Shown here: positions 1 through 36,746 of the stretch, one piece after another
How positions within the stretch are numbered: the stretch's first letter is position 1
Layout: each line of letters opens with the position of its first letter
From: a bacterium
GTDB lineage: Bacteria > Acidobacteriota > Polarisedimenticolia > J045
Assembly: GCA_021372775.1 (NCBI GenBank)
Contig: JAJFTU010000158.1
Coordinates: 1-36,746, forward strand
Length of the DNA stretch: 36,746 bases
Reading direction: 5' to 3'
Program-made: the position numbers and the translations under genes
Notes under the pieces: model-generated
Seen by the model: the letters and a program-made list of their open reading frames with translations, nothing else
Database searches by the model: none
What the model was told of the DNA's origin: nothing

Positions 1-208
1 CGACGCGGCGACGATCCGCCGCCGCGCCGAGGAGACGAGCGCGGCGCTGGTCGTGACCACGGCCAAGGACGCCGTCCGCTGGCCGGCCGGCGCGCCCGCC
101 CCGGCGGTGCTGCGCGAGGAGTTCCTCGTCCGCGGCGGCGAGGCGCTCGTGGACCTCGCGCTGCGCCGCTGCGCCGCGGAAGCGGCGGCCGCCGGCCCGC
201 CGAAGTAG
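1..208 (+). CDS. lpxK: Tetraacyldisaccharide 4'-kinase, 3' end only
   Basis: This is the last 68 codons of a gene entering from the left edge, in the frame starting at base 2 and ending with TAG at 206-208. The remnant contains LVVTTAKDAVRW, which matches the C-terminal TT-x-KD motif of LpxK, the inner-membrane kinase that adds the 4'-phosphate to the lipid A disaccharide. After it comes the usual short tail (EFLVRGGEALVDLALRR). The call rests on this one motif plus the context: a lipid A acyltransferase and two heptose genes follow on the same strand. The N-terminal P-loop is outside the window. Confidence 0.82.
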   Translation, partial: DAATIRRRAEETSAALVVTTAKDAVRWPAGAPAPAVLREEFLVRGGEALVDLALRRCAAEAAAAGPPK

Positions 209-252
209 CGCCCGGGCGGCGACGCCCCGATCCCCGCGGCCCGCGCGACGAA

Positions 253-288
253 CGACGCGGCCGCTCGAACCGACGCGGCCGCTCGAAC
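253..288 (+). repeat. 18-bp tandem duplication in the lpxK-acyltransferase gap
   Basis: The 18-mer cgacgcggccgctcgaac occurs twice head to tail (253-270 and 271-288) in the 195-bp gap between the lpxK stop and the acyltransferase start. A partial third similarity follows. No convincing promoter or terminator was found in the gap. It looks like replication slippage in GC-rich non-coding DNA. Confidence 0.8.
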
Positions 289-403
289 CGGCGACGCCGC
301 AGAACCCGGAATTCGCCTCCGCGCGGCGCGGGAGGTCTTGCGCGGCGCGGCCGATGTCCGAAGATAGGCACGCGGCGTTCCTTGCGCCGCGGCGAAGGGA
401 ACG

Positions 404-1312
404 ATGGCGCAATCCCGCAGCGTCGGCCGCCGGATCGAGGCGGCCGCGGTCCTCTCCACGGCGGCGATCGTGCGGCGGCTGCCGCTCCGCGCGCGGATCG
501 GCTTCGGCGAGGCGGTCGGCTCGCTGCTCCACGCCGTCGATCGCCGGCACCGCGAGCTCGCGCGGACCAACATCGCCTTGTCGCTGGGCGTCGGCGCGGA
601 CGAGGCGGCGCGGATCGCGCGGCGCACCTTCCGCTGCCTCGGGCGCGGCTTCGCCGAAACGCTGACGATGTCGTACTACCGCGGCGCGGCGCTGGAGCGC
701 GCCGTCGAGGTCGAGGGGGTCGAACATCTCCGCGCCGCGTACGCGCTCGGCAAGGGGGTCGTCGTCTGCTCCGGGCACATCGGCAACTGGGAGCTGGCCG
801 GCCTGCGGCAGTGCCAGCTCGGCGTGCCGATGGACTACATCTCCCGCCCGCTCGACAACCCTTGGCTCTACGACCGCCTGCTCCAATGGCGCGAGGCGGG
901 AGGCGTCTTCACCCACGCCAAGCACGGCGCCGTGCGCAGCGCGCTCAAGACGCTCAAGGCCGGGCGCACGCTGGCCTTCGTCATCGACCAGAACATGACC
1001 AGCCCGCCGCGGATCTTCGTGCCGTTCTTCGGCCGCGCCGCGGCGACGACGCCGACGATGGCCCACCTCTCGCTGCGCACCGGCGCGCCGATCGTCCCCG
1101 CCTACACGATTCCGCGGGACGACGGCACCTACCTGCTGCGCTACCTGCCGGCGATCGCGGTTCCCGAGACCGGCGACGAGGACGCCAAGGTCCGCGCGAT
1201 CACGCTCGAGGCGACGCGCCTGCTCGAGGAGTGGATCCGCGCCTGCCCGCACTCGTGGCTCTGGCTGCACGACCGCTGGAAGACCCGCCCCGGCCCCGGC
1301 GAGGAGATCTGA
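404..1312 (+). CDS. lpxL: Lipid A biosynthesis lauroyl/myristoyl-type acyltransferase (LpxL/HtrB family)
   Basis: This 302-residue protein belongs to the LPLAT/HtrB family that transfers secondary acyl chains to lipid A at the inner membrane. The catalytic H-x4-E/D motif is visible as H125 to E130 in SGHIGNWE. A second family signature, WLWLHDRWKTRP, lies near the C-terminus, and the length is normal for the family. The N-terminal hydrophobic anchor is weaker than in the E. coli enzyme. The start at 404 has the purine-rich stretch GAAGGGA just upstream. The stop overlaps the gmhB start (ATGA at 1309-1314), so the two are probably translationally coupled. Position after lpxK supports the role. 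The exact acyl chain (LpxL, LpxM or LpxP type) cannot be read from the sequence. Confidence 0.9.
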   Translation: MAQSRSVGRRIEAAAVLSTAAIVRRLPLRARIGFGEAVGSLLHAVDRRHRELARTNIALSLGVGADEAARIARRTFRCLGRGFAETLTMSYYRGAALERAVEVEGVEHLRAAYALGKGVVVCSGHIGNWELAGLRQCQLGVPMDYISRPLDNPWLYDRLLQWREAGGVFTHAKHGAVRSALKTLKAGRTLAFVIDQNMTSPPRIFVPFFGRAAATTPTMAHLSLRTGAPIVPAYTIPRDDGTYLLRYLPAIAVPETGDEDAKVRAITLEATRLLEEWIRACPHSWLWLHDRWKTRPGPGEEI

Positions 1313-1890
1313 TGTCCCGTCCCGCCGTCTTCTTCGACCGCGACGGAACGCTCTGCCGCGAGCAGGGTTACGTCAACCATCCCGACCGTCTGGAGCTGCT
1401 GCCGCGCACCGCGGAGGTGATCCGCGCGCTCAACGAGCGGGGCGTGCCGACGGTCCTCGCGACGAACCAGGCCGGCGCGGCGCGCGGCTACTTCCCGCCG
1501 CACCTGATCGAGGAGACGCACGAGCGGCTCGCCGAGCTGCTCGCGGCGGAAGGGGCGCGGCTCGACGGGATCTACTACTGCCCGCACCACCCCGAGGCGG
1601 GCGGGCCGGGGCTGCGCGCGCGCTGCGGGTGCCGCAAGCCGCGTCCGGGAATGCTCCTCGCCGCGGCGCGCGACCTCGACCTCGATCTGTCGCGGAGCTT
1701 CATGGTCGGCGACTCGTTCCGCGACGTCGGCTGCGGCCGCGCGGCGGGGGTCGCGGGGACGGTGCTGCTGCGCACCGGCTACGGGCGCGGCGAGCTGCTG
1801 TGGAAGAGCGGAACGGCGACGGTCTGGCCCGACTGGATCGCCGACGACTTGCCGGCGGCGCTGGAGTGGATCCTGCCCCGCCTCGCCTGA
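1312..1890 (+). CDS. gmhB: D-glycero-D-manno-heptose-1,7-bisphosphate 7-phosphatase
   Basis: A 192-residue HAD-superfamily phosphatase removing the 7-phosphate of heptose bisphosphate on the way to ADP-heptose for the LPS core. Catalytic aspartates D9 and D11 sit in FFDRDGT. The GmhB-specific zinc-binding set is present as C90, H92, C105 and C107, within CPHHPEAGG and RCGCRKPRPGM. The later motif MVGDSFRDV carries the Mg-binding acidic residue. The start overlaps the acyltransferase stop. Neighbouring hldE kinase and nucleotidyltransferase genes complete most of the pathway; gmhA is not in the window. Cytoplasmic. Confidence 0.93.
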   Translation: MSRPAVFFDRDGTLCREQGYVNHPDRLELLPRTAEVIRALNERGVPTVLATNQAGAARGYFPPHLIEETHERLAELLAAEGARLDGIYYCPHHPEAGGPGLRARCGCRKPRPGMLLAAARDLDLDLSRSFMVGDSFRDVGCGRAAGVAGTVLLRTGYGRGELLWKSGTATVWPDWIADDLPAALEWILPRLA

Positions 1891-1925
1891 CGCGTCGCCG
1901 CATCGGCGCGGCCGACGCCGCGGGC

Positions 1926-2048
1926 GACGGAGAGAACGCACGACGCGGCGGCGAGGCCGGCGCGGCGGGCGACGGAGAGAACGCATGACGCGGCGGCGCA
2001 ACGACGCGGCCGACGCGTCGATCGACGGAGAGAACGCATGACGCGGCG
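1926..2048 (+). repeat. Triplicated ribosome-binding-site/start-codon cassette before the hldE kinase gene
   Basis: A 25-nt unit (GACGGAGAGAACGCA followed by T or C and GACGCGGCG) occurs at 1926-1950, 1971-1995 and 2024-2048, spaced 45 and 53 nt apart. Each unit holds a Shine-Dalgarno-like GGAGAG about 5 nt before a start position. The third unit supplies the real kinase start (ATG 2038). The second also has ATG (1985). In the first, the ATG is replaced by ACG. The region is the 147-bp gap between gmhB and the kinase gene and appears to have grown by duplication of the start site. Confidence 0.85.
1985..2041 (+). CDS. Possible 18-codon leader ORF coupled to the hldE kinase
   Basis: ATG at 1985, preceded by GGAGAG, opens an 18-codon frame (MTRRRNDAADASIDGENA) whose TGA (2039-2041) overlaps the ATG of the downstream kinase (2038-2040). 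Its beginning resembles the start of the kinase (MTRRPRR) because it arose by duplication of that start region. It may be a translated leader feeding ribosomes to the kinase, or a harmless by-product of the repeat. There is no evidence for a functional peptide. Confidence 0.3.
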   Translation: MTRRRNDAADASIDGENA

Positions 2049-3087
2049 CCCGAGGCGCCCCGCGCCGCCGCGCGACCCGCGGCGGCCGGCGCGCGCCGAA
2101 CTGCTGGCCTTGGTGGACCGTCTCGCGGACGCGCGCGTGCTCGTCCTCGGCGACGCCGTCCTCGACGAATTCGAGCAAGGGGAGATCGCCCGCGTCTCGC
2201 GCGAGGCGCCGGTGCTGATCCTCGACCACCGCCGGACCGACCTCTGCCCCGGCGGCGCGGCGAACACGGCGGCCAACCTCGCCGCGCTCGACGTCCGCGC
2301 GGCGATCGCCGGGCGGATCGGCGACGACGCGCAGGGAGAGCGGCTCTCCTCGCTGCTCGCCGCGCTCGGCGTGGACGCGCGCGGCCTCGTCCGCGAGCGC
2401 GGCTACGCCACGCCGACCAAGACGCGCATCCTCGCCGGCGGCCCGCACACCCGCAAGCAGCAGATCGTGCGGATGGACCGCGGACGGCGCGGCGTGCCGC
2501 TCGGCGAGCGGACGCGCCTGCGGATCGCCGCCGCGGCGCGGCGGGCCCGCGGCCGCGGCGACGCGGTGGTCCTCGCCGACTACGGCTACGGGCTGCTCGA
2601 CCCCTCGTGGGTCGCCGCGCTCGGCCCCGGCGCGGGGCCGCTGACGCTCGACAGCCGCTTCGCGATCGACCGCTACCGCGGCGTCTCGGCGGCCACGCCG
2701 AACCTCGAGGAGGTCGAGCGCGCGGTCGGCCGGCGACTCGACGACGACGACGAGGCGGCGATCGCCGCCGCCGCGCGCGAGCTGCGCCGCAAGCTGCGGG
2801 CCGAGGCGCTGCTCTGCACGCGCGGCGCGCGCGGCATGACGCTCGACGCCGCGGGACGCGGCGCGGCGGCGCGGATCCCGGTCTTCGGCTCGGACGAGGT
2901 CGCCGACGTCACCGGCGCCGGCGACACGGTGATCGCGGTCTTCACCGCCGCGCGCGCGGCCGGCGCGACGTGGCGCGCCGCGGCCGAGCTGGCGAACGTC
3001 GCCGGCGGGCTGGTGGTGATGAAGAGCGGCACCGCGACCCTCTCCCGCGCCGAGCTGCGCGCGGCGCTCGAGGAAGGGTGGGAATGA
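2038..3087 (+). CDS. rfaE1: D-glycero-beta-D-manno-heptose-7-phosphate kinase (RfaE domain I)
   Basis: A 349-residue PfkB/ribokinase-family sugar kinase corresponding to the N-terminal half of bifunctional HldE. Visible motifs are the substrate-side PGGAANTAANLA (about residues 71-82), the kinase signature DVTGAGDTVIAVF with catalytic base D296, and the central ADYGYGLL. It phosphorylates heptose-7-phosphate at C1; GmhB then acts on the product. Start ATG 2038 is preceded by GGAGAG in the third copy of a repeated cassette. The first 20 or so residues are an Arg/Pro-rich extension. The stop overlaps the next gene (ATGA at 3084-3087), which encodes the other HldE activity, so the bifunctional enzyme is split here. 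Confidence 0.9.
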   Translation: MTRRPRRPAPPRDPRRPARAELLALVDRLADARVLVLGDAVLDEFEQGEIARVSREAPVLILDHRRTDLCPGGAANTAANLAALDVRAAIAGRIGDDAQGERLSSLLAALGVDARGLVRERGYATPTKTRILAGGPHTRKQQIVRMDRGRRGVPLGERTRLRIAAAARRARGRGDAVVLADYGYGLLDPSWVAALGPGAGPLTLDSRFAIDRYRGVSAATPNLEEVERAVGRRLDDDDEAAIAAAARELRRKLRAEALLCTRGARGMTLDAAGRGAAARIPVFGSDEVADVTGAGDTVIAVFTAARAAGATWRAAAELANVAGGLVVMKSGTATLSRAELRAALEEGWE

Positions 3088-3671
3088 GCGGGCCGCGGCG
3101 CGAGGCGAAAGGCGCGGCGCCGCGCGAAGCGGCGAAGACGCCGGCGCGCGACGCGGACGACGCCGCCCTCCGCGGAACGGAAGACGCGGCGCCGCGCGAG
3201 GCGTCCTCGAAGATCCTGCCGCGCGAGGAGCTGGCGCGGCGGCTCGCCGGGGCGGCGAACGTTGCGCTCTGCAACGGCCTCTTCGACGTCGTCCACGTCG
3301 GCCACGCCCGCTACCTCGCCGACGCCAAGCGGCGCGCCGGAACGCTCGTCGTGGCGCTCAACGACGACGCGTCGGCGGCGGCGAACAAGGGGCCGTCGCG
3401 GCCGCTCGTGCCGCTCGCCGAGCGGCTGGAGGTCGTCGCCTCGTTCCGCGCCGTGGACTACGTCACCTGGTTTCCGGAACGGACGGTCGCGGCGACGCTG
3501 GAGCTGCTCCGGCCGCGCTGGCACGCCAAGGGGACCGACTACCGCCCGGAGACGCTCCCGGCGGAGGAGCGGGCGCTCCACGCCCGCCTCGGCGTCGAGC
3601 CGCTGATCGTCGGCGACGAGAAGACGCACGCCACCACCGACATCGTCGCCGCCGTCCTCTCGCGCGGCTGA
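3084..3671 (+). CDS. rfaE2: D-glycero-beta-D-manno-heptose 1-phosphate adenylyltransferase (RfaE domain II)
   Basis: A 195-residue nucleotidyltransferase, equivalent to the C-terminal domain of HldE, that makes ADP-heptose. The cytidylyltransferase-type HxGH motif is HVGH at residues 71-74, in NGLFDVVHVGHARYLADAK; the later GPSRPLVPLAERLEVV matches the family. An unusual N-terminal tail of about 45 residues, rich in Ala/Arg/Glu and containing AAPREA or a close variant three times, precedes the catalytic domain. No alternative start lies between the tail and the domain, and ATG 3084 overlaps the kinase stop, so the tail is probably translated. Last gene of the LPS operon; it converges with the GGDEF gene on the other strand 14 bp later. 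Confidence 0.9.
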   Translation: MSGPRREAKGAAPREAAKTPARDADDAALRGTEDAAPREASSKILPREELARRLAGAANVALCNGLFDVVHVGHARYLADAKRRAGTLVVALNDDASAAANKGPSRPLVPLAERLEVVASFRAVDYVTWFPERTVAATLELLRPRWHAKGTDYRPETLPAEERALHARLGVEPLIVGDEKTHATTDIVAAVLSRG

Positions 3672-3685
3672 GGCGCCGCCCGCGG

Positions 3686-5920
3686 TCACTCGGCCGGCGT
3701 CGTCCCTTCGGCCGGCACGACGCGGTTGCGCCCCGCCGCCTTCGCGCGGTAGAGCGCGGCGTCGGCGCGGCGCACCAGTTCATCGGCCTCGTGGACCGCG
3801 TCGGGGCGCATCGCGGCCACGCCGACGCTGACGCTCACCCGCCCTTCCGGCGCGTCCTCGTGCGGCAGGTCGAGCGCCACGACGGCGTCGAGGAAGCGGC
3901 GCGCGACTTCGAGCGCCCCCGCGGCGTCGGTCTCCGGCATGATGCAGACGAACTCCTCGCCGCCGTAGCGGGCGACGAGGTCGTGCGGGCGCTTCGCCGC
4001 CCCCGCGAGGGCGCGGGCGACCGCCTTGAGGCATTCGTCGCCGCGGGCGTGGCCGTAGCGGTCGTTGAACCGCTTGAAGTAGTCGACGTCGATCATCGCC
4101 AGCGCCAGATGACGATGACCGCGGCGCGCGGCACGCCAGGCGCGCGCCAGTTGGGCGTCGAACCGCCGGCGGTTCGCGACGCCGGTCAGGCCGTCGACGA
4201 GCGACTGCGCGAGCAGCAGGTCGCGCGCCCGCTTGAGCGCCAAGTGGTTGCGCACGCGCAGCCGGACGAGCAGCGGGCTGATCGGCGAAGAGATGAAGTC
4301 GATCGCCCCGGCCTGCAGCGCGTACGCCTGATCGTCGGGGCCGGCGCCGCGGGCGACGAAGATCACCGGGATGCGCGCGGTCGCCGGATCGCGCGCGAGA
4401 CGCGAGCAGACCTCGACGCCGTCCATGCCCGGGAGGGCGAGGTCGAGCAGGATCAGGTCCGGCTGCAGCGATTGGGCGATCCGCAGCGCGTCCGGCCCGG
4501 CGGCCGCCTCCGCCACGACGTACTCGTCGCGCAGGACCGCGGCGAGGATCTCGCGCGAGGCGGCGTCGGCGTTCGCGACCAACAGCGTCCCGCCGGTCTC
4601 CGCTTCGTCCGCGGCCTCGTCGCCCGCGTCGGCGTCGGCGGCCTCGCGGTCCGTCCCGCGGACGCGCGTCGAGACCGAGAGCGGGATCGGCGCCGGCCCC
4701 CGCGGCGCGGGCGCCTCGCCGGTCTCCTCCTCCGCCGCCGCGAGCGTCTCCGGCGGCAGCGCGAAGCGGAACGACGTTCCTTCCGCCGCCGACGTCTCGA
4801 ACCAGACTTCGCCGCCCAAGAGCCGCTCGCCGAGCAGCTTCATCGCGTAGGCGCCGAGGCCGCGTCCCTTCGCGCTCTTGGTGCTGAAGGAGCGCTCGAA
4901 GATCCGCTCCGCGATCTCGCGGGGAATCTCCCCTTCGTTCCGCACGGTGAACGTCGGCCGCCCGCCTTCGACGTCGTACGACGCGCGCGCCGTCCCGCCC
5001 GGCGGCGTGGCCTCGAGCGCGTTGCGGACCATGTCGAGCAGCACGCGCGCCGCGAGCGTCGGGTCGGTCTGGATCCGCGCGTCCGACGACGCCTCGACGA
5101 CGAGCGTCCGTCCCTCCGCCTCCGCGCCGAGCGTCGCGACCCGCTCGACGTCCCGCAGCAGGGCCGCCGGATCGACCGGCCGGCGCTCGAGCGCCAGCGT
5201 CCCGGCCTCGGCGAGCACGATCGCGTGGTGGCTCATCACCTCCGTCGCCAGCCGCGCCGTCAGCCCGAGCACGCTCTCCGCCGCCGCCTCGCGGGCCGCC
5301 GGATCGTCGTCGGTCAGGCGGCGCGCGACCCCCTTGAGGCCGCCGAGCGCGCCGACGAGATGGCGCAGGAAGACGCTCTCCAGCACGTCGCGCCGCTTCG
5401 CCGCGCTGATGTCCTGCAGCACGAAGGCGAGCAGCCGCTGGCCGGCGATCTCGATCGGCGTGCAGCGGACGCGGAACTCGGCCGCGCCGCGGACGCCGCC
5501 GCGGTCGATCGTCATCCGGCACTCGCCGCCCGCGGCGGCGTGGTCGAGTTGCGCGGAGAGGATCGTCAGCACCGCGCCGCAGTGCGCGCAGGCCTTGCTG
5601 GTGCCGCAGCCGCCGGGCCCTTCCGCCGCGTGGACGCAGCAGAAGACCTCGCCGGGGCGCAGCCCCTCGAGCCGCCGCTGGTCGTTCGCCTCGAGCGCCA
5701 GCAGCACTTCGGTGTTCGCGGCGACGACCTGCCGCCGCTCGTTGAGGAGCAGCACGTAGCCGGAGAAGGCGTCGAGCAGCGCCCGCGTCACCGGATTCTC
5801 GAGGCAGAAGCGGGCCGCCCTCCGCACGTCCTCCTCGCGGGCCCGTTCCGCCGGCGCGAAGAACGTCGTCGAAGGAGCCGTCCCCCCGCCCATCGCCTGC
5901 TCGTCGTCGCCGATCATCAT
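3686..5920 (-). CDS. PAS / kinase-like / receiver-like / GGDEF diguanylate cyclase
   Basis: A 744-residue soluble signalling protein. Order: PAS-like domain (about 40-172) with a cysteine cluster (C95, C105, C111, C114); histidine-kinase-like region (about 180-390) with N300 and a glycine-rich RSFSTK...GRGLGAYAMKLLGERL lid; acidic linker; receiver-like domain (about 445-565); GGDEF domain (about 570-740). The active site is GGEEF (653-657), with an inhibitory RxxD I-site R644-D647 five residues before it, so c-di-GMP synthesis with product inhibition is expected. The phospho-relay parts look degenerate: the expected DHp HD pair reads R186-H187, the receiver acidic pocket reads N450-A451, and the conserved Thr and Lys are A523 and S545. 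D493 remains. Start ATG 5920 follows GAGGGG; ATG 5917 is an alternative. The same frame runs on to 7039 only because it reads across rodA out of frame. Confidence 0.88.
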   Translation of the reverse strand: MMIGDDEQAMGGGTAPSTTFFAPAERAREEDVRRAARFCLENPVTRALLDAFSGYVLLLNERRQVVAANTEVLLALEANDQRRLEGLRPGEVFCCVHAAEGPGGCGTSKACAHCGAVLTILSAQLDHAAAGGECRMTIDRGGVRGAAEFRVRCTPIEIAGQRLLAFVLQDISAAKRRDVLESVFLRHLVGALGGLKGVARRLTDDDPAAREAAAESVLGLTARLATEVMSHHAIVLAEAGTLALERRPVDPAALLRDVERVATLGAEAEGRTLVVEASSDARIQTDPTLAARVLLDMVRNALEATPPGGTARASYDVEGGRPTFTVRNEGEIPREIAERIFERSFSTKSAKGRGLGAYAMKLLGERLLGGEVWFETSAAEGTSFRFALPPETLAAAEEETGEAPAPRGPAPIPLSVSTRVRGTDREAADADAGDEAADEAETGGTLLVANADAASREILAAVLRDEYVVAEAAAGPDALRIAQSLQPDLILLDLALPGMDGVEVCSRLARDPATARIPVIFVARGAGPDDQAYALQAGAIDFISSPISPLLVRLRVRNHLALKRARDLLLAQSLVDGLTGVANRRRFDAQLARAWRAARRGHRHLALAMIDVDYFKRFNDRYGHARGDECLKAVARALAGAAKRPHDLVARYGGEEFVCIMPETDAAGALEVARRFLDAVVALDLPHEDAPEGRVSVSVGVAAMRPDAVHEADELVRRADAALYRAKAAGRNRVVPAEGTTPAE

Positions 5921-5939
5921 CGAAGCGCCCCTCGCCGCG

Positions 5940-5969
5940 ACTCTATGACAATTTCCTCTCCGCGGTCCA
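5940..5969 (-). promoter_or_regulatory. Candidate promoter for the PAS/GGDEF gene
   Basis: On the minus strand, TGGACC (5969-5964) and TAGAGT (5945-5940) are separated by 18 nt. Each matches 4 of 6 bases of the sigma-70 hexamers. It lies 20 bp upstream of the ATG at 5920, in one of the few A/T-containing stretches of the gap. Predicted by eye only. Confidence 0.35.
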
Positions 5970-6095
5970 CCGCCGATTTCCCGCCTTGGCCCCCGTCGCC
6001 CGCGCCCCGGTCGTCCCCGAACCCCCTCGAACCACCGCCCGCGCCGACGCCGTCGCCGTGCGCAAGCGACGCCGGGGCTTTGCGCAGCGAAATGA

Positions 6096-6162
6096 GGTCG
6101 GCCGTCAGGGGGCCGGCGGACCCCTCGGTTAAGGCGGTCCGCCGGCCCCCTGACGGCCGACC
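6096..6162 (-). terminator. 27-bp perfect inverted repeat downstream of rodA
   Basis: Arms 6096-6122 and 6136-6162 are exact reverse complements over 27 nt, with a 13-nt loop (cctcggttaaggc). It lies 73 bp after the rodA stop and 175 bp before the next gene start, both on the minus strand, so it could end the mre-rod transcript. There is no T-run after it (the minus-strand continuation is tcatttcg), so a classic intrinsic terminator is not assured. A palindromic repeat element is the other reading. The rest of the 314-bp gap (5921-6234) holds only the candidate promoter and no gene. Confidence 0.55.
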
Positions 6163-6234
6163 GGACGCGCCGCCGGACGCGCGGGCCTTGCCCCTCGAAG
6201 AGGCGAACGCCGGCCGCCCGTACGGATTTTCGGT

Positions 6235-7332
6235 TTAGGCGTTCACCAGCCGCCCCGTCCGCACGGACGACACCAACCCGAACGCGAGGAAGGTCGCCAC
6301 GACCGACGACCCGCCGTACGACACCAGCGGCAACGGCACGCCGATCGTCGGCACCACCCCCGTCACCATCCCCGTGTTGATGAAAATTTGCCCCGCCCAC
6401 AACACGACGACGCCGGTGGCGATCAACGTCCCCAAGTAGTCCTGCGACGTCGCGGCCGTGTCCACCGCCCTCATCAACAACGCCAGCAGCAGACCGAGCG
6501 TGACCAACACGCCGACGAAGCCGGTCTCCTCGGCGATCACCGCGAGAATGAAGTCGGTCTCGCGCGCCGGCAGGAACTCGAGCCGCGACTGGCTCCCTTG
6601 GAACAGCCCCTTCCCGACGACCTCCCCCGAGCCGACGGCGATGCGGGACTGGATCGTCTGGTAGCCGGTCTTCATCGGATCGCGGTCCGGCTCGAAGACG
6701 GTGATGATCCGCTCCTTCTGGTACGGCTTGAGGACCATGAACCAGCCGATCGGCGCGAGCAGCGCGGCGACGACGGCCAGCGTGACGAGGACCTTCGGCC
6801 GCAGCCCGGCGACCCACGCCAGCCCCAGGAAGAGCGGCACGTACGTCACCGCCGTCCCCATGTCCGGCTGCAGCAGCAGCAACCCCATCGGCGCGACGAT
6901 GAACGCCGCGAGATAGGCGAGGTGCCGGAAGTCGAGCCGGTGCGGCGAGCGCGAGAGGAACGACGCGGCCGCCAGAACCGTCAACGTCTTCATCGGCTCC
7001 GACGGCTGGAAGCGGAACGGCCCGCCGAGCGAGAACCACGAGCGGGAGTTGGCGATCGGGTGGGTGAAGAGGACCAGCACGAGCAGCGCCATCCCCACGC
7101 CGTAGAGGATGAACGCCAGATCGGACCAGTCGTGGTAGTCCACCTTCGAGACGACGAAGTAGACGACCCAGCCGACGAGCATGAAGATCAGTTGCCGCCC
7201 GCCCGATCCGCTCCAGAACGAGAGCTCCTTGCTCTGCGTCGCGCTGTGCACGAAGACCACGCTGATCGTCGAGAGGGCGAGCAGCAGCAGGACCGTCGCG
7301 CGGTCGGCCTTATCGAGGATCCACTGGATCAT
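6235..7332 (-). CDS. rodA: Rod-shape peptidoglycan glycosyltransferase RodA (SEDS family)
   Basis: A 365-residue polytopic inner-membrane protein that polymerises lipid II into glycan strands for lateral wall growth, partnered with PBP2. SEDS features are visible: about ten hydrophobic segments, the conserved ETDFILAVIAEETG containing the essential Asp, LQPDMGTAVTYVP, and the C-terminal GVPLPLVSYGGSSVVATFLAFG signature. Start ATG 7332 gives the usual short cytoplasmic N-terminus (MIQWILDKADRATVLLL) and overlaps the end of mrdA by 23 bp. A longer frame to 7527 reads mrdA sequence out of frame and was rejected. Last gene of the mre cluster. Confidence 0.95.
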   Translation of the reverse strand: MIQWILDKADRATVLLLLALSTISVVFVHSATQSKELSFWSGSGGRQLIFMLVGWVVYFVVSKVDYHDWSDLAFILYGVGMALLVLVLFTHPIANSRSWFSLGGPFRFQPSEPMKTLTVLAAASFLSRSPHRLDFRHLAYLAAFIVAPMGLLLLQPDMGTAVTYVPLFLGLAWVAGLRPKVLVTLAVVAALLAPIGWFMVLKPYQKERIITVFEPDRDPMKTGYQTIQSRIAVGSGEVVGKGLFQGSQSRLEFLPARETDFILAVIAEETGFVGVLVTLGLLLALLMRAVDTAATSQDYLGTLIATGVVVLWAGQIFINTGMVTGVVPTIGVPLPLVSYGGSSVVATFLAFGLVSSVRTGRLVNA

Positions 7333-9298
7333 TGGGAACCTGAGTCGGCCCGTTGGGGTCGGGGACGGTGGTTTCTTCGTCGTTGCCCGAGCTCTCGCCT
7401 TCGTTTTCCGGCGCGGCGGCGGGCGGCGCGGGCGGCTGCGCCTGCAGCGTTCCCTGCAGCTCGGCCTCGCGCGCCTCGCGGCGGTACTCGGGCTCCGTTC
7501 CGTTGCGCAGCGCTTCCTTCCGTTCAAGGTACCGCTTGACGACGATGCCGGCGATCGGCGCCGCGGTCGCGCCGCCGTGTCCGCCGCGCTCGACGATGAT
7601 CCCCCAGGCCAGCTCCGGCTTGCCGACCGGGCCGAACCCCATGAACCAGGCGTTGTCCTTCTGCTGCTCTTCCGCCTCGCGGGAGATCGTCTGCGCCGTG
7701 CCGGTCTTCCCCGCCATCTGGTAGCCGGGGACGCGGGCCTTCGACGCCGTGCCGCGCGCCGACTCGACGACGTTCAGCATCCCTTCGGTGATCACGTGCA
7801 GCGTCTCGGCCGACAGCCCGACGGCGCGCGGCTCCGGCGCGTCGCCCGGACGGTCCACCATGTGCGGGAAGACGCGGTAGCCGCCGTTGGCGATCGCCGC
7901 GGCGACGATCGCGTTCTGGATCGGCGAGACCTGCACCAGCCCCTGCCCGATCCCCATCGAGATCACCTCGCCGGGGTAGACCGGCTGCTTCCGCACCTTG
8001 CGCGACCACGCGTCGTTGGCGACGAGGCCCAGCGCCTCGTGGTCGAAGCGCAGCCCCGACTTCTCGCCGATGCCGAAGGCGTGGGCCCACTTGGAGATCT
8101 TCTCCGCGCCGAGGCGCCGCCCCATCGTGTAGAAGAACACGTTGCACGACTGGGTGATCGCCTCCTGGACGCCGATCGCGCCGTGCCCGCCCTTGCGCCA
8201 GCAGTTGAAGACGCGCCCGTAGAAGGTCGCCGCGCCGCCGCAGCCGACGGTCTCCCCGGGCGAGGTGGCGTGCTCCTCGAGCGCCGCCGCGGCCATCACG
8301 ACTTTGAAGGTCGAGCCGGGGTTGTAGGCGCTGCTGACGACGCGGTTGAGCAGCGGCTTGTCCGGGTCGTTGACCAACGACGACCAGACCGCCGGCGAGA
8401 GCCGCCCGCCGAAGACGTTCGGCTCGAACGACGGCGCCGAGTAGAGAGCGCGCACGCCGCCGGTGTACGGCTCGATGAACACCGCCCCGCCGACGCTGTC
8501 GCCGAACGCCTCGACGAGGTCCTTCTGCATCTCCGCGTCGAGCGTCGTGATCAGCGCGCGGCCGTTCTTCGGCGGCCGCTGGATCGCCACGACGCCGAGC
8601 GGGCGGCCCGAGGCGTTGACCTCCTCGAGCGCGATCCCGGCCACGCCGCGCAGCTCCGCGTCGTAGGCCCGCTCCGCGCCGGTGCGGCCGACGCGGTCGC
8701 CGAGGACCAGGTCGTGCCGCGCCGAGAGGTCGTCCTCGTTCGCCTCGGAGACGAAGCCGAGCGCGTGCGCCGCCGCCTTCGCCAGCGGGTACTGGCGCTT
8801 GCTCGTCATCTCGACGTCGATCGAGGGCAGGTCGAAGCGGTTGGCCTCGATCCGCGAGGCGGTCTCGAGGTCCACGTCGTTCAGCAGCAGGATCGGATCG
8901 AAGCGGGCCTGGATGCGCCGCGCCTTCTGGTAGATCCGGACGAGGTCCTCTTCCGGCTCGCCGATCGTCCGCGCGAGCAGCCGCGTCTCGCGCTCGCCGT
9001 TCTTCGTCCGCTCCGGCGCCAGCCAGACGGCGAAGCCGGCGTGGTTCGTCACCATCACCACGCCGTGCTGGTCCACGAGCGGCCCGCGCAGGGCGCGCTC
9101 GATCCGCCGGTGCAGCCGGTTCTCTTCCGCCAGACGGTGGTATTCCGGCCCCTTCACGATCTGCAGGTACCAGAAGACCGCCCAGAGCAGCACGAACCCG
9201 ACCGGGACGAGCATCCGCACCGCGGCGAGGCGCCGCGAGCGCATCCGCCGCCTTTGGTACTCGAGGAAGGTCGGCTGCTGGCGGAAGTCCTGGGTCAC
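7310..9298 (-). CDS. mrdA: Penicillin-binding protein 2, elongation-specific transpeptidase
   Basis: A 662-residue class B PBP that cross-links peptidoglycan in the elongasome with RodA. One N-terminal membrane anchor (about 26-48) is followed by the dimerisation/pedestal region and a transpeptidase domain with all three motifs: S329-T-F-K332, S384-C-N386 and K531-T-G533. The C-terminal tail of about 45 residues is rich in Pro, Glu and Asn. GTG 9298 is chosen as start because it overlaps the mreD stop (GTGA at 9295-9298) and gives a normal cytoplasmic tail. The frame extends to 9571 but that part reads mreD out of frame. It overlaps rodA by 23 bp. Confidence 0.95.
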   Translation of the reverse strand: MTQDFRQQPTFLEYQRRRMRSRRLAAVRMLVPVGFVLLWAVFWYLQIVKGPEYHRLAEENRLHRRIERALRGPLVDQHGVVMVTNHAGFAVWLAPERTKNGERETRLLARTIGEPEEDLVRIYQKARRIQARFDPILLLNDVDLETASRIEANRFDLPSIDVEMTSKRQYPLAKAAAHALGFVSEANEDDLSARHDLVLGDRVGRTGAERAYDAELRGVAGIALEEVNASGRPLGVVAIQRPPKNGRALITTLDAEMQKDLVEAFGDSVGGAVFIEPYTGGVRALYSAPSFEPNVFGGRLSPAVWSSLVNDPDKPLLNRVVSSAYNPGSTFKVVMAAAALEEHATSPGETVGCGGAATFYGRVFNCWRKGGHGAIGVQEAITQSCNVFFYTMGRRLGAEKISKWAHAFGIGEKSGLRFDHEALGLVANDAWSRKVRKQPVYPGEVISMGIGQGLVQVSPIQNAIVAAAIANGGYRVFPHMVDRPGDAPEPRAVGLSAETLHVITEGMLNVVESARGTASKARVPGYQMAGKTGTAQTISREAEEQQKDNAWFMGFGPVGKPELAWGIIVERGGHGGATAAPIAGIVVKRYLERKEALRNGTEPEYRREAREAELQGTLQAQPPAPPAAAPENEGESSGNDEETTVPDPNGPTQVPNDPVDPR

Positions 9299-9768
9299 GA
9301 CAGGCTCCCGCGCCGCGCCGCGAGTTTGAAGAAGAGCAGCCCGAGCGCGGTGTTGATCGCCACCGCCGCCAGCCAGACCAGCGGCCCGGGGATCGCCCCG
9401 GCCGAGCGGTTGAACAGCAGGGCGAGCGAGAGCTGGATCGCCCAGTCGGCGAGCGCCGCGGCGAGCATCGCCAGCATCGCCGGCAGCGCGTAGAGCATGT
9501 CCACCTTCGCCGCGGCGAACGAGAGGGCGAAGGCGATCGTCATCTGGCTGAAGGCGTGCAGCCCCAGCCACTGGCCGAAGAGCGCGTCGTCGAGCAGGCC
9601 GCAGACCAGCCCGGTCAGGAGCGCCGGCCAGCGCTTGCCGCCGAGCGCGCCGAAGACGGAGACGACGAGCAGCGGGTCGGCGAACGGCGCGATCGGCGGG
9701 ACCATCGCCACCAGCGCCTTGAGGAAGACGGCGAGCACGCCGAGCAGCAACAGCTTCCAGATCTTCAT
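9295..9768 (-). CDS. mreD: Rod shape-determining membrane protein MreD
   Basis: A small 157-residue, highly hydrophobic protein with about five membrane segments, of the size and position expected for MreD between mreC and mrdA. The family is poorly conserved in sequence; FGALGGKRWPALLTGLVCGLLDDALFG matches the typical ...G.l.G.l.D... segment. Start ATG 9768 overlaps the mreC stop (ATGA), and its stop overlaps the mrdA GTG. It acts as an inner-membrane scaffold of the elongasome. Confidence 0.88.
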   Translation of the reverse strand: MKIWKLLLLGVLAVFLKALVAMVPPIAPFADPLLVVSVFGALGGKRWPALLTGLVCGLLDDALFGQWLGLHAFSQMTIAFALSFAAAKVDMLYALPAMLAMLAAALADWAIQLSLALLFNRSAGAIPGPLVWLAAVAINTALGLLFFKLAARRGSLS

Positions 9769-10640
9769 CGCGCCGTCTCCGTCGCCGTCGGCGCGGCCGG
9801 CGCGGGCTTCGGCGTCGGCGGACGGCGGTTGGGCGGCACGAGGAGGACCTCTTCGAGGCTCCCCATGTCGGCCGCCGGCTCGACCGCGATCCGCCAGGTG
9901 AGCGGCGAGTCGGCCCACATGTCGCGCACGTAGCCGACGAGCAGCCCCGCCGGGAAGACGCCGTCGAGCCCCGAGGTGACGACGACGTCGCCGACGGCGA
10001 CCGCCTGGTCGCGCGGCACGTACTCGAGGCGCGTGGCGATCATCGGCCCGCGCCCGCCGCCGCGCAGGATGCCGGCGAAGCGGTCCTGCTGGTGGCGCAC
10101 GCCGACGCCGCTGTCCGGATCGACGATCAGCACGATCTCGGCCGAGTCCGACTGCACGTCGCGGACCTGCCCGACGAGCGCGCCGCGGCTCACCGCGACC
10201 CAGCCCCGCCCGACGCCCGCGCCGTAGCCCTTGTCCACCAGCACGGCGCGCCGCAGCGGCCCCGACGACAGGTCGGCGACGACGCGGCCGACGACGCCGC
10301 GCTCGTAGGCGACGTCCTCCTTCAGAGAGAGCAGTTCGCGCAGCCGCCGGTTCTCGCGCCAGACTTCCTCGAAGCGGGCGCGGTCGGTCTCGAGCTTGTT
10401 GACCTTGGCGAGCAGTTGCTCGCGCTCCCCCTTCGCGCCGACGGCGTAGAGGTAGTTCTCCCAGATCCGCTGCAGGCCGCCGGCGACGCCGAGCACTCCC
10501 TGCCACGCGCGGCCGGTCGTGCCGCGGTAGGAGTGGGTGACGGCCTCGGCGCTCTCCATCCGCTGCGCTTGGGCGCCCATCAGCGCCAGAAGAAGCACGG
10601 CGACGATCGCGTAGACCAGCGTGGCGAGGCGTTCGCTCAT
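9765..10640 (-). CDS. mreC: Rod shape-determining protein MreC
   Basis: A 291-residue bitopic protein: membrane segment at about 5-27, coiled coil at about 65-105 (REQLLAKVNKLETDRARFEEV), then the periplasmic beta domain with the family segments VVADLSSGPLRRAVLVDKGYGAGV and GDVVVTSGLDGVFPAGLLVGYV. It links cytoplasmic MreB filaments to the periplasmic PBP2. A proline-rich tail of about 20 residues ends the protein. ATG 10640 is 85 bp after the mreB stop, and this gap holds a strong hairpin. Coupled to mreD by ATGA. Confidence 0.93.
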   Translation of the reverse strand: MSERLATLVYAIVAVLLLALMGAQAQRMESAEAVTHSYRGTTGRAWQGVLGVAGGLQRIWENYLYAVGAKGEREQLLAKVNKLETDRARFEEVWRENRRLRELLSLKEDVAYERGVVGRVVADLSSGPLRRAVLVDKGYGAGVGRGWVAVSRGALVGQVRDVQSDSAEIVLIVDPDSGVGVRHQQDRFAGILRGGGRGPMIATRLEYVPRDQAVAVGDVVVTSGLDGVFPAGLLVGYVRDMWADSPLTWRIAVEPAADMGSLEEVLLVPPNRRPPTPKPAPAAPTATETAR

Positions 10641-10653
10641 CGGATGCCAGCCC

Positions 10654-10690
10654 GCGGCGCGCCCCCGCCCTTGGGGGCGGGCGGCGCCGC
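10654..10690 (-). other. Interrupted GC hairpin between mreB and mreC
   Basis: Inner arms 10664-10670 and 10675-10681 (loop ttgg) and outer arms 10654-10660 and 10684-10690 are exact 7-bp complements, separated by a small internal loop. The structure falls in the 85-bp mreB-mreC gap with no T-run. It could be a 3' stabiliser or partial attenuator that lets mreB be expressed above mreCD, or just GC-rich spacer. Confidence 0.4.
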
Positions 10691-10725
10691 GCGTCCCGGC
10701 GCTCCTCGCGGCGCGCCGGGGTTAG

Positions 10726-11757
10726 TCAGTCGATGCAGACCTTCCGCAGCAGCTCGAAGTCGGTCAGCATGCGGCCGATCCCGAGCGCCACCGCGGCCTG
10801 CGGCTCCTCCGCGAGGCTGACCGGCAGGCCGGTCTCCTCGCGCAGCCGCTTGTCGAGGTTCCGCAGCAGCGAGCCGCCGCCGGCGAGGATGATCCCGCGG
10901 TCGCCGATGTCCGCCGAGAGCTCCGGCGGAATCTGCTCCAGCGCGATGCGCGTCGCGTCCACGATCACCGAGACCGTCTCGGCCAGCGCCTCGCGGATCT
11001 CCTCGTCGGTCACGGTCAGCGTCTTGGGGATCCCCTCCACGAGGTCGCGGCCGCGCAGCTCCATCGACAGCTCCTCGTCCAAGGGGAAGGCCGACCCGAC
11101 CTTGATCTTCACTTCCTCGGCGGTGCGGTCGCCGATCAGCAGATTGTGCTTGCGCTTGATGTACTGGATGATCGCCTCGTCCATCTCGTTCCCCGCGACC
11201 CGCACGGAGCGCGAGTAGACGATGCCGGCCATCGAGATCACCGCGATGTCGGTCGTGCCGCCGCCGATGTCGATGATCATGTTGCCGGTCGGCTCGGTGA
11301 TCGGCAGGCCCGCGCCGATCGCGGCCATCATCGCCTGCTCGACGAGATAGACCTCGGTGGCCTTGGCCTTGTAGGCCGAGTCCTTCACCGCGCGCTTCTC
11401 GACCTGCGTGATCTCGGACGGCACGCCGATCACGATCCGCGGCCGCACGCCGACCTTGCGGTTGTGGGCGGAGCGGATGAAGTGCTCGAGCATCCGCTCG
11501 GTGTGCTCGAAGTCGGCGATGACGCCGTCCTTCATCGGGCGGATGGCGAGGATGTTCCCCGGCGTCCGGCCGAGCATCTCCTTCGCCGCGCGTCCGACCG
11601 CCTCGACCTTTCCGGTCTTCTGGTTGACGGCGACGATCGAGGGTTCGTTGACGACGATCCCCTGCCCCCGCGCGAAGACGATGGTCGTCGCCGTGCCGAG
11701 GTCGATGGCCAGATCATTGGAGAACAGCGAAAGCAGGGAACGCGGCCAGAAAGCCAC
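10726..11757 (-). CDS. mreB: Rod shape-determining actin-like protein MreB
   Basis: A 343-residue bacterial actin that forms membrane-associated filaments directing lateral wall synthesis. Phosphate-binding and nucleotide motifs are clear: DLAIDLGTATT near the N-terminus, MIIDIGGGTTDIAVIS in the middle and ILAGGGSLLRNLDKRL near the C-terminus. The N-terminal MAFWPRSLLSLFSND is a hydrophobic membrane-targeting start. It begins at GTG 11757, preceded by GGAGG, and is the first gene of mreBCD-mrdA-rodA. Length is standard. Confidence 0.97.
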   Translation of the reverse strand: MAFWPRSLLSLFSNDLAIDLGTATTIVFARGQGIVVNEPSIVAVNQKTGKVEAVGRAAKEMLGRTPGNILAIRPMKDGVIADFEHTERMLEHFIRSAHNRKVGVRPRIVIGVPSEITQVEKRAVKDSAYKAKATEVYLVEQAMMAAIGAGLPITEPTGNMIIDIGGGTTDIAVISMAGIVYSRSVRVAGNEMDEAIIQYIKRKHNLLIGDRTAEEVKIKVGSAFPLDEELSMELRGRDLVEGIPKTLTVTDEEIREALAETVSVIVDATRIALEQIPPELSADIGDRGIILAGGGSLLRNLDKRLREETGLPVSLAEEPQAAVALGIGRMLTDFELLRKVCID

Positions 11758-11891
11758 AGGTGAATCCTCCGCGACGCCTCCGCGGCGTTGAGCGGAGGCG
11801 GAAGCGCCAAGTCGGCCTCGGGGCGAGCGGGACGAAGCGGAAGGGGCGACACGGAGGACGCCTCCCCGTCGAGCCGGGGCGCAGGCGGCAA

Positions 11892-11920
11892 ATCCTAGCG
11901 GAGGAACAGTTTCGCGACAA
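11892..11920 (-). promoter_or_regulatory. Candidate promoter of the mre-rod operon
   Basis: Minus-strand TTGTCG (11920-11915) and TAGGAT (11897-11892) are separated by exactly 17 nt and each match 4 of 6 consensus bases. It lies 135 bp upstream of mreB, leaving a long leader. Just before it (11925-11942) is a GC hairpin with 7-bp arms that could end the preceding GGDEF transcript. Read by eye. Confidence 0.45.
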
Positions 11921-11958
11921 CCCGCGGCCCCGTCCGGGGCCGGCGGCCGCGCGGCGCG

Positions 11959-13065
11959 TCAGCCGCGCGGGTCGGCCAACCGCACCCCGTTCTTGCCGCC
12001 GTACTTCACCACGTACATCGCGCCGTCCGCCGCCGCGAGCAGCTCCTCCGGCGTCTCGCCGTGCCCCGGGCAGGCGGCCACGCCGATGCTCACCGTCAGC
12101 CGCACGTCGAGCCCCAAGGACGCCAGCCAGCGCCGCTCGGCGATCGCCGCGCGGATCCGCTCGGCGATGACCAGGGCGCCGGCCGCGTCGGTGTCGGCGA
12201 GGACGATCGCGTACTCGTCCCCGCCCCAGCGGGCGACGACGTCGAGATCCCGCACGCTCTCCCGCAGCAGCTCGCCGACCTCGACCAAGGTCCGCGACCC
12301 GGCCATGTGGCCGTGGTGGTCGTTGACCAGCTTGAAGCCGTCGAGGTCGAGGAAGAGCAGCGCCACCGGCCGGCCGAAGCGGCGGGCCCGCTTCGTCTCC
12401 CGCTTGAGGTAGTTCTCCATGAAGCGGGCGTTGTAGAGGCGCGTCAGGTCGTCGGTGACCGTCCGCTCCTCCAGCCGCTTGAAGAGCAGCGCGTTGTCGA
12501 GCGCGATCGCCGCGGGCTCCATCAGCGTCGCCGCGAGCCCGAGGTCGTCCGGCCCGAAGACGACGCCGGCCGGCGCCGCCAGCTCGGCGATCCCGATCGT
12601 CCGCCCGCGGGAGACGAGCGGCAGCGCGATCAGCCCCCCCGCCGGCGGCTCGGGCCACTCCCCGGTCCGGTCGAGGCGCGGATCGGCCGCCGCCTCGTCG
12701 ATCAGCAGCGGCTGCCGCAGGCGGGCCACCCACCCGGCGACGCCGGCGGCCAGCGGGAGCTCGCCCGAGGGGGCGGCCCCCTTGCCGGTCTCGTTGCGGG
12801 CGTCGAGCCGCATCAGCCCCGCGGCCTCGTCGATCCGGTAGAGACGCCACGCCTCCGCGCCGATCAGGGCCGCCGCGCGCTCCATGATGAAGCGCGAGAC
12901 CATCTCCGGATCGAGCAGCGAACCGGCCGCCTGCACGGTGTCCGAGAGCACGGCGAGACGCCGTTCCAGCGCCTCGGCCCGCGCCTCGGCCCGCAGCAGC
13001 TCCGCCTCGAGCGCGGCGCGGTCCTCGCCCGCCAGCGGGGCGTCGTCCTCGGGTTCAAAGGGCAT
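11959..13065 (-). CDS. GAF-GGDEF diguanylate cyclase
   Basis: A 368-residue soluble protein: N-terminal coiled coil (about 13-45), GAF sensor domain (about 45-195) and GGDEF domain (about 200-365). The active site is GGDEY (281-285), a tolerated variant of GGDEF. An RxxD I-site (R272 to D275) lies five residues before it, and LDLDGFKLVNDHHGH supplies the metal-binding Asp. An active, product-inhibited c-di-GMP synthase is expected. The start overlaps the end of the upstream FecR-domain gene by 11 bp, so the cyclase is probably made together with that membrane protein. The GAF ligand is unknown. Confidence 0.9.
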   Translation of the reverse strand: MPFEPEDDAPLAGEDRAALEAELLRAEARAEALERRLAVLSDTVQAAGSLLDPEMVSRFIMERAAALIGAEAWRLYRIDEAAGLMRLDARNETGKGAAPSGELPLAAGVAGWVARLRQPLLIDEAAADPRLDRTGEWPEPPAGGLIALPLVSRGRTIGIAELAAPAGVVFGPDDLGLAATLMEPAAIALDNALLFKRLEERTVTDDLTRLYNARFMENYLKRETKRARRFGRPVALLFLDLDGFKLVNDHHGHMAGSRTLVEVGELLRESVRDLDVVARWGGDEYAIVLADTDAAGALVIAERIRAAIAERRWLASLGLDVRLTVSIGVAACPGHGETPEELLAAADGAMYVVKYGGKNGVRLADPRG

Positions 13066-14485
13066 CGACGTAGGCCGTCCCCATCTTGCGGGTCTCGTTT
13101 CCCGCGGCGTCCTGGGCGACGAAGTGGATCAGGTTCTTGCCGTCCTGGTGCAGCTTGACGACCCACGTGAAGCGGCCGTCCTCGCCGACGTCCACCCGCT
13201 CCCCTTCGACCCACAGCACCGCCCCGGGCTCGGTGCGGCCGCTGACGATGGCGTTCGTGCCGACGACCATGATCTCGACGATCTGCAGCTCCGGCGGCGT
13301 GCGGTCGGCGGAGTCCTTGAACCCCTCGTTGACCACGCGGAAGCGGCGGGTCTCCGACCAGCGCCCGCCGTGGGACCGCTCGTCCACCGCCGAGACGCGC
13401 CAGAAGTAGCTGCCGGGATCGAGACGGGTCAGCCGCAGCTCGGGGGCGCCGACCCGCCGGTCGGCGGCGTCGTCCTCGGCGACGAGCGGGCGGTCGGCGA
13501 ACTGCACCAAGTAGCCGCGCGCCTGCGGCACCGGCGTCCAGCGCAGGGCCACGACCGACTGGCCCGGCAGGACGAACGTCTCCTGGTCGGCCGGCGACGA
13601 GAGGCGCGGCTGCTCGAGCAGGGCCGAGCGCTCGACGATCCCGCCCGGCGCCACCGTCGCCCGGGTGCTCTCCTCGAGGGTCGTCTCCCGGCCCGCGGCG
13701 GCGACGACGACCGCCCCGCGGGAGGCGACGACCTCCGACCGCTTCGTGTCCTTGTCGTGGCGGACGCGGAACTCGCTCGCCTTGTCGGCGCGGACCGCCG
13801 CCGACTCCGTCGCGACCTCGTGGACCGTGTCGTACCCCGCGACGTCCTGCGTCTGCGCGGAGACCTGGCCGAACGCCAGCCGCTCCGACACGCGCTGCGT
13901 GCGGCGCGCCGGGTCGCGGACCATCTCGTGGACCTCGATCAGCGTGCCCGGGCTGACGGCGACCATCGAGCCGTCGAAGTAGACCAGCTGCGCCGACCCG
14001 CCGTTCCCGGTCCGCACCTGGTCGCCGGGGCGCAGTTCGTCGCGCTCGGAGGCGTTCTCCCAGAGGAACTGCCCGGCCCGCTTGACCCGGACCTCGCCGT
14101 CCACCCGGGCGAGGCGGACGCCGGAGTCGGACCGGTGGCCGCCGAGGACCGCCCGCGCCCGCCGCTCGGCGTCGCCGGCCTTGTCCACCGCCGGCGCGTA
14201 GCTCCGCGCGGCGAGGTCGGCCCGCGCCTCTTCGAGCGCCCGCTGGGCGGCGACGACGTCCTCCGACGTCGGGGCGGCGGTGGCCGCGTCCTGCACGACG
14301 AGCGCCGCGGCGGCGACGGCCCGCCCGGCCTGCTCCTCGGTCACCCCGGCGTGGGCGGCGCGCCACCAGATCGTCCCCGCCGCCGCGACGACGACGAGGA
14401 GGACGGCGAGCAGGATCGTCCGATAGCGGATGTAGATCCACTCGACCGCCAGTTTCGAACGGCGCCGCCCCTGGGCGGTGTCCAC
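13055..14485 (-). CDS. Membrane-anchored FecR-domain protein with Ig/fibronectin-like C-terminus
   Basis: About 476 residues. A short basic cytoplasmic tail and one membrane segment (TILLAVLLVVVAAAGTIWW) are followed by an Ala-rich helical region and a FecR-like beta domain (ARVDGEVRVKRAG... ELRPGDQVRTGNGGSAQLVYFDGSMVAV). Then come a fibronectin-like segment (YFWRVSAVDERSHGGRWSETRRFRV) and an Ig-like C-terminal domain (GRTEPGAVLWVEG... NLIHFVAQDAAGNE). Most of the protein should be periplasmic. No FecA or ECF sigma gene is nearby, so classical iron signalling is not supported. GTG 14485 is chosen because GGAGG sits 7 nt before it; the ATG at 14491 is only 1 nt from that Shine-Dalgarno. It overlaps the GAF-GGDEF gene, suggesting a shared job. 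Function unknown. Confidence 0.82.
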   Translation of the reverse strand: MDTAQGRRRSKLAVEWIYIRYRTILLAVLLVVVAAAGTIWWRAAHAGVTEEQAGRAVAAAALVVQDAATAAPTSEDVVAAQRALEEARADLAARSYAPAVDKAGDAERRARAVLGGHRSDSGVRLARVDGEVRVKRAGQFLWENASERDELRPGDQVRTGNGGSAQLVYFDGSMVAVSPGTLIEVHEMVRDPARRTQRVSERLAFGQVSAQTQDVAGYDTVHEVATESAAVRADKASEFRVRHDKDTKRSEVVASRGAVVVAAAGRETTLEESTRATVAPGGIVERSALLEQPRLSSPADQETFVLPGQSVVALRWTPVPQARGYLVQFADRPLVAEDDAADRRVGAPELRLTRLDPGSYFWRVSAVDERSHGGRWSETRRFRVVNEGFKDSADRTPPELQIVEIMVVGTNAIVSGRTEPGAVLWVEGERVDVGEDGRFTWVVKLHQDGKNLIHFVAQDAAGNETRKMGTAYVDAL

Positions 14486-14597
14486 GGCCATACCTCCAGC
14501 CCCCCGTCGGCCGGCCGCGTCCCGCGCGGCCGCCGCGCCCACAAGTCTAATCTGCGCCGGACCCGCGCGGGCGCCAATCACCTTGGAGTTGTTGAAC

Positions 14598-14626
14598 TTG
14601 CCGCAGATTGGCGATTCCGCTAGTCT
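14598..14626 (+). promoter_or_regulatory. Candidate promoter for the PpiD-like gene
   Basis: TTGCCG (14598-14603) and TAGTCT (14621-14626) are separated by 17 nt, 42 bp before the GTG start. The -35 matches 4 of 6 and the -10 matches 3 of 6 consensus bases. It lies in the 183-bp divergent gap between the FecR-domain gene and this gene. A TAGACT on the opposite strand near 14550 could serve the FecR gene but lacks a well-spaced -35. Confidence 0.3.
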
Positions 14627-14668
14627 GCGCACCGTCGCCGCCGCTGTCCGGCGGGGAGGGGTCTTTCC

Positions 14669-16582
14669 GTGCTCAACTGGATTCGGGACACGCTGAAGTA
14701 TTCCAAGTGGATCCTGATGCTGATCATCGCGTCGTTCATCCTCTTCTACGGCGTCAGCTGGTGGGACCGCGGCGGCAAGGGCGGCGACGCCAACTGGGTC
14801 GCCAGGGTCGACGGCCAGAACATCGACCCGACGGCGTGGCAGGTCACCTCGCACCAGCTCGAGGAGCGGTACCGGCAGCAGTTCGGCAACATGTACGACC
14901 AGGTCCGCAAGAGCATCAACGTGGGCCGGCTCGCCGCCGAGAAGCTGATCCAGGAGAGCCTGATCGTCCGCGACGCGAAGCGGCTCGGCCTGTCCGTGTC
15001 CGACGACGCGGTCGCCGCGAGCATCACGTCGATGCCGGGCCTGCAGCAGAACGGCCAGTTCATCGGCGCCGCGGCCTACCAGAAGCTGGTCCGCGCGGGG
15101 GCCTTCGGCCCGTTCCGCTCGGCGCGCGAGTTCGAGAACGCCGTGCGCCAGGACATGCTGATCGCGCAGTGGCGCGGCGTCGTCGCCGCGTCGGCGACCG
15201 TCTCCAAGGACGACGTCGCGCGCGAGTTCCGGCGCCGCCACGAGCGCACGACCTTCGAGTACCTCGCCCTGCCGCTCGACAAGTACGCCGCCTCCGTCGC
15301 CCCGAGCGACGCCGACCTGCAGGCGTGGTTCAACGCGCACCCCGAGCGCTTCGGCGCGGGCGAAGCGCGCAAGCTGGCCTACGTGCTGTTCGACGAAGGG
15401 GTCGTCGGCGCGCGGGCCGCGGTCAAGGACAGCGAGATCCAAGACTACTACAACGCCAACGCCGAGCAGTTCAATCGCCCGGAGCTGCGCCGCGCCCGCC
15501 ACATCCTCGTGAAGGTCGCGCCGGACGCCGACGCCGCGGCGGTCGAGGCGGCGCGGAAGAAGGCGCAGAGCCTGGCCGACCAGGCCCGCGCCGGCGCCGA
15601 CTTCGCGAAGCTCGCCGAGAAGAACAGCGACGACCCCGGCTCGAAGGAGAAGGGCGGCGACCTCGGCCTCTTCAAGAAGGGGTCGATGGTCCCCGAGTTC
15701 GACGACGTCGTCTTCTCGCAGCGCGTCGGCGTGGTCTCCGACCCGGTCAAGACGCAGTTCGGCTTCCACGTGATCAAGGTCGAGGAGATCCAGCCCGGCG
15801 GCGAGATCCCGCTCGCCGCGGTCAAGGACCAGATCCGCGCCCAGCTCCGCGCCCCGCGCGTCCGCGAGGTGGCGATGACGCTGGCCCAGGAGTTCCGCAA
15901 GAAGGCCACCGACGAGTCCTCGTTCCGCGCCGCCGCCGCCGCCGCCAAGGTCGCGGTGCAGGACGCGGGCGCGGTCCTCGCCGGCGACCCGATGCCGTTC
16001 GGCCCCGCGCCGGAGTTGGTCGCCGAAGCGTTCGCGCTCAAGAAGGGCGACGTGACCGGCGTGGACGAGACGCAGCAGGGCGCGGTCGTCGCCGTCGTGC
16101 TCGACGTCGTGAAGGACTACAAGCCGACCTTCGCCTCGCGCCGCGCGCAGGTGGACGCCCTCTACCGCCGCGAGCGGGCCGGCGAACTCGCCAAGGCCGA
16201 GCTCTCCGCCGCGGTCTCCCGCGCCGGCGGCGATCTCGAGAAGGCCGCCAAGGAGCTGAAGCTCGAGGTCAAGAAGACGGAGCCGGCGTTCGCGCGCGGC
16301 ACGTCCCTCCCCGGCGTCGGCGGCGGTTCGGCCATCGACGCGGCGGTCTTCAACGCCCCGGTCGGCTCGGTCTCCCAGGCCGCGGCCGGCGACGGCGGCG
16401 CGATCATCGCCAAGATCCAGGCCCGCTCGCAGGCCGACATGTCCCAGCTCCCCGCGGAGGAAGGGTTCATCCGCGAGGCGCTGCAGCGTCCGCTCGGGCA
16501 GCAGGTGATCGCCAAGCGGATCGAGGAGCTGCGGCGGGCGGCGAAGATCGAGCTGAACACCACGCTCTTCCAGCGCAGCTAG
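14669..16582 (+). CDS. ppiD: PpiD-type periplasmic folding chaperone (SurA_N / parvulin)
   Basis: A 637-residue inner-membrane-anchored chaperone. A single N-terminal membrane helix (WILMLIIASFILFYGVSWW) in the typical MLNWIRDTLKYSKW context is followed by a SurA_N-like region (ARVDGQNIDPTAW... KLIQESLIVRDAKRLGLSVSDD). A parvulin domain comes next, with RARHILVKV, FAKLAEKNSDDPGSKEKGGDLG and QFGFHVIKVEEI, and then a long C-terminal helical region. It would help outer-membrane proteins leaving the Sec translocon. Start GTG 14669 is preceded by GGGGAGGGG. Followed by a clear terminator, so it ends its own transcript. Confidence 0.92.
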   Translation: MLNWIRDTLKYSKWILMLIIASFILFYGVSWWDRGGKGGDANWVARVDGQNIDPTAWQVTSHQLEERYRQQFGNMYDQVRKSINVGRLAAEKLIQESLIVRDAKRLGLSVSDDAVAASITSMPGLQQNGQFIGAAAYQKLVRAGAFGPFRSAREFENAVRQDMLIAQWRGVVAASATVSKDDVAREFRRRHERTTFEYLALPLDKYAASVAPSDADLQAWFNAHPERFGAGEARKLAYVLFDEGVVGARAAVKDSEIQDYYNANAEQFNRPELRRARHILVKVAPDADAAAVEAARKKAQSLADQARAGADFAKLAEKNSDDPGSKEKGGDLGLFKKGSMVPEFDDVVFSQRVGVVSDPVKTQFGFHVIKVEEIQPGGEIPLAAVKDQIRAQLRAPRVREVAMTLAQEFRKKATDESSFRAAAAAAKVAVQDAGAVLAGDPMPFGPAPELVAEAFALKKGDVTGVDETQQGAVVAVVLDVVKDYKPTFASRRAQVDALYRRERAGELAKAELSAAVSRAGGDLEKAAKELKLEVKKTEPAFARGTSLPGVGGGSAIDAAVFNAPVGSVSQAAAGDGGAIIAKIQARSQADMSQLPAEEGFIREALQRPLGQQVIAKRIEELRRAAKIELNTTLFQRS

Positions 16583-16617
16583 ACTTCCCGAACAACCCGC
16601 GGCGCCTCCGCGCCGAG

Positions 16618-16649
16618 AACGCCCCCGCCCCGCGCGGGGGCGTTTTTTT
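16618..16649 (+). terminator. Rho-independent terminator of the ppiD transcript
   Basis: An 11-bp stem (16618-16628 with 16634-16644, aacgcccccgc pairing with gcgggggcgtt), loop cccgc and a run of seven T (16643-16649). It starts 36 bp after the ppiD stop. This is the best intrinsic terminator in the window. Confidence 0.93.
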
Positions 16650-16842
16650 CACGGTGACGCCGAGACTGTTGCACGGGCACGGAGCGGAAGAGCCGTTGCC
16701 GTCCGCGCCCGAACGACGCCCGCGAGATGACCTGATTCGCGTTCCGGAGGCCGCCGGAGAGCCGTCCCGGACCCCCGCGCGGCCCCCGTCGGCGGCCGCA
16801 ACAATCTCGGCTTCACCATGCAACAATCTCGGCTTCACCGTG
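16650..16842. repeat. Tandem and inverted 20-mer repeats flanking ~150 bp
   Basis: gcaacaatctcggcttcacc occurs twice in tandem with a 2-nt spacer (16798-16817 and 16820-16839). A near-identical inverted copy (2 mismatches) lies at 16653-16672, directly after the terminator T-run. Extended by 3 nt, the outer copies (16650-16672 and 16820-16842) form 23-nt imperfect inverted repeats bounding 193 bp. No ORF with family character lies between. The whole gap 16583-17095 contains only the terminator, these repeats and a candidate promoter. It may be a small non-autonomous mobile element or a protein-binding array. Confidence 0.7.
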
Positions 16843-16957
16843 TGACGATTTCGTCGGGGCGATGACGAGGGCGGCGCCCGGGCGGCACGGTCGGCGCCGC
16901 TTGCGGGAAGCGCGTTGTTCGTCGTCGTCCGGGGAAAACCACAGCCCGAGAGTTCGC

Positions 16958-16986
16958 TGGACGCCCCGTTCCCTCCGCTGTACAGT
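16958..16986 (+). promoter_or_regulatory. Candidate promoter of the TPR-histidine kinase operon
   Basis: TGGACG (16958-16963) and TACAGT (16981-16986) are separated by 17 nt, each matching 4 of 6 consensus bases. It lies 109 bp upstream of the TPR gene start. Predicted by eye. Confidence 0.38.
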
Positions 16987-17095
16987 CCGGCAGGTGCGTG
17001 GGCGATCCGTCCGTTCGCCCGCGAAACGCGACACGACGTCGCCTCCGGCGGCCGCGAGCACGGCTTTTGCAAGCCGCCGCAGGCGGAGGGGTGCA

Positions 17096-17647
17096 ATGAC
17101 GGACCATCCATCGCTCGAAACGCTGCGCCGCGCCCGCGACGCCCACAAGGCGGGACGCGGCCGCGAGGCGCTCGCCTTGGCCGAGGCCGCGCACCGCATG
17201 GCCACCGAAATGCCCGGCGCGCCCCCGCAGGCGGCGGCCGCCGAAGGGCTCTACGGCTACCTCCTGGGCACGGTCGGCGGGCGGATGGAAAGCGGCCTCG
17301 CCTTCTGCCGCCACGCCGTCGACAACTGCTTCTGGGAGCCGTCGGTCTACGAGACGTTGGCCCGGCTGGAGCTGGCCGCGGGAAACCGGCGCGAAGCGAT
17401 CGCCGTCCTCGACCGCGGTCTGGCGATGGCGGGGGGCGCCCGCGAACTGCGCGATCTCCGCGCGTCGCTCGGCCGCCGTCGGGCCCCCGCGATTCCGTTC
17501 CTGGACCGCAGCCATCCGTTCAACCGCTGGATCGGGATCCTTCGCGCGAGAAGCGCGGCCGCGCCGGCCGTCCAGGCCGTTCCCGCCGCCTCCTCCGCGC
17601 GCGGCTCGCGCGGGCGCATCCTCGGCGTTCCCGACTATCACCGGTGA
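17096..17647 (+). CDS. Small TPR-like protein, function unknown
   Basis: A 183-residue soluble protein with two or three tetratricopeptide-like helix pairs. Examples are ARDAHKAGRGREALALAEAAHRMA, GLAFCRHAVDNCFWEPSVYETLARLELAAGNRREAIAVLDRGLAMAGG and a basic C-terminal tail. No signal peptide or catalytic motif was seen. The start ATG 17096 follows GGAGGGG. Its stop overlaps the GTG start of the histidine kinase (GTGA at 17644-17647), so the two are coupled. The TPR fold suggests protein binding, and the kinase is the natural candidate partner, but that is inference. The frame extends upstream to 16862 without family-like sequence. Confidence 0.8.
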   Translation: MTDHPSLETLRRARDAHKAGRGREALALAEAAHRMATEMPGAPPQAAAAEGLYGYLLGTVGGRMESGLAFCRHAVDNCFWEPSVYETLARLELAAGNRREAIAVLDRGLAMAGGARELRDLRASLGRRRAPAIPFLDRSHPFNRWIGILRARSAAAPAVQAVPAASSARGSRGRILGVPDYHR

Positions 17648-19686
17648 CCGCCCGGTCCTCGCGGAAGATCGTCCTGCGGCGCGTCGCGATCGCCTCCGCC
17701 GCCTTCGTCGCGTTCCAAGTCGCCTTCGCGGCCCTGACCGCGCACGTTGCGCCGGAGGGGCTCCGCTGGTGCCCCGTGGCGGGCGTCGCGTTCTTCTTCG
17801 CGCTGCTGCTCGGGACCACGGCGATTCCCGCGTTCGCCGCGGCGACGGCCATCGTCTTCGCGACGGGAGCGGCCGCGCTGCAGGGAGGCGGGGCGGCGCT
17901 GGAGTTCGCGTTCTTCGTCGCCGGCGCCTGCGTCGTCCGCGCGGCGATCGGCCGCCCGCCGCGGATCGACGTGCCGCGGGACGCGCTCGTCCTCGCCGGC
18001 GCGACGTTGGGAGTCGCCGCGTTCGACGCCCTGACGGCGCACGCGCTGCTGGTCCCGGAAGGCGGCTGGAGCGCGGCCGCCGGCGCGGCGTTGGCGCAGG
18101 CGACGTCGACGCTCGCCCTCGGCGCCCCGCTCCTGATTCTCGCCGGCCCCACGGTCGGCGCATGGCTGCACGGAGCGCTGCCCCAGCAGCGGACGCGCGC
18201 CGAGCGGCGGGGCGCGCCGCGCGATCCGCGCGCCTTCGGCGCCGCGGCGGCGCTCGCGCTGACCACCGTCGCCGCGGGCGCCTCGGTGCTTTGCCTCTCC
18301 GAGCGGACCGCCGGCTACGGCGCCTACCTGCTGCTCGTCCCGCTCGTCTGGGGCTCGGTCCGCTTCGGCCTGCGCGGCTTCGCCTGGGTGGCGCTGGCCG
18401 CCGACGCGGTGTCGCTCACGCACGTCGCCGGCGCGCCGGTCCAGTTCCATCTCTTCGTCATGGTCCTCTGCGGCCTGCTCGTCGCCGCGGCCGCCGAGGG
18501 GCACCGGCGGCTGCTGCGGAGCCTGCGCCACGCCGCCGAAGGGCGTCAGGCGCTGCTCGACGCGCTCCCGGACATGATGTTCCGCGAGTCGGCCGGCGGC
18601 GTGTTCCTCGAGTTCCACGGCGCCTCCGACTCCCCGCTCATCGCCAAGCCGGCGTCGTTCGTCGGCCGGCGCGCCGCCGAGATCCTGCCGCCGCCGCTCG
18701 CCGCGCTCGACGAGCGCATGCGGCGGCGGGCGCTGGAGACGCGGGCGCTCCAGCAGTACGAGTACTCGCTGCCGCTCGGCGGCGAGGAACTCTGGTTCGA
18801 GGCGCGGATCGTGCCGTGCGGCGACGAGGAGACGCTGGCCGTCGTCCGCGACGTGACCGAGCGGCGCCGCGCCGAGGAGGACCGGCGGCAGTTCGAGGCG
18901 CAGATCCGCCACGCGCAGAAGCTGGAGAGCCTCGGCGTCCTCGCCGGCGGCATCGCGCACGACTTCAACAACCTGCTCGCCGCGGTCCTCGGCAACATCG
19001 AGCTCGCCGCGCTCGACATCCCCGCAGGCTGCCCCGCCGCGGCGCGGGCCGCCGACGCCGGACAGGCCGCGCGACGCGCCGCCGACCTGACCCGCCAGCT
19101 CCTCGCCTATTCGGGCAAGGGGAAGATGGAGGTCGTCCCGGTCGATCTCTCCGCGGTCGCCCGCGAGATGGGGCGGCTGCTCGCCGTCTCGATCTCGAAG
19201 ACGGCCCGCGTCGAGTACCTGCTCGCCGACGACCTGCCGCCGGTGACCGCCGATCCGTCGCAGATCAGGCAGGTCTTCATGAACCTGCTGACCAACGCCT
19301 CGGAGGCGCTCGGCGGGCGCGACGGACTGATCACCGTCCGCACCGGCGAGGCCGAGTGCGAGCCGGAGACGCTGCGGGCCGCCTACCGCGCGGACGACAT
19401 GCCGCGCGGCCGCGCGGCGTTCATCGAAGTCGGCGACAACGGCTGCGGCATGGACGAGGAGACGAAGAGCCGGCTGTTCGATCCGTTCTTCAGCACGAAG
19501 TTCACCGGCCGCGGCCTGGGCATGGCGGCGGTGCTGGGGATCGTCCGCGGCCACCGCGGCGCGATCGACGTCGTCGCCGATCCCGGCCGGGGCTCGATCG
19601 TCCGCGTCTACTTCCCCGCCGCCGCGACCGCCGGGGGCGGCGCCGCCGACGAGGCGCGCGAGCCGGCCGGCGTCACGGCCGACTGA
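17644..19686 (+). CDS. Membrane sensor histidine kinase (MASE1-like, PAS, HisKA, HATPase)
   Basis: A 680-residue kinase. The N-terminal half (about 10-285) has about eight membrane segments resembling the MASE1 sensor (GLRWCPVAGVAFFFALLLGTTAIPAF). A PAS domain (about 300-405) and a HisKA box GGIAHDFNNLLAAVLGN follow, with phospho-accepting H439. The ATPase domain has the N-box MNLLTNASEAL, G1 DNGCGMD, F-box FDPFFSTK and G2 GRGLGMAA. All catalytic parts look intact. No receiver domain is fused and no regulator gene is next to it, so its output partner is elsewhere. GTG 17644 overlaps the TPR stop. The last 14 bp overlap tail to tail with the permease gene on the other strand. Confidence 0.9.
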   Translation: MTARSSRKIVLRRVAIASAAFVAFQVAFAALTAHVAPEGLRWCPVAGVAFFFALLLGTTAIPAFAAATAIVFATGAAALQGGGAALEFAFFVAGACVVRAAIGRPPRIDVPRDALVLAGATLGVAAFDALTAHALLVPEGGWSAAAGAALAQATSTLALGAPLLILAGPTVGAWLHGALPQQRTRAERRGAPRDPRAFGAAAALALTTVAAGASVLCLSERTAGYGAYLLLVPLVWGSVRFGLRGFAWVALAADAVSLTHVAGAPVQFHLFVMVLCGLLVAAAAEGHRRLLRSLRHAAEGRQALLDALPDMMFRESAGGVFLEFHGASDSPLIAKPASFVGRRAAEILPPPLAALDERMRRRALETRALQQYEYSLPLGGEELWFEARIVPCGDEETLAVVRDVTERRRAEEDRRQFEAQIRHAQKLESLGVLAGGIAHDFNNLLAAVLGNIELAALDIPAGCPAAARAADAGQAARRAADLTRQLLAYSGKGKMEVVPVDLSAVAREMGRLLAVSISKTARVEYLLADDLPPVTADPSQIRQVFMNLLTNASEALGGRDGLITVRTGEAECEPETLRAAYRADDMPRGRAAFIEVGDNGCGMDEETKSRLFDPFFSTKFTGRGLGMAAVLGIVRGHRGAIDVVADPGRGSIVRVYFPAAATAGGGAADEAREPAGVTAD

Positions 19687-21556
19687 AGATCCCGAAGAGC
19701 GCGTAGGCCAGCGCGAGCGCGCCGAACGCCGCCGCGCCGAGCGCCGTGCGCCTCGTCCCCGGCCCCGCGTATCCGGCCCGGCGCGCGGCGAGGGCGCGGC
19801 GCGCGACCAAGGGGGCGAGCGCCAGCGCGTCGGCCAGGAGCGGCACGATCAGGAACCACGACGGACGGCGCCACGTGTCCGCGGCGAGAACGGCGGCGAG
19901 CGCGTCGGGCGCCCCCGCGCCGGGCGCGCGCAGCGCGAGCGAGGCCGCGTCGAACGCCTGCGCCGCGACGAGCATCGCGGCCCCGGCGAGGGCCAGCCGC
20001 AGGCCGAGGCGCGCCGTCCGCGCGTCGTGCGCCGCGCCGTCGGCGGCGAGGGCGCGCCCGGTGAGCCGGCTGCGCACGGCGCCGTGGGCGGCGTAGACGA
20101 CGAACCCGACGTTGAGCCACGCGGCGAAGCGGAGCCACGAGGTCGGCGGCAGATAGACGATCAGCGCGAGGCAGGAGAGCCCGCCGAGGATCGGCGCGGC
20201 GAGGCCGAACGGCGCGCGGAACGGGCGCGGGCGGTCCGGGTCGCGGCGGCGCATCACGATCACGCCGATCGACACCAGCAGGAACGCGAAGAGCGTGCCG
20301 ATGTTCGTCAGGTCCACCATTTCGTCGATGCTGGCGAAGGCGGAGAAGACGGCGACGAACCCGCCGGTCACGATCGTCGCCCAGTGCGGCGTGCGGAAGC
20401 GCGGATGGACGCGCGAGAAGAGCTCCGGCAGCAGGCCGTCGCGCGACATCGCGTAGAAGATCCGCGGCTGGCCGAGCTGGAAGACGAGCAGCACCGCCGT
20501 GTGGGCGCAGACCGAGCCGAAGGCGACGATCGCCACCGCCCAGCCGAGGTGCGGCGCGGCGTGGGCCAGCGCCAGCGTGAGCGGCTCCGCCTGCTCGGTG
20601 GCGAGGGTGGCGCGGAGGTCGGGATAGGAGACGAGGCCGCAGAAGACGAGCGCCACGGCGACGTAGATCACGGTGCAGAGGGCGAGCGAGGCGATGATCC
20701 CGCGCGGCAGCGTCCGCTGCGGGTCCCGCGTCTCCTCGGCGACGGTCGAGACGGCGTCGAAGCCGATGAAGGCGAAGAAGACGATCGCCGCCCCGGCGCC
20801 GATCCCGCTCCAGCCGTTGGGGGCGAACGGCGTGAAGTTCGCCGGCTTCACGTAGCGCAGGCCGACGAGGCAGAAGAAGGCCAGCACGACCAGCTTCACC
20901 CCGACCATCGTCGCGTTGAAGCGGGCCGACTCGCGGATGCCCCAGACCAAAAGCGCCGTGATCGCGGCGACGATCAGCACGGCGAGCAGGTTGAAGACGA
21001 TCGGCACGCCGAAGAGGTGCGGCGCCCGTTCGAGCGCGGTCAGCCCCGAGCCGTCCACGAGGCGCGCCGCGGTGCGGTAGTCCATCGCCAGCCACTCGGG
21101 AATGTCGAAGCCGAACCCCGAGAGGAGCGTGCGGGCGTAGTTGGCCCAGCTGATCGCCACCGCGACGTTCCCGACCGCGTACTCGATGATCAGGTCCCAG
21201 CCGATGATCCAGGCCGTCAGCTCGCCCAGCGTCGCGTAGGCGTAGGTGTAGGCCGAGCCGGAGACCGGGACCATCGCCGCGAACTCGGCGTAGCAGAGCG
21301 CGGTGAAGCCGCAGGCGACGGCGGTGAGGAAGAACGAGACGACGAGCGCCGGCCCCGCGCCGGGGCGCGACGCGTCCCCCGCCGCGGCGGTGCCGATCGT
21401 GGCGAAGATCCCCGCGCCGATGATCGCGCCGAGGCCGAGCAGGGTCAGCTGCACCGCGCCGAGCTCGCGCTTCAGGCCGCGCCCGCCGCGCCCCGCGTCG
21501 GCGAGGATCGCCTCCAGCGGCTTGACGCGGAACGCCCCCGAGCCCGGAGGCTTCAT
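19673..21556 (-). CDS. APC-superfamily amino acid permease (cationic amino acid transporter-like)
   Basis: A 627-residue inner-membrane transporter with 12 or more hydrophobic segments, closest in style to the CAT/YfnA branch. Signatures are LTLLGLGAIIGAGIFATIGTAA (TM1 unwound GAIIGAGIF), ALCYAEFAAMVPVSGSAYTYAYATLGELTAWIIGWDLIIEY, and FFAFIGFDAVSTVAEETRDPQRTLPRGI. The extra C-terminal membrane segments (about 500-620) are typical of the longer CAT form. Substrate is most likely an amino acid, but specificity cannot be read. Start ATG 21556 is 31 bp after the NtrX-like gene stop, on the same strand, so it is probably the last gene of the lpxC-ntrY-ntrX transcript. A nitrogen-related regulator beside an amino acid permease is suggestive. 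Confidence 0.9.
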   Translation of the reverse strand: MKPPGSGAFRVKPLEAILADAGRGGRGLKRELGAVQLTLLGLGAIIGAGIFATIGTAAAGDASRPGAGPALVVSFFLTAVACGFTALCYAEFAAMVPVSGSAYTYAYATLGELTAWIIGWDLIIEYAVGNVAVAISWANYARTLLSGFGFDIPEWLAMDYRTAARLVDGSGLTALERAPHLFGVPIVFNLLAVLIVAAITALLVWGIRESARFNATMVGVKLVVLAFFCLVGLRYVKPANFTPFAPNGWSGIGAGAAIVFFAFIGFDAVSTVAEETRDPQRTLPRGIIASLALCTVIYVAVALVFCGLVSYPDLRATLATEQAEPLTLALAHAAPHLGWAVAIVAFGSVCAHTAVLLVFQLGQPRIFYAMSRDGLLPELFSRVHPRFRTPHWATIVTGGFVAVFSAFASIDEMVDLTNIGTLFAFLLVSIGVIVMRRRDPDRPRPFRAPFGLAAPILGGLSCLALIVYLPPTSWLRFAAWLNVGFVVYAAHGAVRSRLTGRALAADGAAHDARTARLGLRLALAGAAMLVAAQAFDAASLALRAPGAGAPDALAAVLAADTWRRPSWFLIVPLLADALALAPLVARRALAARRAGYAGPGTRRTALGAAAFGALALAYALFGIFSRP

Positions 21557-21587
21557 CGGCGTCCGCCTTCGGCCGGCCGGCGCAAGC

Positions 21588-22910
21588 TCAGAGCAGCCCG
21601 AACTGGCGCAGCCGCGCGCGCAGGTCCGGCTCCGACATCCCGAGCCGCGCCGCCGCGCGGGCGACGTCCCCTTCCGCCTCCTCGAGGTGCCGCCGCAGCC
21701 AGGTGGACTCGAAGCGGCGGAGCGTGGCGACGATCCCCTCCTCCTCGGTCTCCTCGCCGCCGGCGAAGTGCGCCGGCAGGTCGGCGAGCCGCGCCACCCG
21801 CCCCGGCGTCAGCAGCACGAGCCGCTCGAGGGTGCGCTGCAGCTCCCGCACGTTCCCCGGCCATTCGTAGCGCAGCAGCGCGAACATCGTCTCCGGCGCC
21901 AGCAGCATGTCCTCGCGCGCGTACTCGCGCGTCAGCTCGCCGAGGAACCGCTCGCACAGCTCGGGGATGTCGTCGCGCCGGTCGCGCAGCGTCGGCGTCT
22001 CCACGACGTGCGGGAAGACGTCGAGGAACGCCGCGCCGAGCGCCCCCTCCGCGGCGAGCTTCTCCGGCGCCGCCTGCAGCGCGACGATCAGCTGCGGCCC
22101 GCTGCGCACGCGCCGGCCGGTGGCCGGGCAGACGAAGGCCCCCGACCGCACGCCGTCCACCAGCAGCTCCTGCACGTCGGCCGGCAGCGCGTCGGCGTTC
22201 TCGAGGTAGAGCGCGCCTTCGTCGGCCAGCGCGATCCGCCCGCTCTCCTCGTCGTCCGCGGGATCGCCGAAGAGGGCCGCGAGCAGCCGCTCGCCGGGCA
22301 GCGCGGAGACCTGCACGTCGAGGAACGGGCCGTCCGGATGGAGGGAGTGGAGCGACAGCCAGCGCGCCGCGAGACGACGGCCGGTCCCCTTCTCGCCGTG
22401 GAGCAGCACCGGGCGGCCGTCCGCCGCGCCGGCCAGCTCGCGCCGCAGCCGCTCGACCCGCGCGCTCTTCCCGACGAACTCCGCCTCGCGCCGCAGCTCG
22501 GCGCTCAAGGCGCGGTTGCGCCGTTCGAGCCGTGCGTGGCGCAGCGCGTTGGCGGCGACGACGAGCACGCGGTCGAGCGAGACCGGCTTCTCGACGAAGT
22601 CGTACGCGCCGAGCTTCGTCGCCTTGACCGCCGTCTCGATCGTGCCGTGGCCTGAGATCATCACCACCGGCGCGGCGACGCCCCGTTCGCGCAGGTGCTT
22701 GAGCGCCTCGATGCCGTCGATCCCGGGGAGCCAGATGTCGAGGAAGATCGCGTCGGGCGCGCACTCCGCGGCCCGCTTGATCCCTTCCTCCGCCGACTCC
22801 GCGCCGACGACTTCGTATCCCTCGTCCTCGAGGATCTGCGCGAGGGCGCGGCGCACCGGCTCCTCGTCGTCCACCACCAAGATCCGGCCCCGCCGCTCCT
22901 GCCCGTCCAT
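21588..22910 (-). CDS. ntrX: NtrX/NtrC-like response regulator with a degenerate AAA+ domain
   Basis: A 440-residue regulator. The receiver (about 8-120) is complete: D14, D15, phospho-acceptor D58, S86 and K108. The AAA+ region (about 143-375) is recognisable by LRDRRDDIPELCERFL and YEWPGNVRELQRTLERLVLL but has lost key parts. Walker A reads GEKGTGRR with R178 for Lys, Walker B reads LYLENAD with N238 for the catalytic Glu, and the GAFTGA sigma-54-contact loop is missing (AALFGDPADDEESGRIALADEGA). A Fis-type HTH (GDVARAAARLGMSEPDLRARLRQFGLL) ends the protein. It probably binds DNA in a phosphorylation-dependent way but cannot remodel sigma-54 holoenzyme. It lies 16 bp after the NtrY-like kinase. 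The symbol reflects the pairing; NtrX versus another NtrC relative is not proven. Confidence 0.87.
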   Translation of the reverse strand: MDGQERRGRILVVDDEEPVRRALAQILEDEGYEVVGAESAEEGIKRAAECAPDAIFLDIWLPGIDGIEALKHLRERGVAAPVVMISGHGTIETAVKATKLGAYDFVEKPVSLDRVLVVAANALRHARLERRNRALSAELRREAEFVGKSARVERLRRELAGAADGRPVLLHGEKGTGRRLAARWLSLHSLHPDGPFLDVQVSALPGERLLAALFGDPADDEESGRIALADEGALYLENADALPADVQELLVDGVRSGAFVCPATGRRVRSGPQLIVALQAAPEKLAAEGALGAAFLDVFPHVVETPTLRDRRDDIPELCERFLGELTREYAREDMLLAPETMFALLRYEWPGNVRELQRTLERLVLLTPGRVARLADLPAHFAGGEETEEEGIVATLRRFESTWLRRHLEEAEGDVARAAARLGMSEPDLRARLRQFGLL

Positions 22911-22926
22911 CGAACCCTCGCCTTCC

Positions 22927-25089
22927 TCAGGCGGCCGTCGCCGCGGGCAGCTCGATCACGACCCGCGCCCCGCCGCCGGGGTTGTCCTCGACCCGGATCC
23001 GTCCGCCGTGCTCGAGGACGACTTGCTCGACGATCGCCAGCCCCAGGCCCGTCCCGCCGGGGCGGCGCGTGAAGTCAGGTTGGAACATCCGCGCCCGGTC
23101 CTCGGGCGGCACGCCGGGGCCATTGTCCGCCACTTCCAGCGCCACGGCGCGCCCGCCGTGGGCCGCCGCGGTCCGCACGGTCACCGCGCCGTCCGCGCCG
23201 ACCACCGCCACGGCGTTGTCGAGGAGGTTGATCAGGCAGCGGCGCAGCGCCTCGGGGTCGATCCGGTGCGGCGGAAGGTCGGCGGCGAGTTCGGCGGCGA
23301 AGCGCAGGTGGGCGTGCGAATTGCGGTAGAGCGCCAGCGCCTCGCCGACGACGTCGTTGATCGAGGCCGGCCGCGGCTTGATCTCCGGCAGCCGCGCGAA
23401 GCGCGAGAACTCGGAGACCAGCCGCTGGATGCTCTCCACCTCGCGCACGATCGTCGCCGTCCCTTCCTCGATCACCGGCAGGAAGTCGTCGGTCCCCTTG
23501 CGGTAGCGGCGGAGCATCCGCTCGGCGGAGAGGCGGATCGGCGTCAGCGGGTTCTTGATCTCGTGCGCCAGCCGCCGCGCGACCTCGCCCCACGCGGCGA
23601 GCCGCTCCGCGCGGCGCAGGCGGGTGAGGTCCTCGAGCACGACGAGCACCGCGTCGTCCCCCGCGCCGACCGCGAAGCGCGCGGCCGAGGCGACGAGCGT
23701 GACCTGCGCGCCGCGCACCGAGACCGTCGTCTCCCCCGCCGCGCGTTCGGCCTCGCCGGCGACGAGCGGCCGCAGCGCGCGGGCCAGCGGCTCGAGGCCG
23801 CCGCCGAGGAACTCGCCGAGCGGCGCGCCCGGCTCGACCGTCTCGAGGCCGAGGACGTCGAGCGCGGCGCGGTTGACCGCCGTCGCCCGCCCCGCGGCGT
23901 CGAGGCCGACGACGCCGACCGGGATCGACTCCAGCAGCGTGGCGATGTAGCGGCCGCGCTCCTCGAGGTCCACGCGCGCCCGTTCGAGTTCGCGCGCCAT
24001 GCGGTTGAACGAGGCGGCGAGCCGGCCGACCTCGTCCCCCGTCCGCTCGGCGACGCGGTAGGAGAGTTCGCCGCGGGCCAGCGCCTCGGTGCCGCGGGCG
24101 AGGTCGAGGATCGGCTCGGTCACCTGCCGCGCGATCAGGAAGCCGGCCCAGACCGCGGCGAAGAGGACGAGGATCGTCAGGAGCGCGAAGAGGGTGAAGT
24201 AGAGCCGCTCGACGCTGCTCCGGCTGCCGCGGAAGCCGCGCCAGTCGGCGGCGGCGCTCTCGATCGCCTCGAAGCGGCGGGCGTCCTCCTCGCCGACGTA
24301 GAGCGCGGTCCAGGCGAGGCCGCCGCCCGCCGACGCGGGGAGCGGCTCGGCGGCGACGACCCGCTCGCCGAACGGCAGCCGGTCGCGCGCCGCGCGCCCC
24401 TGCCCGAGCTCCGCGACCTTCTCCGCGAGGCCTTCGGGCAGGCGCGTCAGCTCGCTCGGGCGGATCGCCTCCGCGCCGCCGGCCGGCGCCGACGCGACCG
24501 CGAGCGGCGCCCCGACGCGCGGCGCGTAGCCGACCGCGGCGAGGCCGTAGCGGCGCCGCGCCTCGTCGAGCGTCTTCGCCAGTTCGCCCCGCGCGGGGCT
24601 GTCGCCGCGGGCCAGCGGGCCGGCGGCGAGGTCGCGCGCGAGAGCCCGCGCGAGGCGCGCCGCCTGGTCCTCCTGCCCGCGCCGCGCCGCCTCGACGACC
24701 TGCGCCGCCTCGAGCACCGGCTCCGGCGGCGCGAGGTCGGAGAGGGAGCGGCGGACCATGCCGATCGCCGCGGCGAAGAGGATCACCGACGGGAGCAGCA
24801 CGAGCAGCAGGAACGCGAACGTCACCCGCGCCTGCAGCCGCGAGCCGAGGAGCCCGCGCCGCCGTCCGGCGAGGACGCGGCCGAGGTTGCGCACGCCGAC
24901 GAAGGCGAAGGCGAGCAGCAGGCCGACGATGGCGACGGTGAGCAGCGAGAGGAGCGTCTTGTCGGAGGCGAGGCGGGTGTCGCCGACCTTTCCCCGCTGC
25001 ACCACGTAGTAGACGCCGACGGCGAGGACGAGCAGGACGACGCCCGCGACGAGCCCCACCCGGTCGAGACGCAGCCGGATCCGCTTCAC
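22927..25089 (-). CDS. ntrY: NtrY-like membrane sensor histidine kinase
   Basis: A 720-residue kinase with NtrY architecture: three N-terminal membrane segments (about 13-31, 46-68, 90-110), a periplasmic region, a fourth membrane helix (297-319) and a HAMP domain (about 320-372). A PAS domain (about 380-490) and a HisKA box LAHEIKNPLTPIRLSAERM with H509 follow. The HATPase domain has INLLDNAVAVV, DNGPGVPPE and GGTGLGLAIVEQVVLEHGG. All phosphotransfer residues are present. GTG 25089 begins 7 bp after the lpxC stop with only a weak Shine-Dalgarno, so coupling to lpxC is likely. Probably phosphorylates the adjacent NtrX-like regulator. Confidence 0.9.
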   Translation of the reverse strand: MKRIRLRLDRVGLVAGVVLLVLAVGVYYVVQRGKVGDTRLASDKTLLSLLTVAIVGLLLAFAFVGVRNLGRVLAGRRRGLLGSRLQARVTFAFLLLVLLPSVILFAAAIGMVRRSLSDLAPPEPVLEAAQVVEAARRGQEDQAARLARALARDLAAGPLARGDSPARGELAKTLDEARRRYGLAAVGYAPRVGAPLAVASAPAGGAEAIRPSELTRLPEGLAEKVAELGQGRAARDRLPFGERVVAAEPLPASAGGGLAWTALYVGEEDARRFEAIESAAADWRGFRGSRSSVERLYFTLFALLTILVLFAAVWAGFLIARQVTEPILDLARGTEALARGELSYRVAERTGDEVGRLAASFNRMARELERARVDLEERGRYIATLLESIPVGVVGLDAAGRATAVNRAALDVLGLETVEPGAPLGEFLGGGLEPLARALRPLVAGEAERAAGETTVSVRGAQVTLVASAARFAVGAGDDAVLVVLEDLTRLRRAERLAAWGEVARRLAHEIKNPLTPIRLSAERMLRRYRKGTDDFLPVIEEGTATIVREVESIQRLVSEFSRFARLPEIKPRPASINDVVGEALALYRNSHAHLRFAAELAADLPPHRIDPEALRRCLINLLDNAVAVVGADGAVTVRTAAAHGGRAVALEVADNGPGVPPEDRARMFQPDFTRRPGGTGLGLAIVEQVVLEHGGRIRVEDNPGGGARVVIELPAATAA

Positions 25090-25096
25090 GACGCCG

Positions 25097-25984
25097 TCAC
25101 GCGCCCGGCGGCTTGGGCGAGGCGAGCGGGCCCGGGCCGCCTTCGAGATACCACGCCGAGCGGTCGGCGAGCAGCGCGTCCACCAGCCGGCCGTGCAGGT
25201 CGTGCCCGCTGCGCCAGGCGACGATCCGCCCCTCCAGCGAGCAGCCGAGCAGCGCGAGGTCGCCGACGAGGTCGAGCAGCTTGTGGCGCACGAACTCGTC
25301 CGGGAAGCGGAGCGGAATCCCCTCCACCCCCTCGTCGCCGACGAAGATCGCGTTGTCGAGCGAGCCCCCCTTGGCCAGCCCCATCGCCTGCAGCTTGTCC
25401 ACGTCCCGCTTCATGCCGAACGTGCGCGCCGGGGCGAGCTTCTCGAGGAAGTCCTCGGCGCGGTCGAGGCGGACGGTCAGCTCCTGATAGCCGAGCGCCT
25501 CGTGCTCGAAGTCGATCGCCGCGGTGATCCGCAGGCCGGGACCGGGATGGATCTCCAGCCGCCGCCCTTCGTCGCCGACCGCGACGCGCTGTGCGACGAC
25601 CATCACCGGCCGCGGCGGCGCCTGCTCCTCGAAGCCGGCCTCGAGCAGCGCCCGCGCGAACGGCAGCGCCGAGCCGTCGAGGATCGGCACCTCCGGCCCG
25701 GAGAGCCGCAGATAGGCGTTGTCCACGCCGAGGGCGTAGAGCGACGCGAGCAGGTGCTCCGGCGTGTCGATCGACGCCCCCTCGCGGCTCAGGCGGCTGG
25801 CGTGGACCATGCCGGACCGGTTCTGCTGCAAAGCCGGAACGAGGAAGTCGCCCAGGTCCTCGCGGACGAAGACCAGTCCCGTCCCCGCGGGCGCCGGCTC
25901 GACGATCAAGCGCGCCGGTTGGCCGCGGTGCAGGCCGACCCCGTCGAGGCGGGCGGGACGCCGCACGGTACGTTGCGCACGCAT
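25097..25984 (-). CDS. lpxC: UDP-3-O-acyl-N-acetylglucosamine deacetylase
   Basis: A 295-residue zinc deacetylase carrying out the committed step of lipid A synthesis in the cytoplasm. Catalytic and metal residues are visible: E76-H77 in TPEHLLASL, H234 and D238 in FVRHKLLDLVGDLAL, and the late SGHDLHG histidines H261/H264. The N-terminus MRAQRTVRRPARLDGVGLHRG aligns well with known LpxC starts, which fixes ATG 25984. A TAGAAT box only 6 nt upstream raises the possibility of a leaderless message. It is the first gene of a run with the NtrY/NtrX-like pair and a permease. Confidence 0.96.
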   Translation of the reverse strand: MRAQRTVRRPARLDGVGLHRGQPARLIVEPAPAGTGLVFVREDLGDFLVPALQQNRSGMVHASRLSREGASIDTPEHLLASLYALGVDNAYLRLSGPEVPILDGSALPFARALLEAGFEEQAPPRPVMVVAQRVAVGDEGRRLEIHPGPGLRITAAIDFEHEALGYQELTVRLDRAEDFLEKLAPARTFGMKRDVDKLQAMGLAKGGSLDNAIFVGDEGVEGIPLRFPDEFVRHKLLDLVGDLALLGCSLEGRIVAWRSGHDLHGRLVDALLADRSAWYLEGGPGPLASPKPPGA

Positions 25985-25990
25985 AAGCGG

Positions 25991-26019
25991 ATTCTACACG
26001 CCGCACTCGTCATTGACCG
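25991..26019 (-). promoter_or_regulatory. Candidate lpxC promoter giving a leaderless transcript
   Basis: Minus-strand TAGAAT (25996-25991, 5 of 6 to TATAAT) ends 6 nt before the lpxC ATG. CGGTCA lies 17 nt upstream (26019-26014, 3 of 6 to TTGACA). If used, transcription would begin at or next to the A of the ATG. The -35 overlaps that of the divergent promoter on the other strand. Confidence 0.4.
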
Positions 26020-26042
26020 TTGCGCCGGTCGGACACCAAAAT
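26013..26042 (+). promoter_or_regulatory. Candidate promoter for the GAF/proline-rich protein gene
   Basis: TTGACC (26013-26018, 5 of 6) and CAAAAT (26037-26042, 4 of 6) are separated by 18 nt, 39 bp before the ATG at 26082. The Shine-Dalgarno for the gene is GAGGGG at 26071. The gap to lpxC is only 97 bp, so both divergent promoters share DNA. Confidence 0.42.
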
Positions 26043-26081
26043 GGAGGTGCCGCCCACGCCCGGCGGCCTGGAGGGGATTCG

Positions 26082-27467
26082 ATGCCTCAGGGTCTGAACC
26101 CGAAGTTGATCGGGGAGGTCGCCGAGCGCGCCGCCCGCGATGTCCGCGCCGCGCTCGAAGCGGTCAGGCTCCCCGCGACCGCCGCCGAAACCCCGCAGGC
26201 GCTGACCGAGGCGCTGGCCGAGGTCCGCGGCGCCGTCTCGCAGCCGGCCGTGCTGCGGGCGCTGATGCGCGCCGTCGCGCGCTTCGGCGCGCGCGCCGCC
26301 GTGTTCGTGCCGCGCGGCGCCAAGCTCGAGGGGTGGGAGGGGGTCGGCTTCGAGGACGACCCGGCCGTCGCCGCCGGTCTGCGCGGCGTCGTCCTTTCGC
26401 GGGAACAGGCGTCGCTCGCCACGGTCTTCGAGGAGCGGCGCGCGGTCAACGCCGAGGTCGGCGGGCCGTTCCCGGTGCCCGAATTCGGCCAGACGATCCG
26501 CGGCGAGGCGCTGCTCGCGCCGCTGCTCGTGCAGGAAAAGGTCGCCGGCGTCGTCTACGCCGATCCGGCCGGCGGTCCGGTCGACTTCGACCGCACGGCG
26601 GCGCGGCTGATCGTCGACTACGCCGGGCTCGCCGTGGAGCGCTTGGTGCTGGCGCGCATGCTCCAGCCGTCCGCGCAGCCGTCGCCCGCGGCCCACGCCG
26701 CCCCGCAGCCGGTTCCCGCGGCCCACGCCGCGCCGCAGACGGCGCCCCGTCCGGCCGCCGCGCCGGAACCGGCCACGAACGCCACGGTGCGCCTCGCCGC
26801 GCCGACCGCGGGCGGCTTCCGCTTCGGCGGCCCCGCGCCGGCCGAGGAGCGAACCGCCCCGGAGCCGCGCCCGGCCGTCCGCCCCGTCGCGCCGCCGGTC
26901 GAGCCGGAACGGCCGCACGCCGCGCCGCGTCCGGCGCCGGAAGAAGAACGGCCGCAGTACGCGCCCCGCCCCGTCGCGCCGATCGAGCCGCCGCCGGTCG
27001 CCCCGCGCCCGGCCGCCATTCCCGTCTCCCCGGCCGAGCCCGCGCCGGTCGTGCACCACGCGGCCGCGCCGATCGAGCCGCCGCCCATCGCCCCGCGCCC
27101 GATCGCCCCGGTCGAGGCCCCCGTCGCCGCTCCCCGCCCCGCCGGCTCGCCGGCCCGCGCCGGCGACGCGGCGTCGATCCTCGCCGCGCTCAACGACAAC
27201 GCCGCCGACCCCGAGGCCGAGGCCGCCGACGCGCGCCGCTACGCCCGCCTGCTGATGGACGAGATCATGCTCTACCACGGCGCGGCGGTGGAGGAAGGAC
27301 GCGCCGCGCGCGACATCCGCGACCGTCTGGCCGACGAGATCAACCAAGCCCGCCAGATGTACGAGCGGCGCGTGGACGCGCGCGTCCGCGGCGCGGGCGA
27401 CTACTTCGAGGAGGCGCTGGTCCAGATCATCGCCGGCGGCGACGCCGGCGCCCTCGGTCCGGCGTAG
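26082..27467 (+). CDS. GAF-like domain, proline-rich linker and conserved helical C-terminus; function unknown
   Basis: A 461-residue soluble protein in three parts. Residues about 30-200 look like a GAF domain (VLRALMRAVARFGARAAVFV... LLAPLLVQEKVAGVVYADPAGG... RLIVDYAGLAVERLVLARML). Residues about 205-370 are a Pro/Ala-rich low-complexity linker with repeats such as PRPVAPIEPPPVAPRP. Residues about 380-455 form a charged helical module (RRYARLLMDEIMLYHGAAVEEGRAARDIRDRLADEI... YFEEALVQIIAGGD) that I recall from uncharacterised proteins of Acidobacteriota and deltaproteobacterial relatives but cannot name. No catalytic motif is seen. The linker resembles those joining sensory and polar or cytoskeletal modules. 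Start ATG 26082 has GAGGGG upstream. Confidence 0.78.
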   Translation: MPQGLNPKLIGEVAERAARDVRAALEAVRLPATAAETPQALTEALAEVRGAVSQPAVLRALMRAVARFGARAAVFVPRGAKLEGWEGVGFEDDPAVAAGLRGVVLSREQASLATVFEERRAVNAEVGGPFPVPEFGQTIRGEALLAPLLVQEKVAGVVYADPAGGPVDFDRTAARLIVDYAGLAVERLVLARMLQPSAQPSPAAHAAPQPVPAAHAAPQTAPRPAAAPEPATNATVRLAAPTAGGFRFGGPAPAEERTAPEPRPAVRPVAPPVEPERPHAAPRPAPEEERPQYAPRPVAPIEPPPVAPRPAAIPVSPAEPAPVVHHAAAPIEPPPIAPRPIAPVEAPVAAPRPAGSPARAGDAASILAALNDNAADPEAEAADARRYARLLMDEIMLYHGAAVEEGRAARDIRDRLADEINQARQMYERRVDARVRGAGDYFEEALVQIIAGGDAGALGPA

Positions 27468-27472
27468 CGCCC

Positions 27473-28468
27473 TTGGATTCCCGGCGTTCCGCGAACGCGT
27501 CCGCCGCGCCCCGCGCGGGCGGCGGACGCGAAGCCTCTCCTTCGGCCGACGCGCCCGCCGCCCCGGCGGGCGCGTCGCGCGTTCCCCGTCCTTCGGGCCG
27601 CGCCGCCGCGGCCGGCGACGCGGCGCTGCTCGTCTGCGCGGTCTTGTGGGGCACGACCTTCCCGCTGACCAAGCTGGCGATGGCCCACTCGACGCCGCTC
27701 GCCTTCACCGCGTTCCGCTTCTGCCTCGCCACCGTCGCCCTCGTGCCGCTCGCCCTCCGCGGGCCGGGCCTCGCGGGGCTCTGGCGCGCGCGCTGGTGGG
27801 GCTGCGGCGTCGGGCTGCTCGTCGCGGCGGGGTTCTGGCTGCAGACCTACGGCCTGACGCGGATCTCGTCGCCCCGCTCGGCGTTCCTCACCGCGTTCTA
27901 CGTGTTCTTCACGCTCGGCCTGGAGTGGCTGGTCTTCCGCCGCCCGCCGGGATGGTGGGTCGCGGCGGGGGCGGCGCTCGCCTTCGTCGGGGTCGCCGTG
28001 ATGACCGGCGCCGGGGCGGGCGACCCGATCAACTCCGGGGACGTCGCCACGCTGGTCTGCGCCCTCACCTTCGCCGGGCAGATGGTCCTGCTCTCCGGGG
28101 CGCTCAAGCGGCACGACCCGGGGAAGATCCTCTTCCTCGAGATCGGCTCGTGCGCCGTCCTGTCGATCGTCGCCGCGCCGCTTTTCGAGACGCCGCGGCT
28201 CGACTGGAGCGCGCCGTTGGTCGCCACGGCGCTCTACCTCGCGCTGATCGCGACCGCCCTCGTGCTCGGGCTGCAGAACTTCGGCCAGAAGCGGACGACC
28301 GCCTCGCGCGCCGGCGTGCTCTTCTCGTCCGAGCCGGTCTGGACGACCGTCTTCGCCGCGGCGTTCTTCGGGGAGGTCGTCACGGGGCGCACGCTCGTCG
28401 GCGGGGCCTTGGTCCTCGGCGGCCTGCTCGTCACGACGCTCGCGCCGCGTCCCGCGCCGCACGCCTGA
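27473..28468 (+). CDS. DMT-superfamily transporter with two EamA domains
   Basis: About 331 residues with ten membrane segments in two repeats, each with EamA character: ALLVCAVLWGTTFPLTKLAMAHSTPLAFTAFRF in the first and LVLGLQNFGQKRTTASRAGVLFSSEPVWTTVFAAAFFGEVVTGRTLVGGALVLGG in the second. It is probably a metabolite or amino acid exporter; the substrate is unknown. The start is uncertain. No ATG or GTG precedes the first membrane segment, so TTG 27473, 5 bp after the previous stop, is the best candidate. It gives a basic, Ala-rich tail of about 40 residues with no good Shine-Dalgarno. Converges with dapF 76 bp later. Confidence 0.85.
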   Translation: MDSRRSANASAAPRAGGGREASPSADAPAAPAGASRVPRPSGRAAAAGDAALLVCAVLWGTTFPLTKLAMAHSTPLAFTAFRFCLATVALVPLALRGPGLAGLWRARWWGCGVGLLVAAGFWLQTYGLTRISSPRSAFLTAFYVFFTLGLEWLVFRRPPGWWVAAGAALAFVGVAVMTGAGAGDPINSGDVATLVCALTFAGQMVLLSGALKRHDPGKILFLEIGSCAVLSIVAAPLFETPRLDWSAPLVATALYLALIATALVLGLQNFGQKRTTASRAGVLFSSEPVWTTVFAAAFFGEVVTGRTLVGGALVLGGLLVTTLAPRPAPHA

Positions 28469-28544
28469 CGCCGCGTCGCGCGTCCCGCGGCCGGCGGCGC
28501 GCGATCCGCGGTCGCCGGCGGCGCGTCGCGCCAAGCGCCGCCGC

Positions 28545-29342
28545 TCAGTCGAGATCGACCTCGCCGCGGTAGACGAAGCGGGCCTCGCCGGAAAGACGCG
28601 CCGGCCCGCCGCCCCCCTCCAGCGAGACGCGCAGCGGCGTCTCCGCCGGCGGCATCAGGACGACGTCCGCGGCCGCGTCGGGCGCCGGCGCGAGGGTCAG
28701 CGCCGCGGCGAGCGCGCCGCTGCCGCAGGCCAGCGTCTCCCCCACGCCGCGCTCGAACGTCCGCACGTGCAGCGTCCCCCGCTCCTCGCGCAGCAGCGTC
28801 ACGTTCACCTGGCCGCGCAGGTCGGGGCGGGCGTCGAAGAGGGCCGCGGCGAGGCGCGGGAGCTCCCAGCCGCCCTCCGGCTCGCGCAGGACGACGTGTT
28901 CGACGCCGGCGCTGATCCGCGGCCCGGCGAGTTCCGCCTCCGCGAACGGAAAGGCCACGCGCGGCTCGACGACGAACGGCCGCGGCGCCTCGATCTCGAC
29001 GTCGTCGGCGACGCGCAGCGCTCGGACGACGAGCCCGGGGAAGACGATCGTCAGCGGCAGGACGTCGGCGCCGAGCAGCTTCCCGATCCGCGCGACGCAG
29101 CGCGAGCCGTTGCCGCAGAAGCCGGCCGGCGAGCCGTCGGCGTTGACGAAGTCGACCTCGACGCGGTCCCGCTCGAGGCGGCGCACGGCGATCAGCCCGT
29201 CCGCCCCGACCGACACGCGCCGCGGGCAGAGCCGCCGCGCCAGATCCTCCGGCGACGCCGGCAGCCCGCCGCGGGCGTCGAGGACGACGAAGTCGTTCCC
29301 CGCCCCGGCCATTTTCCAAAAGCGCAGCGTCGTGCCGGCCAT
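28545..29342 (-). CDS. dapF: Diaminopimelate epimerase
   Basis: A 265-residue PLP-independent epimerase converting LL- to meso-diaminopimelate for peptidoglycan and lysine. Both active-site cysteines are visible: C76 in NADGSPAGFCGNGSRC and C206 in GVGETLACGSGA. The N-terminal KMAGAGNDFVVLD is typical. Start ATG 29342 follows AAGGAG with good spacing, 26 bp after the lipoprotein gene stop on the same strand. Last gene of the hslVU-lipoprotein-dapF run. Slightly shorter than the E. coli enzyme but complete. Confidence 0.95.
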   Translation of the reverse strand: MAGTTLRFWKMAGAGNDFVVLDARGGLPASPEDLARRLCPRRVSVGADGLIAVRRLERDRVEVDFVNADGSPAGFCGNGSRCVARIGKLLGADVLPLTIVFPGLVVRALRVADDVEIEAPRPFVVEPRVAFPFAEAELAGPRISAGVEHVVLREPEGGWELPRLAAALFDARPDLRGQVNVTLLREERGTLHVRTFERGVGETLACGSGALAAALTLAPAPDAAADVVLMPPAETPLRVSLEGGGGPARLSGEARFVYRGEVDLD

Positions 29343-29368
29343 CCCCTACTCCTTCGCCGTCCCGGGCG

Positions 29369-30430
29369 TCACGGCCGCGGCGCGACCCAATCGGTCGGGC
29401 CGGCGGGAGCGGCGCGGTTCCCCGCCTTGTCCACCGCGACGACGCGGTAGCGGCGGCGTCCCGCGTCGGCGTCGGCGTCGACGAAGAAGCTCTCCGGCGT
29501 CTCGACCGCGCCGACCTCGACCCACGCGTCCTTTCCTTCGAGCTGGCGCTCGACGATCGCCTTCGCCTCGTCGGCCGAGCCGCCGGGGTACCAGAAGACC
29601 CGCACGCGCCGCGTCTCGGGCGCCGCGTCCACCTGCTGCGGCGGACGGGGCGGGAAGACGTCCCGGTAGGCGAGCGACGCCGCCGCGCCCAACTCCGACT
29701 CGACCGGCGGCTCCTGCTTCTCCTCCGCCCCGTAGGTCGCCGCGTAGCGCAGGTCGTCGCCGTAGCGCGCCTCGTCGTCGAACAGCTCCTTCGCGCCGGC
29801 CGCCGCCGTGCGCCACGGCCGCCAAGAGAACGGCTCGGCGCCGCGGGCGCGGTAGATCCGCACCGCCTTGGCCCGCGCGTCCTCCGGCGCCGTCCAGCGC
29901 AGCCGCACCCCCGTTTCCTCGGGCGACGCCGCGAGCGCGGGGACGCCGCGCAGGCCGGGACGCAGCGGCGCGAACGGGATCCGCGGCGAGGCGAAGGAGC
30001 GCGAGCGCTTGTCGCCGAGCGCCGCGGCGAGCACGAACGTCGCCGGCGGCAGCTTGTCCAGCGGCAACGCGTCGATCCGCTCGACGTCGCGCGTCCGCGC
30101 GCCGTCCTCGAACGGCGCGAGCGGCACGCGCATCGCGCCGCGCTCGAACTCGGTCTCGCGCGCCGGGCCGTCCCAGCCCGACGTGTCGCCGCCGCGCACG
30201 GCGAGGACGAGCGCGACCGGGCGCGCCGGCGCGCGCAGCGGCGCCCCTTCCAGCGTGCGCAGCGGGTAGCGCGCGGAGACCTCGATCCTGTCGCCGCGCT
30301 GGCGCCATTCGGCGTCGCGCGGCGCGGCGGGGATCCGCGGCAGCGGCGGCGACGGGCTGCCGCGGTGGCCGCAGGCGCCGGTCAGGGTCAGGAACGAGCA
30401 GAGGGCGACGAAGAAGAGCGCGCGCTTCAC
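29369..30430 (-). CDS. Putative lipoprotein with fibronectin type III-like domains
   Basis: 353 residues. A signal peptide with hydrophobic core ALFFVALCSFLTLTGAC ends at a probable lipidation cysteine (C20); the lipobox TGAC is imperfect. Two fibronectin type III-like repeats follow, with GVRLRWTAPEDARAKAVRIYRARG in the first and RRVRVFWYPGGSADEAKAIVERQ... RRRYRVVAVDKAGNRAAPAG in the second. It should be exposed in the periplasm or outer membrane as a binding protein. GTG 30430 overlaps the hslU stop (GTGA), so translation is coupled to a cytoplasmic protease gene, which is odd. No function can be assigned. Confidence 0.82.
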   Translation of the reverse strand: MKRALFFVALCSFLTLTGACGHRGSPSPPLPRIPAAPRDAEWRQRGDRIEVSARYPLRTLEGAPLRAPARPVALVLAVRGGDTSGWDGPARETEFERGAMRVPLAPFEDGARTRDVERIDALPLDKLPPATFVLAAALGDKRSRSFASPRIPFAPLRPGLRGVPALAASPEETGVRLRWTAPEDARAKAVRIYRARGAEPFSWRPWRTAAAGAKELFDDEARYGDDLRYAATYGAEEKQEPPVESELGAAASLAYRDVFPPRPPQQVDAAPETRRVRVFWYPGGSADEAKAIVERQLEGKDAWVEVGAVETPESFFVDADADAGRRRYRVVAVDKAGNRAAPAGPTDWVAPRP

Positions 30431-31821
30431 AGGACGAACCTCGCGAGATCCTGGCGCTCGACGAGATCGCCCAGCGCCTTCTTGACGTCGTCGGCCTCGA
30501 CGACAACCTTGCCGCGCACCGTGTCCGGCGCGCCGAAGAGCTGCGGCTCGAGCAGCCGCTCCAGCACCGTGGCCAGCCGCCGGGCGCCGATGTCCTCGGT
30601 CGCCTCGTTGACCGCCGCGGCGATCCGCGCGATCTCCTCGATCGCGCCCTTGGTGATTTCGAGCTCCACCCCGTCCACGTCGAGCAGCGCCTGGTACTGC
30701 CGCGGCAGCGAATTCTCGGTCTCGGCGAGGATCCGCACGAAGTCCGCGCGCGTCAGGCGGGAGAGCTCGACGCGGATCGGCAGCCGCCCCTGCAGCTCGG
30801 GCATCAGGTCGGACGGCTTGGCGACGTGGAAGGCGCCGGCGGCGATGAACAGGATGTGGTCGGTGCGCACCGGCCCCTGCTTCGTCTGCACGACCGTTCC
30901 CTCGACGATCGGCAGCAGGTCGCGCTGCACCCCCTGCCGCGAGACGTCGGGCCCCGCGCCGCCGCCGCCCCCGGCGACCTTGTCGATCTCGTCGATGAAG
31001 ACGATTCCGCTCGCCTCGACCCGCTCGACGGCGGCGCGCGAGATGTCTTCCTTGTCGAGGCGCCGCTCTTCCTCTTCGCGCTGGAGCAGCTCGCGCGCCT
31101 CGGCGACCGTCGCCGAGCGCCGCCGCGTGCGCCGCCCGAAGCCGGGCATCATCTCGCCCAGCCGGACGTCGATCTCCTCGCTGCCCGGCCCGCCGGCGAT
31201 CTTGAACGCCGGCGCGGCGTCCTCGTCGAGCTCGACCTCGATCCGCTTCTCCTCGAGCTTTCCGTCGCGCAGGTCGCGCCGCATCGCCTCGCGCGCCTCG
31301 ACCCGCTCGCGCAGGTCGGCCGTCGAGGGCGCCGCGGAGCGCGGCCCGGCGAGCGCCTCGAGCAGCCGATCCTCGACCGCCCGCGCGGCCGCCGCGGCGA
31401 CGTCCCGCCGCCGGGCCCGCCGCACCTGTTCCGCGGCCAGTTCCGCGAGGTCGCGGATCATCGACTCGCAGTCCCGCCCGACGTAGCCGACCTCGGTGTA
31501 CTTCGTCGCCTCGACCTTGAGGAACGGGCAGCCGGTCAGCCGCGCGACGCGCCGCGCGATCTCGGTCTTGCCGACGCCGGTCGGGCCGATCATCAGGATG
31601 TTCTTGGGCAGGATCTCCTCGGCCATGCGCGGCGGGAGCTGGCGGCGCCGCCAGCGGTTGCGCAGCGCGACGGCCACGGCCCGCTTGGCCGCGTCCTGCC
31701 CGACGATGAAGCGGTCGAGCTCGGCGACGACGCGCGCCGGCGTCAGGTCGTCGATCGGCCGCTCCGGCTCCTCGAGGTCCAGCCCCGGCGTCCGCTTCGG
31801 TCCCGGCATGTAGAAGACCAT
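30427..31821 (-). CDS. hslU: HslU, ATPase subunit of the HslUV protease
   Basis: A 464-residue AAA+ unfoldase (ClpY). Walker A is GPTGVGKTE (79-87), the pore loop GYVGRD is at 112-117 and Walker B is GIVFIDEIDKV. The long insertion (I domain, about 120-270) is present and Arg-rich. The sensor region ELQGRLPIRVEL and the C-terminal LARFVL tail that docks into HslV are intact. The cap loop is glycine-rich (VAGGGGGAGPDVSRQGVQRDLLPIVEG). Start ATG 31821; ATG 31809 is an in-frame alternative and neither has a strong Shine-Dalgarno. It follows hslV by 22 bp. Confidence 0.96.
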   Translation of the reverse strand: MVFYMPGPKRTPGLDLEEPERPIDDLTPARVVAELDRFIVGQDAAKRAVAVALRNRWRRRQLPPRMAEEILPKNILMIGPTGVGKTEIARRVARLTGCPFLKVEATKYTEVGYVGRDCESMIRDLAELAAEQVRRARRRDVAAAAARAVEDRLLEALAGPRSAAPSTADLRERVEAREAMRRDLRDGKLEEKRIEVELDEDAAPAFKIAGGPGSEEIDVRLGEMMPGFGRRTRRRSATVAEARELLQREEEERRLDKEDISRAAVERVEASGIVFIDEIDKVAGGGGGAGPDVSRQGVQRDLLPIVEGTVVQTKQGPVRTDHILFIAAGAFHVAKPSDLMPELQGRLPIRVELSRLTRADFVRILAETENSLPRQYQALLDVDGVELEITKGAIEEIARIAAAVNEATEDIGARRLATVLERLLEPQLFGAPDTVRGKVVVEADDVKKALGDLVERQDLARFVL

Positions 31822-31843
31822 CGCCCCGCTCTCCGCGCCGCCG

Positions 31844-32383
31844 TCACTCCGGCAGCGTCTCGCAGACCACGCGGCCGTTGGTGTAGATGTCGATCTCGCC
31901 GGCGATCTTGAGCGCCTCGACGGCGATCGTCGCCGCGTCGAGTTCCGTGTGCCGGGCGAGGGCGCGCGCCGCGGCGAGGGCCGCCGAACCGCCGCTGCCG
32001 ATCGCCAGCAGGTCGTCGTCCGGCTCGATCAGGTCCCCCGTGCCGGAGATCAGCAGCAGCCGCTCGGCGTCGGCGACGACGAGCAGCGCCTCGAGCCGCC
32101 GCAGCGCGCGGTCCGTGCGCCACTCGCGGGCCAGCTCGACCGCGGCCCGCTCGAGCCGGCCCGAAAACTCGTCGAGCTTCTCCTCGAAGCGGGTCAGAAG
32201 GGCGAAGGCGTCCGCGGCGCCCCCGGCGAAGCCGGCGATCACGCGCCCCCCGGCGAGGCGGCGGACCTTGCGCGCCCCGGCCTTGACGATCGACTTGTCG
32301 AGGGTGACCTGGCCGTCGGCCGCCACGGCCGTGCGGCCGCCGCGGCGCACCGCCAGCACCGTCGTCCCGTGGAACCGCTCCAT
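31844..32383 (-). CDS. hslV: HslV, peptidase subunit of the HslUV protease
   Basis: A 179-residue proteasome-like peptidase (ClpQ). The catalytic N-terminal threonine is not residue 2 as in E. coli: the protein begins [14 protein letters not shown], so a six-residue propeptide (MERFHG) must be removed to expose T7. Other family segments are [45 protein letters not shown] and [18 protein letters not shown]. Start ATG 32383 has GGAGG 5 nt upstream. First gene of the hslVU-lipoprotein-dapF run. Confidence 0.95.
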
Positions 32384-32419
32384 CGTCGCCTCCGGCCGGA
32401 CCGTTCGAGGCCCCCGACG

Positions 32420-32447
32420 AAAAGGGGCGCGCCGCGGCGCGCCCCTT
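32420..32447 (-). terminator. Terminator downstream of the STAS gene
   Basis: A perfect GC stem (aaggggcgcgc with gcgcgcccctt, 11 bp, loop cgcg) lies within 32422-32447. On the minus strand it is followed by TTTT (32423-32420), 22 bp after the STAS stop. It separates the bamD-STAS transcript from hslV. Confidence 0.65.
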
Positions 32448-32468
32448 CCGCAATGTCCGCGCGGACGG

Positions 32469-32804
32469 TCAGAAGGCCGCGACGGCCTGCTTCTCGTCCG
32501 GGTAGGAATCGAAGATCGCGATCAGCTTGGTCAGCGTGAAGAGGTCGGTGATCCGCTGGTTGAGGCCGCAGATCTTCAGGTCGCCGCCGGCCTCGCGCAC
32601 GCGCTTGAGGCAGGCCACGACTTCGCCGATCCCCGCGCTGTCCATGAAGCGGACGTTGCTGAGGTCGAGGACGATCTTGGTGCAGCCGCTCTCGAGCTGC
32701 TTGTGGATCTGGTCGCGGAGGGCCAGGTCGCCCTCGCCCAGGCGGATGTCGCCCAGCGGGGCGATCGCGCAAACGTTGCCGGCCATCTTGACGTCGATTT
32801 TCAT
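32469..32804 (-). CDS. STAS-domain anti-sigma factor antagonist-like protein
   Basis: A 111-residue stand-alone STAS domain (SpoIIAA/RsbV type). The core [27 protein letters not shown] holds the phosphorylatable serine S56, and [26 protein letters not shown] matches the C-terminal half. In known systems an anti-sigma kinase phosphorylates this serine and a PP2C phosphatase resets it; neither gene is in the window. Start ATG 32804 follows a strong GAGGAGG. It lies 50 bp after the bamD stop. A weak TACACT -10 on the minus strand just upstream could give separate expression. Role (stress sigma, lipid transport MlaB-like or other) is not determined. Confidence 0.88.
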
Positions 32805-32854
32805 TGGTGCCTCCTCGAGAAGATCTAAGTGTATCGCGAAAGCGCCCGCCGGGA

Positions 32855-33667
32855 TCAGCGTCCCGTCGCTCCATTCCCCGCGGGCGCGGCCGCTTCGGGG
32901 ATGGCGGTCTTCAGTTCGGCGCCCTTCCGCGCCCAATCCGATCCGGGATGTTCCGCGGCGAGCCGGTCGAGCGCCTCCCGCGCCGCGGCGTGCTGGCCGA
33001 GCGCGAGGCGGACCTTGGCCAGTTCGTAGAGGGCCTGCGGCCGGCGGCGGGAGCCGGGGTACTTGTCGGTCAGCTCGGCGAACCGCCCCGCGGCCCCCTC
33101 GAGGTGCTTCTTCTCCAGGTAGAACCGGCCGACGATCCACTCGTGCTCGGACAGCCGGTCCTGCGCCCGCAGCAGCATCGACCGCGCCGCGCGGCCGAAC
33201 GGGTCGTCCGCCGGGAGCTCGTCCACCATCGCCTGGAAGTGGTTGAGCGCCTTGAGCGAGAACTCCTGGTCGTTGTCCGGGCTGTCCGCCTGGTCCAGCA
33301 GGCAGACGCCGATCATGAAGCGGGCGTAGCGCGCCTTCGGGTGGAGCGGATAGAAGTTCAGGAACTGCTCGTAGCGGCTCTGCGCCTCGACGAGCGTGAC
33401 CGAGCCGGTCTGGAAGTAGTAGGCGTCGGCCAGCGCGAGCTTGACCAGCGGGTCGAGGTCCTCGCTCACCGGCGCGTTCATGCCGACGTCGCCGAGCACC
33501 TTGATCGACTCCAGGAAGTGCCGCTTGTCGAGCATCTTCTGGCCCTGCTCGTAGAGCGATTCGTTCTGGAGGTCGACGATCTTCGCGCGGTGATGGCAGC
33601 CGCCGAGCGACGCGGCGAGCGCGGCGAGGGCGAGGGCGAGAAGGACGCGGCGTGCGTTGCGGATCAC
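32855..33667 (-). CDS. bamD: Outer-membrane assembly lipoprotein BamD
   Basis: About 270 residues. The signal peptide VIRNARRVLLALALAALAASLGGC ends in a good lipobox (LGGC). TPR-like repeats follow (YEQGQKMLDKRHFLESIKVL, LVEAQSRYEQFLNFYPLHPKARYARFMIG, HLEGAAGRFAELTDKYPGSRRRPQALYEL), characteristic of BamD/YfiO, the essential lipoprotein of the BAM complex. GTG 33667 is preferred as start: it overlaps the thioesterase stop (GTGA) and has GGGAG 5 nt upstream. The ATG at 33679 lacks a Shine-Dalgarno. The protein ends in an Ala/Pro-rich tail. Confidence 0.87.
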   Translation of the reverse strand: MIRNARRVLLALALAALAASLGGCHHRAKIVDLQNESLYEQGQKMLDKRHFLESIKVLGDVGMNAPVSEDLDPLVKLALADAYYFQTGSVTLVEAQSRYEQFLNFYPLHPKARYARFMIGVCLLDQADSPDNDQEFSLKALNHFQAMVDELPADDPFGRAARSMLLRAQDRLSEHEWIVGRFYLEKKHLEGAAGRFAELTDKYPGSRRRPQALYELAKVRLALGQHAAAREALDRLAAEHPGSDWARKGAELKTAIPEAAAPAGNGATGR

Positions 33668-34095
33668 GGTGTCTCCCATTGGCGCAGGGCGGCGGCGAGC
33701 GGCGCGGGAATGCGGCGCGGCCGGCCGGAAGCCCGCTCCACGGCGGCGTGGATCGTGAAACCTTCGGCGAGCGTCTCGCCCGTGGCCGGGCGGACGACGC
33801 GATAATCGAACCGGACGCGCGGCCCCTCGATCAGGCCGATCGACGTCCGGACCTCCAGCTGTTCGTCGTAGCGGGCGGGGCTGCGGTAGCGGGCGTCGGC
33901 CTCGACGACGGGGAAGAGGAACCCCATCTCGTCCTCGACCGCCGCGTACGGCACGCCGGCGGAACGCATCAGTTCCGTCCGCCCCATCTCGAACCAGGCG
34001 AGGTAGTGCATGTGGTGCGCCACGCCCATCCGGTCGATTTCCGGATAGCGGACGCGGAACGGCACGACGCTCTCGGTCTTCGGCGCGTCGGCCAT
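33664..34095 (-). CDS. YbgC/4HBT-family acyl-CoA thioesterase
   Basis: A 143-residue hot-dog fold thioesterase. The catalytic Asp (D21) is in RYPEIDRMGVAHHMHYLAWFEMGR, the classic YbgC-type active-site helix; PARYDEQLEVRT and RFDYRVVRPATGETLAEGFT follow. The substrate is probably a short or medium acyl-CoA or acyl-ACP; in Proteobacteria YbgC lies with the Tol-Pal genes, which are not here. Start ATG 34095 has GGAGG 7 nt upstream and overlaps the rpe stop (TGATG). A TTG at 34098 is also in frame. Confidence 0.9.
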   Translation of the reverse strand: MADAPKTESVVPFRVRYPEIDRMGVAHHMHYLAWFEMGRTELMRSAGVPYAAVEDEMGFLFPVVEADARYRSPARYDEQLEVRTSIGLIEGPRVRFDYRVVRPATGETLAEGFTIHAAVERASGRPRRIPAPLAAALRQWETP

Positions 34096-34757
34096 CAAGC
34101 GGCCTCCGCCGCCGCGCGCAGGGCGCGCGCCGCGGCGACCGGGTCGGCGGCGCCGCAGACCGCGGCCCCGGCGACGAGCGAGCCCGCGCCGGCGCGGACG
34201 AGCTCCGCGACGCTGCGGACGGAGACCCCGCCGTCCACCTGGATCAGCGGCGCGGCGCCCCGTTCCGCGCCGAGCGCGGCGACGCGGCGGATCTTGTCCA
34301 GCGAGCCGGGGATGAACGACTGGCCGCCGAAGCCGGGGTTGACCGACATCACGACGACGAAGTCGAGGTCGGCCACGATCTCGCGCAGCGACTCGACCGG
34401 CGTGGCCGGGTTGAGCGCGGCGCCGGCCTTCATCCCCGCCGCGCGGATCGCCTGGATCGTGCGGTGGAGGTGCGGGCAGGCCTCGACGTGGACGCTGAGG
34501 CGCGCGGCGCCGGCGTCGGCGAACGGCGCGATCCAGCGGTCGGCGTTCTCGATCATCAGGTGGCAGTCGAGCGGCAGGCGCGTCGCCTTCTTCAGCGCGG
34601 CGACAACCGGCGGGCCGATCGTCAGGTTGGGGACGAAGTGCCCGTCCATCACGTCCACGTGGACGACGTCCGCCCCGCCGGCCTCGATCGCGGCCAAGGC
34701 GTCGGCCAGCCGGGCGAAGTCGGCGGAGAGGATCGAGGGGGCGAGTTCGATGCGCAC
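34095..34757 (-). CDS. rpe: Ribulose-phosphate 3-epimerase
   Basis: A 220-residue TIM-barrel epimerase of the pentose phosphate pathway. Motifs are IELAPSILSADF (N-terminal strand), HVDVMDGHFVPNLTIGP (metal and catalytic Asp), LDCHLMIENADRWI, VMSVNPGFGGQSFIPG and IQVDGGVSVRSV. GTG 34757 is chosen because AGGAAGG sits 5 nt upstream and the protein then begins MRIELAPS, as usual. The earlier in-frame GTG 34772 overlaps the PASTA gene stop (GTGA) but has no Shine-Dalgarno. Both are possible. Confidence 0.94.
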   Translation of the reverse strand: MRIELAPSILSADFARLADALAAIEAGGADVVHVDVMDGHFVPNLTIGPPVVAALKKATRLPLDCHLMIENADRWIAPFADAGAARLSVHVEACPHLHRTIQAIRAAGMKAGAALNPATPVESLREIVADLDFVVVMSVNPGFGGQSFIPGSLDKIRRVAALGAERGAAPLIQVDGGVSVRSVAELVRAGAGSLVAGAAVCGAADPVAAARALRAAAEAA

Positions 34758-34768
34758 GGCGTCCTTCC

Positions 34769-35494
34769 TCACGGCGCGCCGACCGTGACGGTCAGGGCGT
34801 CCTCGGTTCCCACCGGCTTCCCCGCGGCCGGGTCCTGCGCCGAGACCGTTCCTTCGGTTCCGGCCCCCTGCGTCCGCACCCGCTTGAAGCCGGCGCGGGC
34901 CAGGACCTGCAGCACGTCGGCCGCCGGGCGGCCGACGAGGTTCGGCATCACGTAGACCCGCGGCGGCGCGCCGTCGCTGACGAGCAGCGCCACCTTGTCC
35001 CCCGGCGCGGCCTCCGCCCCCGCGGGCGGATCCTGGGCGAGGACGCGTCCCGGCGGCACGCCGGGGTCCGGCGCGTCCGCCTGGTCGCCGAGCGCGAACT
35101 GCGCCGCGGTGAGCGAGGCGTCGGCGCGCGAGGCGCTCGAGCCGACGAGGTCGGGGACCGTCGCGCGGCGCACGCCGAGGCTGACGACGAGCCGCACCGG
35201 CCGGCCGGGGCGCGTTTCGCTCCCCGCCGCCGGCGTCTGCTGGAGCACCCGCCCCTCCGGCGCCGAGGCGTCGAAGCGGCGGCCGGCGACTTCCGGGTTG
35301 AGTCCCGCGGCGCGCAGCGCCTGTTCCGCGGCCGCGGCGTCGAGGCCGACGACCGACGGGGCGCGGACGACGGGGCTGTGCCCCGCGGCGAAGCGCAAGG
35401 CGAGCCAGATCCCGCCGACGAACGTCAGCCCCAGCGTGGCCGCCAAAAGGGCCCCGCGCAGCACCGACGCCCAGCGCTCCGTCCTGGACCTCAT
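34769..35494 (-). CDS. PASTA-domain membrane protein without kinase domain
   Basis: 241 residues: a short cytoplasmic tail, one membrane helix (about 13-35) and three PASTA repeats filling the periplasmic part. The repeats start around VRAPSVVGLDAAAAEQALRAAGL, ATVPDLVGSSASRADASL and YVMPNLVGRPAADVLQVLARAGF, and each closes with a QTPAAG, QDPPAG or QDPAAG box. PASTA domains bind peptidoglycan or muropeptides in Ser/Thr kinases and PBPs. No kinase or transpeptidase domain is attached here and none lies nearby. Its place between rsmB and rpe matches the slot of PrkC/PknB-type kinases in Firmicutes. Start ATG 35494; the upstream Shine-Dalgarno is weak. Confidence 0.88.
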   Translation of the reverse strand: MRSRTERWASVLRGALLAATLGLTFVGGIWLALRFAAGHSPVVRAPSVVGLDAAAAEQALRAAGLNPEVAGRRFDASAPEGRVLQQTPAAGSETRPGRPVRLVVSLGVRRATVPDLVGSSASRADASLTAAQFALGDQADAPDPGVPPGRVLAQDPPAGAEAAPGDKVALLVSDGAPPRVYVMPNLVGRPAADVLQVLARAGFKRVRTQGAGTEGTVSAQDPAAGKPVGTEDALTVTVGAP

Positions 35495-35613
35495 CCTCGT
35501 CCGTCCCCTGCCTGAACCAACGCCGCGCGGCCCGTTCCGGTTCCCCCGATTCGATCTCGGGCGCCCGTTTCGCGGTCCGAAAGCGCCCGCCAGTCTATCA
35601 GCCGCCGGCCCCG

Positions 35614-35717
35614 CCCACGAACCGCCCCACGGCGGCGGCTGAGTTCCGGGTCACGGCGCGGTCTGTGCAGCGTCGAAGCTCGGCCCCACGAACCGCCCCA
35701 CGGCGGCGGCGGAGTTC
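35614..35717 (-). repeat. 33-nt direct repeat at the rsmB 3' end
   Basis: Copies at 35614-35646 and 35685-35717 (beginning cccacgaaccgccccacggc) differ at one base and are 71 nt apart. The right copy runs up to the first base of the rsmB stop codon, so the left copy is a duplicate of the end of the gene's sequence. The 222-bp gap (35495-35716) otherwise shows only a possible minus-strand TAGACT -10 (35597-35592) with a poor -35, for the PASTA-rpe-bamD run. Confidence 0.75.
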
Positions 35718-36746
35718 TAGGGGCGCCGAACGAGCCGCGCGGCGACGAACCCTTCGGTGTCTTCCTCGTCCGGCCGGGTCCGCAGCAGCGGCGGGTCGCC
35801 GGCGACGAGCCCGTCCGCGGCCTCGCCGAGCGTCTCTCGCGGATCCTCGGCCGCGAACTCGGGGTGCGCCGCGAGGAAGGCCCGCACGACATCCTCGCCT
35901 TCCTCCGGTTCGAGGCTGCAGACGGCGTAGACCAGCGCGCCCCCCGGACCGACGAGCGCCGCGGTCCGCTCGAGCATCGCCGCCTGCCGCGCCGCGCACT
36001 CCGCGACGTCCGACTCGGCCAAACGGTCCCGCTTCTCGGGTCGCTTCCGCAGCGTCCCCGTGCCGGTGCAGGGGGCGTCGAGCAGCGCGAGGCCGAAGAC
36101 GCCGTCCCGCAGCGGCGGGCGCAGCGCGTCGGCCCGCGCGGCGGTCGCCCGCTCGCCGGGACGCGCGGTCCGCCGCAGCGAAGCCGCCAAGAGCCGCGCC
36201 CGCGTGCGGTGCAGTTCGAGCGCGGCGAGGCCGCCGCGCGCCAGCGGCGCCAGAAGCGCCGCCTTGCCCCCCGGCGCGGCGGCGACGTCGGCCACCGGGC
36301 GCTCGTCGCGCGGCGCGGCGAGCAGCGCCACCAGCGCCGCCCCTTCGTCGAGGAGCACGAACGAGCCGGCCGCGAACTCCTCGGTTTCCTGCGGCGCGCC
36401 CCCCTTCACGACGAGGCCGCCGGGATGCCGCGCCGCCGGCTCGGTCTCCACCCCCGCCGCGGCCAGCCGCTCGGCCAGCGCCGCGCGGTCGTCGAGCGCG
36501 ACGAGGAACGGCCGCGCGGGTCGCAGCGCGGCCTCGACGAGCCGGCGCGCGCGCTCCTCGCCGTAGGTCCGCCGCCAGCGCTCGAGCAGCCACGCCGGCA
36601 CGGTGGCCAGCGGATCGAGCGGCGGGCGGGCCGCGGCGATCCGCCGCAGCACGGCGTTGACGAGGGGCGCCGCCTCCGGCGACTCCCCCATCTTCAGCGC
36701 CTCGACCGTCTCCGAGACGGCGGCCGCGGCCGGCACGCCGAGCAGC
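35717..36746 (-). CDS. rsmB: 16S rRNA (cytosine-967-C5)-methyltransferase RsmB, 5' end missing
   Basis: 343 codons are inside the window; the gene runs off the right edge. What is visible is the end of the NusB-like RNA-binding domain (SETVEALKMGESPEAAPLVNAVLRRIA) and then the SAM-dependent methyltransferase. SAM binding is DVAAAPGGKAALL. Motif IV is DAPCTGTGTLRKRPEKR, and motif VI is VYAVCSLEPEEGEDVV with the catalytic cysteine. The C-terminal DEEDTEGFVAARLVRRP is typical. It methylates C967 of 16S rRNA. First gene seen of the minus-strand run leading to bamD. Confidence 0.93.
   Translation of the reverse strand, partial: LLGVPAAAAVSETVEALKMGESPEAAPLVNAVLRRIAAARPPLDPLATVPAWLLERWRRTYGEERARRLVEAALRPARPFLVALDDRAALAERLAAAGVETEPAARHPGGLVVKGGAPQETEEFAAGSFVLLDEGAALVALLAAPRDERPVADVAAAPGGKAALLAPLARGGLAALELHRTRARLLAASLRRTARPGERATAARADALRPPLRDGVFGLALLDAPCTGTGTLRKRPEKRDRLAESDVAECAARQAAMLERTAALVGPGGALVYAVCSLEPEEGEDVVRAFLAAHPEFAAEDPRETLGEAADGLVAGDPPLLRTRPDEEDTEGFVAARLVRRP

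Follow-up and report, generated by a model that had tools for sequence, protein, structure and literature searches.

What can a response regulator do when its receiver domain is intact, and the motor of a sigma-54 activator is not? The question is raised by a gene in an Acidobacteriota genome (G000; 3.67 Mb in 494 contigs, 99.6% complete), within a stretch of 36,746 nucleotides that is called here the window. A preliminary description had taken the product for an NtrX-like protein with a preserved receiver and a preserved Fis-type helix-turn-helix (HTH), in which the AAA+ domain would have become a pure dimerisation or spacer module. The gene has an ATG start and lies in a minus-strand operon with the order lpxC-ntrY-ntrX:

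25097..25984, minus strand: lpxC, UDP-3-O-acyl-GlcNAc deacetylase (TIGR00325, 260.6 bits, cut-off 187), 7 bp upstream of ntrY
22927..25089, minus strand: NtrY-like sensor histidine kinase with HAMP, PAS, HisKA and HATPase domains (translation and profile searches), 16 bp upstream of ntrX
21588..22910, minus strand: NtrX-like response regulator with a predicted dead AAA+ domain, 440 aa, stop codon included (ORF, Pfam, NCBIfam and fold match)
22563..22883, minus strand: receiver domain, residues 10-116 (Pfam, 106 bits)
22041..22475, minus strand: degenerate AAA+ alpha/beta domain, residues 146-290, the stretch matched by Pfam (Sigma54_activat, 50.9 bits)
21741..21986, minus strand: AAA lid domain, residues 309-390, well conserved (PF25601, 78.4 bits)
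21840..21860, minus strand: sensor II motif PGNVREL, residues 351-357, kept (alignment)
21600..21725, minus strand: Fis-type HTH fold, residues 396-437 (HTH_8, PF02954, 25.1 bits, cut-off 22)

The closest NCBIfam model is NtrX (NF051870, 260 bits). The curated cut-off of 600 is not reached; it should be noted that motor-intact orthologues of the same class also fall below it, with 438-470 bits. Brucella abortus NtrX (PDB 5m7n/5m7o/5m7p) has the same three-domain layout and is the best match in a PDB sequence search (E 7e-61). It is also the best full-length fold match (E 6e-39) of the AlphaFold2 (AF2) model, which has a pLDDT of 91 and an intact AAA+ fold, and the gene follows an ntrY-like gene, as expected of ntrX. 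By profile, PDB sequence and fold, NtrX is thus the nearest named family, and the regulator is the NtrX orthologue partnering NtrY, in agreement with the original naming. All residues of a phosphorylatable receiver reported earlier are indeed present, i.e., the Asp pair D14/D15, the acceptor D58, S86 and K108. In the NtrY-like kinase, the H-box LAHEIKNPLT and the N/G boxes appear intact, as read from the translation.

The alignment placed the damage to the motor in four segments:

22374..22397, minus strand: Walker A, GEKGTGRR, residues 172-179, with Lys178 replaced by Arg and the glycines kept
22227..22277, minus strand: L1 region, residues 212-228, from which GAFTGA is deleted
22197..22214, minus strand: Walker B, ALYLEN, residues 233-238, with DE changed to EN
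21999..22046, minus strand: residues 289-304, where the arginine-finger segment has been lost

The three losses named at the outset (the Walker A Lys as R178, the Walker B Glu as N238, and GAFTGA, in whose place there is a deletion, LFGDPADDEESGRIALAD) were all found at these positions; nevertheless, that list was incomplete, because the Walker B Asp237 is replaced by Glu, and the sensor-I Asn and the arginine-finger segment FREDLYxRL are missing or replaced as well. The alignments put the degenerate motifs in their expected places, the AF2 match to Brucella NtrX is full-length, and neither an intact P-loop Lys nor a GAFTGA is present at any other place in the protein. Brucella NtrX likewise lacks GAFTGA, but has the Walker A Lys, the Walker B Asp-Glu pair and the arginine-finger segment that are gone here; it was crystallised with ATP and ADP. 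The window protein also differs from it in an altered recognition helix. Because GAFTGA, the Walker A Lys, the Walker B Asp-Glu, the arginine fingers and the sensor-I Asn, each a defining feature of sigma-54 enhancer-binding proteins, have disappeared, the motor is almost certainly dead, and neither ATP hydrolysis nor sigma-54 remodelling is predicted. The activator features that persist are the sensor II motif GNVREL and the lid fold; what is left of the ATP site is its three P-loop glycines plus the Arg of sensor II.

The same losses recur in relatives. In the family of G000 (f1), orthologues were found in 10 of the 11 other genomes (61-69% identity); none was found in G011, an 85% complete genome in which no close ntrY was seen either. 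Together with the window protein and those of 10 genomes of three further families (f8, f9 and f10), this gives 21 syntenic orthologues, hereafter degenerate proteins, and all 21 have Arg178, a broken Walker B without its Asp, and no GAFTGA. The f8-f10 proteins have lost an extra stretch around sensor I. Conversely, all 14 motor-intact orthologues in the class have the Walker A Lys, and in six families (f2, f3, f4, f6, f11 and f12) the locus encodes a complete activator of the sigma-54 type. The Sigma54_activat score is 41-75 bits in the degenerate proteins versus 226-245 bits in the intact orthologues (172 in f7), whereas receiver scores are 96-110 bits (full-length degenerate proteins) and 96-115 bits (intact). 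Annotation of such genes is therefore doubtful, since they match Sigma54_activat although they are unable, on this prediction, to serve as sigma-54 activators.

In an NtrX tree from which the motif columns had been excluded, the degenerate proteins form a single clade (support 100/99), so that a single change is enough to explain them; an lpxC+NtrY tree likewise needs one change, with neighbouring branches poorly resolved. Among 60 relatives from many phyla, the Walker A Lys is lost only in five sequences, all belonging to the degenerate clade. Family f7 (G027, L187:8001-9338) has lost GAFTGA and most of the recognition-helix residues and has kept the Walker A Lys and the Walker B Asp-Glu. It stands beside the degenerate clade in the NtrX tree; the GAFTGA loss of f7 may, however, be an independent event rather than an intermediate, because the lpxC+NtrY tree puts the intact f11 closer to that clade. 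A second NtrC-type regulator of G000 (L017, contig C214, match 3436-3783) has the Walker A sequence GEDGAGRC (Lys to Arg), no GAFTGA, a changed Walker B and a normal recognition helix, DRKTLREKLR; this is apparently a separate motor loss with DNA reading kept. In the open-licence literature, we came across no description of an acidobacterial NtrX with a dead motor.

Loss of sigma-54 itself was considered as the cause and rejected, since rpoN (PF04552) was found in 38 of the 41 genomes of the class, among them 20 of the 21 that carry a degenerate NtrX. The remaining one is G000, where the whole genome gave no Sigma54_DBD or Sigma54_CBD match. The presence of RpoN there is nevertheless implied, because 15 further activators encoded in G000 contain GAFTGA or a closely similar sequence and its relatives have rpoN; the missing gene is probably an assembly gap.

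If the motor no longer works, does the protein still read DNA? The segment in question is:

21603..21635, minus strand: recognition helix SEPDLRARLRQ, residues 426-436, with canonical DNA contacts replaced (alignment, AF2)

The fold of the Fis-type HTH is kept, as claimed (Pfam; AF2 helices 416-423 and 427-436), but the basic and polar recognition-helix contacts typical of PF02954 are not. Intact orthologues of the class mostly have ERS[H/N]LYRK at this place, and the degenerate clade mostly S-x-[E/D/P]-[E/D]-L-x-x-R. The net charge of the helix is +2.9 in the intact proteins versus +0.3 and +0.1 in the degenerate ones, and positions 427-433 contain about 2.1 acidic residues versus 0.05 in the intact set (f7 included). 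In about 30 further activators encoded by genomes of this family, the average at these positions is 0.4 acidic residues and the helices are non-acidic; base composition is therefore an unlikely source of the acidic helix. At the start of the HTH, Asp replaces Asn in 19 of 20 degenerate-clade proteins, and several f8-f10 proteins terminate within the recognition helix or just past it. In LuxO, alanine at the corresponding helix Ser, Tyr, Arg or Lys abolishes DNA binding in each case (PMC11407668). Some of the helix positions are also variable in other functional Fis-type HTHs. We consider it probable, from these replacements, that canonical DNA recognition has been lost. Some DNA binding may be left in the f1 proteins, given that the scaffold of their HTH, GDxxRAAxRLG, shows strong conservation and that 9/10 have Arg at position 433.

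Comparison of substitution rates pointed in the same direction. Over the whole gene, close pairs have a dN/dS of 0.05-0.21, which indicates that it is functional. In pairs of degenerate proteins, dN/dS was 0.04-0.11 for the receiver and 0.01-0.23 for the AAA+ and lid domains, and pN/pS of the recognition helix, a short segment for which the estimate is rough, was 0.27-0.65 in three degenerate pairs versus 0-0.07 in three intact pairs. In motor-intact families, mean pairwise identity is 76% for the AAA+ core, 75% for the recognition helix and 65% for the receiver, whereas the order is reversed in the degenerate clade (receiver 76%, AAA+ 63% and helix 47% in f1; 72%, 47% and 23% in f8-f10). According to these sequence comparisons, the receiver is under strong purifying selection and the constraint on the recognition helix is relaxed in the degenerate clade. 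Conservation of the linker was set aside as a sign of new function, because f1 (84%) is close to the intact f2 (85%).

The precedents invoked in the preliminary description hold in part. The NtrC proteins of Rhodobacter capsulatus and Caulobacter share with the window protein the deletion in the L1 loop and the absence of sigma-54 contact, and they do work with sigma-70; however, R. capsulatus NtrC requires ATP binding and Caulobacter NtrC cannot function without the residues of Walker A and B (PMC10274813), whereas the window protein has lost both Walker motifs. Atypical enhancer-binding proteins of the VpsR/FleQ type also combine an AAA+ fold with an absent or changed GAFTGA, and VpsR is reported to function without ATP (PMC10274813); these proteins bind c-di-GMP and DNA, and their fold similarity to the window protein is lower. 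The key arginine of a FleQ-like c-di-GMP site was not seen by eye before the AAA+ domain of the window protein. Four gammaproteobacterial NtrX-like proteins (L066:6001-7338, L068:6001-7338, L071:6001-7338 and L074:6001-7344) have lost GAFTGA and have LKD, LKE or LDG as Walker B, but differ from the window protein in the intact Walker A Lys and recognition helix ERTHLYRKL; judging by their sequences, these are probably independent ATPase losses in NtrX. The window protein thus goes beyond the GAFTGA-less activators that we found described, which retain DNA recognition and, in the NtrC cases, also a working or ATP-binding motor.

The surroundings of the gene bear on its possible targets. The order lpxC-ntrY-ntrX is kept across the class (41 genomes) wherever the contig is long enough, with the motor intact or dead. 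Upstream of lpxC, the following element was found:

25991..25996, minus strand: TAGAAT, a hexamer resembling a -10 element, a short distance before the ATG of lpxC

A hexamer TA[GC]A[AC]T precedes lpxC in nine genomes of the family (the window and eight relatives), and in 9/9 it lies a few bases from the ATG (25985-25996, minus strand, in the window), which suggests a leaderless transcript or a true start further on. Beyond this hexamer, a search upstream of lpxC in the nine genomes showed no shared operator-like block. On the plus strand of the window, positions 16915-19686 encode a sensor histidine kinase with PAS_4 and HATPase_c domains and no response regulator seen beside it; a similar kinase (35% identity) is found near ntrX in G001 (L175:10978-13407). 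It is possible that the window kinase is a second input to the ntrX system.

Taking these observations together, we lean slightly toward an ATPase-dead, sigma-54-independent derivative of NtrX that is switched by phosphorylation and whose output is likelier to go through protein contact than through DNA. NtrY would phosphorylate D58, as the intact residues and the operon suggest; the AAA+ fold and the lid would persist as a static oligomerisation body, possibly nucleotide-loaded; and the output would consist of phosphorylation-dependent contact with other proteins, rather than canonical NtrX-type DNA binding. Output through protein contacts, favored because the recognition helix has lost its canonical contact residues and the receiver is still conserved, has by itself a little less than an even chance. 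The partner might be NtrY, some other regulator or a protein of the envelope, for instance LpxC from the same operon. There are functional analogies: in Brucella, the response regulator CenR controls envelope function by protein contact with EssS-EssR (PMC10592609), and a single-domain response regulator is reported to act on a phosphoglycosyl transferase through protein contact (PMC12802240). The output domains of these regulators are not homologous to those of the window protein.

The main rival, which is also the model of the preliminary description, is a DNA-binding activator or repressor of sigma-70 promoters with an altered helix and an altered operator, in which the AAA+ domain would serve only for phosphorylation-controlled oligomerisation. 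The GAFTGA-less NtrC proteins and VpsR do regulate sigma-70 promoters (PMC10274813), in R. sphaeroides NtrX binds promoters of envelope genes and lpxC transcripts rise 8.8-fold when it is lost (PMC7240162), the motor-impaired gammaproteobacterial proteins retain their recognition helix, and the hexamer at lpxC is sigma-70-like. The HTH_8 cut-off of 22 is passed by G000 and four other f1 proteins; it is failed by 5 of the 9 other family proteins, and the scores are 34-50 bits in intact proteins, 16-29 in f1 and from none to 33 in f8-f10. Against this model, positions 428-429 are acidic across the degenerate clade with relaxed constraint, the truncated f8-f10 proteins end in or just after the very helix, and there is no common operator-like block at lpxC. 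Regulation by DNA binding does not follow when the recognition residues are replaced, and we regard this model as rather unlikely.

The second rival is a pseudo-ATPase, in which Arg178 holds ATP or ADP unhydrolysed and locks an oligomeric state that transmits receiver phosphorylation; it is compatible with either of the models above. The corresponding substitutions in RecA (K72R) and Rad51 (K133R) leave ATP bound and not hydrolysed. GxxG[ST]GR is invariant in 21/21 degenerate proteins, the sensor-II Arg is kept in 19/21, and the AAA+ fold is intact in the AF2 model. This conservation exceeds the needs of a pure spacer and counts against our favored reading; a scaffold that binds nucleotide without hydrolysing it is possible, and the pure dimerisation or spacer module of the preliminary description is not established. 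However, the Walker B Asp, the Mg2+ ligand, is changed in all of the proteins, the sensor-I Asn is lost, and the glycines may be retained for reasons of fold; we regard the pseudo-ATPase, too, as rather unlikely.

A phosphate sink that only takes phosphoryl groups away from NtrY or some other kinase, with no output of its own, would account for a receiver that is most constrained while the motor and DNA-recognition parts are relaxed; it is improbable, given that the AAA+ and lid domains are under purifying selection and that a mere sink does not need a protein of 420-440 residues kept whole. An ordinary pseudogene or artefact of the 494-contig assembly, sequencing error and chance can be dismissed, given the intact reading frame, the low dN/dS and the same substitutions in 21 assemblies.

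As to the biology, NtrYX acts negatively on the transcription of lpxC in both R. sphaeroides and C. crescentus (PMC7240162, PMC12444477), and by this analogy an envelope role of the degenerate NtrX is likely. The regulatory link between NtrYX and lpxC, known in Alphaproteobacteria (PMC12444477), is here built into the operon, which makes LpxC a candidate target. That a regulator without ATP-driven activation or DNA reading acts as a phosphorylation-controlled scaffold on envelope proteins, e.g., LpxC, is a speculative and quite doubtful extension; if true, a transcription factor would have turned into a post-translational regulator of lipid A synthesis. At one syntenic locus, a single class of bacteria combines complete sigma-54 activators, a GAFTGA-less form and a clade without the motor and DNA-recognition residues, and the loss of an AAA+ motor thereby becomes directly testable through orthologue swaps.
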